NCBI GenBank assembly: GCA_029262855.1
Contig: JAJCYP010000085.1
Location: 1 to 64,000, forward strand
Direction of reading: 5' to 3'
DNA: 64,000 bases
From: Bacteroidota bacterium
GTDB lineage: Bacteria; Bacteroidota; Rhodothermia; Rhodothermales; UBA10348
Shown here: positions 1 to 64,000 of the stretch, one piece after another
How positions within the stretch are numbered: position 1 is the stretch's first letter
Layout: every line of letters begins with the position of its first letter
Notes under the pieces: model-generated
Database searches by the model: none
The model's input: only the letters and a program-made list of their open reading frames with translations
What the model was told of the DNA's origin: nothing
Program-made: the position numbers and the translations under genes

Positions 1-1167
1 TAGCACGTGATCGAAGATGTCCGCTTGGAATGCTTCGTAGTTCGCCCATGCCTGGTCGTTGCTGAAAAGGTAAATCTCGATGGGTAGGCCGTGCCCAGTC
101 GGGGCCAACTGTCGGACCAGGAATGTCATCTCCTGGTGCACCTTGGGCAGGTTGCGCAGATAGTGCTCGAGGTAGGCCCGGAACACACCTACGTTGGTTA
201 GTTGTCGCCCGTTGATGAGCAGCGACTCGTCAACTTGGAGCCCGCGGTTGTGGGCTGCGAGCTCATCAAGCTTCTGCGTGACGTGGTCGGCGACATACCG
301 GATTTTCTTGAACCGCTCGATCATCTCCGAATTACAGAACCTTATGCTCGTGACGTCGAGGTGTACCGCGCGCTTGATGCGGCGTCCTCCCGACTCCTCC
401 ATGCCGCGCCAATTCTTGAACGGCTCGGCGACCAGGGCATAGGTCGGAATGGTCGTGACCGTTTTGTCCCAGTTCTGGACCTTGACCGTTGTCAGAGACA
501 CGTCGAGCACTTCGCCGTCAGCATTGTGGCCAGGCATCTCGATCCAGTCGCCTCTCCGGACCATGTTGTTGGCGGTCAGTTGCAGTCCGGCAACGAAGCC
601 GAGAATCGTGTCCTTGAATATGAGGAGCAGGACTGCTGTAAAGGCACCGAGCCCGCTGAAGAAAATGAGCGGTGACTTGCCCAGCAGGATGGCCAGGATG
701 GCCACGCCCACAACGAAGTAGACCGCCACCCGGATGATCTGGATAATCGTCCGGATCGGGAAACTGCGCGACACGGAGAAGCCCTGGTAGATCCGTTCTG
801 AGCCCCTGAGAAAGGCGTCGAAGACAGTTACTCCAACCAAGGCCAAATAGACAGAGGTCGCGGTGACTATCGCCATCACCGCGGTGGGGTAGTTGACCAG
901 TGCTACCGGCGCGGCCGCCTGTAGGATCAGCGCCGGCACCAAATGCGAGACCCTGGAGAACAGCCGGGCTTCGACGAAGGCGTCGTCCCACGTGGTCTTG
1001 CTTCGGCGCGCTGCCGCCCGGACCAGCCGGAGCAGGATGCGCTTGGCAACCACGTAGGCCACGAAGCTGAGCAGGAGGAGTAGAGCAAGTGCCGCCAACG
1101 CTACGGCCACGTTCGCCTGGCCGTCAGCCAGCCCCAGCTCGAGCAACCATGCCTTCAGCGCGTTCAC
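1..1167 (-). CDS. YbdG-like miniconductance mechanosensitive channel (3' end cut by window edge)
   Basis: Inner-membrane MscS-family channel that opens under membrane tension during osmotic downshock. Translating from a GTG at 1167 gives 389 codons with no stop before the window edge. The N-terminal half has about five hydrophobic segments. An MscS-type beta domain follows, with GDWIEMPGHNADGEVLD and TTVKVQNWDKTVTTIPTYAL, and the C-terminal part reads VFRAYLEHYL, MTFLVRQLAPTGHGLPIEIY and ADIFDHVL. From memory these match the long YbdG/MscM subgroup rather than short MscS. About 20-30 C-terminal residues are probably missing. The GTG start is chosen because it lies just before the first hydrophobic stretch; another start is possible. 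Confidence 0.85.
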   Translation of the reverse strand, partial: MNALKAWLLELGLADGQANVAVALAALALLLLLSFVAYVVAKRILLRLVRAAARRSKTTWDDAFVEARLFSRVSHLVPALILQAAAPVALVNYPTAVMAIVTATSVYLALVGVTVFDAFLRGSERIYQGFSVSRSFPIRTIIQIIRVAVYFVVGVAILAILLGKSPLIFFSGLGAFTAVLLLIFKDTILGFVAGLQLTANNMVRRGDWIEMPGHNADGEVLDVSLTTVKVQNWDKTVTTIPTYALVAEPFKNWRGMEESGGRRIKRAVHLDVTSIRFCNSEMIERFKKIRYVADHVTQKLDELAAHNRGLQVDESLLINGRQLTNVGVFRAYLEHYLRNLPKVHQEMTFLVRQLAPTGHGLPIEIYLFSNDQAWANYEAFQADIFDHVL

Positions 1168-1333
1168 GGCTGGACCCGGGGTGTGTGATTACGGGACCCC
1201 TCGCAATGGGTCGACAACAAGATCAGAAACAGGGGACTGTATCGCATGGTGGTATTCGTGTGCCCGACAATTATGGCAGTAGCTGTCGGAGGCGTTTTGT
1301 ATCTACCGTCACAGCATCAGCTACAGTGTAGTC

Positions 1334-1888
1334 ATGACGGAAGTCCTCGTTTACATCGCCACGTCCGTCGATGGCTTCATCGCGGGACCCGACCACGACC
1401 TTTCTTGGCTTCCAACAGACGAGGACCTCGCGGACACCTTGCAGGAGGACGATGGCGCCCTCGGCTACGAGGAGTTCATTGCCAGTGTTGGGTCCCTCTT
1501 GATGGGACGGGCAACGTATGATGTGGTGAGAGGGTTTGACGTTCCGTGGCCCTACGGGGATCTGCCGGTCCTGGTCGCGACAACGCGGGCCTTGGACGAC
1601 GATCCTCCCCGCACAGTTCGAGCGGTGCAAGGATCCATCGCTGAGTTGATAGAACTGGCCAAGACTGCGGCTGGCGCCAAAGACGTCTATCTCGATGGAG
1701 GGGAGCTCATTCGGCAGGCAGCAGAGTCAGACCTCATCGACGACCTAACAATCACCGTGGCGCCAATTGCGCTGGGGTCTGGAGTTCCGCTCTTCGCTGG
1801 AATGAGCAAGAGATACCCCTTGGAGTTTATCTCCCACCATCGCCACCCGGGGGGCATGATCCAACTCCGGGCTCGGCCGAAGCGATGA
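1334..1888 (+). CDS. dihydrofolate reductase family protein (RibD C-terminal domain, YyaP/YwjB-like)
   Basis: A 184-residue protein with the DHFR/RibD_C fold, predicted to be a cytoplasmic NAD(P)H-dependent reductase of unknown substrate. It opens with VLVYIATSVDGFIAGPDHDL, the signature of the family, and has SLLMGRATYDVV near residue 57, the DVYLDGGELI nucleotide-binding strand-loop, and a C-terminal IALGSGVPLF segment. Length is normal for stand-alone members. Members are often called dihydrofolate reductase, but they lack the folA active-site set and their substrates are mostly unknown. It stands alone, converging on the hip operon with about 47 bases between stops. Confidence 0.85.
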   Translation: MTEVLVYIATSVDGFIAGPDHDLSWLPTDEDLADTLQEDDGALGYEEFIASVGSLLMGRATYDVVRGFDVPWPYGDLPVLVATTRALDDDPPRTVRAVQGSIAELIELAKTAAGAKDVYLDGGELIRQAAESDLIDDLTITVAPIALGSGVPLFAGMSKRYPLEFISHHRHPGGMIQLRARPKR

Positions 1889-1935
1889 TGGCGTGGTGGC
1901 GTGGTGACCACTCCTCAGACGAATGACCTCGGCCG

Positions 1936-2880
1936 TCACTCCCAGAGCCGCCGCCTGCGATCGGCCAAGAGCGCCCGAAAGGCCCCCTTCTTTTCACCCG
2001 AAAGGAAGCTCTGGCCCAACAGCCGGTCCCACTCCGGTTGTGCCATGAGGAGCTGCCGGAGGACGAGCTCGACCGTGGCGCGGTTGAGCGCGAGCCGCTC
2101 GAGGCCGAAGTAGTCCACAAAGTGCTCCCTTCGAAACCGCGATTTCTTGCCGGCGAGGGGGATCGCGGTCTCCGCTCGTGGATCGCGCAGGACGATCGTC
2201 GAGTTGAGCATATCGTAGATGGGCGAGAATTTCACCGTGCCTTTCGCGTCGGTGATGAGGGAGAAGTTCTTGAGGTGGAGGTCCTCGTTACCGGCGAGGA
2301 AGGCGACCAGTACCATCCGAAAGAGCACCACCTTCTCGAGGAGCGGAAACGTGCAATGGCGCTCGACAACCGTCGCCACCTGTTCGAGGGAGGATGCGTA
2401 CTTGGTCCGTCGGTCGAGTCCGAGGAGTTGCGTGAAGTCCTCGACCGCCAGTTTTTTCGTGTGCCCGGCGCGGTCAAAGCGGCGGATGAAGTAACAGAGC
2501 TCGTCCGCTCGCGTCCAGAGGAGGCCGTGAGCGGGAACGTCGAGCCCGGCCGCCGCTGCCATGCGCATCGTCACGTCCTCGTTCGCCGGGACCTCCGGAT
2601 AGTGCGGGCTGTCGGGCTTGAGGATGTATCGCCCCCCGATGGTGACCAACTCGAATTGGCCGGCGGCTGGCTTGAGGACTGCGCTGACCTTCGGCTGGAC
2701 GCCGCCGATGGACATTCTCGCGGACCGCGCCGTGGCCTCGAACCGGAGTTCCTGGCTCGTGAAGGGGAGAGGCGCGAGCGAGGACAGTTTTGGTGCCAGG
2801 CGTCGGAGCCCCCTGCGCGAGTAACGGTCCTCGTCGGGGCGCAATTGGTCGTAGGTCAGGGGGCAGCGTCGCTCACTCAT
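1936..2880 (-). CDS. hipT: HipT-like Ser/Thr kinase toxin
   Basis: A 314-residue HipA-superfamily kinase lacking the N-terminal subdomain of classical HipA, which is encoded separately just upstream. Family members poison translation by phosphorylating aminoacyl-tRNA synthetases (GltX for HipA, TrpS for E. coli HipT). Visible kinase elements are the Gly-rich loop MSIGGVQPK at residues 56-64, Lys88 in YILKP, the catalytic loop GNEDLHLKN with Asp200 at 197-205, and the metal-binding Asp223 in SPIYDML. E. coli HipT has autophosphorylated serines at 57 and 59; here Ser57 is kept and 59 is Gly. The ATG at 2880 overlaps the hipS stop as ATGA. The target is not predictable from this sequence. Confidence 0.88.
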   Translation of the reverse strand: MSERRCPLTYDQLRPDEDRYSRRGLRRLAPKLSSLAPLPFTSQELRFEATARSARMSIGGVQPKVSAVLKPAAGQFELVTIGGRYILKPDSPHYPEVPANEDVTMRMAAAAGLDVPAHGLLWTRADELCYFIRRFDRAGHTKKLAVEDFTQLLGLDRRTKYASSLEQVATVVERHCTFPLLEKVVLFRMVLVAFLAGNEDLHLKNFSLITDAKGTVKFSPIYDMLNSTIVLRDPRAETAIPLAGKKSRFRREHFVDYFGLERLALNRATVELVLRQLLMAQPEWDRLLGQSFLSGEKKGAFRALLADRRRRLWE

Positions 2881-3203
2881 GGCAGCAGCTCCACGGTAAC
2901 CGCACCGACGGTGTCCCTTCCCACAGCCAGGAGTTGGCCCATGTAGTCCGTCGCGTCGAGCTTCTCGGCGCGAAGAAGTGCCTCCAACTGCCAACCCTCG
3001 GGGAGCAACCCGTCAAAAAAGGCTGGGAAGCGATCGAATGCGTAGGGCTCAGGTCGGACGGGAAGCGTTAGCGAGATGGGCGCCCCAGTGTAGGCCGGTT
3101 CGTACTGGACGGTGAAGGCGCCTCCTTCGAATTCGGTCAGGGTGCCTGCATGCCTACCATGAACGTGGACGGCCGCTGTCCGGGTGAAAGGGGGAGTCGT
3201 CAT
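2877..3203 (-). CDS. hipS: HipS-like antitoxin (HipA N-terminal subdomain 1 as a separate protein)
   Basis: A 108-residue protein matching only the N-terminal subdomain of HipA: AAVHVHGRHAGTL, FTVQYEPAYTGAPISLTLPV, and FPAFFDGLLPEGWQLEALL followed by LLAVGRDTVGAVTV. In the E. coli O127 HipBST system this small protein, not HipB, is the main neutraliser of the kinase. It lies between hipB and hipT with 4-base overlaps at both ends, so the three are co-transcribed and probably translationally coupled. A frameshift splitting a normal hipA is unlikely because both junctions are clean ATGA overlaps and both halves have normal HipS/HipT lengths. Confidence 0.85.
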   Translation of the reverse strand: MTTPPFTRTAAVHVHGRHAGTLTEFEGGAFTVQYEPAYTGAPISLTLPVRPEPYAFDRFPAFFDGLLPEGWQLEALLRAEKLDATDYMGQLLAVGRDTVGAVTVELLP

Positions 3204-3433
3204 GTCACTGCCAGCTCTCGGAAGTCGTCCATCAGTGGACTCTCCAGCTTCAGGTGGATGTTGAGCACGGCGCAGAGCTTCATGACCGTGTCCATCCGGA
3301 CGGTCTCCTTGCCGTGCTCTACGTCGTAGATGGCCGTTTGGCCGACATCGGCGAGTACGGACAGGGCTTTTCGGGAGAGCCCGGCTCGTTTGCGATGGTA
3401 TTTCAAGACCGGGCCGAGTTGGTCGAACGCCAT
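3200..3433 (-). CDS. hipB: HipB-like antitoxin / transcriptional repressor (Xre HTH)
   Basis: A 77-residue helix-turn-helix protein and first gene of the hipBST operon. The Xre HTH runs from about residue 8 to 62: LGPVLKYHRKRAGLSRKAL, then ADVGQTAIYDVEHGKETVRM and LCAVLNIHLKL. In HipAB and HipBST systems HipB binds palindromic operators and represses its own operon, together with the toxin-containing complex. A short inverted repeat lies just upstream of its start and is a candidate operator. The stop overlaps the hipS start by 4 bases. Confidence 0.87.
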   Translation of the reverse strand: MAFDQLGPVLKYHRKRAGLSRKALSVLADVGQTAIYDVEHGKETVRMDTVMKLCAVLNIHLKLESPLMDDFRELAVT

Positions 3434-3440
3434 GGATGCG

Positions 3441-3452
3441 CCGCTAGAGCGG
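3441..3452 (-). promoter_or_regulatory. candidate HipB operator (inverted repeat CCGCT-AG-AGCGG)
   Basis: A perfect 5-base inverted repeat with a 2-base centre, 8 bases upstream of the hipB start codon. E. coli HipB binds palindromic sites near its own promoter, although with a different sequence (TATCC-N8-GGATA). Short palindromes occur by chance in GC-rich DNA and I found no second copy in the 250-base upstream region, so the assignment rests on position only. Confidence 0.3.
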
Positions 3453-3685
3453 TAAAAATCAGATGGAGTGAAGGATCAGCACTGATAGGTAGCAATAAGC
3501 CGGCCCATACTAGTGCGATAGAGGCAAAAACGAACTGGCTGTAGCTTTGATCCCCTGCGTGACGGCCACCCCCGGTCCCGATCAGCGTCAGGCGTTCCTC
3601 GAACAGCGGCCCGGATCTACAGAGGCATGGGCTCGTTGGCGAGCCAGGTACCTACAGACCCGGCGCCGCGCGGCTGGAGTGGAAG

Positions 3686-4864
3686 ATGACTGACGTCGCC
3701 GTCATAGGTGGAGGAATGATCGGCTCGGCGGCCGCCCGCCACCTGGCAGAGGCAGGCGCCGGCGTGACCCTGATAGGCGTGGCCGAGAACAACCGGCACG
3801 GCGTATTCGCCAGTCACTACGACGAGGCGCGCGTCATCCGAAGGACCGATGCCGACCCTGTCTGGTCCGACCTCGCCGTCCAAGCCATCGGTCGCTATGC
3901 GGACATCCAGGAGCGTTCGGGCATCCGCTTCCATGACCCGTGCGGACACATCCGGTGCGATCTGCCGGAAGGAAGTCCGAAGAGTGTGCTGCAGGCCGTC
4001 CGGTCGATCTCAGGGGGATTGGGCGCCGGTGTTTCCGAAGTTCGAGCCGGCGACATTCGCGAAAGCCACCCCTATCTGCACTTCGATGCGTCATCGGTCC
4101 TTCAGGTAGAGGAGGCACCGGCGGGCATAATCAACCCCCGACTCCTGGTGCTTGCGCAGCAGATTCTCGCCGCCCGTGCCGGAGCGGTGCTTGTCGACCA
4201 GGCGGGACATGCAGTGCGACGTGCCGGAGGCCATTTCGTGGTTGAGACCAGTGGTGAAAGTATTCAGGCTCGCCAAGTCCTGGTCTGCACTGGCCCCCAC
4301 ACGAACGACTTCGGCCTGACTCCGGAGCCGCTTCCCATCGATGTCCGTCCCGAAACCGTCCTGCTGATTGAGACCCCGCCCAGGGTTGTTGAACGGCTTA
4401 GCGGGATGCCCGGCATCATTTGGAATTTCAATCATCGGCCGCCGGTCGAGTACGCATACGTTCTGCCGCCCGTGGTCTATCCCGACCGAAAGACGTACCT
4501 GAAAATCGGAGCGGATAATGACCGTGACCTGAGCGTGGAGACGCTCGAGCAGAAGCGTGCCTACATGACATCTCCTGGAAGCCAGACGACGGCATCGTAC
4601 CTGCGGGAGCTGATTGACGAGTTGATTCCGTCCGTCCGCGGTCTCCCGCAACGGACCAAGCCCTGTCTGCTGACCTACTCGCCCAAGCGCTACCCGATCG
4701 TTGACGAGGTGGCCCCGGACTGGTTCGTGGCCGTGGCGGGCTGCGGCAAGGCTGCCAAATCATCTGATCAGATCGGCAAGCTGGCTGCGGATGCGGTCCT
4801 GCGCAGGGAGTGGACGGAGCCGTTCAGTCCTGATGTGTTTCGGCTCACGGCTGCGGCCGGGTAG
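3686..4864 (+). CDS. FAD-dependent amine oxidoreductase (DAO / sarcosine-oxidase-like)
   Basis: A 392-residue cytoplasmic flavoenzyme of the D-amino-acid oxidase superfamily. The N-terminal Rossmann motif is VAVIGGGMIGSAAARHLAEA. It is followed by an SHYDEARVIRR stretch like the flavin-contact region of monomeric sarcosine and N-methyltryptophan oxidases, QVLVCTGPHTNDF in the middle, and a C-terminal FVAVAGCGKAAKSSDQIGKL. It probably oxidises a secondary amine or N-methyl amino acid to an imine; the substrate cannot be named. The ATG at 3686 starts directly at the FAD motif, as usual. It stands alone between divergent hipB and the M1 peptidase gene. Confidence 0.8.
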   Translation: MTDVAVIGGGMIGSAAARHLAEAGAGVTLIGVAENNRHGVFASHYDEARVIRRTDADPVWSDLAVQAIGRYADIQERSGIRFHDPCGHIRCDLPEGSPKSVLQAVRSISGGLGAGVSEVRAGDIRESHPYLHFDASSVLQVEEAPAGIINPRLLVLAQQILAARAGAVLVDQAGHAVRRAGGHFVVETSGESIQARQVLVCTGPHTNDFGLTPEPLPIDVRPETVLLIETPPRVVERLSGMPGIIWNFNHRPPVEYAYVLPPVVYPDRKTYLKIGADNDRDLSVETLEQKRAYMTSPGSQTTASYLRELIDELIPSVRGLPQRTKPCLLTYSPKRYPIVDEVAPDWFVAVAGCGKAAKSSDQIGKLAADAVLRREWTEPFSPDVFRLTAAAG

Positions 4865-4997
4865 GGGCACAAAGGGCCGGGCTCCTGGTCCGGATTGCGT
4901 CACAAAACCTTCACACCCTTGCCGGGATTCCCTCACGAACCCTCCAGTCCACCGGGCCTAGGCTGCCTGCATTGCGCATCCCAAACCAGGACGGAAA

Positions 4998-6917
4998 ATG
5001 AAACGCACCCTCCTCGCCGCGCTGGCGGTGATTCTGACCCTACCTCTCGCCGCGCAGGAGCGGCGTCCGATTCCTTATCCGGTCATCGCCGATGCGGATT
5101 TTCGGCAGGCGATTGAGAAGGGCACCAGAACAGAGACGGGCGCCCCGGGACCCAACTACTGGACGAACACCGCGCATTACGAGATCGCGGCGACGCTCTC
5201 GCCCGGATCGGACGTGCTCCGGGGAAGCGAGACCGCGACTTACCACAACAATTCGCCCGACGCTCTCTCTCGCGTGGCGATTCATCTTCGGCAAAACCTC
5301 CACGCGGAAGGCGCTGTTCGCAATCGGCCGCAGGAAGTTACCGGTGGGGTCACGGTGGGGAGGGTTGTCTACCAGGGAAAAGAACTGCTCCAGACCCGGA
5401 GAGCGGAATCCATAGGCTATTCGATCGACGGCAGCGTGATGTGGGTTCAATTGCCCACGCGCCTGAATGCAGGAGAGAGCGCCACGTTCGAGATCTCCTG
5501 GAGCTACCGGGTCCCGAGCGTTGGTGCCCCGAGGAACGGGACAGACGGGGAGGTCTACTTCAACGCCTACTGGTATCCTCAGTTTGCCGTCTATGACGAC
5601 GTGCAGGGGTGGAAGGCCGATCAGTACTTCGGCAACGGGGAGTTCTACATGGGATACGGCTCATACGATGTCTCCCTCACGGTTCCACAGGGCTGGATTG
5701 TAGGGGCGACGGGCGTGCTGCAGAATGCCGAAGAGGTGCTCTCGGACCAGTCGGTCGCTCGCATACGTTCGGCGCGGAGCAACCCCGACTACATCGTTCG
5801 TGTGGTCGACGAGGCCGACCGTTACCAAGCCACACGCACGTCTGCGACACGTGGCCTGACCTGGCGTTTCGAGGCCGACAACGTGAGGGACTTCGCGTGG
5901 GGGGCATCGCCCGAATATCTCTGGGACATGACGGTGGCCAAGGTCGGGGATCGGGACGGCGATGGGGTAGAGGACACCTCCGAGATCCACGCCTTCTGGC
6001 GGCCGGAGGCGACGGCCTGGGTCCGGTCGGCCGAGTTCGGCAAGTTCTCCATTGAGTTTCTCTCACGGACCTTCTTCCCCTATCCCGACCCGCATATGAC
6101 GGCCATGGAGGGCATCATCGGCGGCGGAATGGAATACCCGATGATGACGCTCATCGGGAGCCGCACGAATGAAAGGCGTCTGTTCGGGGTCACACTCCAC
6201 GAAATCGCCCACATGTACTTCCCGATGATCGTGGGACAGGATGAGAAGGACGACACCTGGATGGATGAGGGCCTGACGTCGTTCAACACGGCGGAGGGGA
6301 GCGCCGAGTTCTGGGATGACGACATGGTCTGGGATCCCGGTAGGCAGGGATACTACTCCATCGCCGGCACTTCGCAGGAGCGCATCTCGCGCCGGCACGC
6401 GGACCAGTACCCCTACGGAACGGCAGCGCGGGGCGTGGCCGCCTACAACAAGCCGGCTGTCAGTCTGCACGCGCTTCGCGGACTGCTCGGCAACGATTTG
6501 TTCTACGAAGCCTATCGGGAGTACGCCCGCCGCTGGGCCTACAAGCACCCCGAGCCCTACGACCTGTTCAACACGTTCGAGGACGTGACGGGCCTGGATC
6601 TGGACTGGTTCTGGACGACGCAGTTCTATACCACATGGACGCTCGATCAGGCCATCGCGGGCGTGGTCGATGGCGAAACCGCGGTCACGGTGATCGTCGA
6701 GGACCGGGGGCTTTCGCCGTACCCGGTGCCCCTCAGGGTGACGTACTCAGATGGGGCGGCCGAGGAGGCGTCTATGTCGGTGGATGCCTGGATGCAGGGT
6801 GCACGCGAGCAGCGAATGGAATTTCCCGCTGGCCAGGTGGTGCGTGTGGAGATCGATCCCGGGCGCTTTCTGCCGGACGTGGACCGGGCCAACAATGTTT
6901 GGGAGCGGGAGGATTGA
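4998..6917 (+). CDS. secreted M1-family zinc metallopeptidase
   Basis: A 639-residue aminopeptidase-type protein with a Sec signal peptide ending near LTLPLAAQ. The M1 active site is complete: GGGMEYPMM (the GxMEN-type exopeptidase motif, in a variant form), HEIAH at 401-405 and Glu424 in WMDEGL, spaced as HExxH-X18-E. An N-terminal beta domain precedes the catalytic domain and a short beta-rich domain follows it. An acidic DGDGVED stretch near residue 320 looks like a calcium-binding insert. It probably digests exported or environmental peptides in the periplasm or outside the cell. Confidence 0.9.
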   Translation: MKRTLLAALAVILTLPLAAQERRPIPYPVIADADFRQAIEKGTRTETGAPGPNYWTNTAHYEIAATLSPGSDVLRGSETATYHNNSPDALSRVAIHLRQNLHAEGAVRNRPQEVTGGVTVGRVVYQGKELLQTRRAESIGYSIDGSVMWVQLPTRLNAGESATFEISWSYRVPSVGAPRNGTDGEVYFNAYWYPQFAVYDDVQGWKADQYFGNGEFYMGYGSYDVSLTVPQGWIVGATGVLQNAEEVLSDQSVARIRSARSNPDYIVRVVDEADRYQATRTSATRGLTWRFEADNVRDFAWGASPEYLWDMTVAKVGDRDGDGVEDTSEIHAFWRPEATAWVRSAEFGKFSIEFLSRTFFPYPDPHMTAMEGIIGGGMEYPMMTLIGSRTNERRLFGVTLHEIAHMYFPMIVGQDEKDDTWMDEGLTSFNTAEGSAEFWDDDMVWDPGRQGYYSIAGTSQERISRRHADQYPYGTAARGVAAYNKPAVSLHALRGLLGNDLFYEAYREYARRWAYKHPEPYDLFNTFEDVTGLDLDWFWTTQFYTTWTLDQAIAGVVDGETAVTVIVEDRGLSPYPVPLRVTYSDGAAEEASMSVDAWMQGAREQRMEFPAGQVVRVEIDPGRFLPDVDRANNVWERED

Positions 6918-6937
6918 GACGTCGGGCTTCCCGCGCC

Positions 6938-7630
6938 TCAATACCTCAGGCTCAGCACCTCGTCGAAGTCCGCATTCACGCCTCGCGCGAACTCAATGGC
7001 CTCATGATCGGGCGCCAGTTCGTGGAAGTAGAACTCGGTGCCTTCTGCGCGCTGGGCGTCCAGGTCGGTGGCCATCTCCCGGAGTCCCTGCACATAGGGC
7101 TCATAGGCGGATCCTTCCTCCTTGGACTTGACCACAAGGAGGAGCGCATCCTCCGAGAAAGGAGCCTCCCAACCGGTCGGCATTCCGGAGCCGAAATGGA
7201 ACAGTGATCCCGGCTCCATGACCTGGCGCTTCCCTTCGCTGCAAAGCACCCAGCTTCCACTGACCGTGTAGACGAGGCTTTCAGTGGGGTGCGGGTGCTC
7301 CTCGAGGTACATCCCTGGCTTCAATTGAATGAAGAACGCCCGCAGTTCCTCCGCGAACAGCAGTGGCCCGAAAACACCCTCATGCGTGAGGACGCCGACG
7401 GATTCCACAGCCTGCCGGATGTCGGGGATGACGGACACATTGTTTGCCAACTGGATGTACGCAGGCGAGACTGGTGTGGCCTGCACCATCTGCTTAGGGA
7501 GTATGTCGTCAGGCGAGGCTGGAGCGACATCGTGAGTGTGATCGTCGCCATCCTCATGGGCGGCTTCGTGAGTATCTCCCTGGCAGGCAGCCAGCGACAG
7601 GACGGTGAGGGCGAGAACGAGCGTCTTCAT
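6938..7630 (-). CDS. cupin-domain lipoprotein
   Basis: A 230-residue predicted lipoprotein with lipobox LSLAAC near residue 16, followed by a His/Asp-rich linker (HEAAHEDGDDHTHD) that could bind metal. The C-terminal half has a cupin pattern: PGMYLEEHPHPTESLVYTVSG, then VMEPGSLFHFGSGMPTGWEA, with candidate metal ligands His-His-Glu. The role is unknown; periplasmic cupins of this kind may bind small molecules or metals. It converges on the M1 peptidase gene, with only about 20 bases between stops. Confidence 0.75.
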   Translation of the reverse strand: MKTLVLALTVLSLAACQGDTHEAAHEDGDDHTHDVAPASPDDILPKQMVQATPVSPAYIQLANNVSVIPDIRQAVESVGVLTHEGVFGPLLFAEELRAFFIQLKPGMYLEEHPHPTESLVYTVSGSWVLCSEGKRQVMEPGSLFHFGSGMPTGWEAPFSEDALLLVVKSKEEGSAYEPYVQGLREMATDLDAQRAEGTEFYFHELAPDHEAIEFARGVNADFDEVLSLRY

Positions 7631-7671
7631 GCAATCAGTCGGTTGAGTGATCTGGCTTCGGACAAGTTAGG

Positions 7672-8634
7672 TCACGGCCGCTCGGTCACCCGCTGCAGCC
7701 TTTCATACACATCCTCCTCCCAGTACGGCGAGCGAATCAGTTCGACCAGTTCCATTCGGTATCGGCCATCCGAGGCCTCCATGGCCAGGAGTCGCCGGTC
7801 GCCTCCTGTGGCTCGCCACCAGACTTCTGCGTCACCGGTCTTTTCGCCAATCAGCGATTCCACCGGTCCGGAATACGTGACGCGGATGCGCTCGGCGTCC
7901 GTTTCCGAGCCGTCGAGGGATGCGGTGGCCAAGACCGTTTCGCCCGTCTTCGTAAGCACCCGGAACGTCACCGATCCCGCAGTCAAGTCAACCGCCCGGA
8001 GCAGCACGGGCAAGGCCGACGGTGGATACGTGTCCACCGGAGGGGACCACACGTCGCTGCTGTTTCCGTAGTCGTCGCTCCGGTACAGATGGTCAACCTG
8101 GCCGCCGTCGCCGAAGGAGAACTCCCTGTATTGATTTGCGCACCAGTCGAAACTGGCGAAGGAGGCTTTCAGCGGGCGAAGGTCCGACTGCCGGAGGTTC
8201 GCCACCCAACTCCGCTTGTACTCATAGGATCGGCTCTCGAATTCGTAGAAAAGCGCGTACTTGAAAGCGGGCACAGACTCCGTGGACGAGGCGGTTGCCT
8301 TGCTGCCGGCCGCGCGATCGAAGTCGTGCTTGACCAGGTAGGTACCGGCCAGGAAGCTCTGATCCCTAGCCCGGCCGTACTGGTCCTGGGTTCTGGTGAC
8401 CTGATAGAAGGCGACTTCGGCCTGTCCATCATTCCAGAGGTCCGCCGTCAGATAGCCCTCCTCGGAGATGGAATGGAACGGAGCATCGAGTCCGGGAGCA
8501 TCATCGGTGAGTCTCCAGACAAGAATCACACACATGACCGCGACCGCAACGATCGCCAACTGTGCGCTCCTGAGGCCCATCACACCGGCCGCGGGCGCGC
8601 CCCGGAGCCATGTCTTTTTCGAATCGTCTGCCAT
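7672..8634 (-). CDS. membrane-anchored conserved protein resembling the Bacteroidota family often misnamed 'septum formation inhibitor Maf'
   Basis: A 320-residue protein with one N-terminal membrane segment (LAIVAVAVMCVILVW, about residues 30-45) and a large beta-rich exported domain. LWNDGQAEVAFYQVTRTQ, then GTYLVKHDFD, then KASFASFDWCANQYREFSF is the layout I recall for a conserved extracytoplasmic family of Bacteroidota, despite having no Maf activity. I do not know its function. The start is set at the ATG at 8634, because upstream codons give an unusual, Cys/Trp-rich leader. It is 42 bases upstream of the cupin lipoprotein on the same strand and may be co-transcribed with it. Confidence 0.6.
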   Translation of the reverse strand: MADDSKKTWLRGAPAAGVMGLRSAQLAIVAVAVMCVILVWRLTDDAPGLDAPFHSISEEGYLTADLWNDGQAEVAFYQVTRTQDQYGRARDQSFLAGTYLVKHDFDRAAGSKATASSTESVPAFKYALFYEFESRSYEYKRSWVANLRQSDLRPLKASFASFDWCANQYREFSFGDGGQVDHLYRSDDYGNSSDVWSPPVDTYPPSALPVLLRAVDLTAGSVTFRVLTKTGETVLATASLDGSETDAERIRVTYSGPVESLIGEKTGDAEVWWRATGGDRRLLAMEASDGRYRMELVELIRSPYWEEDVYERLQRVTERP

Positions 8635-8775
8635 AGCAAATCGGGATGAGGGTAGCGGATAATAGGGCGGGCCGAAAGAACAGATGCCGCTAGTGAACCA
8701 CGATGGGTACTGCCGCCGGACACACCATGAATCGGCCCACCCGTCGTCGTGAGAAGTGCGCGGGCGCAACGCAGA

Positions 8776-9219
8776 TCACGCGCCCGATAACTCAGCCTCG
8801 GCGTCGCGCCGCAGTCCGAACAACCCCACGGTCACAAGGGCGAAGGAGAGCAGCCAGAGCCAATAGCCAATTCTCAAATCCCAGACCGAGCCCGAAAGGA
8901 AAATCCACATGGTATTGAGGAGCGTGGCCACGAGGAAACTCCAGGCAAGCCACTGGGGCGGAGTGTCGCTGGTTCTGCGAAGGAACAGCACGACGGAGAC
9001 CAAGAGAAGGCCATTGGAGAGCGCGGTCAGGATGGGCACGGAGCGCACTTGCCAACCCAGTTCCGAGTCTCCCAAGGCGACCCGGAACGCCTGAAGGCCG
9101 GGGATCGTGCCGTCGGATAGTGTTTGGCCGCCTTGGTAGACTGGAAGAAACCAGGCAACCGCGAAAATTACCCACGCAGCGGCGACCACCGTGGGAACGC
9201 GTTTCTCGAGATGTTCCAT
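8776..9219 (-). CDS. small integral membrane protein, unknown function
   Basis: A 147-residue hydrophobic protein with four predicted membrane helices: VVAAAWVIFAVAWFLPVY, ILTALSNGLLLVSVVLFL, WSFLVATLLNTMWIFLSG and YWLWLLSFALVTVGLFGL. The ATG at 9219 places MEHLEKRVP directly before the first helix; the open frame continues upstream but would run into the promoter of the divergent lipoprotein gene. I do not recognise the family. Confidence 0.6.
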   Translation of the reverse strand: MEHLEKRVPTVVAAAWVIFAVAWFLPVYQGGQTLSDGTIPGLQAFRVALGDSELGWQVRSVPILTALSNGLLLVSVVLFLRRTSDTPPQWLAWSFLVATLLNTMWIFLSGSVWDLRIGYWLWLLSFALVTVGLFGLRRDAEAELSGA

Positions 9220-9312
9220 AGCGCAGACCGGGCCAACACATTCTATATACGGGATGAATGCGCCTGCCACAATGCCCGGAATCAACAACCAACTCGTGTT
9301 GTACACGGTCCC

Positions 9313-10125
9313 ATGAAAGTTATCGTATCCATGGTCGCGCTCGCTGGCCTCGTTTCTGCTTGCCAATCAGGCGAGTCGGGCGAAACCCCGGACATGTCGT
9401 CCGAAATCGTCGTCAATGGCGCCCAGAAGAAAACGTCCGGAACGCTGCAATACCTGCAACAGGGCGATGTGGCCTGTTACGCGGGATTCACCGACGGCGC
9501 TGACCAGGAGTTCAGCGAAATGGCTGACTTCGCCGTGTGCGATGAGGCCGGGTTGATTGGCGAAAAGGTCTTCCTCCAGTACCAGATGGGAAATGTGCTG
9601 GCCGCATCGTGCCAGGGAGACTACGACTGTGGTCGCTCAGACTGGGTGCCCTTGGTAGTCGCGATGAGCCTTGAGCCCCTCGCACCACTGTTGGATTCGG
9701 AAGCCCAGGTATCCCCGTTCCTCTATCTCGCCGACTTCGATTTCTACGGATACTTTACGGTGCAGGACGCCGTACAGGTAGGCGGTCTGACCCTTACCGG
9801 GATAGCGCTGCCCGCAAACGGAGCGGACATGTTCGACACGGGTGAGGGCCTGGTACCGGCCTTTATCATCGACTTTGAGGCAAACGGAGGCTACGACAAG
9901 GTCTTTCCAGACAGCTTCAGGATTACATCTGAGACGGTAGAGTTCGTGGGCACGCATCCCCAGGCTGGCACGGTGACCTTAGTCGGGGAGTTCGATGCAA
10001 CCGCCATGCGAAACGGGCTGGAGTCGGGGCTGTACACGGCACACGAGACCCTGCTCACAGGCACGTTGACGGTCGGAGACGACAGCGTCTCGGACGTGCA
10101 TTTTGCCTGGTCGGGAGACAGGTAA
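9313..10125 (+). CDS. lipoprotein of unknown function
   Basis: A 270-residue predicted lipoprotein: signal MKVIVSMVALAGLVSAC with Cys17 as the lipidation site, then an acidic, beta-rich mature part without a domain I recognise. Four mature-region cysteines (in VACYAGF, AVCDEAG, AASCQGDY and YDCGRSD) may form disulfides. The C-terminal part (PQAGTVTLVGEFDAT, then LLTGTLTVGDDSVSDVHF) looks like a repeated beta sandwich. The ATG at 9313 is chosen because it creates the lipoprotein signal. It is divergent from the membrane protein gene, with about 90 bases between starts. Confidence 0.65.
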   Translation: MKVIVSMVALAGLVSACQSGESGETPDMSSEIVVNGAQKKTSGTLQYLQQGDVACYAGFTDGADQEFSEMADFAVCDEAGLIGEKVFLQYQMGNVLAASCQGDYDCGRSDWVPLVVAMSLEPLAPLLDSEAQVSPFLYLADFDFYGYFTVQDAVQVGGLTLTGIALPANGADMFDTGEGLVPAFIIDFEANGGYDKVFPDSFRITSETVEFVGTHPQAGTVTLVGEFDATAMRNGLESGLYTAHETLLTGTLTVGDDSVSDVHFAWSGDR

Positions 10126-10165
10126 GCCCGGAGCGCTTCGAGTCTCGTGTGCCGCGCCTTGCGTC

Positions 10166-10960
10166 TCAGCTGACGGGCTCCTCCATCGGAACATACTTGA
10201 CGACGCTCACCTTCCCCCCGGTCGGATCCTGTATGATCGCAATTCGACCGACTGTCGGGATATCGAACGCCGGGCCCAGAAGCTTGCCGCCGTGCTTCGT
10301 GGCAGCACCGGCCACGGCGTCGGCGTCATCAACCGTGATGAATGAGCTCCAATGCGGCGGGATGCCTTCTTGCGTCAGGGGCGTAATTCCGCCCATCCCC
10401 GTTTCGCCCACCATGATTGTTGTGTACGGGCCGGTAGGCATGTCCATCACCTGATAGGTCCATCCAAAGACCGCGGAATAGAAGGCTTTCGCGGCGTCCA
10501 TATCGGTGGTCTGCAGGGAATACCAGCTGAAGGCACCGGGCGTCTTGAAGTTGGCTGCAAAGGGAGGGTTGTCCGGGTCCGGATTCTCCATTGCTTCGTA
10601 GGTGATCACGCTGATGTAGGCGCCCTGTGGATCCAGAAAGCCGGCCAGGCGACCGACACCGGGAACGTTCATGGGTCCGAACTCGGTCTTTGCGCCAAGA
10701 GATTCGGCCTTGGCGAGCGCCTGATCCACGTCATCGACTGTCACGTAATACACCCAGACGGTAGGCATCGGGTGCGGGAGTCCCATGATTCCGGCCACCG
10801 GTTTCTCGCCGATCTTCGAGATTGTGTAGGGCCCGGTGGGCATGTCCATGGTCTGGCTTGACCAGGGAAGCACCTTCCCGTAAAAATCGGCGGCTGCCGC
10901 CGGGTCCTCGGACATGAGCTCAGACCAGCTGAAAGCTCCGTGGTGTAATGCGACGTTCAT
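10166..10960 (-). CDS. VOC-family protein with two glyoxalase-like domains
   Basis: A 264-residue cytoplasmic protein of two tandem vicinal-oxygen-chelate domains. The first starts at HHGAFSWSELMSEDPAAAADFYGKVL and the second at TPGAFSWYSLQTTDMDAAKAFYSAVFGW. Both contain MDMPTGPYT and a VDDVDQAL or VDDADAVAG segment, and each ends with a 'DPxGxxxSVI/VKY' strand (DPQGAYISVITY; DPTGGKVSVVKY). The duplication resembles the antibiotic-resistance/hydroxylase-type VOC proteins of actinobacteria and Bacteroidota, but the substrate is unknown. The ATG at 10960 starts directly before the first domain. It lies 100 bases downstream of the APC-EIIA gene on the same strand. Confidence 0.85.
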   Translation of the reverse strand: MNVALHHGAFSWSELMSEDPAAAADFYGKVLPWSSQTMDMPTGPYTISKIGEKPVAGIMGLPHPMPTVWVYYVTVDDVDQALAKAESLGAKTEFGPMNVPGVGRLAGFLDPQGAYISVITYEAMENPDPDNPPFAANFKTPGAFSWYSLQTTDMDAAKAFYSAVFGWTYQVMDMPTGPYTTIMVGETGMGGITPLTQEGIPPHWSSFITVDDADAVAGAATKHGGKLLGPAFDIPTVGRIAIIQDPTGGKVSVVKYVPMEEPVS

Positions 10961-11059
10961 GCTGTACCTCGATGGGTGGGTTTTGGCCATCGTAGGAAAT
11001 TCTGTGCACATGTGCAATATGTGTGCCAGCGAAACCACCCGACCGGTCACGTCGACGCC

Positions 11060-13180
11060 TCAGCTGGCTCCCGGGAAGCGTGCCTGCAGACTGCTCAGGG
11101 CCTTCGGTTCCCCGATGATGGTGACGCGATCGCCTTCAATCAGCAGGGTATTGCCACTCGGGACAATGGTTTGACCGTCCCGGCGAATGACGGCTACTAG
11201 ACACCCATCGGGCAACGACAGGTCTCGAAGGGCCCGGCCGATCATTTCCGAAGTCCCATCGACCGAACGAAGGAGGAGGGAGAAGTAACTCGCGTCCCGA
11301 AGGAGCGACTCCTTCAGGTGCGCCGAGTTGGGAGCCTCGCGCCAGCGTTTGAGGAAGTTGTCCTCGTCAATTCTGCTCGCGAGTTGAGCCAGAATTCGCA
11401 GGTGTTGTGCGTGATCTTCCTCGGGGCTGACCAGCAGGAAGACGGCGTAGACGGGCCCATCGGTCGCGGCCCGATCGCCGAAGGCATCAATGACCTCCAT
11501 CTCCAGTCCGTGCGCCACCCGGGCGAGCACCAGCTCCGGACGCTCAATCCCCAGTAGATGAAGGTGGGGGAGGGCCGCACCCTGCGCGACGGGCGTGGCT
11601 CCTGTCCGGGTGCCCTCAAGGAAACCCTCCCTGATCCGGTCAGCCGAGACGTCCAGTCGGTCCGAGAGCATTTGGGCGGCCCGGGATACAATGTCCTCAA
11701 AGCCCTCGGCAGGTTCGGCATCGATGAACTGCGCTCGTCCGACCACCCTGTCGAACGGATCGCCGGAGCGCAGTCCCTTGTCCTTCATGATCTGACGGAA
11801 TTCCCTGTCGAGCCCCTCGTACGGGGCCTGTCCCAAACGCTGAAACCAGTGATAGATGGCCCCATCCCGTTCCACATTTCCGCGGGCGTAGCGGAAATAC
11901 CACAACACGCAAATCAGGATGACCGCAAATGTGAACAGGATGGCGAGCCATCCCATATAGATGATCAGAACGAAGGAGATAAAGATGCCCCCGATCTGCA
12001 TCCAGGGATAGAGGGGCGAGCGGTAGCCAGGGTCGTAGGAGGGGATTCGACTCTCCCTCATGACGATCACAGCAAGATTGACCAGGGCGAATATGAAAAG
12101 CTGGAAGGAACTCGCGAGCTTGGCGATCCCCTCTTCGTCGAGTACGACGATGAAGAAGACGATGAACAGTCCGGTACCCACAATCGCGTTTGTCGGCGTC
12201 TGAAATCGGCCGAGTTTCCCCAGCGTTCCGGGAAGAAGTCGATCTCTCGCCATCGCCAAAGGATACCTCGAGGCCGAGAGCACGCCGGCATTTCCGGTCG
12301 ACGCAAAGGCCGCAAGCGCCGCGATCACAATCAGCAGGACCCCAACCTGCCCAGGGAGCCAATCAAACAGAATGGCTGCAGCGGTGGCTACCGGGGTGAG
12401 ATCTCCGGACAGGGTCGCCAGATCAAGAACGGCCACCATCACGAACACGCCGGCCACGTAGACAAATGTCGTGGAGGCCAGAGAAAGCATCATCCCCAAT
12501 GGAATGTTGCGTTCGGGATCGCGGACTTCTTCGGCAACGCTGGCCACCTTGGTCAGTCCCGCGTAGGACACGAAGACAAAACCGATGGTCGACAGCAGGC
12601 CGGCCGTCCCGCCGGGCATGAATGGCTCGAGTCTGCCTCGTGTTGTTTCGAAGGGCTGATTGGCGAACATCTCGACCCCCCCCTGGGCCAGGAAGAACGC
12701 CAGGATGGTCACAAGGATCACAACAAGCACCCGCTGAAGACCGCTGGATTCCTTCGCGCCGACGATGTTGAGTGCCACAAACGCTACCGTCAGGGAGATG
12801 GCAACCGGTTTTATGGGCAACTCCACAAACAGCGACGCATACGCCCCGATTCCGATCAGCGCGAATGCCGTCTTCAGGGTCAGGGCGAGGAAGGTCCCCA
12901 GGCCGCCAACGGTACCGAACATGGGGCCGAGGGACCGGTCCAGGAAATAGTAGGTCCCGCCGGCCTTGGGCAGCGCCGTGCTGAGTTCAGCCTTGCTGAA
13001 CATCGCCGGGAGAATCAGAATTCCGGCGAAGAGGTACGCCAGAACCACCGAGGGCCCGGCCTTGGCAGCGGCCAGCCCGGGGAGCAGGAAGAAGCCTGAG
13101 CTGAACATCGCGCCCGTGCATATCGCATAGACGTCGAAGAGGCCCAGGTTTTTCTTGAGTCGATTCTCGGCGGCAGGCAT
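11060..13180 (-). CDS. APC-superfamily amino acid transporter fused to EIIA-like and TrkA_C-like regulatory domains
   Basis: A 706-residue inner-membrane protein. Residues 1 to about 430 form a 12-helix APC transporter: LFDVYAICTGAMFSSGFFLLPG at the start and a VSYAGLTKVASVAEEVRDPERNIP motif in the middle. A cytoplasmic tail follows. About 490-635 looks like a PTS EIIA(Ntr)-type domain, with the would-be phosphorylated His539 in GAALPHLHLLGIERP. About 640-706 looks like an RCK_C (TrkA_C) ligand-binding domain: IGRALRDLSLPDGCLVAVIR, then GNTLLIEGDRVTIIGEP. The tail suggests transport is gated by phosphorylation or a small ligand. Substrate specificity is not predictable. Confidence 0.85.
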   Translation of the reverse strand: MPAAENRLKKNLGLFDVYAICTGAMFSSGFFLLPGLAAAKAGPSVVLAYLFAGILILPAMFSKAELSTALPKAGGTYYFLDRSLGPMFGTVGGLGTFLALTLKTAFALIGIGAYASLFVELPIKPVAISLTVAFVALNIVGAKESSGLQRVLVVILVTILAFFLAQGGVEMFANQPFETTRGRLEPFMPGGTAGLLSTIGFVFVSYAGLTKVASVAEEVRDPERNIPLGMMLSLASTTFVYVAGVFVMVAVLDLATLSGDLTPVATAAAILFDWLPGQVGVLLIVIAALAAFASTGNAGVLSASRYPLAMARDRLLPGTLGKLGRFQTPTNAIVGTGLFIVFFIVVLDEEGIAKLASSFQLFIFALVNLAVIVMRESRIPSYDPGYRSPLYPWMQIGGIFISFVLIIYMGWLAILFTFAVILICVLWYFRYARGNVERDGAIYHWFQRLGQAPYEGLDREFRQIMKDKGLRSGDPFDRVVGRAQFIDAEPAEGFEDIVSRAAQMLSDRLDVSADRIREGFLEGTRTGATPVAQGAALPHLHLLGIERPELVLARVAHGLEMEVIDAFGDRAATDGPVYAVFLLVSPEEDHAQHLRILAQLASRIDEDNFLKRWREAPNSAHLKESLLRDASYFSLLLRSVDGTSEMIGRALRDLSLPDGCLVAVIRRDGQTIVPSGNTLLIEGDRVTIIGEPKALSSLQARFPGAS

Positions 13181-13225
13181 AGACAGTCGCGATCGGCTTC
13201 CCCGACAAGATAAGTCGACGGCCGC

Positions 13226-14749
13226 TCAAGATCCGACGGGAGGCAGCGGCCCGAAGACCTGCGGCGGCCGACGTCGCATGGTCGCCTGCTCATAGGAATA
13301 CGCAATCCGGATCAACTCCGGCTCACCGAAGAGGCCGCCGACAAACGTGATTCCCGTCGGCAGCCCATCGCCCGTAAACCCGCTCGGCACCTGAATGGCG
13401 GGTAGGCCCGATTGTGGCGAGAGCATCTGGCTGTTGTCACCGGCAGGGCTCTCCAGGTCGCCGATCTTCCGCGCGGGCCAGCTCCAGGTGGGATAGACGA
13501 TGGCGTCCAGCTGGGCCCCTTCCATGGCGGCCACCACGGCATTCCGAAATACGATGTTGGGCTCGTGGGAAAAGAGGTCGGGGCATGGCGGTTGATCCCA
13601 GTCGACGGCATGCTGCAAGCCGTCCTCGATGGACGGGTCGTACTTGCCGGAGGCCAGGACGTCTGCGAGGGTATTCACCGGAGCATCCGGCCCGCGACTG
13701 GCCAGGTAGATGTTAACGTCATGCTGGAAGACCTCGCACCAGATCGACTCGTCGTAGAGATTGATCCCGGGGATAGTGAATGGATCCACGATTACGGCGC
13801 CTGCCGCCCGCATGTCGGCCACAGCCCGCTCGGTATTGGCCAGGATATCCGGATGGGTGGAATCCGGACGGAGGTACCATCGGAAGACACCGATACGGGC
13901 CCCCTTGAGACCGTCCGCATCCAGGAAGTCGTTGTAGGACTCCGGGCGATTGCCGCGGGAGCGGGCCGTGATGGGGTCGGCTGGATCCTCGCCGGCGATG
14001 ATGTCCAGAACCCTCACGGCATCGGTCACGGTGCGGGCCATGGGGCCGCCAATGTCGTTTCGGAGGTAAAGCGGGACGATGCCGTCGCGGCTGGTGAGGC
14101 CCATTGTCGAGCGGATCCCAACCAGCGCGTTGTGTCCGGACGGTCCTCGGATCGAGTTGCCGGTGTCCGTACCCAGGCCCAGCACGCCGAGGTTGGCCGC
14201 GACGGCGGCCGCCGTCCCGCCGCTGGACCCGGCCGGGACGCGGGTGAGGTCGTACGGGTTGTGGGTCGTGCCTCCAATGGAGGAAACGGTGACGTAGGGG
14301 CTGAAGGCCCACTCGGCCATGTTGGTCTTGCCGAGAACGATGGCTCCGGCCTCCTTCAGCTTTCGGACCTGGTAGGCGTCGTCCGGCGGAACGGAGCCCT
14401 CGAGCGCGGCAGATCCGGCGGTGGTCTGCAGTCCGGCGGTGTCGTAGTTGTCCTTGACCACGATCGGTATTCCGTGGAGCGGCCGCATCTGGCGGGTCTC
14501 ACGGTATTCCTGATCGAGTCGATCGGCCTCTGCCAGGGCGTCCGGATTCAAAACGATGAAGGCGTTCAGGGAGTCGTCGAACGCATCGATTCTGGCCAGG
14601 TAGGTCTCTACCAGTTGGCGAGAGGTCAGTCGGCCCTCGAAGAACGCGGTATGGATGTCGTCCACGGTGGCCTCGACAACGTCGAAAGGGGGAGAAGACT
14701 CCGGGGCGCAGCCGACGAGGGCAAGCAGGAGGAGGGCGATTCGGTTCAT
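13226..14749 (-). CDS. secreted/lipoprotein amidase (amidase-signature family)
   Basis: A 507-residue amidase with a lipoprotein signal (LLLLALVGC, Cys14). The amidase-signature Ser-cisSer-Lys triad is present: Lys99 in [13 protein letters not shown], cis-Ser at about 175 in [12 protein letters not shown], and nucleophile Ser199 in [13 protein letters not shown], with spacing as in fatty-acid amide hydrolase. It hydrolyses an amide outside the cytoplasm. The family is broad (peptide amides, aryl amides, fatty amides), and location rather than sequence argues against the gatA role. The C-terminal part [11 protein letters not shown] and [26 protein letters not shown] is typical of the family. 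Confidence 0.9.
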
Positions 14750-14782
14750 TCTGGGAGAGGATGGTTGGGAGCTGCAATGTAT

Positions 14783-14832
14783 CTCTGCGCACGTTTTTCA
14801 GGATTAGTCATGCTTTGCGCACGTATTTCAGG
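14783..14832. repeat. two 20-base direct repeats spaced 30 bases, possible regulator sites
   Basis: CTCTGCGCACGTTTTTCAGG at 14783 and CTTTGCGCACGTATTTCAGG at 14813 match at 18 of 20 positions with a 30-base period, about three helical turns. A weaker GCGCACGCTTTCGC copy follows at 14837, 20 bases on. They lie in the 217-base region between the divergent amidase and small membrane protein genes, so they could be operators. No known motif is recognised. Confidence 0.4.
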
Positions 14833-14966
14833 CCGCGCGCACGCTTTCGCACACGCTGGGACACCCGCGCGCTTGACCCTGGTTCTGGAACGCCCTCAGA
14901 AACGGCTCTTGATCTCGTGTCTCTGCGTGTAGTATGCTGGGGATAGGCAAACTACGAGGCAAGTAA

Positions 14967-15230
14967 ATGTCAATCGGACCCAGCGGGAGTGATTCGACTG
15001 TAGAGATTCCGAACGGAGGAGTAGTCCCCTTCTTGCTGCGGGGAGTTTTCCTCAAGGGCCTTCCGTTGGGAGCGTTTTTCGCCGTATTCACGCTGTTCCC
15101 ATTCTCGGTCAACAACCCGCTTGAGCATGTTGGACAGCCGATTCCGTATGTGATCACGTGGGCCATCATCGGTCTCATGCTCGGGTACAGTAAGTGGACC
15201 TCCGTGGGCGCCAAACTCAGCCGTCCTTAG
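14967..15230 (+). CDS. small membrane protein, unknown function
   Basis: An 87-residue protein with two predicted membrane helices: LKGLPLGAFFAVFTLFPFSV (about 29-48) and YVITWAIIGLMLGY (about 62-75). A basic, polar tail follows. The N-terminal 20 residues are polar. No family is recognised. It is divergent from the amidase gene, and its last 14 bases overlap the end of the convergent S9 peptidase gene. Clean helices support it as a real gene; its short length is a reason for caution. Confidence 0.5.
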   Translation: MSIGPSGSDSTVEIPNGGVVPFLLRGVFLKGLPLGAFFAVFTLFPFSVNNPLEHVGQPIPYVITWAIIGLMLGYSKWTSVGAKLSRP

Positions 15231-18033
15231 CCGCCTTCTCACGCGCCTCCTCCGCCTTCTTTCGCTCAAGCTCTTTCTCGAGGAACGGAATACCGTCTTT
15301 GATCCATGCAGCGGGTTCGCGGTCTCGCAGGAAGTGGTTGAACCAGTCGTGCGTCCGATTGGCGTAGTCCATCTGATTCTGCCTCTGGCGCAGGCCGTGG
15401 TTCTCGCCGTCGTACACCAGGAGCACGAACTCCTTCTCGAGGCGCCGCATGGTGTTAAAGAGCTCAACGCCCTGGTTGAAGTCAACGGCACCGTCCTCAT
15501 CGCCGAAGGCAACCAACAGCGGTGTATTGATCTGCGTGGCATTGAACACCGGGGAGTTCTGGATGAATTTTTCCATGTCCTCCCAATAGGGCTTCGGAAA
15601 CCGGCCCTGGCTGATCTCGAAGATGGTGGCGTCGGTGCCGCCTGAATTCCAGTACATGGAATTGTACATCGAGATCATGTTGGTCAGCGGCGCTCCTGCC
15701 ACGGCGGCCGAGAAGATATCTGTCTGGGTCACCACGAACGACGTCTGGTAGGCGCCCCACGAGTGGCCGGTGAGTCCGATCCGCCCCTCGTCGATCATGC
15801 CGGTCTCGACGACAGCGGCCACAGCCGGTACTAACGCTTCGACCGCGGACATTCCCGGATCGCGAAGTCGGTACACGATGTCCGGCTCGTAGACGAAGTA
15901 TCCCTCGGCCGAGAATCGCCGTTGGTTGTAGGCACTGGTCCGACTGGGAAGGGTATACGAATGCAGGCTCTGGCTTCGGAGCTCGTAGATGTATACGACC
16001 ATCGGATACTTTTTGCCGGCCTCGTAGTCGGCAGGGTAGAGGAGGCGGCCTTGAAGCGGAACGCCGTTCTGGTTGGTGAAATCGACGAGTTCGGTATGTC
16101 CCCATTTGTACTCATCCTGCTGCCGGTTGGTATCGGTCAGTTGGATGGGGGAATCGAACGAGGCATCGAAGGCATAGATATTCGGGGACTCGTCTGCCTT
16201 CTGGGTCATCACGGTGAACACCTCCGCATCCTTGGCGCGGCGAAGCTGGGAGACGGACCGGGGCTCGTACATGAGCTTATCGAGCGTGGCCTCGTCCTCG
16301 CTCCGGCCAGGCGCCACCCGGAGGACGTAGTACCCGGAATCCTTGGTCCTGTCGCCGTAAGCACGGAAGTACACGGGCTCGTCGGCGCCGAGCGCATCGT
16401 TTTCAAAGTCGACGCGGGCCTGCCTGAACCTGATCATATCGGCAGCTCCGAAGGTGAGGCGCCTGGCACCGCTGCCGTCTGCGTTCACGCGGTAGACGTC
16501 ATACTGATCGTAGAGCAGCACGCTCCCGTCACCCTCGGTCCACTGACCCCGGCCGAACGCACGGTCCTCCTCCCGGCCGGAAATGGCGGTGAAGTTGTTG
16601 AACTGCGCGTCCAGATCTTTGGTCAGATTTCGGTGCTGCCGCTCCGCTACGGAATAAGACCACCAGTCGTTGTCGCGGAAGTAGAGGACAAAGTACCCGT
16701 CGGGCGAAGTCACGACGTTCTCGATGCGCTCCAGTACGCGCTCACGGGCACCGGTGTGGGTGTCGATGACATAGACATCGTTCCAGGTCTCGCGCAGTGC
16801 GGGTTGGTAGGGGGTGGGATCGTACCCAACGCCGTGTCGCTGGTCGCCGGTCAGCGTGATGGATCGAATGTCGTTATCCGCGAGTTTGGCAAACCCGTCA
16901 TCGGAAAACGTCCACGACGAGAGGTACGTGTAATTCCGCTCCCGCCCGGCCATCACGCCCTGCCGAGGCTGCACGACTGGATCCCTCCAGTGCCAGACGT
17001 CCACCCCTGGAGGGTCCAGATCCTTGTCACGGTCGGCATTGGTTGTGGTGGAGTCCTTGGCTTCGGCGTCCTCGTCCTCCTCCTCGGCGGATTCGTCTTC
17101 CCCCTCGCTCACCCGCTCTTTCAGGCCGAAGAACACGCGGGATCCGTCCTCTGCGAAGGAAACCCCGCCCTCGGATGCCACGCGGTAGCCCTCCGGGAAA
17201 TCCGTCCGCGTACCCGCATCAAAGGTCTGCATCCGGCCTCCGGTGTCCAGCCCGAAGTGAACCACGACAAGGTGGTCCGGATAGTCATCCCCCTGACGCT
17301 CGCCTTCGCGGAGATACGCCAGATCGAACGAGTCGTCTCTCCATTCCAGTTCGCTGAAGGTCTTCTCGGCACTCTCAAGCACCCGGACGGTGGAGGTGGA
17401 CAGGTCCAGAAGTTGAACGCCGTTTCCGAGCTTTTCGGAAGCGTCGATGGTGACAGCGAGCATCGAACCCTGCGGGCTGAATTCGTGGCCCGATACGTTG
17501 CCGAGATTCTGGTGCGATCCCACGGCCAGATTGCGAACCACCAGATCTGATCCCTTGGCGTCGCTGCCTTCAACGGGGTACTTCCTGAGTGCGATGAACT
17601 GTCCGTCGTCCGAGAACTCGGCGGATTGGACGTGACCGATGGTATCAACGCGCGCCGTCCCCAGGTTCATCAGGCCAAGGGAGCGTTCGGCCCGCTTCTT
17701 GGACTTCTCCAGCTTCTTCTTTTCAGCCTCGGAAAGCTCTATGGCGAAGGCCAGCCAGGCGTTGTCGTTCGAGAACCGGGGATTTGCGCCCAGTTCAAAG
17801 ACGTGCTCGTCATCACTTCCCACTCGCTTGACGCGAAGCGAGCCATCACCCTCCATGGGTACAATTGTATACGCAAACCAGGTCCCGTCCGGGGACAGGG
17901 TGTTGGTGCCGATTCGCTCCCATTGTGCGTAGTCCTCGAGGGAGAGGTCCTTCTTTTGGGCGATGGCCGTCGAAGTGACCAGCAGGAGGAGCGATAGCGG
18001 AAGGGCGAGTCGAACAAATCGGAGGGTAGCCAT
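15217..18033 (-). CDS. secreted S9-family prolyl-oligopeptidase-like serine peptidase
   Basis: A 938-residue exported peptidase with a signal peptide ending at TSTAIAQ. The first 650 or so residues form a WD40-like/beta-propeller domain containing an acidic insert (about 340-360, EGEDESAEEEDEDAE). The C-terminal alpha/beta-hydrolase domain has nucleophile Ser758 in GLTGHSWGAYQTS, Asp847 in GDEDGAVDF and His879 in YDGENHGLRQ, in the correct order and spacing for S9. It probably trims peptides outside the cytoplasm. The ATG at 18033 is chosen because it gives the signal peptide. Confidence 0.9.
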   Translation of the reverse strand: MATLRFVRLALPLSLLLLVTSTAIAQKKDLSLEDYAQWERIGTNTLSPDGTWFAYTIVPMEGDGSLRVKRVGSDDEHVFELGANPRFSNDNAWLAFAIELSEAEKKKLEKSKKRAERSLGLMNLGTARVDTIGHVQSAEFSDDGQFIALRKYPVEGSDAKGSDLVVRNLAVGSHQNLGNVSGHEFSPQGSMLAVTIDASEKLGNGVQLLDLSTSTVRVLESAEKTFSELEWRDDSFDLAYLREGERQGDDYPDHLVVVHFGLDTGGRMQTFDAGTRTDFPEGYRVASEGGVSFAEDGSRVFFGLKERVSEGEDESAEEEDEDAEAKDSTTTNADRDKDLDPPGVDVWHWRDPVVQPRQGVMAGRERNYTYLSSWTFSDDGFAKLADNDIRSITLTGDQRHGVGYDPTPYQPALRETWNDVYVIDTHTGARERVLERIENVVTSPDGYFVLYFRDNDWWSYSVAERQHRNLTKDLDAQFNNFTAISGREEDRAFGRGQWTEGDGSVLLYDQYDVYRVNADGSGARRLTFGAADMIRFRQARVDFENDALGADEPVYFRAYGDRTKDSGYYVLRVAPGRSEDEATLDKLMYEPRSVSQLRRAKDAEVFTVMTQKADESPNIYAFDASFDSPIQLTDTNRQQDEYKWGHTELVDFTNQNGVPLQGRLLYPADYEAGKKYPMVVYIYELRSQSLHSYTLPSRTSAYNQRRFSAEGYFVYEPDIVYRLRDPGMSAVEALVPAVAAVVETGMIDEGRIGLTGHSWGAYQTSFVVTQTDIFSAAVAGAPLTNMISMYNSMYWNSGGTDATIFEISQGRFPKPYWEDMEKFIQNSPVFNATQINTPLLVAFGDEDGAVDFNQGVELFNTMRRLEKEFVLLVYDGENHGLRQRQNQMDYANRTHDWFNHFLRDREPAAWIKDGIPFLEKELERKKAEEAREKAAKDG

Positions 18034-18100
18034 GGCGCGGAGCGAACGGTGGGGGTTGCCTATTCGCGAAATATAGCCGCTGGCGCGAAAATCCGGATGC

Positions 18101-19426
18101 CTACTTCGGGGCCGCAAAGGTCCCGCGACGCGCCAGGAAATAGGCGCCTGCGGAGACCGCCAGCAGCAGCCCAAGCCCGAGGGCCTCGGCTCCAGTCATG
18201 TTGCTCAGCAGCCATATCACAATGGCGGAGCTGGCAAGAGGGACCAGGGCTCCCCCCGGAATGACGAAGACCCCATCGCCCGCCACAGGCTTCGAGCGTC
18301 GCAGCTTCAGTACCGCAAGGCTGCAGCCGAGGTATAGGAGGAGCACCGAGCCGCTGGAAACGACCGCGAGTGTCTTGAACGCGCCCGTCATCGCGATCCC
18401 ACAGGTGAGCGTCGTACAGACGATGATGGCTACGTGCGGTGTCTTGAAGCGTGGATGCACCGCCGCAAGTGGTCTGGGCAGAAGGCCATCCCGGGCCGTG
18501 CCGAACAGCGCCCGGGGATGGTTGAGCACGTGGCCGGCGGTGACGCCGAAGATGGATATCCCGGCGCCGAGCAGCATGAACGTGCGACCCCAGGGGCCGA
18601 ATGCTCGCTCGGCGGTGGCCACGAGCGGTGCCTCGACGTTGATGGCCAGGTCGGGCCCAAGGACCCCCTGGGCAACGCTCTGAATGGCCACGTAGAGGGC
18701 GAAAACGATGCCGAACCCGAAAAGGAGTCCGAGGGGCACCGTCCTCGAAGGGTCCTTGATCTCGCCGCCTGCATTGAGTGCGATTTCGGCTCCACCAAAG
18801 GCAAAGACCAGGATCAGCGTGCCGGCGCCGAGGCTTTCAAAGGAGGGGAGGTCCAGGATGAGCAGGTTGTCCCACTGGACAAAAAACGCTCCCCACGCCA
18901 CCAGTACGATCAGCGGGATCAGTTTCAGGTAGGTGTTGACGACCACGAATCGAACGCCGGCCTTGGCGCCCCGGATGTTGAGCGTCGCCAGGCCGGCGAA
19001 AAGCACGACCAGAAAAGCCGCCCTTGGGAGGGCTGCATCGAGCACGGGAAACGCGATGACGGCCACCTCCACGAGTGCAATCGCCACAGCCGCGTTCGAC
19101 AGAATCCCCCATCCAAACCAGAGCAGAATCGAGGCCAGGAAGCCGGCAAAAGGCCCGAAGGCGTCGGAGATGTAGGCGTAGGCACCCCCGCTTCGGGTGA
19201 CCCGGCTCCCGGCCTCGGCGAAACAGAGAAAGACGAGGGCCACCGCGACGGAGCAGATCAGGTAGGCCAGAATCGCTCCGGGCCCGAGGAGTCCCGCCAG
19301 GATCCCCGGGAGAACGAAGATTCCCGCGCCAACAATCATGTTGACGATGCTGAGGCTTAGAGCCCGTGTGTCCATCACGCGCACCAGCCCCTCGGCGGTG
19401 GTGGGCTCGGCTGTCAAGTGGTCCAT
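18101..19426 (-). CDS. APC-superfamily amino acid permease
   Basis: A 441-residue inner-membrane protein of about 12 helices. The first helix motif IVNMIVGAGIFVLPGILAGL is the APC substrate-binding G-A-G-I-F pattern. RSGGAYAYISDAFGPFAGFL and FAFGGAEIALNAGGEIKDPSRTVP are further family signatures. It probably exchanges or imports amino acids or amines; the substrate is unknown. It lies just upstream of the S9 peptidase gene on the same strand (67 bases between), so peptide degradation and uptake may be linked. Confidence 0.88.
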   Translation of the reverse strand: MDHLTAEPTTAEGLVRVMDTRALSLSIVNMIVGAGIFVLPGILAGLLGPGAILAYLICSVAVALVFLCFAEAGSRVTRSGGAYAYISDAFGPFAGFLASILLWFGWGILSNAAVAIALVEVAVIAFPVLDAALPRAAFLVVLFAGLATLNIRGAKAGVRFVVVNTYLKLIPLIVLVAWGAFFVQWDNLLILDLPSFESLGAGTLILVFAFGGAEIALNAGGEIKDPSRTVPLGLLFGFGIVFALYVAIQSVAQGVLGPDLAINVEAPLVATAERAFGPWGRTFMLLGAGISIFGVTAGHVLNHPRALFGTARDGLLPRPLAAVHPRFKTPHVAIIVCTTLTCGIAMTGAFKTLAVVSSGSVLLLYLGCSLAVLKLRRSKPVAGDGVFVIPGGALVPLASSAIVIWLLSNMTGAEALGLGLLLAVSAGAYFLARRGTFAAPK

Positions 19427-19508
19427 GTCCTACGGTGTGTCGAGGGGGGAAGAAACACACCGGTCGAGGCAAAACCGAATCCGAGCAAAGCTGCCCAACA
19501 CACAGAAA

Positions 19509-19538
19509 CCCCGACCTCTCCACCATGAGAGGCCGGGG
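19509..19538 (-). terminator. hairpin, probable terminator between the SRA-like gene and the APC gene
   Basis: CCCCGACCTCTC and GAGAGGCCGGGG form a 12-base stem with one mismatch around a 6-base loop (CACCAT). Read on the minus strand it lies about 107 bases after the stop at 19646 and is followed by TTTCTGTGTGTT, a weak T tract. On the plus strand it is followed by CATTCTGAGTTTT, but no plus-strand gene ends nearby. Confidence 0.5.
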
Positions 19539-19645
19539 CATTCTGAGTTTTGGTCCGGTTGCCCGAACCTGGCGGTGCGGAGACACCGCCGCAATTGGAA
19601 CGCGGGCGTCGGGCGAAAGGATGCAAGAATCGCCTGCGAAGTGTC

Positions 19646-20353
19646 CTAGCTCGCTGGCGCGGCCTCGGTCTCCAGGGCGGTTGCCCCGGACTGTTTCAAC
19701 TCTACGTCGACTCCTCCAGGGAGGGTGATCCCAGACAGCTCGGCGATCATGGCCGGCTGCGGATCCCGCAGCCACAGTCTGCGACGATGCTTGACCGTGT
19801 CGACCATGGTCTCGTCCTTCGACTTGTACTGACCCTTCTTGGAGGGCAGCGGAATCGGACCCCAGGACTCAGCCTGATACTGGGTGACCACTTTGGTGAC
19901 TGCTCGGGCCGCAGAATCCACCAGAGTCTGGTCTGCCGACTTCAGGCTGAGTTCCAGCCACGACTCGACGGTCGATAACCTGAAAACGGGGCGCGTTCCT
20001 CGGCCGCCCGGCCTCTGGATGTCCATCTCCTCATGGGATAGATACCCAAATCGTCCAAGAAATCGGAAGGTGTCACTCGGAGCCGGCTCGAAGAGCAGAA
20101 TGTCGTAGCCCTCGTCGGCCTGGTCACGAATGGCCGAGTTCCCCGAAGTCCACTCGCCGCCCGGGTTGAAGGCGCCCTCAATCTGAACGACCTGTCGCTT
20201 CCGGGCGAATGGATCCACGCGGACACCAACCGCTTCGGAACTCCAAATGAGTACCACCTTGCGCTTCTTGGACACGGTGATGCGACTCCCGTCCGAGCGA
20301 TAGTGCTTCTGGACGTTGGTACGGTTGACCAGCTGGTTGAGGCGAAGGATCAT
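19646..20353 (-). CDS. hypothetical protein with an SRA/YDG-like (ScoMcrA-type) signature
   Basis: A 235-residue cytoplasmic protein, rich in basic residues at the N-terminus. The region of about residues 55-125 reads IEGAFNPGGEWTSGNSAIRD, then EGYDILLFEPA, then FRFLGRFGYLS and GTRPVFRL. This GN-A-I...G..L.LFE...YLG.F......VFRL pattern resembles the modified-base or phosphorothioate-binding SRA domain of ScoMcrA-type restriction enzymes. No HNH or other nuclease motif is visible in the remaining 100 residues, so it would be a stand-alone reader domain. The assignment rests on pattern memory and could be wrong. It is followed by a hairpin. Confidence 0.5.
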   Translation of the reverse strand: MILRLNQLVNRTNVQKHYRSDGSRITVSKKRKVVLIWSSEAVGVRVDPFARKRQVVQIEGAFNPGGEWTSGNSAIRDQADEGYDILLFEPAPSDTFRFLGRFGYLSHEEMDIQRPGGRGTRPVFRLSTVESWLELSLKSADQTLVDSAARAVTKVVTQYQAESWGPIPLPSKKGQYKSKDETMVDTVKHRRRLWLRDPQPAMIAELSGITLPGGVDVELKQSGATALETEAAPAS

Positions 20354-20460
20354 GTCTGCGTTCAGGAGACGGGGCGGGGGCGTGAGGATAAGGAAGAAGG
20401 GGTGATCGAAAGGCCAGGCTCTGCGGAATTCGTCATCAACAGCGGTGCCGTCAGACGTGA

Positions 20461-21615
20461 TCAGCCCAGGAGCAGGCGAACGGTCTCGGCCACGAAGTAG
20501 CCGATGTAGTTTCCAACCGCGTACCCCAGCATGCCGATGATGATGCCGGGCAGCACCAGGTGGCGAATCCCCAGGGCCTCGGCCACCGGCGGTACCAGTG
20601 CTGGCCCCGCTTTGGTAGCTACCGAGGCCATCGTCAGGACTCTCGGGTCCATCCGGAAGACGCGACCCAGTCCGAACAAGACCAGAAAGTGGACGGCCAT
20701 GATTATGAGGACATACGCGAAAAGGGACGGCGACAGCACGACGGCCAGGTAGAAATCAATCAGGGCGCCGATGGCCGCAAAGAACACCAAAAAGGCGAGG
20801 TCGCCGATCTCCCAGGCGCCCTTCAGTGCCCGCACATAGGAACTCTGGCCGAGGAGAAGCGCGAGTGTCGTGACCATCAGGATCGACGGTGTACCCGGTA
20901 GAATCGGCTCAATGAGTGTCTCATTCAGCCAGGGGCTCACCGCAATGACGGTGACTGCCAGGAATATCAACATGGCGACATCCCGAACGACAAACGGCGC
21001 AGCCTCTTCTTCCTCGTAGTCTTCGTCCAGGCCCGCTGCCATCCATTTTTTCCGGACGACCCACCGTGTAGCCAGGAGTCCGGGCGCAACCATCCAGACG
21101 GCGTAGAGCGGAAAGAGCGTGAGATTGTCCACGGCATTCGCCGCTCCCAGCAGTTCGGGATTATCGATACCAAGCCCGGTCCAGAGCCCCACGAAGTTCA
21201 GGCTCCCTCCGATGTAGGTGCCGGTGTAGGGCCCCGCCAGTTTCCAGGCACCGTCCGGAATGAGGCCAGCGAGCAGCGGATCCAGCGCCAGAGAGGCCGT
21301 AGTCACACCGAGAACGGTGCCCAGGGATGCGAGCCCGAACGCGGCCAGCATCGGTAGCCCGGCGTTCTTGACGTCGGCGAGGTTGACCGTGAACAGAATG
21401 ATGCAGACCGCGAACGGCACCGTGAAGTCGATCAGCATCGAATACACCGGTGCGTCGGTCGGGATCAGACCCGCGTTCGAGAGCAGGGCCGAGGTAAATA
21501 TCACCCAGATGATCGCCGAGAGCCGCTTTGCCCAGGGGAACCGGTTTACCATCAGGAGGGAAAACCCGATGGCTCCCAGGAGCACGGCGATGATTGCGAT
21601 GGGAGACTGGAGCAT
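20461..21615 (-). CDS. DUF819 family integral membrane protein
   Basis: A 384-residue protein of about ten membrane helices. The signature GPYTGTYIGGSLNFVGLWTG and AANAVDNLTLFPLYAVWM regions, plus MASVATKAGPALVPPVAEAL near the C-terminus, match the DUF819 (YjcL) family as I remember it. DUF819 proteins have a transporter-like fold, but no substrate is established. A cytoplasmic acidic loop (DEDYEEEEAAP) lies in the middle. The ATG at 21615 starts directly before the first helix. Confidence 0.8.
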   Translation of the reverse strand: MLQSPIAIIAVLLGAIGFSLLMVNRFPWAKRLSAIIWVIFTSALLSNAGLIPTDAPVYSMLIDFTVPFAVCIILFTVNLADVKNAGLPMLAAFGLASLGTVLGVTTASLALDPLLAGLIPDGAWKLAGPYTGTYIGGSLNFVGLWTGLGIDNPELLGAANAVDNLTLFPLYAVWMVAPGLLATRWVVRKKWMAAGLDEDYEEEEAAPFVVRDVAMLIFLAVTVIAVSPWLNETLIEPILPGTPSILMVTTLALLLGQSSYVRALKGAWEIGDLAFLVFFAAIGALIDFYLAVVLSPSLFAYVLIIMAVHFLVLFGLGRVFRMDPRVLTMASVATKAGPALVPPVAEALGIRHLVLPGIIIGMLGYAVGNYIGYFVAETVRLLLG

Positions 21616-21728
21616 GGGCGGTCGTGGGTGATGGCAGGCAAGTATACGTGCGGTCGGAAGTGTCCGCCGGCCGGTCGCCCACCGGGGGCGTACCTTGCCG
21701 CGTCTCACCTTCACCCTGAATAGCATGG

Positions 21729-22031
21729 ATGATGTCGTCGCGTCGTGATCAGTACCGGGCAGCCTTCGAGGATGGGACGCCTCCGGACGAAATCGCCGAG
21801 GCATTCGGGGTGCCCGAAGGAGCGGTGAGGACAGTCCTCAAAGAGTTGGGGCTTGAGCTACCCCCGAAACCGAGCACACGCGTACGCGCCGAAATGACAG
21901 AGGACGAGCAGGAGATTATCCGGTACCTGCACCACAAGGGCTGGGACTACGGACGAATCGCCCGTGAGCGGGGCTTTCTGGTTGACGAGGTCAAGGCGAT
22001 CTTCAAGCGTCCTGGCAGACAAACTCGGTAG
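21729..22031 (+). CDS. small helix-turn-helix-like protein
   Basis: A 100-residue soluble protein with two helical segments that each look like a short HTH: GTPPDEIAEAFGVPEGAVRTVLKEL (residues about 16-40) and GWDYGRIARERGFLVDEVKAIF (about 71-92). The tail is basic. This suggests a small DNA-binding regulator, but no family is recognised. It lies 49 bases upstream of the quinoprotein gene on the same strand. A second ATG at 21732 is an equally good start. Confidence 0.6.
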   Translation: MMSSRRDQYRAAFEDGTPPDEIAEAFGVPEGAVRTVLKELGLELPPKPSTRVRAEMTEDEQEIIRYLHHKGWDYGRIARERGFLVDEVKAIFKRPGRQTR

Positions 22032-22080
22032 CTGGGACGAACGATATTGGCACTTTCCTGAAAACCCGCACCGCCCTGCT

Positions 22081-24162
22081 ATGGACGCCCATTCCTCCAC
22101 CTTGATCTTCCTGCTGGGGGTCCTGCTCGCTGGCTGCGGCGCCGCTCAGCCTGAGACCGCGGACTGGCCCGTGTATGGTGGCAATGGGGAAAACACCCAC
22201 TACACGACGCTCGATCAGATCTCACCCAAGAACGTGGCCGACCTGGAGGTTGCCTGGACCTTCGACACCGGAGACTCCTTCCCCGGATCCGAGATGCAGA
22301 CGAACCCAGTGATCATCGACGGGATCATGTACGCGACCACGCCGAGGCTGCAGGTTCTGGCGCTGGACGCGGCCTCCGGCAAAGAGCTCTGGCGGTTCGA
22401 CCCGACAGACGGCGCGGTGTCTTCGTCGCGGTTCCGCCATCGCGGAATCGTCGTCACTCAGGACCGCGTCATTTTCAATTACCGCAGTCGACTGTACGCG
22501 CTGGATCGGTTGACCGGCGAACCGATCATGTCGTTTGGCAAGGATGGATGGGTTGATTTACGGGAAGGCCTGGGGCGCCCCGTCGAGGGTTTGTCTGTGA
22601 GCGCGAGCTCTCCCGGGGTGGTGTTCGAAGACCTGCTCATTATCGGCAGTTCTGTCCCCGAATCGCTGCCCAGCGCTCCCGGTGATATCCGGGCCTTCGA
22701 CGTCAACACGGGGGCCCTCCGGTGGAGCTTTCACACCATCCCGCATCCCGGCGAGTTCGGCTACGAGACGTGGCCCCCCGGGGCATGGAAGGTGGCTGGC
22801 GGGGCCAACGCCTGGAGTGGATTGACGGTGGATGTGGAGAACGCGATGGTCTTTGGAGCCACCGGCTCGGCCTCGTACGATTTCTATGGAGCGAATCGGG
22901 TTGGCGATAACCTGTTCGCCAATACCGTTCTGGCGCTCGATGCCCGCACCGGTGAGCGCGTCTGGCACTTCCAGGGGCTACGCCACGACCTGTGGGATCG
23001 CGACTTCCCGGCTCCACCCGTGCTGGTCACGGTCCAGCGGGATGGCAGAGAAGTTCAGGCGGTGGCTCAGGTATCGAAGACTGGGCACGTCTTCGTCTTT
23101 GATCGCCTCTCGGGAGAGCCGCTGTTTCCAATCGAGGAACGGCCGATGCCGGGCGGCGGGATGGGTGGGGAGCAGATGGCCGCGAGTCAACCGTTTCCAG
23201 TACTCCCTCCGCCTTTTGCGAGGCAACGTCTCACGGCCGCAGACCTGACCACCCGAACCCCAGAGGCCAACGCCGCCGCTTTGAAGACGTTTGAAGCCTA
23301 CAGCACGGCCGATCCTTTTTCCGCTCCCGACACGAGTGGAACCATCATCTATCCCGGCGTGGATGGCGGCGCGGAATGGGGAGGCCCGGCCTTCGATCCA
23401 GAGACGGGCCTGCTCTATGTCAATTCAAATGAGATGGGGTGGCTGCTGAAGCTGGTCCCTCAGAGTGATGAGTCTGCGTATGCGGCCAACTGCGCGAGCT
23501 GTCATGGCGCAGACCGTGCCGGGACCGGCGCCGCACCCTCACTGCTTGGCATTGTGCAGCGGACATCCCGCGAGCACGTCACCTCCGCGATCCGGGAAGG
23601 AACGGGCACCATGCCGGCCTTTGCGGTGGTCATCGGACGACGGGCCACCGAGGATCTGGTCAACTATTTGGAAACAGGTATCGACGCCTCGGCCGCCAAG
23701 GTGGGGAAGACCCCGTTCGACCTGCCCTACCGTACGGCCCTCTTTGACATTTTCCTGGACCACGAAGGGTACCCCGGCGTGAAGGCGCCCTGGGGCACCC
23801 TCAACGCCATCGATCTCAATGAGGGGAGCATCCGCTGGACCATTCCATTTGGCGAGTATCCGGAGTTGACGGCCCAAGGGATTCGGGATACGGGCACGGA
23901 CAACTATGGCGGTGCGATTGTGACCCGGAACGGCCTCCTGATCATCGCGGCTACCACCTACGACAGGAAGATCAGGGCGTTCGACAAGCTGAGCGGCGAA
24001 CTCCTCTGGCAGGCAGACCTTCCATTCAGCGGCAATGCGACGCCTTCCACCTATGTGGTCGACGGGAGGCAGTACATTGTCATTGCGGCTGGAGGCGGTA
24101 AGAACGGAGCACCGAGCGGGGGGACCTACGTGGCGTTTGCGCTCCCGGAGTGGGGCGGGTGA
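22081..24162 (+). CDS. PQQ-dependent dehydrogenase with an embedded cytochrome c domain
   Basis: A 693-residue predicted lipoprotein (LLAGCGAAQ lipobox) of the quinoprotein glucose/alcohol dehydrogenase family. WPVYGGNGENTHYTTLDQI, then VADLEVAWTFDTGD, opens the eight-bladed PQQ propeller. Repeated propeller-strand motifs include LDAASGKELWRFD, FDVNTGALRWSF, LDARTGERVWHF and FDKLSGELLWQAD. A cytochrome c domain interrupts the propeller near residues 465-540: CASCH with Cys471, Cys474 and His475 binding haem, and Met in TGTMPAF as likely sixth ligand. It oxidises a sugar or alcohol in the periplasm and passes electrons to haem. PQQ synthesis genes are not in the window. Confidence 0.88.
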   Translation: MDAHSSTLIFLLGVLLAGCGAAQPETADWPVYGGNGENTHYTTLDQISPKNVADLEVAWTFDTGDSFPGSEMQTNPVIIDGIMYATTPRLQVLALDAASGKELWRFDPTDGAVSSSRFRHRGIVVTQDRVIFNYRSRLYALDRLTGEPIMSFGKDGWVDLREGLGRPVEGLSVSASSPGVVFEDLLIIGSSVPESLPSAPGDIRAFDVNTGALRWSFHTIPHPGEFGYETWPPGAWKVAGGANAWSGLTVDVENAMVFGATGSASYDFYGANRVGDNLFANTVLALDARTGERVWHFQGLRHDLWDRDFPAPPVLVTVQRDGREVQAVAQVSKTGHVFVFDRLSGEPLFPIEERPMPGGGMGGEQMAASQPFPVLPPPFARQRLTAADLTTRTPEANAAALKTFEAYSTADPFSAPDTSGTIIYPGVDGGAEWGGPAFDPETGLLYVNSNEMGWLLKLVPQSDESAYAANCASCHGADRAGTGAAPSLLGIVQRTSREHVTSAIREGTGTMPAFAVVIGRRATEDLVNYLETGIDASAAKVGKTPFDLPYRTALFDIFLDHEGYPGVKAPWGTLNAIDLNEGSIRWTIPFGEYPELTAQGIRDTGTDNYGGAIVTRNGLLIIAATTYDRKIRAFDKLSGELLWQADLPFSGNATPSTYVVDGRQYIVIAAGGGKNGAPSGGTYVAFALPEWGG

Positions 24163-24239
24163 AGCCAGGCGAATTCCTTTCCATATTGCCGGCACACCCG
24201 CAAGTAGGTACTATTCCGGCCAACCCACTCCGTATTTCC

Positions 24240-25550
24240 GTGACGACACATCCTGCATTTCGCCCTCTGACCATATGCATCCTGCTGGTAGCAGGCCTCT
24301 CGGCCGGATCCTCCGCGGCCCAGACGAGATCGACCCGGAACACACAGGCGCTCACCGAGGTGGCACCCGAGTCGGTGGGGATGTCTGCGGAGCGCATCGC
24401 CCGCATTGACCAGATGCTGCAGAAGGCCGTGGAAGACCAGAACATTCCAGGTGCCGTCGCGCTGGTCGCACGCCGGGGCAAAATTGTCTACTGGAAGGCG
24501 ATGGGAACAGCGGACCATCAGACTGGGACAGCGCTCACACGCGACAGCATATTTCGAATTGCATCCCAGAGCAAGGCCATCACCTCAACCGCCGTCATGA
24601 TGCTCTGGGAAGAGGGGCGCTTTCAGTTGGACGACCCGATCTCGCGCTACATCCCGGAGTTCGCAGATCCACAGGTGCTGGAAGACTTTGACCCCGCGGA
24701 CACCACCTTTACTGCCGTGCCTGCCAGTCGCGAAATCACCATCCGTCACCTGCTGACGCATACCTCGGGGTTGGGGTACGGGGTCATCGACGGTGACGAG
24801 CGGTTTCAGAAGATGTATGCGAAGGCGGGCATCACGGACCTGTTTACGACCGAAGACATCAGCATTCGCGAGAGCGTGCTGAAACTGGCCAAGCTGCCTC
24901 TACACCACAACCCCGGGGAGGGCTTCACCTACAGCGAAGGCCTGGATGTCCTGGGCTACTTCATTGAGGTGATCGCTGGAGTGCCGTTCGATGTATTTCT
25001 CGAGACGCGCATCTTCAAGCCCCTCGGGATGACCGACACGGCCTTCTACCTGCCGGTCGAGAAGGCGGATCGTCTGGTGCGTGTCCAGCGTAAAGGGGAG
25101 AGGGGATGGGAACGGTACCCGGTGACGTTCTACGACCCACAGTATCCCGTCACGGGCGCACGCCGCTTTTTCTCCGGTGGGGCCGGCCTTTCCAGCACTG
25201 CCCTGGATTACGCGACTTTCCTGCAGATGTATATCAACGGCGGTGAGCTGCGTGGGGTGCGAATTCTGAGCCGGACCACGATCGCCACCATGATGGAAAA
25301 CCAGGTGGCCGACCTCTGGGGCGACAACGAATACGGTCTGGCCTTTGGTCTGGTGACCGATGCCGGGGTCACGAAGGGTGGACGCGGAAGCATGGGCACG
25401 TTCGACTGGGGAGGCTACTTCAATACGCAGTACTTCGCCGATCCGGAGGAGGACATTGTTGCGGTGCTCATGAAACAGACACAGGGGCCTCTCCAGGACC
25501 AGACGGGTTGGAAGTTCAGGCTTATGGTTGGCGCGGCGGTGGACGACTGA
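24240..25550 (+). CDS. exported serine hydrolase, beta-lactamase/esterase (class C-like) fold
   Basis: A 436-residue protein of the beta-lactamase-related family (esterase EstB-like, D-aminopeptidase-like). The SxxK motif is SQSK within FRIASQSKAITST, the second motif is YSE in GEGFTYSEGLDVLG, and the third region is GSMGTFDWGG. A GTG at 24240 gives a signal peptide (PLTICILLVAGLSAGSSAAQ); a longer in-frame start overlaps the quinoprotein stop and would bury the signal. Likely an extracytoplasmic esterase or peptidase. True beta-lactamase activity is not implied. Confidence 0.8.
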   Translation: MTTHPAFRPLTICILLVAGLSAGSSAAQTRSTRNTQALTEVAPESVGMSAERIARIDQMLQKAVEDQNIPGAVALVARRGKIVYWKAMGTADHQTGTALTRDSIFRIASQSKAITSTAVMMLWEEGRFQLDDPISRYIPEFADPQVLEDFDPADTTFTAVPASREITIRHLLTHTSGLGYGVIDGDERFQKMYAKAGITDLFTTEDISIRESVLKLAKLPLHHNPGEGFTYSEGLDVLGYFIEVIAGVPFDVFLETRIFKPLGMTDTAFYLPVEKADRLVRVQRKGERGWERYPVTFYDPQYPVTGARRFFSGGAGLSSTALDYATFLQMYINGGELRGVRILSRTTIATMMENQVADLWGDNEYGLAFGLVTDAGVTKGGRGSMGTFDWGGYFNTQYFADPEEDIVAVLMKQTQGPLQDQTGWKFRLMVGAAVDD

Positions 25551-25689
25551 GGACCGGCTCGCGCCCGACTTATTGGCAAACAATTCCGAAGCCAGGTGAC
25601 GAAGTAACACGCGGAATTTCATACTGTTGAGTAGCGTCCGCGCATCCGTGGTCGCCGGCCTTGCGCCGTTACCCTGCTGCCGACACATC

Positions 25690-26166
25690 TTGGATTCACC
25701 GATTACGCTGGGCTGGAGAGAGCATCTGGAACTCCCCGAACTTGGTCTCAACGGCCTGAAGGCGAAGATCGATACAGGCGCTAAGACCTCGGCACTCCAT
25801 GCCTTCCGGATCGAGACGGAAGAGCGAGGAGGCGCAGACTGGGTCCAGTTCTGGCTTCATCCGCTGCGAAAACACCGCGACGTGGTCCTGCGTTGCGAGG
25901 CACCGATCGTTGACCAGCGGGTGGTCTCGGACTCCGGCGGACACAAGGAGCGCCGGATCGTGATCTCAACCCCTCTTAGCATTCAGGGCCAGTCCTGGCC
26001 GATCGAGATCACGTTGACCAACCGGGACTCCATGATTTTTCCCATGCTCCTGGGCCGAACGGCGATGGAGGATCGGGTCTTGGTGGACCCCTCCCTGTCG
26101 TACGTCCTGGGCCGCGCAAGAGGGCGGGCTTTTCGCCGCGCCTTACTCAAACCAATTGTGAAATGA
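25690..26166 (+). CDS. RimB-like retropepsin-fold protease (PF05618 'ATP-dependent zinc protease' family)
   Basis: A 158-residue cytoplasmic protein. The motif [15 protein letters not shown] (Asp28-Thr-Gly) is that of the family annotated as ATP-dependent zinc protease, whose fold is retropepsin-like. [19 protein letters not shown] is the matching second half. In Pseudomonas, RimB removes glutamates from ribosomal protein S6 (RpsF) that RimK has added. The next gene is rimK with a 4-base overlap, which supports that role. The start is uncertain: TTG at 25690 gives a family-like N-terminus ([16 protein letters not shown]), TTG at 25627 adds 21 residues, and neither has a clear ribosome binding site. 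Confidence 0.75.
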
Positions 26167-27068
26167 AAATCGGCATACTCTCCCGCAGCGCGGAGATCTA
26201 CTCCACAAGAAGGATGGTTGAGGCGGCCCAGCAGCGGGGCCATGAGGTCCAGGTGATCAACCACCTGCTCTGCTACATGAACATCACCTCCCACCGTCCG
26301 TCGGTGCACTATGGCGGGCATGAGCTGAAGGGATTCGATGCCATCATCCCGCGTATCGGAGCGTCCGTGACGTTCTACGGGACGGCTGTCGTGAGGCAGT
26401 TCGAGATGATGGGCGTGTATTCGGTCAACGAATCCGTGGCCATCAGCCGGTCGCGCGACAAGCTGCGAAGCTCACAGTTGCTCTCCAGAAAGGGTATCGG
26501 CCTGCCGGTGACCGGGTTCGCCCACTCCACCAAGGCAACTGATGACCTGATCAAGATGGTCGGTGGCGCCCCGCTTATCGTCAAGCTCCTTGAGGGTACA
26601 CAGGGCAAGGGTGTTATTCTTGCGGAGACAAACAAGGCCGCCGAGAGCACCATCGAGGCGTTCCGGGCACTCAAGACACGCTTCCTGATTCAGGAGTTCG
26701 TCAAGGAGGCTGGGGGGGCAGACATTCGCTGCCTGGTGGTCGGCGGCAAGGTGGTCGCGGCCATGTTGCGACAGGCCAAGGAAGGCGAGTTTCGTTCGAA
26801 CCTCCACCGGGGTGGAAGTTCGAGCCGCATCAAGATCACGCCGGAGGAACGCTCCACCGCCGTTCGCTCAGCCAAGATCATGGGTCTCGGCGTGGCCGGC
26901 GTGGATCTCCTTCGCTCCAACCATGGGCCGCTGGTGATGGAGGTGAACTCATCGCCGGGTCTGGAAGGCATTGAGGGAGCTACCAAGCTGGACGTCGCAG
27001 GGATGATCATTGAGCACATCGAAGCCAACGCGCGACCAGGAAACACAAGGACAAAGGGGGATGGCTGA
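26163..27068 (+). CDS. rimK: RimK-family ATP-grasp glutamate ligase
   Basis: A 301-residue ATP-grasp ligase. [20 protein letters not shown] opens the protein, [20 protein letters not shown] is the RimK pre-ATP-grasp motif, the ATP-binding loop is [16 protein letters not shown], and the magnesium-binding motif is [14 protein letters not shown]. RimK adds glutamates to the C-terminus of ribosomal protein S6 in gammaproteobacteria; related ligases make other poly-alpha-glutamate or peptide products. It overlaps the RimB-like gene by 4 bases and the AstE-like gene by 8. Confidence 0.88.
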
Positions 27069-28134
27069 TCGGGAACTGCCCGCCTTTTCGCTCGGCGGCG
27101 TTGAGATAGCTCCGGGCACGCGTCAGACGGTTCATTTGCCCGTGGCTCCCATGTACACCGCCATGGAAATGACCATGCCGGTGCACGTGATTCGTGGTCG
27201 AAGGGAGGGGCCGAGACTGTTCGTTTCGGCGGCAATTCATGGCGATGAAATCAACGGGGTCGAGATCATTCGACGGCTCTTGGCCCGGCCAGAAATGGGC
27301 AGGTTCAAGGGGACGCTGATAGCCGTGCCGGTAGTCAACGTGTATGGCTACATGGACCGCAACAGATATCTCCCCGACCGCCGCGACCTCAACCGATCAT
27401 TCCCGGGCTCGGCCTCGGGCTCGATGGCATCGCGGTTGGCGCACATCTTCATGGAAGAGATCGTCAGCAAGGCGACACACGGCATTGATCTGCACACCGG
27501 TGCCGTGCATCGGACGAACCTGCCCCATGTGAGGGTCTCGTTTGAGCAGACCGAATCCGTTGCGCTGGCCAAGGCCTTTCGCGTACCGCTGATCATGCAC
27601 TCCGATTTACGTGACGGGTCGCTGCGCCAGGCGGTTGTCGAGAAGAATCTGCCCATGCTCTTGTACGAGGCCGGGGAGGCGCTCCGGTTCGATGAGCAGT
27701 CCATCCGTATCGGACTCCGGGGTGTTCTCAACGTGATGCGGACGATTGGAATGTTGCCAGCCAGGAAGGCGAAACGGTCCGCGGTCCAGCCACTGATCGG
27801 ACGGAGCTCCCGATGGATGCGCGCCCCGGACTCCGGGACACTCATCTCACGCCGGGAGGTTGGCGAGGTGGTCATCGCCGGTGAGATCCTCGGTGTCGTG
27901 GCCGACCCGCTGGGGAACGAAGAATCACCAGTCAAAGCCACGGTAGGGGGGATGATCGTCGGAATGACCATGATGCCCCTGGTTTACGAGGGCGAGGCGC
28001 TGTTCAATATCGTCGCTCTGGGCGTGGATCGGGACGCCGCCGACGCGCTTGAGCAGTACGAAACCAACCTGGGCAACGATCCGGATTTGCCGCCGGACCT
28101 TGACTCCGTGATTGCCCACGACCCCGTAGATTAG
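27061..28134 (+). CDS. succinylglutamate desuccinylase / aspartoacylase family zinc deacylase
   Basis: A 357-residue metallohydrolase of the AstE/ASPA family. Zinc ligands are His60 and Glu63 in [12 protein letters not shown] and His145 in GIDLHTGAV. The C-terminal lobe ([28 protein letters not shown]) is a typical AstE-like beta domain. AstE removes succinate from succinylglutamate, but no arginine catabolism genes are nearby. Its 8-base overlap with rimK suggests it acts on a glutamyl or acyl-glutamyl product of that system instead. The ATG at 27061 is chosen from the family N-terminus. Confidence 0.8.
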
Positions 28135-28165
28135 TCCCCACGCTGAACTCCAGGCAGGACGTACG

Positions 28166-29476
28166 ATGCAGCAACGCGGCTATTTCCCCGAAATCACCTC
28201 GGTCCAGTTTGAGGGGCCGGACTCGACCAACCCGCTGGCCTTCCGGTTTTACGACAAAACCAGGGAAGTCAGGGGCAAGTCCATGGCGGCCCACCTCAAG
28301 TTTGCGTGTGCCTACTGGCACACGTTTACGAACGGAGGCGGGGATCCATTCGGCCGCCCCACCCGGGTGTTTCCCTGGGACGCCAACGCCGACCCGGTGG
28401 CACGGGCAAAGGACAAGGTGGATGCGGCATTCGAGTTCATGTCAAAGATCGGACTCGACTATTTCTGTTTTCATGACCGGGATCTGGTGGATGAAGGGGC
28501 TTCTCTTGCGGAGTCCGAGCGTCGCCTTCGGGGGCTCACCGAATACGCGGCAGAAAAAATGGCGGCCACGGGCATCAAGCTGCTTTGGGGGACGGCCAAC
28601 CTGTTCAGTCATCCGCGCTACATGAACGGCGCGGCGACCAACCCGGATTTCCGGGTCGCGGCGTACGCCGGAGCCCAGGTGAAGCAGGCCCTTGATGCGA
28701 CCATTGCTCTCGGCGGCGAGAACTACGTCTTCTGGGGAGGACGCGAAGGCTACATGTCGCTGGTCAACACCGATATGAAGCGCGAACTGGACCACCTGGG
28801 CCGGTTTCTGGCCATGGCCAGAGACTACGCGCGCGGCCAGGGTTTCAAGGGGACGTTTTTCATCGAGCCCAAGCCCTGCGAACCAAGCAAGCACCAGTAC
28901 GACTACGACTCGGCAACCGTTATCGGATTCCTGCGGGAGTACGGGTTGGACAAGGATTTCAAACTGAATATCGAGGTCAATCACGCCACCCTGTCGGGTC
29001 ACACGTTTGACCACGAGTTGCAGGTTGCCGCCGACGCGGGCATGCTGGGCAGCATAGATGCCAACCGGGGGGACTACCAGAATGGCTGGGACACCGATCA
29101 ATTCCCCAACAACCTCTATGAGTTGACCGAGGCGATGATGGTCATTCTGCGGGCAGGCGGACTGCAGGGTGGAGGTGTCAATTTCGATGCGAAGCTCCGG
29201 CGGAATTCGACTGATCTGGTCGACCTGTTTCACGCCCATGTCGGGGGCATGGACCTGTTCACCCGAGCTCTACTTGCGGCGGATCGGATACTGACTGAAT
29301 CACCAATCGAAGGGATGCGATCAGACCGCTACGCATCCTTTGATGCCGGACAGGGAGCGATATTCGAGTCGGGTGGACTGTCTCTCTCCGAACTGGCAGC
29401 GGCCGCCGGCGATGAGCCGGAGCTTACCAGCGGGAAGCAGGAGCAGTACGAGAACATCATGAACCGCTATCTTTGA
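28166..29476 (+). CDS. xylA: xylose isomerase
   Basis: A 436-residue enzyme converting D-xylose to D-xylulose in the cytoplasm, with normal length for the long class of xylose isomerases. Catalytic His103 and Asp106 are in [27 protein letters not shown] contains the metal-ligand Glu and Lys region, [18 protein letters not shown] the next metal ligands, and [20 protein letters not shown] the C-terminal metal site. It starts 31 bases after the AstE-like gene. No xylulokinase or xylose transporter is present in the window. Confidence 0.95.
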
Positions 29477-29485
29477 TCCTGCTTG

Positions 29486-29566
29486 TGCCGCGGGGCAGGC
29501 CGGCCGGGCAACTCATGCCGCGGGGCGGGCCGGCCGGGCAACTCATGCCGCGGGGCGGGCCGGCCC
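29486..29566. repeat. 30-base tandem repeat (2.7 copies) just after xylA
   Basis: The unit, 30 bases long and starting TGCCGCGGGGC at 29486, 29516 and 29546, repeats 2.7 times. Copies 1 and 2 differ at one base (A/G) and the third copy breaks off after about 20 bases. It is very GC-rich and contains GGCCGGCC palindromes. It lies in the 99-base gap between the converging xylA and DHOD-like stops. Confidence 0.9.
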
Positions 29567-29575
29567 GACTGGCTG

Positions 29576-30580
29576 CTACTGCCCGACTTTCGGCGGCCAG
29601 GACTGCAGGGTTCGGAGATAGTTTGCCCGCTCAAAGGCGGCCGGCTCGGCAACATGCTGCTGGCTCATGCTCCCGATGCACTGCCTCACGGACTCGTATC
29701 CCCGGTCGGTCAGCCAGAAACTGGTGGCCTCAAGCAGTTGCGAAATCCGGATGATGCCGTTCTTGAGAAGCTCGGACGCCACCATGGTCACCTGAGCGCC
29801 GGCCATGAGTCCCTTGATGACGTCCTCGTGCGTATGCACACCCGAAGTCAGGGCCATGTCGGCTCCAATTCGGCCGTAGAGAATGGCAATCCACCGCAGT
29901 GGAAGTCGAATGGCGTCGCCCGTGCTGAGGTGCACCCGCGGTACGACCTCAAGTCGTTCGATATCAAGGTCTGGTTGATAGAACCGGTTGAACATCACCA
30001 ACCCTGATGCACCGGCATCGACCAGCATCGCCGCCATGTGGGGCAACGAGCTGAAGAACGGGTTCAGTTTGATGGCCACCGGAATGGACACGACGTCGGT
30101 CACGTCCCGGACCACCTCCTCGTACATCCGCTCGACCTCGTGGCCACTCAACTCGGGGTCCGTGGCAATGAAGTAGGTATTCAGCTCCAGGGCGGACGCT
30201 CCCGCGGCCTCGATTTCCTTCGCGAAGCTGGTCCATCCACCGGATGACACGCCGTTGAGGCTCCCGATGATGGGGATGTCCACCGCTTCGGACGCCTCCC
30301 GGACATGCTCCAGATAGAGATCAGGTCCGACGTGGTAGGAATCGCTTTCGGGGAAGTAAGAGACGGCTTCGCCGTGGCTGTCGGAGCCAAGCGTCAGGAA
30401 ATGATCGATCTCCAGACTGGCCTGGGTCAGCTGCTCCTCAAACAGGGAGTGGAGTACCACTGCGCCGGCGCCTTCATCCTCCATCTGGCGGATGTTGGAC
30501 ACCGACTCCGATAGCGGTGAAGCAGAGGGGACAACGGGGCTGCAGAGATCCAGTCCCAGATAGGTGGTGCTGAGGTCCAT
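29576..30580 (-). CDS. dihydroorotate dehydrogenase-like flavoprotein
   Basis: A 334-residue FMN-binding TIM-barrel protein of the PyrD family. [52 protein letters not shown] and [20 protein letters not shown] are the family strands; the last includes the phosphate-binding loop. The NxxS catalytic segment of true PyrD is not clearly kept. A gene of this type is typically found next to nifJ and may have an oxidoreductase role distinct from pyrimidine synthesis. Here nifJ ends only 7 bases upstream. Confidence 0.85.
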
Positions 30581-30587
30581 GGCGTCC

Positions 30588-34190
<3,603 letters not shown>

Positions 34191-34552
34191 GTCTCTCCTG
34201 GTTGGCCTTGGTCTTGTCGAATTAGCCCTTGGGAGGCCGTCTCCGGGAGAGGAGAACACGCCGACCGAAGTGAGGGGAACCCCTACTCTCCCGGTGATGG
34301 CTACCTTGCTGCCCTCGCGGCTACACGCCGGAAGAAATGCGCCAAACCCTCACATTTGGGGGGAATCCCTTCGTGGCGGGGCCGGTATTGAAGAGGATTG
34401 CCCACCTCGGCCTCACGCAACTTCTCGCGGAGGCTCCGAACGGAGGTTCAGTTACGGCTCACTCTAGTGTTTGGGTCACCCTGTTGGCAGTGACGCGCGG
34501 CGCGGGCTGAAAGGACGCGAAGCAAACCATACACCTGAGTTTATAGAGCTAC
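34191..34552. other. 362-base divergent intergenic region
   Basis: The space between the divergent nifJ and DEAD-box helicase starts. It contains promoters for both, presumably, but I see no convincing -10/-35 pair, no tRNA, no conserved riboswitch core and no credible ORF. A CGGAGGCTCCG hairpin near 34430 is weak. A long leader for the helicase, as in cold-shock helicase genes, is possible but not shown. Confidence 0.4.
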
Positions 34553-36346
34553 ATGAACCACTCTTTTGAGGGGCTCGGTCTTGAGTCCCGTCTAGTTGCC
34601 ACGCTTACTGCTCGTGGCTACACCACTCCCACGCCAATCCAGGCGGCACTGATTCCGACCCTGATTGAAGGGCGTGATGCCGTTGGAAAGGCCCCTACAG
34701 GCACCGGAAAGACGGCTGCGTTCTCGCTGCCGGTCATCCATCGCCTCAAGGCGGGGAAGAACCACATCCAGGTTCTTGTGCTGGCTCCAACGCGCGAGTT
34801 GGCCATTCAGGTATCGGACACGATGTTCGCCTACGGCAAGTCCGAGGGGGTCAGCGTGCTTCCCATCTACGGTGGCCAGGCGTACGGACGGCAGATCAAC
34901 CGATTGCGCAAGGGCGTGGACATCGTTGTCGGCACCCCCGGTCGTCTCATGGACCTCGCGGAGAAGGGCGTGCTTGACCTCTCGAAGGTCTCGACGGTGA
35001 TCCTGGACGAAGCCGACGAAATGCTGTCGATGGGCTTCGTGGACGACATCGAGACGATTCTGGATCTCACGCCCTCCGATCGCCAGACTGTACTGATGTC
35101 GGCTACCATGCCGTCGCGCATCCGTAAGCTCGCCAAGAAGTACCTGCGGGACGCCGTGTCCTGCGAAGTGGAGGCCCACGAGGACGCCATGGAAATCCGG
35201 GAGCGTGCCTATCTGGTCAACCGCCACGAAAAGGTCGCGGCTCTCTCAAGGCTGTTCGAGACCGAAGAAGTCACCAGTGCGCTGATCTTTGCCAAGACGC
35301 AAATTGGTACCGAGGACTGGGCCAGCCAGCTTGTCGAGCGTTCGATTCCGGCCAAGGCCCTCCATGGTGGAATGAGCCAGGATGTCCGTACGCGGATCAT
35401 CAACCAGTTTCGTCAGGGAACCATCCAGGTGCTTGTTGGCACCGATGTCGCCGCCCGCGGCCTGGACATCGACGACATCTCCCACGTCTTCAACGTGGAT
35501 CTGCCCCTCGACCCGGAGGTCTACGTTCACCGCATCGGTCGTACTGGCCGGGCTGGTCGCAGCGGGGAGGCCATTTCGATTCTTGCGCCGAACGAAATCG
35601 GCAAATTGAAACGCATCGAGCGCCACACCGGTAAGGATCTTGAGCGCTGCCATCTGCCCACGGTGGAAGAAATTGAAACCAGTCGCAGCAAGCGTGTGAT
35701 CGAAACCGTAAACACCTGGGTGTCTCGGGGACGTTGTCACGCAGAGCGCGAGCTGGTCCAGAAACTGGTTGACGAAGGCGGCGATCCTATGGAGATTGCA
35801 GCGGCAGCCATTCGCATGGCCCGCAAGGCCGAGTACAAGCGTCCGGTCGAGAAAATTTCCGAGGTCGAACGTCGTCGTCCGGGTCGCTCCGAAGGCGGTT
35901 ACCGTGGCCGGGAAGGCGGCGGCTACAAGGGCGGTGGCTACAAGGGCCGCGACGGCGGTGGCTACAAGGGCCGCGAGAGCGGTAGTGGCTACAAGTCCCG
36001 CGAGACCAGTGGCGGTGGCTACAAGTCCCGCGAGAGTGCAGCCCTCCAGAAGGATGCCGGCTCGGGTGCAGCGGAAACTCCGCGTCCGAAGCGGAAACGC
36101 ACGGACCGCACCGGCCCCATGGTCAAGCTTGCTATTCCCATCGGCAAGGACAGCGGTGTTCGCGTGAACAACATCGTCAGCACGATCGCCCGCCACGGCG
36201 GTGTACCTGCCGAAGCCATCGGACGGGTCGAGATTGCCGACGGACGCACGACCATCGATATACGCGAGTCGGAAGCCAAACGAGTTCTCGGAAAGAGCGG
36301 CGAGCTCCGATTCGGGCCCAAGCGCCTGGACGTTGAGCTGGCCTGA
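34553..36346 (+). CDS. DEAD-box ATP-dependent RNA helicase with a DbpA-type RNA-binding domain
   Basis: A 597-residue RNA helicase of the CsdA/DeaD type. Core motifs: PTPIQAALIP (Q motif), APTGTGKT (I), PTRELA (Ia), DEAD (II), SAT (III), ARGLDID (V) and HRIGRTGRAG (VI). Residues about 440-500 are a low-complexity Gly/Lys/Arg/Tyr tract with GGYKGRD-like repeats, and the C-terminal 75 residues (MVKLAIPIGKDSGVRVNNIV to the end) form a DbpA RNA-binding domain. It unwinds structured RNA in ribosome assembly or decay, often under cold stress. Confidence 0.93.
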   Translation: MNHSFEGLGLESRLVATLTARGYTTPTPIQAALIPTLIEGRDAVGKAPTGTGKTAAFSLPVIHRLKAGKNHIQVLVLAPTRELAIQVSDTMFAYGKSEGVSVLPIYGGQAYGRQINRLRKGVDIVVGTPGRLMDLAEKGVLDLSKVSTVILDEADEMLSMGFVDDIETILDLTPSDRQTVLMSATMPSRIRKLAKKYLRDAVSCEVEAHEDAMEIRERAYLVNRHEKVAALSRLFETEEVTSALIFAKTQIGTEDWASQLVERSIPAKALHGGMSQDVRTRIINQFRQGTIQVLVGTDVAARGLDIDDISHVFNVDLPLDPEVYVHRIGRTGRAGRSGEAISILAPNEIGKLKRIERHTGKDLERCHLPTVEEIETSRSKRVIETVNTWVSRGRCHAERELVQKLVDEGGDPMEIAAAAIRMARKAEYKRPVEKISEVERRRPGRSEGGYRGREGGGYKGGGYKGRDGGGYKGRESGSGYKSRETSGGGYKSRESAALQKDAGSGAAETPRPKRKRTDRTGPMVKLAIPIGKDSGVRVNNIVSTIARHGGVPAEAIGRVEIADGRTTIDIRESEAKRVLGKSGELRFGPKRLDVELA

Positions 36347-36409
36347 GCACCCAGCGGGTCCAACCAACCATAAGTGGGCGGAGCCCGGAGACAAGCCTAT
36401 CTTCGCCCC

Positions 36410-36886
36410 ATGCCTGACCTCAGGAAAGCCGAACTCATGCGCCGCGCCATTGCCCTGGCCGTGGAAAACGTGCGGGAGGGAGGCGGGCCGTTCGCGGCCC
36501 TCGTAGTCAAGGACGGTAAGGTTGTGGCCGAAGGTGCGAACAGGGTCACCGCTGCAAACGATCCAACCGCTCACGCCGAGGTCATGGCTATCCGGGCGGC
36601 CTGCACGGCCCTGGGCACGTTCCAGTTGACGGGGTGCGACCTGTACACGACGTGCGAGCCGTGTCCCATGTGCCTGGGTGCGATCTACTGGGCGCGTCCG
36701 GACCGGGTCTTCTACGCCTCCGGAAAGCAGGACGCAGCCGAGGCCGGGTTCGACGACGCATTCATCTACGAAGAGATCGAGTTGGCGCCTGTGGATCGCC
36801 GGATTCCCATGGCCCAACTGTTGGGGATCGAGGCCGCGGCCGTTTTCGCGGCCTGGCAAGACAAGCCCGATCGGATCGCCTACTGA
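36410..36886 (+). CDS. guaD: guanine deaminase (cytidine-deaminase-like fold)
   Basis: A 158-residue zinc deaminase converting guanine to xanthine. Zinc site: His55-Ala-Glu57 in DPTAHAEVMAIR, with Cys85 and Cys88 in TCEPCPMCLGAIYWARP. The following DAAEAGFDDAFIYEEIE and a hydrophobic C-terminal tail resemble B. subtilis GuaD more than tRNA adenosine deaminase TadA. It faces the purine operon with stops 18 bases apart, and its product, xanthine, is the substrate of the Xdh genes there. The ATG at 36410 fits the family N-terminus. Confidence 0.85.
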   Translation: MPDLRKAELMRRAIALAVENVREGGGPFAALVVKDGKVVAEGANRVTAANDPTAHAEVMAIRAACTALGTFQLTGCDLYTTCEPCPMCLGAIYWARPDRVFYASGKQDAAEAGFDDAFIYEEIELAPVDRRIPMAQLLGIEAAAVFAAWQDKPDRIAY

Positions 36887-36904
36887 CGGCGTGTCCCGGA
36901 GACG

Positions 36905-37252
36905 TCAACTTCCTCGATAGGTCGAGTAGCCGAAAGGGCTCAGAAGGAGCGGCACGTGATAGTGCTGCTCGGTGTCCAGTACCACGAAATCAATCGTGAC
37001 CCGTGGATGAAAACTGGCGCGCCCCGCGTTCTCGTGGTAGTCCGCCAGCTCAAAACTGAGCCGATAGGACCCCGCACGAAGAGCATGCCCAGCCTGCAGG
37101 AGGTTGTCGATTCTGCCGTCGCTGTCCGTGGTTCCGGCACCCGCCGGATGCCAATCATTCAGATGCGCCAGATACTCCAGCCTGGCCGGAATTCCGGATG
37201 CCGGAGACCCCGAGGCCAAGTCCAGAACGTGGGTCGTGATGGGACCTTTCAT
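36905..37252 (-). CDS. uraH: 5-hydroxyisourate hydrolase (transthyretin-like)
   Basis: A 115-residue transthyretin-related enzyme hydrolysing 5-hydroxyisourate to OHCU. It starts with ITTHVLDLASGSPASGIP and ends with the family hallmark YRGS preceded by HYHVPLLLSPFGYS. Catalytic His8, the internal Arg and the C-terminal Tyr-Arg-Gly-Ser are all present. It is the last gene of the purine operon; its ATG overlaps the DUF6986 stop as ATGA. Confidence 0.93.
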   Translation of the reverse strand: MKGPITTHVLDLASGSPASGIPARLEYLAHLNDWHPAGAGTTDSDGRIDNLLQAGHALRAGSYRLSFELADYHENAGRASFHPRVTIDFVVLDTEQHYHVPLLLSPFGYSTYRGS

Positions 37253-38667
37253 GAGCCTGCTCGCTGTGCCAGAATCCTCCCGAAGGAGCGCAGCCGGATT
37301 TCGTCAAGGCTGAGCCCGGTGCGGGCCGCCTCCTCCTCGGTGATGGCGCCGCAGTTCAGCGCCCGGAGAAAATAATTCAGGAGGCCCTGCCCTGTGGCCG
37401 CGTCGTCAAAGACATCGCCGACCAGGGAGGCCTGGGCCGCCTTGTCAACGAACGCTCGGAGGCGCTCGGCGGCTGCCTCGTATCCATCCAGGAAGAACGT
37501 GTAGACGGCCGCATACCGTGCCGGCAGTTGGGCAGGATGGAGGTCCCACCCCTGATAGAAGGCATTTCGCAGAGAGTGCATACTGTCATCAAAGCCCATG
37601 CGCCAAGCGCGATGCACAGACTCGGTGTTTGAGGCCTTTTGCTCGGCCGTCAGATGCTCTCCGCGATGGGGGGCAACCGGCATGATGTTGGTTGCCCCAT
37701 CGGACAGCCACACGCCGGTCCCGGCAAGGGACACCTGCATGATGTGCCTGGCGAAGTCGCAGGCGGGATGACCCATCGCCTGGTGAGTTGCGGTTATGTC
37801 CATGCCCGCGGTGTAGTCGTAGACGCCGAAATGGGCGGCGGTGCACCGCCCTCTGGCTGCGCTGACCCAGGCCGGGAGCGTCGCGCGGCCGTCCTGCCCC
37901 AGTATCGAGGTGGCCGTCTCCACCATGAACTCCAACCCGATGCTGTCCTGGGGAAGCCCAGCGGACTCCTCGATCTGCGAGAGGGCATCGGCACAGACAC
38001 TGACCTGATCCTCGTGGGTGATCTTGGGCAGGGTGACAACGATGGACGTGGGCAGTTGTCCTTTCGTCTTCTCAAGGAGAGCCGAAAAGAATCGGTTCAG
38101 TGTGCCCAGAGAACGGGCCGCGTACTCGTCGTTGAGGGGCTTGATGCGGATCCCGATGAACGGTGGCAGGACGCCAAGCTGCATGGCCTTGGCCACCTCG
38201 CCTGCCGCCCTGACGGCCTCCGCGCGCTCCTCTTCCACGGGACGGACACCGAAACCATCCTCAAAATCGATCCTGAAGTCCTCCACCGGTTCCCTCCGAA
38301 GTTTCTCCAGGACGCGCCCGTAAACGGAGGAGGCCAGCCACGCCGCCCGGTTCGCATCCGCGGAGGGTGGGTGAGCCAACAGCGTCTCGCGCTGGGGTCC
38401 TGAGGATGGCAGGCCTTCGTGTCCGGGAAGGTGAAAGGCGTGGGCGAAGGCAATGTAGTCGGGCGCAAACGCGTCCATCATCCCCAGGGCCACCCGCCCC
38501 ATCTTCTGGGCAAGGTCAGCCTTGAAGAGCTGGGCGCCGCCATAAACCGTGTGCACGGGCTGCCGATCTGTGCGCGGGCCTGGCCTTGCCGCTGCGAACG
38601 ACCGGTTGGCGTCGGAGAGCGAGTCGAGATAGCTCTGCAGGGCGACTTCTGAAATGAGTTGACTCAC
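37249..38667 (-). CDS. DUF6986 family protein (HpcH/HpaI aldolase / CitE-like)
   Basis: A 472-residue protein resembling a family once annotated 'phosphoenolpyruvate kinase' and now DUF6986, with a CitE/HpcH/malate-synthase-type TIM barrel. Key parts: RQPVHTVYGGAQLF (35-48), EPVEDFRIDFEDGFG (126-140) with acidic metal ligands, FIGIRIKPLNDE, VVTLPKITHEDQV, GLEFMVETATSIL, FGVYDYTAGMDI, GTGVWLSDGATNIMPV and YQGWDLHPAQLPARYAAVY. It is not canonical malate synthase A: the length and motifs differ. Its place inside the purine operon suggests a role in handling ureidoglycolate or glyoxylate, but no activity is established from the sequence. Confidence 0.8.
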   Translation of the reverse strand: MSQLISEVALQSYLDSLSDANRSFAAARPGPRTDRQPVHTVYGGAQLFKADLAQKMGRVALGMMDAFAPDYIAFAHAFHLPGHEGLPSSGPQRETLLAHPPSADANRAAWLASSVYGRVLEKLRREPVEDFRIDFEDGFGVRPVEEERAEAVRAAGEVAKAMQLGVLPPFIGIRIKPLNDEYAARSLGTLNRFFSALLEKTKGQLPTSIVVTLPKITHEDQVSVCADALSQIEESAGLPQDSIGLEFMVETATSILGQDGRATLPAWVSAARGRCTAAHFGVYDYTAGMDITATHQAMGHPACDFARHIMQVSLAGTGVWLSDGATNIMPVAPHRGEHLTAEQKASNTESVHRAWRMGFDDSMHSLRNAFYQGWDLHPAQLPARYAAVYTFFLDGYEAAAERLRAFVDKAAQASLVGDVFDDAATGQGLLNYFLRALNCGAITEEEAARTGLSLDEIRLRSFGRILAQRAGS

Positions 38668-38740
38668 GGATACTCGGTTCTTTCTGTATGACCCACTTGA
38701 GGTCGAGACCGAAGATAGCCGTTCACGCGCCCGGGCCGCA

Positions 38741-39247
38741 TCAAAGGGGGTGCTCGGCGAGCATTTTCTCCAGTCTCAACCGGGTGATGCGCGCCTGCTC
38801 GGCGGCCGCGACGCCAAGTTCAACCTCCGGCGAGTTCTCCAATCGAACACGAAGCGCGGCAAGCATTTCGTCGGCGGACTTGCCGGTGGCGCAGACAATG
38901 AAAATGTGGCCGAAGCGGTCCTGGTACGACTGATTCGCGACCGCCAACTCATCGAGCACACGCCCGGAGGCGCCAGACGCCCCGGCCTGCTCGCCGCCGG
39001 CCCATCGGTCCGCCGAGAACTTCGACCGCAGGGCCTCTTTGTCGCCGATTCTCGGGTGGGCCGCAAAGGCCTCCAGGTAGTCGGACGCCTCGAGGCCGTC
39101 CCATATTTCGGCGGCCCGGTTCATCATCTGGCTGGAGTCGTCGAATGGACGGGCGTTCAACATGCGCGTGACCCATCGTTTTGAGCCGCAGCAGGCCTGG
39201 AGCAGTTCAGCCGCCCGCGGGGAGGGGAGTTCGTTCAGCCAGTTCAT
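38741..39247 (-). CDS. uraD: OHCU decarboxylase
   Basis: A 168-residue enzyme that stereospecifically decarboxylates OHCU to S-allantoin. The catalytic motif AAHPRIGDKEAL has His64, Arg66 and Asp69. An NQSYQDRFGHIFIVCATGKSADEML segment, which includes the substrate-binding FIVCATG loop, follows, and the C-terminal region (ARITRLRLEKMLAE) is typical. Its ATG overlaps the allantoicase stop. A 73-base gap separates it from the DUF6986 gene. Confidence 0.93.
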   Translation of the reverse strand: MNWLNELPSPRAAELLQACCGSKRWVTRMLNARPFDDSSQMMNRAAEIWDGLEASDYLEAFAAHPRIGDKEALRSKFSADRWAGGEQAGASGASGRVLDELAVANQSYQDRFGHIFIVCATGKSADEMLAALRVRLENSPEVELGVAAAEQARITRLRLEKMLAEHPL

Positions 39248-40176
39248 GCCAGCCGTCCGAAGACCCTCAGGCGAGCCACACCGCCATCCGGGTAGATGGA
39301 CATCCGCACGTGGTCAAACGGCCCGGACTCCTGAAGGGCATTAAAGGTCTGGACCGCGTCCGCACGCAGTTTCTCCCGACCGGTGAGGCCGTGCCAGGAA
39401 GCGGTCTTCGGGTCGCCCAGACAGCCCTCGAGGCCACAACTATCCGGGTAGTTGCCTTTGTAGAAGGCCGTATCCAGAACGACGCGTTCCAGGTGGGCGG
39501 GCCCGGCCAATCTGACTACGACCCAGTCGTGGCCCGGCCCGCGTCGCCGCCGGGTCTCCCAGCCATCGCCCATGTTGCGCGATGCATCGGGGAGCAGAAG
39601 ATTTCCGACCCGGCCAAAGTGCTCATCCGAGCAGGAGAGACACAGGCCACCGTTAGCGATCGCGCTCAGTTCAATTTCCCTGCCGTCGGTGGGCAGAAGC
39701 GGAACCACATCTCCAAACACCCGGAGCCTGGCCACGCCGCCATCGGGATAGATGTTCAGCCGGACATGGGTCCAGGGCCTGGGGTCGGCCACCGGCACGA
39801 AATTGTGGGAGTCCTCATTGATTGCCGTGCGGGGCAGGACCTCGGTCCAGGGTCCATCGCCATCGCGACCGTCCAGTGAGAAGTGGGGAGGGTGGTTGCC
39901 CCGGAAATAACTGGTGTCCACGTCCAGTCCCCGGACAATTCCGCGGAGTCCGAGCGCGATCACGGCCCAGTCATGTCCGGGACCGCGCTTGCGTCGAGAC
40001 TCCCAGCCGTCCATCCACTTGCCGTTGTCGGTATAGAGCCCTGGTTTGAAAACGGCCTCATCCTGCTTGATCAGGTTCTCCTTCTCGGCAAAGAAGTCGT
40101 CGGTGGCCTCCAGGACTTGGCCTCCCAGGCGTTCAGCGGCCAGATCAATGAGAGATGTAAACGGGGGAGTACTCAT
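39244..40176 (-). CDS. alc: allantoicase
   Basis: A 310-residue enzyme converting allantoate to ureidoglycolate plus urea. It has two tandem allantoicase repeats: GWESRRKRGPGHDW at 57-70 and GWETRRRRGPGHDW at 205-218, each followed by a YPDGGVARLRVFG strand. The repeats are complete. The ATG at 40176 overlaps the allantoinase stop as ATGA. Ureidoglycolate lyase (AllA), the usual next step, is not in the window, so the fate of ureidoglycolate is open. Confidence 0.93.
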   Translation of the reverse strand: MSTPPFTSLIDLAAERLGGQVLEATDDFFAEKENLIKQDEAVFKPGLYTDNGKWMDGWESRRKRGPGHDWAVIALGLRGIVRGLDVDTSYFRGNHPPHFSLDGRDGDGPWTEVLPRTAINEDSHNFVPVADPRPWTHVRLNIYPDGGVARLRVFGDVVPLLPTDGREIELSAIANGGLCLSCSDEHFGRVGNLLLPDASRNMGDGWETRRRRGPGHDWVVVRLAGPAHLERVVLDTAFYKGNYPDSCGLEGCLGDPKTASWHGLTGREKLRADAVQTFNALQESGPFDHVRMSIYPDGGVARLRVFGRLA

Positions 40177-41522
40177 CGGCGCAATACGGTTTGACCAATC
40201 GGCTCGTCGCGAAAGATGTCCATTCCCGGGGCAGACCCCCGTTGGAAGACGCACCTGCCCGAGAGAAACGTGTGTGTGACGGCGCCTGACAGGGTCTCTC
40301 CCGCGTAGGGAGTAATCTTGTGACGGGTATGGAGCATGTCCGCCGTGACGCGGTGCACGGCATCGGGGTCAAATACGGCCAGATCCGCGCGTCGGCCGAC
40401 TTCTATGGCGCCCCGGTCGCCCAGACCAACCAGATCGGCAGGCTGTTCGGACATCCACTCTGCCAGTCGTTCTGGATGCTCCCCGCTCAGGAGTGTCCAC
40501 ACGACGGACGGACCCAGATCCAGGCTGGAAATACCTCCCCACGCTGTGACAAACGTGCCCCTCTTGAGGTCCGGAGTGGCCGGCGAATGGTCACTGGTCA
40601 CCATGTCGATATCGCCCCCGATCAGCGCCCGCCACAGCTTGCGCCGGTTGATTACACTCCGGATAGGCGGGGCACACTTGAAGAGTGGATTAGCCGGGTC
40701 GATGCCCTCCAGGGCAAAGTAGAGGTAGTGCGGGCAGGTCTCAATGGTCAAAGGAAGACCCCGCCGTCGGGCTGAACGTATGGCGGGCAGCGCGTTCGCG
40801 GCCGCCAGATGAACGATGTGCGTCCGCGTGTGATACGTTTCGCAGAGCTCGATCAGGAGATCAATGGCATCCTGCTCCCAGCGCTGAGGCCTGGAAGCGG
40901 CCCAGGCGCGAGCGGTTGGTCCGGGCTTGCGTCCCAGGCCACCTGCCTCGGCATGCACGAGCAGGGGTTTCTCGCGTCCTGCCAGCGCACGCATGGCACA
41001 CCGCAGTTCATAGGCGCCCGAGGCCGGGAATTCAGGAATACCCGAGTCGACCATGAAAGCCTTGAGTCCGAGCACGCCGGCGTCCAGAAGGTCATCCAGC
41101 GCGCTGGAGTTTTCAGGGACGACGCCCCCGTGGAACCCGACGTCCACATGAAGTTGGCCGCGGGAGGAGGCGATCTTTGCGCGCAGGGCATCAGGCGTCG
41201 TGGTAACCGGCAGCGAGTTGAGCGGCATGTCCACCAACGTGGTGATCCCGGCCGAGGCCGCCGCACGGGTCGCAGTTTCAAAGCCCTCCCAGCCGGTACG
41301 GCCGGGCTCGTTGATGTGGACGTGGGAGTCCACGAAGCCAGGAAATAGGACGTGGTCACCGACGTCGAAGGCCCCGTCCGGAGTTTTGGCAGATGGCACC
41401 ACTTCTGTGATGAGTCCATCCACAATCAGCACCGCCCCATCGACCACGCCCGTGGGGGTGATGATGCGACGGCTTCGGATTGCAGCCGGAGCCACCCGGT
41501 TGAATGGATTGGGTGCGGCCAT
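40173..41522 (-). CDS. allB: allantoinase
   Basis: A 449-residue amidohydrolase of the allantoinase/dihydropyrimidinase family, opening allantoin to allantoate. Metal ligands: His67 and His69 in DSHVHINEPGR, the carboxylatable Lys in LGLKAFMV, His in LLVHAE and IVHLAA, and Asp in TSDHSPA. The DSHVHINEPGRTGWEGF motif points to allantoinase rather than hydantoinase or DHOase. Its ATG overlaps the xdhC stop. Confidence 0.93.
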   Translation of the reverse strand: MAAPNPFNRVAPAAIRSRRIITPTGVVDGAVLIVDGLITEVVPSAKTPDGAFDVGDHVLFPGFVDSHVHINEPGRTGWEGFETATRAAASAGITTLVDMPLNSLPVTTTPDALRAKIASSRGQLHVDVGFHGGVVPENSSALDDLLDAGVLGLKAFMVDSGIPEFPASGAYELRCAMRALAGREKPLLVHAEAGGLGRKPGPTARAWAASRPQRWEQDAIDLLIELCETYHTRTHIVHLAAANALPAIRSARRRGLPLTIETCPHYLYFALEGIDPANPLFKCAPPIRSVINRRKLWRALIGGDIDMVTSDHSPATPDLKRGTFVTAWGGISSLDLGPSVVWTLLSGEHPERLAEWMSEQPADLVGLGDRGAIEVGRRADLAVFDPDAVHRVTADMLHTRHKITPYAGETLSGAVTHTFLSGRCVFQRGSAPGMDIFRDEPIGQTVLRR

Positions 41523-42490
41523 CAGACGGCCGGCCCGGTCAGCCGATGGCGTTGAATCAGTTGGGCGGTCACGCTGATGGCAATTTCCTGGGGAGTTCGG
41601 CTTCCGATTGGCAATCCAACAGGTGCCGTGATCCGGGACAGGGCCTCGGGGCCAAAGCCGCTGTCCGCGAGAGCCTGTCGGACGCGACTTATTTTGGCCG
41701 GGGCCCCCATGAGTCCGATGAACGGGAATGGGCCGCGGAGAGCGCCGTAGAGCGACCGGAGGTCGGATGCGATGTCAGTCCCCATCGCCACGACAGAGGT
41801 CGATTCCGGATACGCGATGTGGCCCGCCGCGTCCGCGAGGTCCCGCACAGATAGACGGCGATGGGCGGCATGGTTCTTCCCGAGCGTGTCCAGATTGGCA
41901 CGGTCATCGGCGACGGTGACGTGGAAACCGGCTTCGCGAGCCACCTTCGACAGCGCCAGGGCGCAATGACCGCCGCCAAGAATCAGAAGCCGGCGCGGAT
42001 TAATCAAGGACTCGGCGTAGCTCCACGACGCCCCGTCAGCGTGATGAGACTCGGGCTCCTGCTTGCTCAGCTCAAGACCATCGGGGGTAATCAACAGCCA
42101 GGTTGGCGGCCGGTCCGGTGTATCGCCGGTGGTCGCGGCCACAATCCGACGGGCCACACCAAGATCGTCCGGCGCCAGCCTGAGGTAGACGTTGGTCTGC
42201 TCCCCGGCACAGACCAGGCCTGACGCTTGAGGGACGTCCGCGCGATGCACGAGCACTTCACGACGGGCGTCGAAATCCGCAAGCAGGAGCGCACGACTTC
42301 CAAGCTCCTGGACGCGGCGCTCCATGATGCCGCCGCCAATCGTCCCGCACGTTTCCCCATCCTCAAACACAGCCATCTTGCTCCCCGCCGTTCCGGGGGA
42401 GTGATCCGTGTGATGGACCACCAAAGCCAGAAAGACACGCTCGCCGTATTCCAATCTGGAGGCAATCTGCTCGAAGGGCCCTTCCATCAA
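41522..42490 (-). CDS. xdhC: XdhC-type molybdenum cofactor insertion protein
   Basis: A 322-residue protein required for loading the sulfurated molybdenum cofactor into xanthine dehydrogenase. The N-terminal part has CGTIGGGIMERRV, a family signature, followed by LVCAGEQTNVYL. The C-terminal Rossmann domain starts LLILGGGHCALALSKVAREA, with FIGLMGAPAKISRV near the end. It sits directly after xdhB, overlapping by 4 bases, and before allB, overlapping by 1. Confidence 0.88.
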   Translation of the reverse strand: MMEGPFEQIASRLEYGERVFLALVVHHTDHSPGTAGSKMAVFEDGETCGTIGGGIMERRVQELGSRALLLADFDARREVLVHRADVPQASGLVCAGEQTNVYLRLAPDDLGVARRIVAATTGDTPDRPPTWLLITPDGLELSKQEPESHHADGASWSYAESLINPRRLLILGGGHCALALSKVAREAGFHVTVADDRANLDTLGKNHAAHRRLSVRDLADAAGHIAYPESTSVVAMGTDIASDLRSLYGALRGPFPFIGLMGAPAKISRVRQALADSGFGPEALSRITAPVGLPIGSRTPQEIAISVTAQLIQRHRLTGPAV

Positions 42491-44799
42491 GAGTGCGCCG
42501 CAGGGCCGAGGGCCTCCGGGTCGACCTCCGCCGAGTCGAGGGCCTCCGGGTGCATACCCAGCAGGACCCTCTCGGGTGTCAGGGGAGCCGCAAAGGGAAT
42601 TTCGGCCCGCGGGGCGAAGGCCTTCATGGCATACCGGAGGGCAAAGAACACACCGATGCCGTACATGAGCGGGGGTTCGCCAACCGCCTTGTTGCCGAAG
42701 GGTCCGAGCTTTTCATCCGCGTCTTCCAGAAAGTCCACCTCCAGCACATCCGGCATGAAGAAGGCATCAGGAACCTTGTACGAGGCCAAATTGCGGGACA
42801 TCAGATGCCCGCTGTCGTCATACCGCAAATCCTCGACGGTCATCCACCCCAGACCCTGGGCCAGTGCGCCTTCAACCTGTCCCAGGTCTATTACCCGGTT
42901 GAGAGGGCGACCGATGTCGTGGACAATGTGGACCGCGTCGATGGAGTAGCGCCCCCGCACGCAGTCCATGGTCACTTCGGTGACGGCAGTGCCCCCGGCG
43001 TGGTAGGCAAAGGGCCGACCCGTCTCCTTCCTCTTGTCGAAGTGTATGTCTGGTGTGGCGAAGAAGCCGTGGGCGGAGAGGTCAGTCCGGCTGAGGTAGG
43101 TAGCACTGACCAGTGCTTGCCAGTCCAGGCCGGTCGGGCGGCCATCGATTCGCACCTCTTCGTCCCGGATCTCAACCTCTGCCTTGGCTGCGCTTCCCGT
43201 TTCGCGGCGGGCCACCAGCTTCAGCCGCTCCCCGATCTCGAGTGCCGCAGCAAGGGCGGCATTGCCGTTCAGCAGCGTGGTCGAGCTGGCCGCTGAAGGC
43301 GACATGTTGGCGACGCGGGTGGTGTTCGTGTTTTCGACCCGGATCCGTTCCGGCTGCACACCGAGTGCCCGGGAGACAATGGCAGCAATGTTGGTGGTCA
43401 GTCCCTGCCCCATCTCCACGCCACCCGTGGTCACGGACACGGAGCCGTCCGTGTAGACGTGAACCAGAGCGCCCGCCTGGTTGAGAAAGGTGGTTGTGAA
43501 CGAGATCCCAAAGGTCACCGGCATCACGGCAAACCCCTTCTTCAGGGCGAAGTGCGTCGCGTTGAAGGCGTCTACACGCTGGCGAAGGCCCGCAAGGTCA
43601 ACCTTCTTGGTCACGGCGTCCCAGGTCCTTCGTGTACGCCTGTCCTCGACCACCTGTCCGTAGGGGAACACATCGCCCGGCGAGATAAGATTGAGGGCTT
43701 GCAGATTCTCTCTGGGCACACGCATAGAGTCGGCCAGCGATGCCAGGGCTGACTCGATGACGAACATGCCCTGGGGGCCACCAAAACCTCGAAAGGCAGT
43801 GTTGGGAGGCAGGTTTGTTCGGCAGGACGCTGCGAACAGCTTCGCATTGGGCACCCGGTAGCTTCCCGTGCCGTGGTACAGCGTTCGTTCCAGTACGCCC
43901 GGCGAGAGGTCGGCGGCGGCTCCGGCATTCTGGAAGTGCCGAGCCTCGAACACCACGATGCGCCCATCGGCATCGGCACCCAGGCGGAAATCAGCCGAGT
44001 AGGGGTGACGCTTGCCGGTATGTCTGAAGTCCTCGTCCCGGCGCAATACGACCTCGACCGGAACGCCGGCAATCCGGGCGCCCACGGCCGCGAAGCACGC
44101 CCAATGGGTGGCCTGGTCCTCTTTACCTCCGAATCCGCCACCAAGCCTGCGCACCTCGACCTCGATCTGGTTGTTGTGCAAGCCCAATACCTGCGCGATG
44201 TGCTTTTGGGCGGCATACGGACTCTGCGTGGACGTCAGCACGCGGATGCGGCCGTTCTCCAAGGGCGTCGCCCGTGCCCGCTGCGTCTCCAAGTAGACAT
44301 GCTCCTGGCCACCGATGTCGCAGCGCCCCTCCACCACGTGTCGGCAATCGGGCCAGGCCGCGTCTGGACGGCCAATGGCGAATGTCCGAGTGGCACCGAT
44401 GATTTCGCCCGAATCGAATGCCGCGCGCGGATCCAGGATGGGAGGCAACTCATCCAGTTCAACCCGTACCCGTCGGGCTGCCTCCCGCGCCTGCGCGGCG
44501 GTGTCCGCTATCACCAGCGCCAGCGGGTGGCCCACGTACCGCACCAGATCCTCGGCCAAAAGCGGCTCATCGTGGATAATGGGTCCGACCTCGTTTGTGC
44601 CCGGGAGGTCCTTGGCCAGAATCACGGCGAGGACACCGGGGGCACGCCGCGCCGCCGAGATGTCCAGGCTCCGGACCCTGGCATGGGCCACGGGCGATCC
44701 AAAAACGCAGCCAAAGGCCAGATTGGAGGGACGCAGTTCATCGTCCACGAACTCCGCTTCGCCGCGGACGTGCAGGGCGCCATCGATGTTTTTCAACAT
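42487..44799 (-). CDS. xdhB: xanthine dehydrogenase, molybdopterin subunit
   Basis: A 770-residue molybdenum-cofactor subunit that hydroxylates hypoxanthine and xanthine to urate. It begins with the aldehyde-oxidase a/b hammerhead (GEAEFVDDELRPSNLAFG). Cofactor motifs include GGGFGGKEDQATHWACF, TAFRGFGGPQGMFVIES and EMGQGLTTNIAAI. The catalytic Glu is in KAVGEPPLMYGIG. It is full length for separate-subunit XdhB. Its start overlaps the end of xdhA. The tail ALDSAEVDPEALG contains a short imperfect duplication (PEALDSAEVD/PEALG). Confidence 0.93.
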   Translation of the reverse strand: MLKNIDGALHVRGEAEFVDDELRPSNLAFGCVFGSPVAHARVRSLDISAARRAPGVLAVILAKDLPGTNEVGPIIHDEPLLAEDLVRYVGHPLALVIADTAAQAREAARRVRVELDELPPILDPRAAFDSGEIIGATRTFAIGRPDAAWPDCRHVVEGRCDIGGQEHVYLETQRARATPLENGRIRVLTSTQSPYAAQKHIAQVLGLHNNQIEVEVRRLGGGFGGKEDQATHWACFAAVGARIAGVPVEVVLRRDEDFRHTGKRHPYSADFRLGADADGRIVVFEARHFQNAGAAADLSPGVLERTLYHGTGSYRVPNAKLFAASCRTNLPPNTAFRGFGGPQGMFVIESALASLADSMRVPRENLQALNLISPGDVFPYGQVVEDRRTRRTWDAVTKKVDLAGLRQRVDAFNATHFALKKGFAVMPVTFGISFTTTFLNQAGALVHVYTDGSVSVTTGGVEMGQGLTTNIAAIVSRALGVQPERIRVENTNTTRVANMSPSAASSTTLLNGNAALAAALEIGERLKLVARRETGSAAKAEVEIRDEEVRIDGRPTGLDWQALVSATYLSRTDLSAHGFFATPDIHFDKRKETGRPFAYHAGGTAVTEVTMDCVRGRYSIDAVHIVHDIGRPLNRVIDLGQVEGALAQGLGWMTVEDLRYDDSGHLMSRNLASYKVPDAFFMPDVLEVDFLEDADEKLGPFGNKAVGEPPLMYGIGVFFALRYAMKAFAPRAEIPFAAPLTPERVLLGMHPEALDSAEVDPEALGPAAHS

Positions 44800-46220
44800 G
44801 CGGCCTCGCGGTAAAGCGCCTCGAACGAAATCCGATCCGGATACAGGGTCTGGAAATGTGACCAGATCAATTGGCGCAGCAGGAGGCGCTTGTAGGCGGC
44901 CGATCCCCGGATGTCGGAGATTGGCGTGACCTCGGACTGGGCGAGATTCGCGGCTTCAACCACCGTCTGAACAGACACCAGTCGATCAAGAAGCCATGCG
45001 GAGGTCTCGGCAAGGAAGTAGGGCGTGGGGGCGACGCCGCCCGCGGTCAGCGTTGCTTCCCGAATCACACCGTTCTCGTCGCGCATCACCAGTGCACTGT
45101 TGACGCTGGCGATATCCAGAGTGCGCCTCTTGGCCACCTTCTCCCAACTGATACGGGAGCCTCGTGGAGGGCGGGAGATGGAGATGGAGGTCACGAGTTC
45201 GTCCGGGGCGAGGTCCAATTGCTTGTAGCCCAGGTAGAAATCTCGAAGTCCAACGCGCCGCGGATCCTCCGAGCGGGACTCGAGGGTCAAGGTGGTGTCC
45301 AGAGCCAGGAGGAGAATCGTCACATCGCCGATGGGGGAGGCGTTCACCAGGTTGCCGCCGACGGTCGCCCGGTTACGAATCTGGATGGAAGCGATGTCAT
45401 CCATGTAGGCCCGGATCTGTGGGATCATCGCCCGAACGTCTGGGCTCTCAGCCAATTCCTCGAACGTGGTGGCCGGTCCAAGTACAAGCGCCCCGGGCTC
45501 CGACCGTATACCGCGGAGGCCCGGGCGCGTGCCGAGCACCTCGACAGAGGATGATGTGGCGATGTCATCGCCTTGTTGCACATAGAGGTCGGTGCCTCCA
45601 GCTACGGCATAGTGTTGGCCCGCGGCTGGAGATGGCGAGTCCGTGTCGGAGGTCGCAATCGCGGAGAGTCGGGCCGGAATGCCGGAGAACCAGGCCGGAA
45701 GCTCACCGGCACCGACCAGTCCTTCCAGACCGCGTGGCACGTCCGCGAGGTGATTCCTGACCGCCTTCAGCGACCGATACCCCGTGCAGCGACAGAGGTG
45801 CCCTCCGAGGGCCGTCTTGACCGCGGCCGCATCCAGAGGCGCGCTGTGTTCCAGCAGGGCACCCGTCAGGGACAGGACGATACCCGGTGTGCAGAAACCG
45901 CACTGGGAACCGCCTTCCTCCACAATGGCCTGCTGGACGGTGGAAAGGCGAGGGCCGCGCAGCGCCTCGATGGTGACCAGGTGCTTGCCCGCCAGTTCGT
46001 GAGCCGGCATCAGGCAGGATGTCACCGCACGATACCGGACCGCATCGCCTTGCAGCTCGCCGATCAGAACCACGCAGGCGCCGCAATCACCCTCGCGGCA
46101 CCCTTCCTTCGTACCCACCATCCGGCGGGTCTCGCGGAGGTAGTCCAGGACCAACTGGCCCGCAGGCACCTGGGCCTGGACCTCGCGACGGTTCAGTATG
46201 AAGTGTAGCGGTCTACTCAT
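44793..46220 (-). CDS. xdhA: xanthine dehydrogenase, FeS/FAD subunit
   Basis: A 475-residue small subunit carrying two 2Fe-2S clusters and FAD. First cluster: Cys41, Cys46, Cys49 in GCREGDCGACVV plus Cys of TSCLMP. Second: CGFCTPG and CRCTGY. The FAD domain follows (AGGTDLYVQ, NRATVGGNLVNASPIGD). The start at 46220 gives the family N-terminus (MSRPLHFILNRREVQ) and overlaps the PuuD-like stop by 8 bases. It passes electrons from the molybdenum subunit to NAD+ or another acceptor. Confidence 0.93.
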   Translation of the reverse strand: MSRPLHFILNRREVQAQVPAGQLVLDYLRETRRMVGTKEGCREGDCGACVVLIGELQGDAVRYRAVTSCLMPAHELAGKHLVTIEALRGPRLSTVQQAIVEEGGSQCGFCTPGIVLSLTGALLEHSAPLDAAAVKTALGGHLCRCTGYRSLKAVRNHLADVPRGLEGLVGAGELPAWFSGIPARLSAIATSDTDSPSPAAGQHYAVAGGTDLYVQQGDDIATSSSVEVLGTRPGLRGIRSEPGALVLGPATTFEELAESPDVRAMIPQIRAYMDDIASIQIRNRATVGGNLVNASPIGDVTILLLALDTTLTLESRSEDPRRVGLRDFYLGYKQLDLAPDELVTSISISRPPRGSRISWEKVAKRRTLDIASVNSALVMRDENGVIREATLTAGGVAPTPYFLAETSAWLLDRLVSVQTVVEAANLAQSEVTPISDIRGSAAYKRLLLRQLIWSHFQTLYPDRISFEALYREAAC

Positions 46221-47067
46221 GGGGCGCGCTTTTCCCAAAAACAGGCTTTCGGAAGAGACGCGCAACTCCCCAGCCAAGAAGGACAAGAACGCCCAGCACC
46301 AGGGTGCTGTGGTCGCTTCCGTAGGAAATGGAGGGGTAGTGATTGGAGATCATGATGGCCACCAGCGGCACCACGATGTAGGAGTTCTGCCGTGATCGCA
46401 ATGGACCGGTACTCGCGATCCCGGCTTCGGGAGGGACGCCGGAGCGAATGCCGTTCAATAGCTTGGTCTGTGCCGGGAGAATCCGCTCCCAGACGTTGGC
46501 CGTCATGATGGAGCCGAGAACGGCGCCCACGTGGATGTAGGCGGCGCGTGCGGACATGACCTCCAGGAAGCCCAAATGCAGGGCCATGATCAGGATCAGG
46601 CCGACGGCCGCAAAAAGCCTGGGATTCTTGCCGAGTGGGGAGCGCACGAGGCGGTCGTAGACAAACCAGCCCACGAAAATGGAAAGGCTGCCTGCAACCA
46701 CCGCGGTCAGGAAGTCCTGCCCAGGCCCAATCACCAGGCCATCGACGTAGTAGACCAGCGTGATCAGGACCATGCCACTCAGCCACGTGAATCCCGCCTC
46801 GTATTTGAACCAGTGCAGCACAGGCGGGAGAAAACTGGCAAACCGCTGCTTCTCGACCCGGTACAATCCGCCACCGTGCACCATCCAGAGTGTGCCGATG
46901 ACGACTTCGTCACCGTCTGCCTTCTCCAGGCTGTCCTCCATGAAGTTGAACAGGTACGTCTGGCCGACCCACAGAATGGCCGCGAATACGTGGATCCAGC
47001 GGACGACCAGTTGGAGGAAGGACAGCAGGCTGTCTGCGTCCAGGGATATGGCTAGGGTAAATATCAT
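46213..47067 (-). CDS. PuuD-like membrane urate oxidase lacking the cytochrome c domain
   Basis: A 284-residue integral membrane protein and first gene of the purine operon. It has about seven helices. VVRWIHVFAAILWVGQTYLF, WMVHGGGLYRVEK, LHWFKYEAGFTWLSGM and SYIVVPLVAIMISNHYP are the conserved segments I recall for PuuD (membrane urate hydroxylase, formerly DUF989), including the His/Trp-rich loops. Characterised PuuD carries a C-terminal cytochrome c, whereas this protein ends at KPVFGKSAPHE with no CxxCH. It would supply the missing urate to 5-hydroxyisourate step here, as no UaZ or HpxO-type oxidase is nearby. Its electron acceptor is unknown. Confidence 0.8.
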   Translation of the reverse strand: MIFTLAISLDADSLLSFLQLVVRWIHVFAAILWVGQTYLFNFMEDSLEKADGDEVVIGTLWMVHGGGLYRVEKQRFASFLPPVLHWFKYEAGFTWLSGMVLITLVYYVDGLVIGPGQDFLTAVVAGSLSIFVGWFVYDRLVRSPLGKNPRLFAAVGLILIMALHLGFLEVMSARAAYIHVGAVLGSIMTANVWERILPAQTKLLNGIRSGVPPEAGIASTGPLRSRQNSYIVVPLVAIMISNHYPSISYGSDHSTLVLGVLVLLGWGVARLFRKPVFGKSAPHE

Positions 47068-47112
47068 CTACCGATGGAAGGCTTGCCCGGATAATACGAT
47101 CCGCGCGTTGCC

Positions 47113-48219
47113 TCAGTCCTCGGGAGGGGCCCAGTCTGCCGGGAGGGTATCGCAGACTCGCTCCCAGGACCAGTAGCCGTAGTGGGAGAGTGGCGCAGTG
47201 GCGCCGTCCGCGAATGGCACTCCGTTTCGATCGAGAAGCGCAATACCGGTGGGGAGTTCCAGCCAGGACACCCGCTCCCGAGTGTTGGAGTCCCCTATGT
47301 TGACCGACCGGAGGAAGGAGGCATAGGCCGGAAGCGGGCGCTCACGCCGATAGCGAACCAGGAGGGCCCCGCTGAACATGAGGCTGCGGGTCAGATCACC
47401 GGGGTCGCCATGCAGGACGCTTCCGCCCTTATCCTCATCCCCCAGCGCTTCGCGTATGGTCTGGCCACCCTTCAGGTAGCCCGGGGATTGGACCAGTTCG
47501 GCCGTGAAGCCGGACTCCGGCAGCGTGCCCTGAACAAGAGCCCTGAGGAAATGCTGACGTGACCCGTTCCAGGTTCGCAGGCGCCGGTCCTGTCGGGCCC
47601 GCGTCGCCTTTTCGGTGGTCCCGTCCAACTCCTCAAACTGCAATCGCCCGACGAAGTCGTAGAAGCGCTGGGTTCCCTCAAGTCGGAAGCCGTGGATGGT
47701 AATTCGATAGCCCAGGTAGGGGTTCAGGACCTTCACGGGCTCACGGGACCGGACACGCAGCGATCCGTTGATATTTTCGATCTGAAGGGCCTGCGGGTTT
47801 TCGATTTCACAACGAGACCCGGCGGGAGTGCTCGAAAACAGCAGATCATCCACGCGACCGCGCAGCCTCCGCAGTGCCCTCGGCTTGACGGCTTCGATCA
47901 CGAATTCGGCGAGGACGATAGGATCTTCCGTAAGAAGAATCTCGTGATCGATCTCGAGGTCGAATCGGGGAGTGATTGACACGGTCTGGAGCTTGAAACC
48001 CACCATGCTGATCACAATCACCAAGGGTCGCCGATTGGGCAGATCCAACGAGAAGGACCCATCGGCCGCAACCACATCCCCTTCCTGAGTCCCGTCGACG
48101 AAGACGTGGGCGCCCGGTAGGGGCTCACGGGATTCGGCGTCCAGCACTGAGCCCCGAAACGTCTGGGCGGCCGCGGGGAATGCGAGTAGGAGAAGCAGCA
48201 GGAGAGGGGCGCAACGCAT
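47113..48219 (-). CDS. exported carboxypeptidase-regulatory-like (CarboxypepD_reg) protein
   Basis: A 368-residue protein with signal peptide ending at LAFPAAAQ. Residues about 20-110 form a carboxypeptidase-regulatory-like beta domain: FRGSVLDAESREPLPGAHVF, then DGSFSLDLPN. The C-terminal 250 residues have an FYDFVGRLQFEELDG segment and no clear enzyme motif. This architecture is common in Bacteroidota envelope proteins. The ATG at 48219 is chosen for its signal peptide; the frame continues upstream for 930 bases antisense to the next gene, which is not credible coding. Confidence 0.75.
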   Translation of the reverse strand: MRCAPLLLLLLLAFPAAAQTFRGSVLDAESREPLPGAHVFVDGTQEGDVVAADGSFSLDLPNRRPLVIVISMVGFKLQTVSITPRFDLEIDHEILLTEDPIVLAEFVIEAVKPRALRRLRGRVDDLLFSSTPAGSRCEIENPQALQIENINGSLRVRSREPVKVLNPYLGYRITIHGFRLEGTQRFYDFVGRLQFEELDGTTEKATRARQDRRLRTWNGSRQHFLRALVQGTLPESGFTAELVQSPGYLKGGQTIREALGDEDKGGSVLHGDPGDLTRSLMFSGALLVRYRRERPLPAYASFLRSVNIGDSNTRERVSWLELPTGIALLDRNGVPFADGATAPLSHYGYWSWERVCDTLPADWAPPED

Positions 48220-48321
48220 GTCAGTCAAACACGGCGTTGCCGGCGCGGTTCTCCCTGATTTGTCGAGGGCCGGACCCTGTCGTAGCATCAGGCAGACGGC
48301 CCATCGACAAACTTCCAGACC

Positions 48322-49215
48322 ATGCGCATTTCTCTTTTCGTCTTCCTCCTGCTCCTGGCCGCGATCTCGGTTCAGGCCCAGAGTCCCAAGGTCCTGCTGA
48401 TTGGTATCGACGGTATCCGGTCGGACCAGTTGGCCGCGGCCGACACCCCGAACATCGACGCCCTCGGCAGCGATGGGTACGTCAGCCTCTCGGCCCGGAC
48501 CCGAATGCCGACCGTGTCCGGCCCTGGCTGGTCCAGCATGGTGACCGGGGTGTGGGCGGAGAAGCACCGGGTGATGGGTAACAACTTCGCCGAGAAGCGC
48601 TATGACCTCTATCCCGACTTCCTGACCCGTCTGGAGCAGTTGGACAGCCGGTGGGAGACCTTCGCCGCCTTGAATTGGCCGCCGCTGGGCACGACCAACG
48701 CCGCCGGCCCTCTGTTCAGTGACCTGATCGATGTGAAGGTCAACATTAACGGGGATACGATGGGGTACGGGACGGCCGACGAGCGTGCCTGCGACGTTTC
48801 GGAGTCGTACCTCGCCTCGGCATCGGTGGACGCAGCCTTTGTCTACCTCGGGAATCCAGATGTCGCCTCTCACGACGAGGGATTGTATTCCTCGGCCTAC
48901 CGGGAGGCGATCGAGGCCGCCGATGACTGTGTGGGGCGGCTCTCGGCGGCACTGGATCGTCGAGCAGGAGCGGACGACGAGGATTGGCTGATTCTGATTT
49001 CGACCGATCACGGCCGAAATGAAGGGGGTGGCCACGGCGGAGACTCCGAAGCCGAGTTGACCATTTTCTATGTCGCCAGCGGCGCCTCCGCAAAGTCCGA
49101 GACCGGGGTCACACCGCAGATTGTCGATGTGGCTGTCACGGCCCTCATGCATCTGGGGATTGACGTCCTGCCCGAGTGGAATCTGGACGGCAAGCCTGTC
49201 GGGCTCATGCGGTAG
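48322..49215 (+). CDS. exported alkaline-phosphatase-superfamily phosphodiesterase/nucleotide pyrophosphatase
   Basis: A 297-residue protein with a signal peptide ending at ISVQAQ. Metal-binding and nucleophile motifs of the AP superfamily: VLLIGIDGIRSDQL (first Asp), MPTVSGPGWSSM (nucleophile Thr/Ser), NPDVASHDEG (Asp and His) and STDHGRNEGGGHG (Asp-His, His). It probably hydrolyses phosphodiesters or nucleotides in the periplasm. It is divergent from the carboxypeptidase-regulatory-like gene and convergent with the LysR gene. Confidence 0.85.
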   Translation: MRISLFVFLLLLAAISVQAQSPKVLLIGIDGIRSDQLAAADTPNIDALGSDGYVSLSARTRMPTVSGPGWSSMVTGVWAEKHRVMGNNFAEKRYDLYPDFLTRLEQLDSRWETFAALNWPPLGTTNAAGPLFSDLIDVKVNINGDTMGYGTADERACDVSESYLASASVDAAFVYLGNPDVASHDEGLYSSAYREAIEAADDCVGRLSAALDRRAGADDEDWLILISTDHGRNEGGGHGGDSEAELTIFYVASGASAKSETGVTPQIVDVAVTALMHLGIDVLPEWNLDGKPVGLMR

Positions 49216-49225
49216 GCGAGTTCCA

Positions 49226-50107
49226 TCAGACGGTCGTCGCGAATTCCCGCTGCTGCAAGTGGTTGATCAGAAACTCGTGCAGGCTTCCGGCGGCATCACC
49301 ACGGGCATCGGAGCCCCGGTAGAGGCCGATGTGTGCGGTCAAGGGCTCGGGAAGCCCGCTGTCAGGCCCAAGGACCACCATGTCCGCCGTCGTGGCTGAC
49401 GCCGCGATCATCCCCAGGCCGAGCCCAGCCCGAATGGCGGCCTGCGTGGCGAGAAGACTGGAGCTGGAAAACACCACCTCCGTCTCGATTCCGACATCTT
49501 TCAGGTTTAACATCGCGGTCCGGCACCCCACGCAAGGGGAGTCCGAGGGATCGATAATGACGGGGATGGGGGAGTGATGGGCAAAATCGGCGTCTTCGCT
49601 CCGTGCCCAGACATAGGCCTCTTCCCACAAGGGTGTGGCCGGCAAGTCTGAGTAGGCGGTGTTTGCGATGGCCAAACACAACGCATTCGACTTGATGCGC
49701 TTGGCCAATTCCCAACTCGTGGACACCTCCAGTTCGATCCGGATGCCCGTCGCCAATCGGCCGAATCGAGTGAGTAGACGGACCAGACTGCCGTGGGCGA
49801 CTTCCTCAAGCACGCCGACACGAACAGTGCCCTGCGCCTCCGAAAGACTCAGACGGGCCAGCGCCTCCTCATTCAGATCGAGAATGCGGGTGGCGTAGCC
49901 GTGGAGCACCTTCCCGGTCTCCGTGAGGGTCGAAGTGCGGCCGCTTCGATCGAACAGCCGAGTGTCCAACTGCTCTTCCAGCCGCTTGATCTGGACGCTC
50001 AACGCGGGCTGGGATCGGTAGAGGCGCGCGGCCGCCTCGGTGTACGACCCGGTTTCCGCGATCGTCACAAACGTGCGCAGCTGTTCAATGGAAAGCGTCT
50101 CGACCAT
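49226..50107 (-). CDS. LysR-family transcriptional regulator
   Basis: A 293-residue LTTR. The N-terminal winged HTH is LRTFVTIAETGSYTEAAARL, then SQPALSVQIKRLEEQL, then LFDRSGRTSTLTETG. The C-terminal effector domain starts at VRVGVLEEVAHGSLVRLL. It is divergent from the EamA transporter gene with a 106-base space containing two perfectly symmetrical T-N11-A boxes, so it probably controls both itself and the transporter. The co-inducer is unknown. Confidence 0.92.
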   Translation of the reverse strand: MVETLSIEQLRTFVTIAETGSYTEAAARLYRSQPALSVQIKRLEEQLDTRLFDRSGRTSTLTETGKVLHGYATRILDLNEEALARLSLSEAQGTVRVGVLEEVAHGSLVRLLTRFGRLATGIRIELEVSTSWELAKRIKSNALCLAIANTAYSDLPATPLWEEAYVWARSEDADFAHHSPIPVIIDPSDSPCVGCRTAMLNLKDVGIETEVVFSSSSLLATQAAIRAGLGLGMIAASATTADMVVLGPDSGLPEPLTAHIGLYRGSDARGDAAGSLHEFLINHLQQREFATTV

Positions 50108-50111
50108 ATGT

Positions 50112-50126
50112 ATAACGTAACATTAT
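50112..50126. promoter_or_regulatory. LysR-type box 1 (T-N11-A)
   Basis: ATAACGTAACATTAT has ATAA/TTAT arms around seven bases and the LysR consensus T-N11-A. It lies 5 bases upstream of the LysR start codon, in notably AT-rich DNA for this genome. Position fits an autoregulatory recognition site. Confidence 0.55.
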
Positions 50127-50133
50127 GTAAGGC

Positions 50134-50148
50134 ATTGATAGAATCAAT
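50134..50148. promoter_or_regulatory. LysR-type box 2 (T-N11-A, part of a 17-base inverted repeat)
   Basis: CATTGAT-AGA-ATCAATG at 50133-50149 is a perfect 7-base inverted repeat, and its core ATTGATAGAATCAAT again fits T-N11-A. Its centre is 22 bases, about two helical turns, from the centre of box 1, as expected for two LysR dimers bound side by side. It lies 65 bases upstream of the EamA start. Confidence 0.6.
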
Positions 50149-50213
50149 GAATCTAATGCTAATGATCGTGATTGGATCCCGAAACAGAGGCCCACCCGAA
50201 ACCGATCCCGACT

Positions 50214-51338
50214 ATGCCCAAACTCAGTTCCGGACGTCTGACCCTGCTGGCGGCTTTCGCAGCGATCTATCTCATTTGGGGTTCGACGTATCTGGCGATT
50301 GTCTTTGCAATCGAGACCATGCCGCCCCTGCTCATGCTGGGTGCGCGTTTCGGCGTGGCAGGTGCCATCGTTTTTGCCTGGGCGCGCTGGAAAGGCATTC
50401 CGGTCCCTTCCCGCGAGGAGTGGAGGAATGCCGGCGTGGTGGGCACCATGACTCTTGGAGCGGGCACTGGGGCCGTTGCCTGGGCCGAGCAGTGGGTGCC
50501 CTCCGGCGTCGCTGCCCTGCTCGTCACGACGGTGCCGATCTGGATGGTGCTGCTGGAATGGAAGTGGAAGGCAGGCCCGCGTCCCGCGCCTGCCGTGTGG
50601 TGGGGCCTGGGGCTGGGCGCACTCGGAATCGTGCTACTGGTCAACCCGGCCGATGCGGCATTGACGAGTCCCGAGCAACTGGCCGGAGTCGTTGCCATCC
50701 TGCTCGCCGCAATCATGTTTTCGGTCGGCGCGATTTTGGGGCGCGATCTTGCACTGCCTTCGCGCCCGCTCATGTCGACGGCCGCTCAGATGCTGCTGGG
50801 CGGACTCGCGCTCACGCTGGCAGGATTGCTCCGCGGCGAGACCGTGACCTGGACGGCAATCTCTCCCGTTTCGTGGGCGGCGTGGACGTACCTGATGGTC
50901 TTCGGCTCAATCGTCGCGTACGGTTCTTTTGTGTGGCTCATGAAGAACGCGAAGCCAGCTCACGTCTCAACCTATGCCTACGTGAATCCGGTCGTGGCGG
51001 TCTTTCTGGGCTGGCTACTGGCCGGCGAAGAGTTCACCGGCGGCATGTTGGTGGCCGTCGCCTTGCTGCTGACGGCCGTGATGCTGATCACTCGTTTCGG
51101 CGGCGCCAAAGTGGGCCGGACTCGGGCGAGGCTGCGCCTGGCCAACCGCTCTGGTGCCATCCTGAATGCGTTTGCACACAGCATGGATCCGGCCGCCAAG
51201 TCGCTTCCGGTGAGCAACCAGTTTGGGTTGAGCGTCCGGTCCCTTCGGGTGCTTGATGCCTTTGCTCACGCCATGGACAGGCCGGCGCTCTCGCTATCCA
51301 CGGGGGAGGTAGAGCCTGTTTCGGAAGCAACCCGATAG
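50214..51338 (+). CDS. EamA-family (DMT) transporter with an unusual C-terminal extension
   Basis: A 374-residue inner-membrane exporter with two EamA repeats of five helices. AIYLIWGSTYLAIVFAIETM opens repeat 1, and YAYVNPVVAVFLGWLLAGE is the repeat 2 hallmark. DMT exporters of this group move amino acids or metabolites out of the cell. After the last helix, about 70 residues (300-374) form a cytoplasmic tail with a degenerate 30-residue duplication: NAFAHSMDPAAKSLPVSNQ at 318 and DAFAHAMDRPALSLSTGE at 348. The start at 50214 fits the family; an upstream ATG would add 14 residues. Confidence 0.88.
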   Translation: MPKLSSGRLTLLAAFAAIYLIWGSTYLAIVFAIETMPPLLMLGARFGVAGAIVFAWARWKGIPVPSREEWRNAGVVGTMTLGAGTGAVAWAEQWVPSGVAALLVTTVPIWMVLLEWKWKAGPRPAPAVWWGLGLGALGIVLLVNPADAALTSPEQLAGVVAILLAAIMFSVGAILGRDLALPSRPLMSTAAQMLLGGLALTLAGLLRGETVTWTAISPVSWAAWTYLMVFGSIVAYGSFVWLMKNAKPAHVSTYAYVNPVVAVFLGWLLAGEEFTGGMLVAVALLLTAVMLITRFGGAKVGRTRARLRLANRSGAILNAFAHSMDPAAKSLPVSNQFGLSVRSLRVLDAFAHAMDRPALSLSTGEVEPVSEATR

Positions 51339-51495
51339 AGCCCCACGCTTCACGAAAATTCTCGCAACAACTGCCTTCACTTGCCCGTCTATCCATCGAC
51401 GAGCCGGATTCCCGGTTGTTTGAATCCCCCATGGACCAGGCCTCCCGCCAAACAGGTGTGGAATCGGGCCGTTCGCACTAATCCAATATCAGAGC

Positions 51496-53844
51496 ATGCA
51501 GACCAGACTCTTCCCGAGGGCATTTTTCCTCGGTCTCTGCTTCCTAACGGCCGGTACGGCCATTGGCCAGACATTCGGCGGCGTAGTGGCCGCGACCGAC
51601 GATCAGATACTCATCGGCCGGACCACGTTTGACGATGGCGCAGGTGTGGTCTTTGTCTACGACAGGGCCGCCGATGGTACTTGGGTCGAAGGAAACCACT
51701 TCAGCGCTCCGGATACCGATGGCTCCGACGACAATTTTGGACGCACGCTTGTGGTGTCCGGCAGCACCATGATCGTCGGCGCGACGGGTGCCGGCGGAAC
51801 GGTGGGCGCGGCCTACATCTTCGAGAAGGATGCGGATGGCAACTGGCAGACTGCCTGGCAGGGTGCGCCAGAGGGCGTTGACGATTCCGACTATTTCGGC
51901 CGCTCGGCGGCCATTGCCGGTGACTGGGCCTTTATCGGCACCGCCGGCCACCGCGCCAACTCGGGCGCCGTCTTTGCATTTCGCCGGGGTGCCGACGGGT
52001 CGTGGACCCAGCATTCGAAGATCACACCTCCGGTGTTTCGGCCGAATGGCTACTTCGGCATCAGCGTTGCCGCGGGTGGTGCGCACCTGATCGTATCGGC
52101 TCCGTTCATCGACGGCGGTCAGATCCACGCCTTCTGGTACGATGCAGCCAGTGATTCTTTCAAGCACACGGGAATGCTCCAGGGTGAAGACGGCCTGCAG
52201 TCGCAGGCGCTGGCTGTCAAGGGCAACATGGCCTTCGCCGGCGTGCCCTCTGCCAACGACGGAATGGGAGGCGTTCAGGCGTTTCGTTACAACGCCGAGA
52301 CGGCAGCCTGGGTGACCGGGGACGTGCTCATTCCCTTTGACGCCCAGGACGGTGCTCTGGGTACTTCGCTGGCCATCGTCAACGACGAGGTGTGGGCCGG
52401 TGCCCCTGGCGCCGATGGCACCAAGGGAGCGATCTACCGATTCGGAGTCGGTCCGGGCGGCGTGACCGGAGCCTACAAGACGGCTATCGGCGACGCCGTC
52501 AGAGGGTCAGGCGCAGGCACCGCCGTGGCTGGCTCCCAGCGCGTAGCCGTGGCCGGTGCCCCCGGCGTCGGCGCGTCAGGTCTCGCGTACGTGCTCGAGC
52601 GTGACGACTACGGATGGAACGTCGTCCAGATTCTGGGGGATCAGACGGGCCTTCGGGCCATTACCGGTGGCGAGGTCACCTGTGAGGACAATGAGGCCTC
52701 CGGGTACGATTGCGACGGCGTCGATCTGCTGGCATTCCTCCCAGTTCACGAGGTCGGCGGCGGCGCCGGCGCCGGGGTCAAGATCAACGACATCTGGGGC
52801 TGGACGGACGAAGAGTCCGGTCGCGAATACGTACTGCTGGGTCGTCCTGACGGAACGTCCTTCATCGATATCACGGACGCCTACAATCCCCTCTATCTCG
52901 GCAACCTTCGGATGACCGAGGGCTCCAGAGCCAACACCTGGCGTGATGTCAAGGTCTACAAGGACCACGCGTTCATCGTTGCTGACGGTGCCGGCGATCA
53001 CGGCGTTCAGGTGTTTGACCTGACCCAGCTGCGGGACGTCAGGAACGCTCCGGTTGAGTTCGAGGAAACCGCCCACTATGACGGAATCGCCAGTGCGCAC
53101 AACATCGTCATCAACGAAGACACCGGATTCGCCTTTACGGTTGGGAACAGCATGGGCGGCGAAGTCTGCGGCGGTGGTTATCACATCATCAACATACAGG
53201 AGCCCACGAATCCGACCTTCGCCGGCTGCTGGGGCCACGAGGGCACCGGGCGCGCCGGCACGGGCTACTCGCACGATGCACAGTGCGTGGTCTACCACGG
53301 CCCCGACACCGACTACACCGGCCGGGAAATCTGCTTCGGCGGCAACGAGACGGCCATCTCGATTGCGGATCTGACCGACAAGTCGGCTCCAGTGGGCATT
53401 TCCTCAGCCAGCTACCCGAACGTGGCCTACACGCATCAGGGTTGGTTGAGCGAGGATCACCGGTTCCTTTACGTCAACGACGAAATCGACGAGATCCAGG
53501 GTGTCGAGCGCACCCGGACTTTGGTTTGGGACGTGACGGATCTGGACGAACCGGAGTTGGTCAAGGAGCACATGGGCGTGAGTACGTCTTCTGACCACAA
53601 CCTGTACGTCAAGGACAACTTCATGTACCAGTCCAACTATGCCTCCGGGCTTCGGGTGCTGGACATTTCGGATCCTGCCAATCCACGCGAAGTGGGGTAC
53701 TTTGACACGACGCCTGGCCTGAGCAACGCCCCGGGTTACTCAGGATCCTGGAGCAACTATCCGTACTTCAAGTCTGGAACGATTGCCGTGAGCTCGGTGG
53801 GCGAGGGCCTGTTCCTGCTCCGCAAGCGTCAGATTGATACCTAG
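51496..53844 (+). CDS. secreted choice-of-anchor-B family protein with N-terminal FG-GAP-like repeats
   Basis: A 782-residue exported protein with signal peptide ending near TAIGQ. Residues about 25-400 are FG-GAP-type propeller repeats, each with phrases such as YFGRSAAIAGDWAFIG and YFGISVAAGGAHLIVS. The C-terminal half is the choice-of-anchor-B region with LVIVD-type repeats: VQVFDLTQLRDV, AISIADLTDKSAPVG and LRVLDISDPANPREVGYF. The final residues LFLLRKRQIDT carry no obvious sorting signal. Function unknown; likely cell surface. A strong terminator follows. Confidence 0.82.
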   Translation: MQTRLFPRAFFLGLCFLTAGTAIGQTFGGVVAATDDQILIGRTTFDDGAGVVFVYDRAADGTWVEGNHFSAPDTDGSDDNFGRTLVVSGSTMIVGATGAGGTVGAAYIFEKDADGNWQTAWQGAPEGVDDSDYFGRSAAIAGDWAFIGTAGHRANSGAVFAFRRGADGSWTQHSKITPPVFRPNGYFGISVAAGGAHLIVSAPFIDGGQIHAFWYDAASDSFKHTGMLQGEDGLQSQALAVKGNMAFAGVPSANDGMGGVQAFRYNAETAAWVTGDVLIPFDAQDGALGTSLAIVNDEVWAGAPGADGTKGAIYRFGVGPGGVTGAYKTAIGDAVRGSGAGTAVAGSQRVAVAGAPGVGASGLAYVLERDDYGWNVVQILGDQTGLRAITGGEVTCEDNEASGYDCDGVDLLAFLPVHEVGGGAGAGVKINDIWGWTDEESGREYVLLGRPDGTSFIDITDAYNPLYLGNLRMTEGSRANTWRDVKVYKDHAFIVADGAGDHGVQVFDLTQLRDVRNAPVEFEETAHYDGIASAHNIVINEDTGFAFTVGNSMGGEVCGGGYHIINIQEPTNPTFAGCWGHEGTGRAGTGYSHDAQCVVYHGPDTDYTGREICFGGNETAISIADLTDKSAPVGISSASYPNVAYTHQGWLSEDHRFLYVNDEIDEIQGVERTRTLVWDVTDLDEPELVKEHMGVSTSSDHNLYVKDNFMYQSNYASGLRVLDISDPANPREVGYFDTTPGLSNAPGYSGSWSNYPYFKSGTIAVSSVGEGLFLLRKRQIDT

Positions 53845-53903
53845 GGTTCACCTGGCGTCGGACCAGGGGCGGCCTTGGTGCCCCCTGACAAGTAGATGGA
53901 CAG

Positions 53904-53937
53904 ACCCCCGGGAGTTTCGGCTTCCGGGGGTTTTTTT
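53904..53937 (+). terminator. rho-independent terminator of the choice-of-anchor-B gene
   Basis: ACCCCCGG pairs with CCGGGGGT around a loop, then seven T residues: stem at 53904-53911 and 53924-53931, T run at 53931-53937. It lies 60 bases after the stop at 53844. It is the clearest intrinsic terminator in the window. Confidence 0.9.
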
Positions 53938-54038
53938 CGTTCAGGGACCTGGGCTCTTGAGAGAAGAAGTGGGAGGGAGACTTAAGGTCGCGCCCCCTGG
54001 ATGCCGATACACTCCCTATCAAGTCAACGCCCGATGCC

Positions 54039-54158
54039 ATGAAGCGGCAAGCTCTCACCCTCAACATTCTCCCTCTTCGCCCACGCTGGATGCGCCTCAT
54101 CGATCTGATGAAGCCCGAGCCACAGCAGTGGTGCGACGAACTGGCCTGGTACTGCTAG
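54039..54158 (+). CDS. possible small protein of 39 residues
   Basis: An ATG-started reading frame in the gap between the terminator and the PIG-L gene. It is basic at the N-terminus (MKRQALTLNILPLRPRWMR) and ends DELAWYC. It would converge on the PIG-L gene. There is no clear ribosome binding site and no recognised family; it may be chance. Confidence 0.2.
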   Translation: MKRQALTLNILPLRPRWMRLIDLMKPEPQQWCDELAWYC

Positions 54159-54164
54159 GACCCG

Positions 54165-55043
54165 TCAGTCCTCGGTTGCGAGACCGAAGGACAGAAGCAG
54201 GTCGCGGCCGGCATTGACCGACGCGCCGCTGTTGATAGCGTAGAACCAGAAGCGCTCGTGGCTGCCTGCATTCATGTATGTCTGCATGGTGCCCTGCGAC
54301 TTGTGCTCGGCAATCAGCCAGTTCACGACGATCTGGTAGTTCAGACGACCATCCAGTCCCAGCGGCTGCTCCCGATCGAGTACCACCGGAGCCTGCGCCG
54401 GGACCACCGTCAACGGATATCCGTCGAGTCCTGAGAAGGATTCGACGGCCTCACCACCGCCGATCATGCTGCCCGCGATGGCCGGACGTATCGATGCCGG
54501 CAAGCTGTCGAGGGCTCTCAGAGCCAGAATTGCCGCGCCCTTATGGTGTGCGTGGGTGCTGGGTACAGGCAGAAAGGTCAGAATCAGGTCATACTTGCCC
54601 TTTTCGATGATCGAACTCAATCGACGTTGAACCCAACCGCCGTCCCAGAGCTCGGTAAAGACGGAATCGACATCGAGGATCTTGCCCTCGTCCGGCTGGT
54701 CCAGGAAGAAGTAATTGCGGATGCCGACAACAGCACCGCCGGCCATCAATTCCTTCTTTCGGATGGCAGGGAGGGAAGCCCTGGCGACGGCCGGGTCGGT
54801 CAGATTGACTCCGTAGATGGGCTCGGCCAGCGTGGAAAAACGGTAGCCTCCCGCCCCGTCGGTCACGAGAGCCAGGTCTACCTGAGCGCCGTGCTCCCTG
54901 ACGGCCTTCCAGACGGTTGCTGCGAACATGGCCTCATCATCTGGATGGGCTGTGACAATGAGTATCGAGGGCCCGTGAGTGGGGACCGTTGCGGGCGACG
55001 TGAAGCCTTGCAGCGTAAGTGCAAGCAGGAGCGCAACTGGCAT
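54165..55043 (-). CDS. exported PIG-L (LmbE-like) family deacetylase
   Basis: A 292-residue zinc-dependent N-acetyl hydrolase. The family motif is ILIVTAHPDDEAMFAATVW, with ligands His and two Asp/Glu; the third ligand is in PVPSTHAHHKGA. The N-terminal MPVALLLALTLQGFTSPAT is a possible signal peptide, suggesting an exported enzyme. The substrate is unknown; candidates include amino-sugar derivatives. It is divergent from the RodZ-like gene. Confidence 0.85.
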   Translation of the reverse strand: MPVALLLALTLQGFTSPATVPTHGPSILIVTAHPDDEAMFAATVWKAVREHGAQVDLALVTDGAGGYRFSTLAEPIYGVNLTDPAVARASLPAIRKKELMAGGAVVGIRNYFFLDQPDEGKILDVDSVFTELWDGGWVQRRLSSIIEKGKYDLILTFLPVPSTHAHHKGAAILALRALDSLPASIRPAIAGSMIGGGEAVESFSGLDGYPLTVVPAQAPVVLDREQPLGLDGRLNYQIVVNWLIAEHKSQGTMQTYMNAGSHERFWFYAINSGASVNAGRDLLLSFGLATED

Positions 55044-55141
55044 GATTCGCGGGTGATCTGGTTGGGGGCCGAACCGGCGAGGTCAAACTTGGTTGCGGCG
55101 GGCAGGGGGGCGTAACTTCCGTTCCCTCGAAAAGAAGCGAT

Positions 55142-58271
<3,130 letters not shown>

Positions 58272-58272
<1 letters not shown>

Positions 58273-59807
58273 TGTTGACCACACTGGATTATCTCGTTCT
58301 GGCGGGCTACCTGGTCGGCGTAGCCGTCCTCGGTATTCGCATGAGCGGAAAGCAGGGGAGTGCCTCCGACTACTTCCTCGGCGGAAGGGACTTGCCCTGG
58401 TGGGCAGTGTGCTTCTCGGTTGTGGCCACTGAGACCAGCACGCTTACGGTCATCGGAATCCCCGCCGTGGCGTACGGGGGATCGCTGGTCTTCTTCCAGC
58501 TGACCTTTGGCTACATCCTCGGGCGTGTGGTGGTGGCGTGGCTATTCCTGCCCCGCTACCTCTCTGGCTCCATGGACACGGCCTACGAGTTCCTGGGCAA
58601 CCGATACGGGCTGGGCGTTCGGTCGCTGGCCTCCGCCACCTTCCTCGTCACGAGGCTTTTGGCGGACGGTGTGCGCCTGTTCGCCACCGCCATTCCGGTC
58701 CGGGTCATGCTGCTCTCCGCAGGACTGGACGTGGGCTACCCCGTGATCATTCTCGTGATTGCCGTCGTGACCACCCTGTACACGCTCATTGGGGGACTGC
58801 GAGCCGTGGTCTGGGTGGACGTGGTCCAGATGGTGCTGTACCTGGGCGGGGCTGTCGGCGCGTTGTTGCTCCTGGCCGGAGATCTGCCTGAAGGCTGGGT
58901 TGGCCGGGCCACCGATGCCGGGAAACTCGTCTGGCTGGACGGTGGGAGCGGCGTTCTGTCGTGGCTGACGAGTCCTTATGTCCTGCCGACGGCCGTGCTC
59001 GGAGGCGCGGTGTTTTCCATGGCCTCCCACGGCACGGATCACCTGATAGTGCAACGTCTTCTGGCCTGCCGAACGCTTTCGGACAGCCGGAAGGCCCTCA
59101 TCGGCAGCGGCGTGATGGTCATGCTCCAGTTTGCAGCCTTTCTGGCCGTCGGCATGCTGCTCTGGGCCCACTATGGTGGGGCCAGCCTGGCCGACCTTGG
59201 GCTGTCACGTGGCGATGAGGTGTTTCCGAAGTTCATAATCGAGGGTATGCCGCCGGGCGTCTCAGGCCTGCTTCTCGCCGGAATCATCGCGGCCGCCATG
59301 TCCACGCTCTCCTCGTCATTGAACGCCCTGGCATCGTCCACGGTATTTGACATCCTGGCCTACCTGCGCGGTCGCAAGGGGGACGTAGCCCCCCGGTCCG
59401 ACGCGGCGGACCTCAAGACGTCCCGGTGGGCTACGTTGGCCTGGGGACTCATCTTCGTGGTCTTCGCAAATCTGTTCAGGGACCAGCAGAATCCAGTGGT
59501 CGAACTCGGATTGGCGATTGCCTCTTTCACCTACGGGGGACTGCTGGGCGTCTTCCTCCTCGGCATGATCAATTCCCGTTCTCGCAGTTTCGATGCCGGA
59601 CTGGCCCTGGTCATGTCCGTGGTCGTGATGACCGTGATAATCTTTGGTGTCTGGCACAGTCCGGACGGGTGGGTTTTCGTGTTTCGACCGGAAGCGGCTA
59701 CGGTGGCGTCGAGAGGCCTGGTTTCGATTGCCTGGCCGTGGTACACCGCCATTGGAGCGTTGCTGACGATGGGAATAGGATCCTTGAGTGCCCTTCGGCA
59801 TAGGTGA
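58272..59807 (+). CDS. sodium:solute symporter (SSS family)
   Basis: A 511-residue inner-membrane protein of about 13 helices. It has the SSS features of LVGVAVLGIRMSGKQGSASDYFLGGRDLPWWAV near the start and HGTDHLIVQRLLACR, then AGIIAAAMSTLSSSLNALASSTVFD, in the middle; the last is the sodium-site region. The substrate (sugar, amino acid, nucleoside or organic acid) cannot be told. Its start codon shares one base with the ligA stop (TGATG), implying translational coupling. Confidence 0.93.
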
Positions 59808-59810
59808 GCG

Positions 59811-62270
59811 ATGTCCTGGCTAAAAAGAGACGCGAAAAAGGCTCGCCGCACCCGAGGGCCGGTAGTACGGCTGGGGGGCCTGGGTGCCGAGGAGCAGAAG
59901 GCCCGCCGAACGGCTCGCCTGACAAAGGCTGCCATATTTGCGGTCCTGGTTCTGCTGACCCTCGGTGCATTCCTCCGAACCGGCAGCGTGAATCAGAACG
60001 TTCAGGTTGGGGAGGTCTGGCGGCAGGACAACCTGTCGGCACCGTTCGTATTCGCGATCGACAAGGCTCCCGAAGTACGCGCGGCCGAGATCGCGGAGAT
60101 CAGGACCACCACACCTCCGATCTTCCACGAGGTACCGGAGTATCTGGCGGCGGCCCGAAGCCGAAGCGATTCGCTCCTCCAAATCCTGGATCAGGCGCTC
60201 GCAGCGAGGGCGCGCTATGATACCAACAGACCGCGGGGGCTCGCCGATGAGGCGGCTGCGGACTCTGTCCGGTATGAGCAACTCAAGCTGGAATCGGGTC
60301 TCCAGCTTTCAACCCGGCAGTGGCGTCTGCTGTCTGCCTCGTATAACGAAAGGATTCCCGGCGTTTCGACCGCCTCGCGCGACCCCAGGGAGGGCCCCAG
60401 ACTCGATCTCCTCCTGCTTGGGGAAGTTTGGGCCACCGCGCAGCCCTTGCTGCGAGCCGGCATCGTGGATGTGCCCAAGGACAGCCTGCTGGCGCCATCG
60501 ATTGAAATCCGTGACCGTGTGGAGCACCTGTCGGACGAGCAGTCGCGGGATCTGGTTCGCGACATGCAGGAGGCCGTTCGCGAGGGCCGGGCCAGCCTCA
60601 GTGAGACGTTTCCGACTCGATTGGACACCATCGCCATCGGTCTGGCCTTCTTCTCTCGAGTCTTGGAGCCGACGCTGATGTATGATCCCGTCGCAACCCG
60701 CGCGGAATGGAAGTTGCGTGAGGCATCCCTTTCGCCAACGGAAAGCCGGGTTCGCCTGAATGAGGTCATTGTTCGTCGGGGCGAAGTAATCACGCCGCTC
60801 ATTCAACGCAAGATCCTGTCCCGGGACAAGGCCTTGAACGAACGCCGAGGTTCTCGCCTGATCTGGCAGACGACGGCCGGTCAGTTGATGCTGGCGATGG
60901 CCATCTACATCTGGTTCGCCCTGTATCTGTTCGTGCTCCGCCGCGTGATCTTCGAGGACAACAGGATGATTCTCCTGCTGGCCATCCTCTTCGCGCTGGT
61001 CCTTGTGATGTATGGGGCCGCATTGCGCATACCGGGCGTGGACGTTTACATGGTTCCAGTGGCCATCGCGAGCGTGCTCATGACGGTCATTTTCGACTCG
61101 CGAGTCGCCGTTTTTGGACTGATTACGCTGGCCATGCTGGGGTCTGTTCTTCTCGGGATGGACTTGATCTACTTCATCAGCACCGTTTTTGCAGGCACGT
61201 TGGCCGTGTACAGCGTCCGCGATATCAGGAACCGGGCGCAGTTCTTCATATCCGCCGGCGTCGTGTTTCTGGGCTACGGCATTGTGCTGCTTTCGGCGTT
61301 TCTGTTGGAGAGCACATCGTCCGAACGCTTCCTGGACCAACTCCTCTTCGTTGCGGTCAATTCGGTCCTCGTCCTTCTGGCCTACGGACTTCTCTGGGTT
61401 TTTGAGCGAACATTCGGCCTTACCACGGACGTGACGCTTCTCGAGTTGTCCGACACGAACAGGCCTCTGTTGAAGGATCTCTCTCTGAAGGCTCCCGGGA
61501 CGTTCAACCACACGCTTCAGGTGGCCAATCTGGCCGAGGCGGGAGCGGCAGCCATCGGCGCGAACGCGCTCCTGACCCGGGTGGGAGCCCTGTACCACGA
61601 CATCGGAAAGATGGAGAAGCCCGAGTATTTCGTGGAGAACCAGCGGGGCGGCCTGAATCCGCATGACCAACTGAAGCCCCGCATGAGTGCGCTGATCATT
61701 GCAAGCCACGTGAAGGAGGGGCTCGCCATTGGAGAACGGATCGGCCTTCCGGCAGCGGTGACCAAATTCATTCCGATGCACCACGGATCGACGCGAATCG
61801 AGTATTTCTATCGCAAGGCCATCGACGGTGACTCGCCGGAATCCGCCGATGTCATGGAGTCGGATTTTCGGTACCCGGGACCGCGCCCAGACTCCAAGGA
61901 AACGGCCATCCTCATGATGGCGGACTCGGTTGAGGCGGCAAGCCGGACGGTGGACAACCCCACCCACAAGAAGCTTAAGGCGCTCATCGATTCCCTCGTG
62001 GACGCCCGGATCGATGACCACCAATTGGACGACACCGATCTGACCTTTCGTGACATTTCAAAGGTCAAGCTGACATTTCTGAACCTGCTGGTAGGGCAGT
62101 TCCACGCCCGGGTCAAGTACCCGGGTGATGAGGACGCCGCGAACAAAGACGCCGAAGCGAGTTCGGGCGAGGAGCCCGGGGGCGACGAAGCCTCGCCCGT
62201 TACGGCGCAGGCGGGACAAGATTTGGATGACCTGGCGGCTGATGCTTCGAGGACACCAGCCCAAGGCTAG
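59811..62270 (+). CDS. 7TM-HD family phosphohydrolase (PgpH/YqfF-like c-di-AMP phosphodiesterase candidate)
   Basis: An 819-residue protein. One N-terminal membrane segment (AAIFAVLVLLTLGAFL) is followed by a large extracytoplasmic 7TMR-HDED domain of about 300 residues, then seven helices (about 350-540). The C-terminal HD domain has NHTLQVANLAEAG and YHDIGKMEKPEYF, with the HD pair His596-Asp597. Family members such as PgpH of Listeria hydrolyse c-di-AMP. It starts 3 bases after the symporter gene and ends with a 4-base overlap with the convergent GntR gene. Confidence 0.9.
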   Translation: MSWLKRDAKKARRTRGPVVRLGGLGAEEQKARRTARLTKAAIFAVLVLLTLGAFLRTGSVNQNVQVGEVWRQDNLSAPFVFAIDKAPEVRAAEIAEIRTTTPPIFHEVPEYLAAARSRSDSLLQILDQALAARARYDTNRPRGLADEAAADSVRYEQLKLESGLQLSTRQWRLLSASYNERIPGVSTASRDPREGPRLDLLLLGEVWATAQPLLRAGIVDVPKDSLLAPSIEIRDRVEHLSDEQSRDLVRDMQEAVREGRASLSETFPTRLDTIAIGLAFFSRVLEPTLMYDPVATRAEWKLREASLSPTESRVRLNEVIVRRGEVITPLIQRKILSRDKALNERRGSRLIWQTTAGQLMLAMAIYIWFALYLFVLRRVIFEDNRMILLLAILFALVLVMYGAALRIPGVDVYMVPVAIASVLMTVIFDSRVAVFGLITLAMLGSVLLGMDLIYFISTVFAGTLAVYSVRDIRNRAQFFISAGVVFLGYGIVLLSAFLLESTSSERFLDQLLFVAVNSVLVLLAYGLLWVFERTFGLTTDVTLLELSDTNRPLLKDLSLKAPGTFNHTLQVANLAEAGAAAIGANALLTRVGALYHDIGKMEKPEYFVENQRGGLNPHDQLKPRMSALIIASHVKEGLAIGERIGLPAAVTKFIPMHHGSTRIEYFYRKAIDGDSPESADVMESDFRYPGPRPDSKETAILMMADSVEAASRTVDNPTHKKLKALIDSLVDARIDDHQLDDTDLTFRDISKVKLTFLNLLVGQFHARVKYPGDEDAANKDAEASSGEEPGGDEASPVTAQAGQDLDDLAADASRTPAQG

Positions 62271-63190
62271 CCCGGAAGGACAGTCCTGATACGGTCCAGT
62301 TCAGACGGGGAGATCGACAATTCCAGAACCTGATGCGAAGGCGCGGCCGTCAGGTGAACCCGCATTCGGCGTGCCGTCTCCGGGGTGTACATGACAGCGT
62401 CCGCCTGGCGAACAAGTGAGCCCAGACGCGGGTCTGCCTCTTCCATGACGGCTGCGATGATCTGTCCGCCGAACCCGGCATCGCTACGAAGGCGCCCGCT
62501 CAAGGCCGGAATGGCATCGGAGTAGCGAACTACGAGAAGCAGGGTCTCGTAGTCGAACAGGCGCGTTGCCACCTCAATGGCCGCTGCGGGCAACTGGGTT
62601 CGGACGCCAACCACGTCGGTTCGGGGCAGTTGTTCGTGCACAGAGCGGGCGATCGGGAAAGGTGCCACGGCGTAGTCGGCGTCCTGATGGGCCTCCAGCA
62701 TCGATAGCGGCACGGCGTCCACTGTCAGCCCCAGATACTCGGCCAGTCGTTGGGCGCCGCTCTCGGCGAACTCGGTGAACGAGGCGACAAAGATGACCTT
62801 GGCCTCCTCGGCCTCCCGATCCAACTGGGACAGCCGCTCCTGCAGGAGATACTCCATCTCCGATTCGTCCAATCCGAGTGCCACCAGGGCTTCCACGGTT
62901 CTTGCGACGATGTCGGCCCCCTGTTCCAGCCGGTCGTGCCGATCTGCTGGGCGGTACTCCAGGACCGTGAAACCAGCGCCCCTGCGCGACGAGGCAAGAT
63001 CAGCATGGACCAGTGACTGATAGGCCTTTCGTACCGTATGAAACGATATGCCGAGCTGCTGGGCCACGGATCGGGTCGACGGGAGCCGCTCGCCCGCCGC
63101 GTAGTGCCCCGTGGCGATAAGGAACCGCAACTTCTCGAACAGCTGTTCGGAAACCGGGGTGGAAGAGGTGCTGTCGAATTCCAGCTTCAC
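62267..63190 (-). CDS. GntR-family regulator with an unrecognised C-terminal domain
   Basis: A 307-residue regulator. The N-terminal winged HTH is GntR: TPVSEQLFEKLRFLIATGHY, then LPSTRSVAQQLGISFHTVRKAYQSL (residues about 10-70). The C-terminal 200 residues are not a UTRA or aminotransferase domain that I recognise; FVASFTEFAESGAQRLAEYL and DYAVAPFPIARSVHEQL suggest a binding-protein-like fold. The GTG start at 63190 overlaps the upstream stop (GTGA). Confidence 0.85.
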   Translation of the reverse strand: MKLEFDSTSSTPVSEQLFEKLRFLIATGHYAAGERLPSTRSVAQQLGISFHTVRKAYQSLVHADLASSRRGAGFTVLEYRPADRHDRLEQGADIVARTVEALVALGLDESEMEYLLQERLSQLDREAEEAKVIFVASFTEFAESGAQRLAEYLGLTVDAVPLSMLEAHQDADYAVAPFPIARSVHEQLPRTDVVGVRTQLPAAAIEVATRLFDYETLLLVVRYSDAIPALSGRLRSDAGFGGQIIAAVMEEADPRLGSLVRQADAVMYTPETARRMRVHLTAAPSHQVLELSISPSELDRIRTVLPG

Positions 63191-63693
63191 GAGCTCAGTC
63201 CGGACTGGACCCGTTCGATAAAGGCGTCGGAGGCTGTCTGTAGTATTTCCTCCATGCGAGCGAGGTTTGGCCAGTCCGCACTCAGCAGGTGCCTGGAATC
63301 GTGGCCCAGAGTCACCACAAGGCCGGAGGATTCGCGGCGCACATCCAGCAGGGAGACCCAGTCCTCGTTCTGACGCGCGGCAACCTGCCAGGCACTGCGA
63401 ATCCGCACGGCCTCTCCGCGGATGACGACTTCCGCGACCCGTCGCCGGAGCTGAAAGACCGTCCACCCGGAAGCGACGATCATGCCCAGTGGAAAGCCCA
63501 GCGTCAGAAAGCGCAACGGATCGCGGCCCGTCAGCATGTAGGTCAGGGCCCCCAGCATCACGGGAAGCATGCATGCAGCCAGCGGCCGAACGATCTCAGA
63601 TCCGAACAAGACCGCCGGCGAGCGGTGTCCGGGGTGCAGTATGCTTTTGTGAACCTGCTCCTGGACCGGGTGTGATATCGCCCCGGAGTCCAT
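63187..63693 (-). CDS. small membrane protein with a C-terminal soluble domain, unknown function
   Basis: A 168-residue protein with two predicted membrane helices (LAACMLPVMLGALTYML and LTLGFPLGMIVASGWTVF) followed by a soluble 90-residue tail with a PH-like strand pattern (EVVIRGEAVRIRSAW, then NEDWVSLLDVRRESSGLVVT). The ATG at 63693 is preferred because it lies 4 bases after the upstream stop and gives MDSGAISHPVQ. It may be translationally coupled to the GntR gene, so the two may act together. Confidence 0.65.
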   Translation of the reverse strand: MDSGAISHPVQEQVHKSILHPGHRSPAVLFGSEIVRPLAACMLPVMLGALTYMLTGRDPLRFLTLGFPLGMIVASGWTVFQLRRRVAEVVIRGEAVRIRSAWQVAARQNEDWVSLLDVRRESSGLVVTLGHDSRHLLSADWPNLARMEEILQTASDAFIERVQSGLSS

Positions 63694-63697
63694 GCGC

Positions 63698-64000
63698 TCA
63701 GTCGATGGCGGCGTAGGCACGTGGCAGCGGAATGTCCGCAACGGTGACCAGTCCTGGTCTGGCGTCTACCACCAGTGGCGCGGCGTTGACGAGGGCTGCG
63801 ACGGTGGCTGTGTCTCCGAAAATGCCTCCGCGAATCGCCAGATCAATCGGGGGATCGCCCACGACGGTCACAGCATCAACGGGGTCTTCGGCGCCGACGA
63901 ACATTTTGAGGTCGAGGGATACCACCTGGCGCGCGCCGACGAAGCCTTCGGCAGCGTGATGAATACCCGCCACCTGACCGGCCTCCACCGTCAGGTAGGG
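63698..64000 (-). CDS. dihydrodipicolinate-reductase-like (DapB-family) oxidoreductase, partial
   Basis: The C-terminal 100 residues of a gene that continues beyond the window. VEAGQVAGIHHAAEGF, AEDPVDAVTVVGDPPIDLAI and GGIFGDTATVAALVNAAPLV match the C-terminal domain of the DapB-like group that includes 2,4-diaminopentanoate dehydrogenase. The N-terminal Rossmann domain is missing, so function is a family-level call only. Its stop is 4 bases before the next gene's start. Confidence 0.7.
   Translation of the reverse strand, partial: PYLTVEAGQVAGIHHAAEGFVGARQVVSLDLKMFVGAEDPVDAVTVVGDPPIDLAIRGGIFGDTATVAALVNAAPLVVDARPGLVTVADIPLPRAYAAID

Follow-up and report, generated by a model that had tools for sequence, protein, structure and literature searches.

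Which reaction does a DUF6986 protein contribute to a bacterial purine breakdown operon in which its expected position, like that of the ureidoglycolate lyase AllA (PF04115), is the end of the ureide pathway? The sequence-only reading of this locus had set the protein in the place of that lyase and had offered two roles, processing of ureidoglycolate or condensation of glyoxylate with an acyl-CoA. Based on sequence comparisons, a structural model and genomic context, we suggest that DUF6986 is quite probably a glyoxylate sink of the malate synthase or malyl-CoA lyase type at the end of purine breakdown.

The purine operon and its conservation

The window (the whole stretch of 64,000 nucleotides analysed here) carries an operon on the minus strand from 47067 to 36905. 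Its members, in order, and the gene next to it are:

46213..47067, minus strand: PuuD-like urate oxidase, N-terminal membrane-type domain only (PF06181, 246.8 bits)
44793..46286, minus strand: XdhA, xanthine dehydrogenase FeS/FAD subunit (PF00941, PF01799; TIGR02963, 336.4 bits)
42487..44799, minus strand: XdhB, xanthine dehydrogenase molybdopterin subunit (PF20256, PF02738; TIGR02965, 763.1 bits)
41522..42490, minus strand: XdhC-family maturation factor (PF13478 and PF02625)
40173..41522, minus strand: AllB, allantoinase (TIGR03178, 482.2 bits, above cut-off)
39244..40254, minus strand: allantoicase (TIGR02961, 383.4 bits; PF03561, 302.6 bits)
38741..39247, minus strand: UraD, OHCU decarboxylase (PF09349, 144.7 bits; TIGR03180, 164.7 bits)
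37249..38667, minus strand: DUF6986 protein, 472 aa (PF22484, 562.9 bits), predicted to be of malate synthase or malyl-CoA lyase type and to act on glyoxylate
36905..37252, minus strand: UraH, 5-hydroxyisourate hydrolase (TIGR02962, 129 bits, above cut-off)
36410..36886, plus strand: GuaD-like guanine deaminase, read from the sequence

The purine catabolism genes named in the sequence-only reading are all present with curated family matches. GuaD, which it had counted as part of the locus, lies beside the operon, convergent with it and not a member; a GuaD homologue also neighbours the related loci L009 and L037. The junctions were read correctly: a gap of 73 bases separates the end of uraD (38741) from DUF6986, whose stop in turn shares 4 bases (37249-37252) with the start of uraH. 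The true start of allantoicase is probably downstream of 40254, the 34 first residues falling outside the family match. A check for inverted and direct repeats upstream of the operon found none.

That DUF6986 is not a chance neighbour is borne out across genomes. In a sample of 395 genomes of the phylum, full-length DUF6986 is present in 16, and all nine genomes with allantoicase have it (hypergeometric probability ~2e-14, a figure that overstates the evidence because the genomes are related). At 56 of 80 named DUF6986 loci, a gene of ureide or urate breakdown lies no more than 2.5 kb away in the same orientation; 39 loci are purine operons of the allantoicase type and 15 of the AllC and AllE type, and the position next to uraD/uraH is kept through several phyla. 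The linkage of DUF6986 to purine genes is real and far beyond chance. Loci such as L049, L094 and L104 are in neither a purine nor an ethylmalonyl-CoA-type context, which speaks against a role of DUF6986 tied to these two pathways. Some genes do lie apart from ureide genes (16 of the 80 loci have none in the stretch fetched), as might be expected if DUF6986 were a hitchhiker, or a structural or regulatory protein, that catalyses nothing in purine breakdown. Given its presence in every allantoicase genome, the adjacency to uraD/uraH and the invariance of its catalytic residues, we regard this explanation as very improbable indeed. At acidobacterial loci a peptidase M49-like neighbour occurs, which gives no functional clue.

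Active site and predicted fold

The match to PF22484 (E 4.9e-169, profile positions 1-407 of 408) passes the gathering cut-off of 27 bits. The one further profile match is a weak one to malate synthase (PF01274, MS_TIM-barrel), which at 19.7 bits stays below the cut-off of 26.4, so that the window protein is not counted as a member of that family; several DUF6986 orthologues exceed this cut-off unaided (27 to 34 bits). PF04115 gives no match. In an alignment of 57 homologues with 51-62% identity to the window protein, D134, E136, D137, R174, E250, D284, P378, D421 and D422 are invariant. In the malyl-CoA lyase of R. sphaeroides, residues D42, E44, D45, R76, E141, D168 and D299 are conserved across CitE-like enzymes and malate synthases (PMC3832036). 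Their counterparts in DUF6986 are D134-x-E136-D137, R174, E250, D284 and D422, all invariant in 57/57 rows, with the equivalences of R174 and D422 assigned by motif and order and not by measured superposition. The superfamily residue set (Mg2+-binding Glu/Asp, second-shell Glu-Asp, Arg and lid Asp), which human CLYBL and the CitE-like lyases have in common with DUF6986, is thereby present in full. By motif, FDDAATGQ of DUF6986 aligns with MEDAATAEIS in AceB from E. coli and MEDRATLRIS in GlcB, where the Asp (D631 of GlcB) serves as catalytic base, and P378 corresponds to the adenine-pocket proline P369 of AceB (PMC3112382). With sequence profiles against solved structures, malyl-CoA lyase ranks first (E 5.8e-5 and 9.8e-5). 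Sequence does not separate lyases that stop at malyl-CoA from synthases (PMC3832036).

The AlphaFold model of DUF6986 (pLDDT 87.7), a prediction and not a solved structure, has the TIM barrel and C-terminal lid of the CitE-like/malyl-CoA lyase superfamily. Compared with known structures, as had been proposed, it fits best to the R. sphaeroides malyl-CoA lyase Mcl1 (PDB 4L9Y; Z 27.6, rmsd 2.5 over 290 residues, lid included), with model residues 20-438 on chain residues 2-315 of a structure that holds Mg, glyoxylate and propionyl-CoA, and then to human CLYBL (Z 26.2), Haloferax malate synthase (24.1) and E. coli malate synthase A (23.2). With Mcl1 it has the catalytic set D-x-E-D, R, E, D and lid D in common. 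DUF6986 differs from Mcl1 in its low identity (15-16%), in a length greater by well over 100 residues, with helices at the N-terminus and more extended inserts, and in occurring mostly in purine operons. Identity to CLYBL and CitE-like lyases is 17-18% over the structural alignment, and the pathway context differs. With AceB, GlcB and the Haloferax enzyme it shares the DFED motif, the HP adenine-pocket motif and the C-terminal MEDAAT-like motif with the catalytic Asp, as well as, in our proposal, a single-enzyme role on glyoxylate; unlike malate synthases A and G it lacks their extra domains, and it is unlinked to isocitrate lyase.

A ureide-free context and the acyl group

One clade of DUF6986 lies within an operon of the ethylmalonyl-CoA type, the type of pathway to which Mcl1 belongs, in the order DUF6986, methylsuccinyl-CoA dehydrogenase (608 bits to 8ciw), mesaconyl-CoA hydratase, B12 mutase and MeaB. 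Its five sequences (from Accumulibacter, Ketobacter and a relative) form a single clade with support 100, nested among the purine sequences. This operon contains no ureide step, and glyoxylate is the sole overlap with the purine context. The invariant catalytic residues, the malyl-CoA lyase fold and this ureide-free context together argue for glyoxylate plus acyl-CoA chemistry. Of the two roles proposed in the sequence-only reading, condensation of glyoxylate with an acyl-CoA is thus well supported; ureidoglycolate processing is not, since a complete enolate-forming acyl-CoA site is kept and operons without a ureide step exist.

The second context also raises the question of whether the physiological partner is propionyl-CoA, as in a beta-methylmalyl-CoA lyase, or whether another 2-oxo acid and acyl-CoA are used, rather than acetyl-CoA. 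The best fold match is a malyl/beta-methylmalyl-CoA lyase of the ethylmalonyl-CoA pathway, and the step missing from the proteobacterial operon is beta-methylmalyl-CoA cleavage, with no other HpcH/HpaI-type lyase found in two genomes, G486 and G490. In these two genomes no crotonyl-CoA carboxylase/reductase (Ccr) scores above cut-off, and their operon is therefore unproven as a complete ethylmalonyl-CoA pathway. By profile matches, genes for propionyl-CoA, mesaconyl-CoA or B12-mutase steps are not among the members of the window's operon, which makes a partner other than acetyl-CoA improbable there; this alternative is in part the same hypothesis, as such malyl-CoA lyases accept both acyl-CoAs. 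Ccr/Ecm/Mcd/Mch genes, absent from the window, lie near DUF6986 in Accumulibacter. A malyl-CoA lyase of the Chloroflexus type (685 bits to 6kin) is encoded in the same cluster, ruling out DUF6986 as the sole lyase in that organism. The substitutions H279->I, M298->H and N327->T of the ethylmalonyl clade were considered as a specificity rule and dropped, H279 varying in purine loci too.

Ureidoglycolate and the fate of glyoxylate

AllA is unrelated to DUF6986 in sequence and works without CoA. Its absence from the operon extends, by family searches on which all genome-level absences here rest, to the whole host genome (98.95% complete). A PF04115 match occurs in 3 of 59 DUF6986 genomes and is absent from 56, and AllA was not detected in any of the DUF6986 neighbourhoods examined, those linked to purine genes included. 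The inverse pattern is real but does not by itself demonstrate substitution, and the wording that DUF6986 stands in place of the lyase is an interpretation. Replacement of AllA was our first idea: a CoA-free C-N lyase recruited from the superfamily would convert (S)-ureidoglycolate to glyoxylate and urea, its Mg2+ site binding the 2-hydroxy acid and R174 and D422 forming an acid-base pair. Besides the inverse pattern, DUF6986 accompanies both routes that make ureidoglycolate, and most allantoicase-type DUF6986 genomes lack an AllC/UAH-type amidase above cut-off. However, a CoA-free lyase would not require the lid Asp, oxyanion Arg and adenine-pocket Pro that are invariant here, and since ureidoglycolate breaks down by itself, yielding glyoxylate and urea (PMC3793230), an opening enzyme is not strictly needed. 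The idea was demoted once the ethylmalonyl-CoA-type operons, with no ureide step, were found, and we now hold it to be unlikely.

The reported lack of a ureidoglycolate amidohydrolase holds for the operon. Another contig of the host genome encodes an unlinked amidase (G000:C47:29873-31063; TIGR01879, 408 bits) of the allantoate/ureidoglycolate amidohydrolase and carbamoylase superfamily, and a genome-wide absence therefore cannot be claimed. Spontaneous decay, a side activity of allantoicase or this amidase may open ureidoglycolate upstream of the DUF6986 step.

Family searches of the host genome found no other PF01274 or PF03328 protein, which makes DUF6986 its only candidate of this kind. 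A canonical malate synthase is also present in 25 of the 59 DUF6986 genomes, where the function would be redundant; separately regulated malate synthase paralogues are known from E. coli, AceB and GlcB. In none of the other 34 genomes does an isocitrate lyase score above cut-off, and the genomes that have this enzyme mostly encode it beside canonical malate synthase; on this distribution we rejected a glyoxylate-shunt role.

The analysis shows operon membership, linkage, residue conservation, the predicted fold and the second pathway context; the reaction itself, the acyl group it uses in purine operons and the hydrolysis of malyl-CoA are inferred. DUF6986 would be a stand-alone enzyme of the CitE-like/malate synthase superfamily that most probably converts purine-derived glyoxylate and acetyl-CoA to malate rather than substituting for ureidoglycolate lyase. 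In this mechanism, (i) E250 and D284 would hold Mg2+, with E136 and D137 in the second shell via water, and glyoxylate would be bound, (ii) R174, oriented by D134, would polarise the acetyl-CoA thioester, (iii) the lid residue D422 would act as the base that enolises acetyl-CoA, and (iv) the enolate would attack glyoxylate to give malyl-CoA, which either the same enzyme, as a malate synthase, or a separate thioesterase would hydrolyse. Purine carbon would in this way enter the TCA cycle as malate. More tentatively, and with low probability, a purine-dedicated malate synthase might make ureidoglycolate lyase dispensable by way of spontaneous decay, or ureidoglycolate might serve as masked glyoxylate; in the first version the pull on glyoxylate would drive the spontaneous route, in the second urea release would be coupled to malyl-CoA formation.

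Literature searches found, in the library covered, no paper on DUF6986 and no prior assignment linking allantoinase with malyl-CoA lyase or allantoicase with malate synthase. Position alone is a poor ground for annotating DUF6986 as ureidoglycolate lyase. With the reaction suggested here, a Pfam family of unknown function gains a specific, testable activity. It would mark the ethylmalonyl-CoA cluster of the wastewater organism Accumulibacter as encoding two enzymes for glyoxylate, and would complete purine carbon recovery in lineages of Bacteroidota, Acidobacteriota, Neomarinimicrobiota and Myxococcota, many of which lack the glyoxylate shunt.

A DUF6986 gene within the purine operon

Nine minus-strand genes, running from 47067 to 36905 in the window, encode a PuuD-like urate oxidase, XdhA, XdhB, XdhC, AllB, allantoicase, UraD, DUF6986 (PF22484) and UraH. 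The junctions overlap or are tight and, as the sequence-only reading had stated, DUF6986 starts 73 bases past uraD and ends in a 4-base overlap with uraH. The features discussed individually are:

46213-47067, minus strand, PuuD-like urate oxidase (284 aa)
37249-38667, minus strand, DUF6986 protein (472 aa)
36410-36886, plus strand, GuaD-like deaminase, convergent with the operon

The flanks on the GuaD side encode a DEAD-box helicase and a pyruvate:ferredoxin oxidoreductase and bear no relation to the purine operon. Jointly, the genes of the locus lead from guanine or xanthine to ureidoglycolate, in agreement with the path proposed earlier. The match of the PuuD-like protein is limited to the N-terminal domain, and its electron acceptor may therefore be a separate protein.

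The host genome, assembled to 4.74 Mb and 98.95% complete, contains no match to the ureidoglycolate lyase AllA (PF04115), no isocitrate lyase and, at E 1e-5, no HpcH/HpaI-type lyase; canonical malate synthase is likewise absent, the sole PF01274 match being DUF6986 itself. One amidase of the allantoate amidohydrolase/carbamoylase superfamily is encoded on another contig among unrelated neighbours (G000:C47:29873-31063). Because this superfamily includes the ureidoglycolate amidohydrolases, the claim that such an enzyme is missing holds at the locus but is not proven genome-wide. In nine of the 14 other purine-type DUF6986 genomes tested (G018, G044, G098, G105, G106, G107, G142, G162 and G339), no superfamily amidase scored above the cut-off.

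Active-site residues and predicted fold

D134-x-E136-D137, R174, E250, D284 and D422 (window protein numbering) are invariant across 57 DUF6986 sequences and correspond to the set that a published comparison gives as shared by CitE-like enzymes and malate synthases (PMC3832036). Profile alignments to malyl-CoA lyase and the E. coli malate synthases AceB and GlcB fix the positions of E250 and D284, the DxED, HP and FDDAAT motifs were pattern-matched to AceB and GlcB, and R174 was assigned by its order along the barrel strand. The assignments of R174 and D422, made through order and motif, are putative and less secure than the others.

An AlphaFold model built from a 57-row alignment (pLDDT 87.7, pTM 0.86) has R. 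sphaeroides malyl-CoA lyase as its top match in both comparisons (Foldseek E 6.1e-8; VIA-align Z 27.6, rmsd 2.5 over 290 residues), followed by further malyl-CoA lyases, CLYBL, Haloferax malate synthase and malate synthase A. The predicted fold agrees with the residues and operons; the reaction cannot be read from it by itself.

Linkage of DUF6986 to ureide genes

In a phylum-wide sample of 395 genomes, full-length DUF6986 occurs in 16 and allantoicase in nine, all nine lying within the 16. The predicted linkage to purine genes is also borne out by a collection scan, in which 80 named loci, the best of at least 561 relatives and so the nearest ones rather than a random draw, span Bacteroidota, Acidobacteriota, Neomarinimicrobiota, Ignavibacteriota, Myxococcota, Melainabacteria and others, many as metagenome-assembled genomes. 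Among these best 80 loci, 64 have a ureide or urate gene in the fetched stretch, and in 56 such a gene lies no more than 2.5 kb away in the same orientation; allantoicase is present in 39, AllC with AllE in 15, glyoxylate carboligase in one and detectable AllA nearby in none, with neighbours called by single-sequence phmmer, a method that may overlook divergent genes.

Three Acidobacteriota loci (L044, L046, L049) lack ureide genes and carry a peptidase M49-like gene (556-574 aa) just downstream of DUF6986, in two of them with a Uma2 family gene in between. Divergent copies on long tree branches (L018, L019 and L020 in G330, G384 and G256; 38-47% identity) are not part of a ureide operon, the one exception being GuaD-like neighbours in L018.

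Distant actinobacterial relatives (33-42% identity) adjoin guanine deaminase and a bifunctional allantoicase/ureidoglycine aminohydrolase cupin in Tsukamurella, and a polysaccharide-deacetylase-family gene and an NCS1 permease in Paenarthrobacter. The Gordonia relative adjoins urease: on G. polyisoprenivorans plasmid p174 (L127:11468-13155) a PaaI family thioesterase overlaps its start and a urease operon follows, and the two overlapping genes possibly form a lyase plus thioesterase pair.

A second operon context and the fate of glyoxylate

At five loci, from Ketobacter (L072), a gammaproteobacterium (L079) and three Accumulibacter (L061, L063, L097), DUF6986 heads or sits inside an ethylmalonyl-CoA-type cluster, judged by gene sizes and order. 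Its acyl-CoA dehydrogenase, tested on L072, has (2S)-methylsuccinyl-CoA dehydrogenase as best solved relative (608 bits versus 308 for the next), its mesaconyl-CoA hydratase, tested on L079, matches PF19315, and MeaB is also present. The B12 acyl-CoA mutase is a putative ethylmalonyl-CoA mutase, a label taken from context because methylmalonyl-CoA mutases are its nearest curated and solved relatives. Some members of the Accumulibacter loci were scanned directly and the remainder assigned from gene lengths and arrangement; the L063 cluster is cut off by the end of its contig. In Accumulibacter G480 and G497, crotonyl-CoA carboxylase/reductase (Ccr) is encoded no more than about 7 kb away on the contig of the cluster, alongside 2-methylfumaryl-CoA isomerase and a malyl-CoA lyase of Chloroflexus type; L061 and L097 combine ethylmalonyl-CoA pathway genes with this isomerase and lyase. 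This malyl-CoA lyase is of the tri-functional, 3-hydroxypropionate bi-cycle type. In G486 (L072) and G490 (L079), which carry the dehydrogenase, hydratase and mutase operon, genome searches found no Ccr above cut-off and no other HpcH/HpaI lyase.

In a quick tree without bootstrap, the five sequences group as a single clade (SH-aLRT 100) nested among the purine-associated ones. Glyoxylate is the metabolite common to both pathways.

Canonical malate synthase is present in 25 of 59 DUF6986 genomes, and because the other 34 have neither it nor isocitrate lyase above cut-off, DUF6986 is not primarily a glyoxylate-shunt enzyme. In those 34 it could be the only glyoxylate-to-malate enzyme, where "only" covers the malate synthase route and leaves other sinks, e.g. 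glyoxylate carboligase and reductases, outside the claim. AllA occurs in three of the 59, with one strong match, in G486, whose DUF6986 sits in the ethylmalonyl-type operon. Some allantoicases are reported to act on ureidoglycolate too. Spontaneous decay of ureidoglycolate to glyoxylate is documented (PMC3793230).

The product of DUF6986 would be malate or malyl-CoA, between which the sequence does not discriminate. Of the two roles first proposed, condensation of glyoxylate with an acyl-CoA is favoured over processing of ureidoglycolate, since the account best supported by residues, fold and operons is that DUF6986 acts on glyoxylate plus acetyl-CoA and so provides the route by which carbon leaves purine catabolism.
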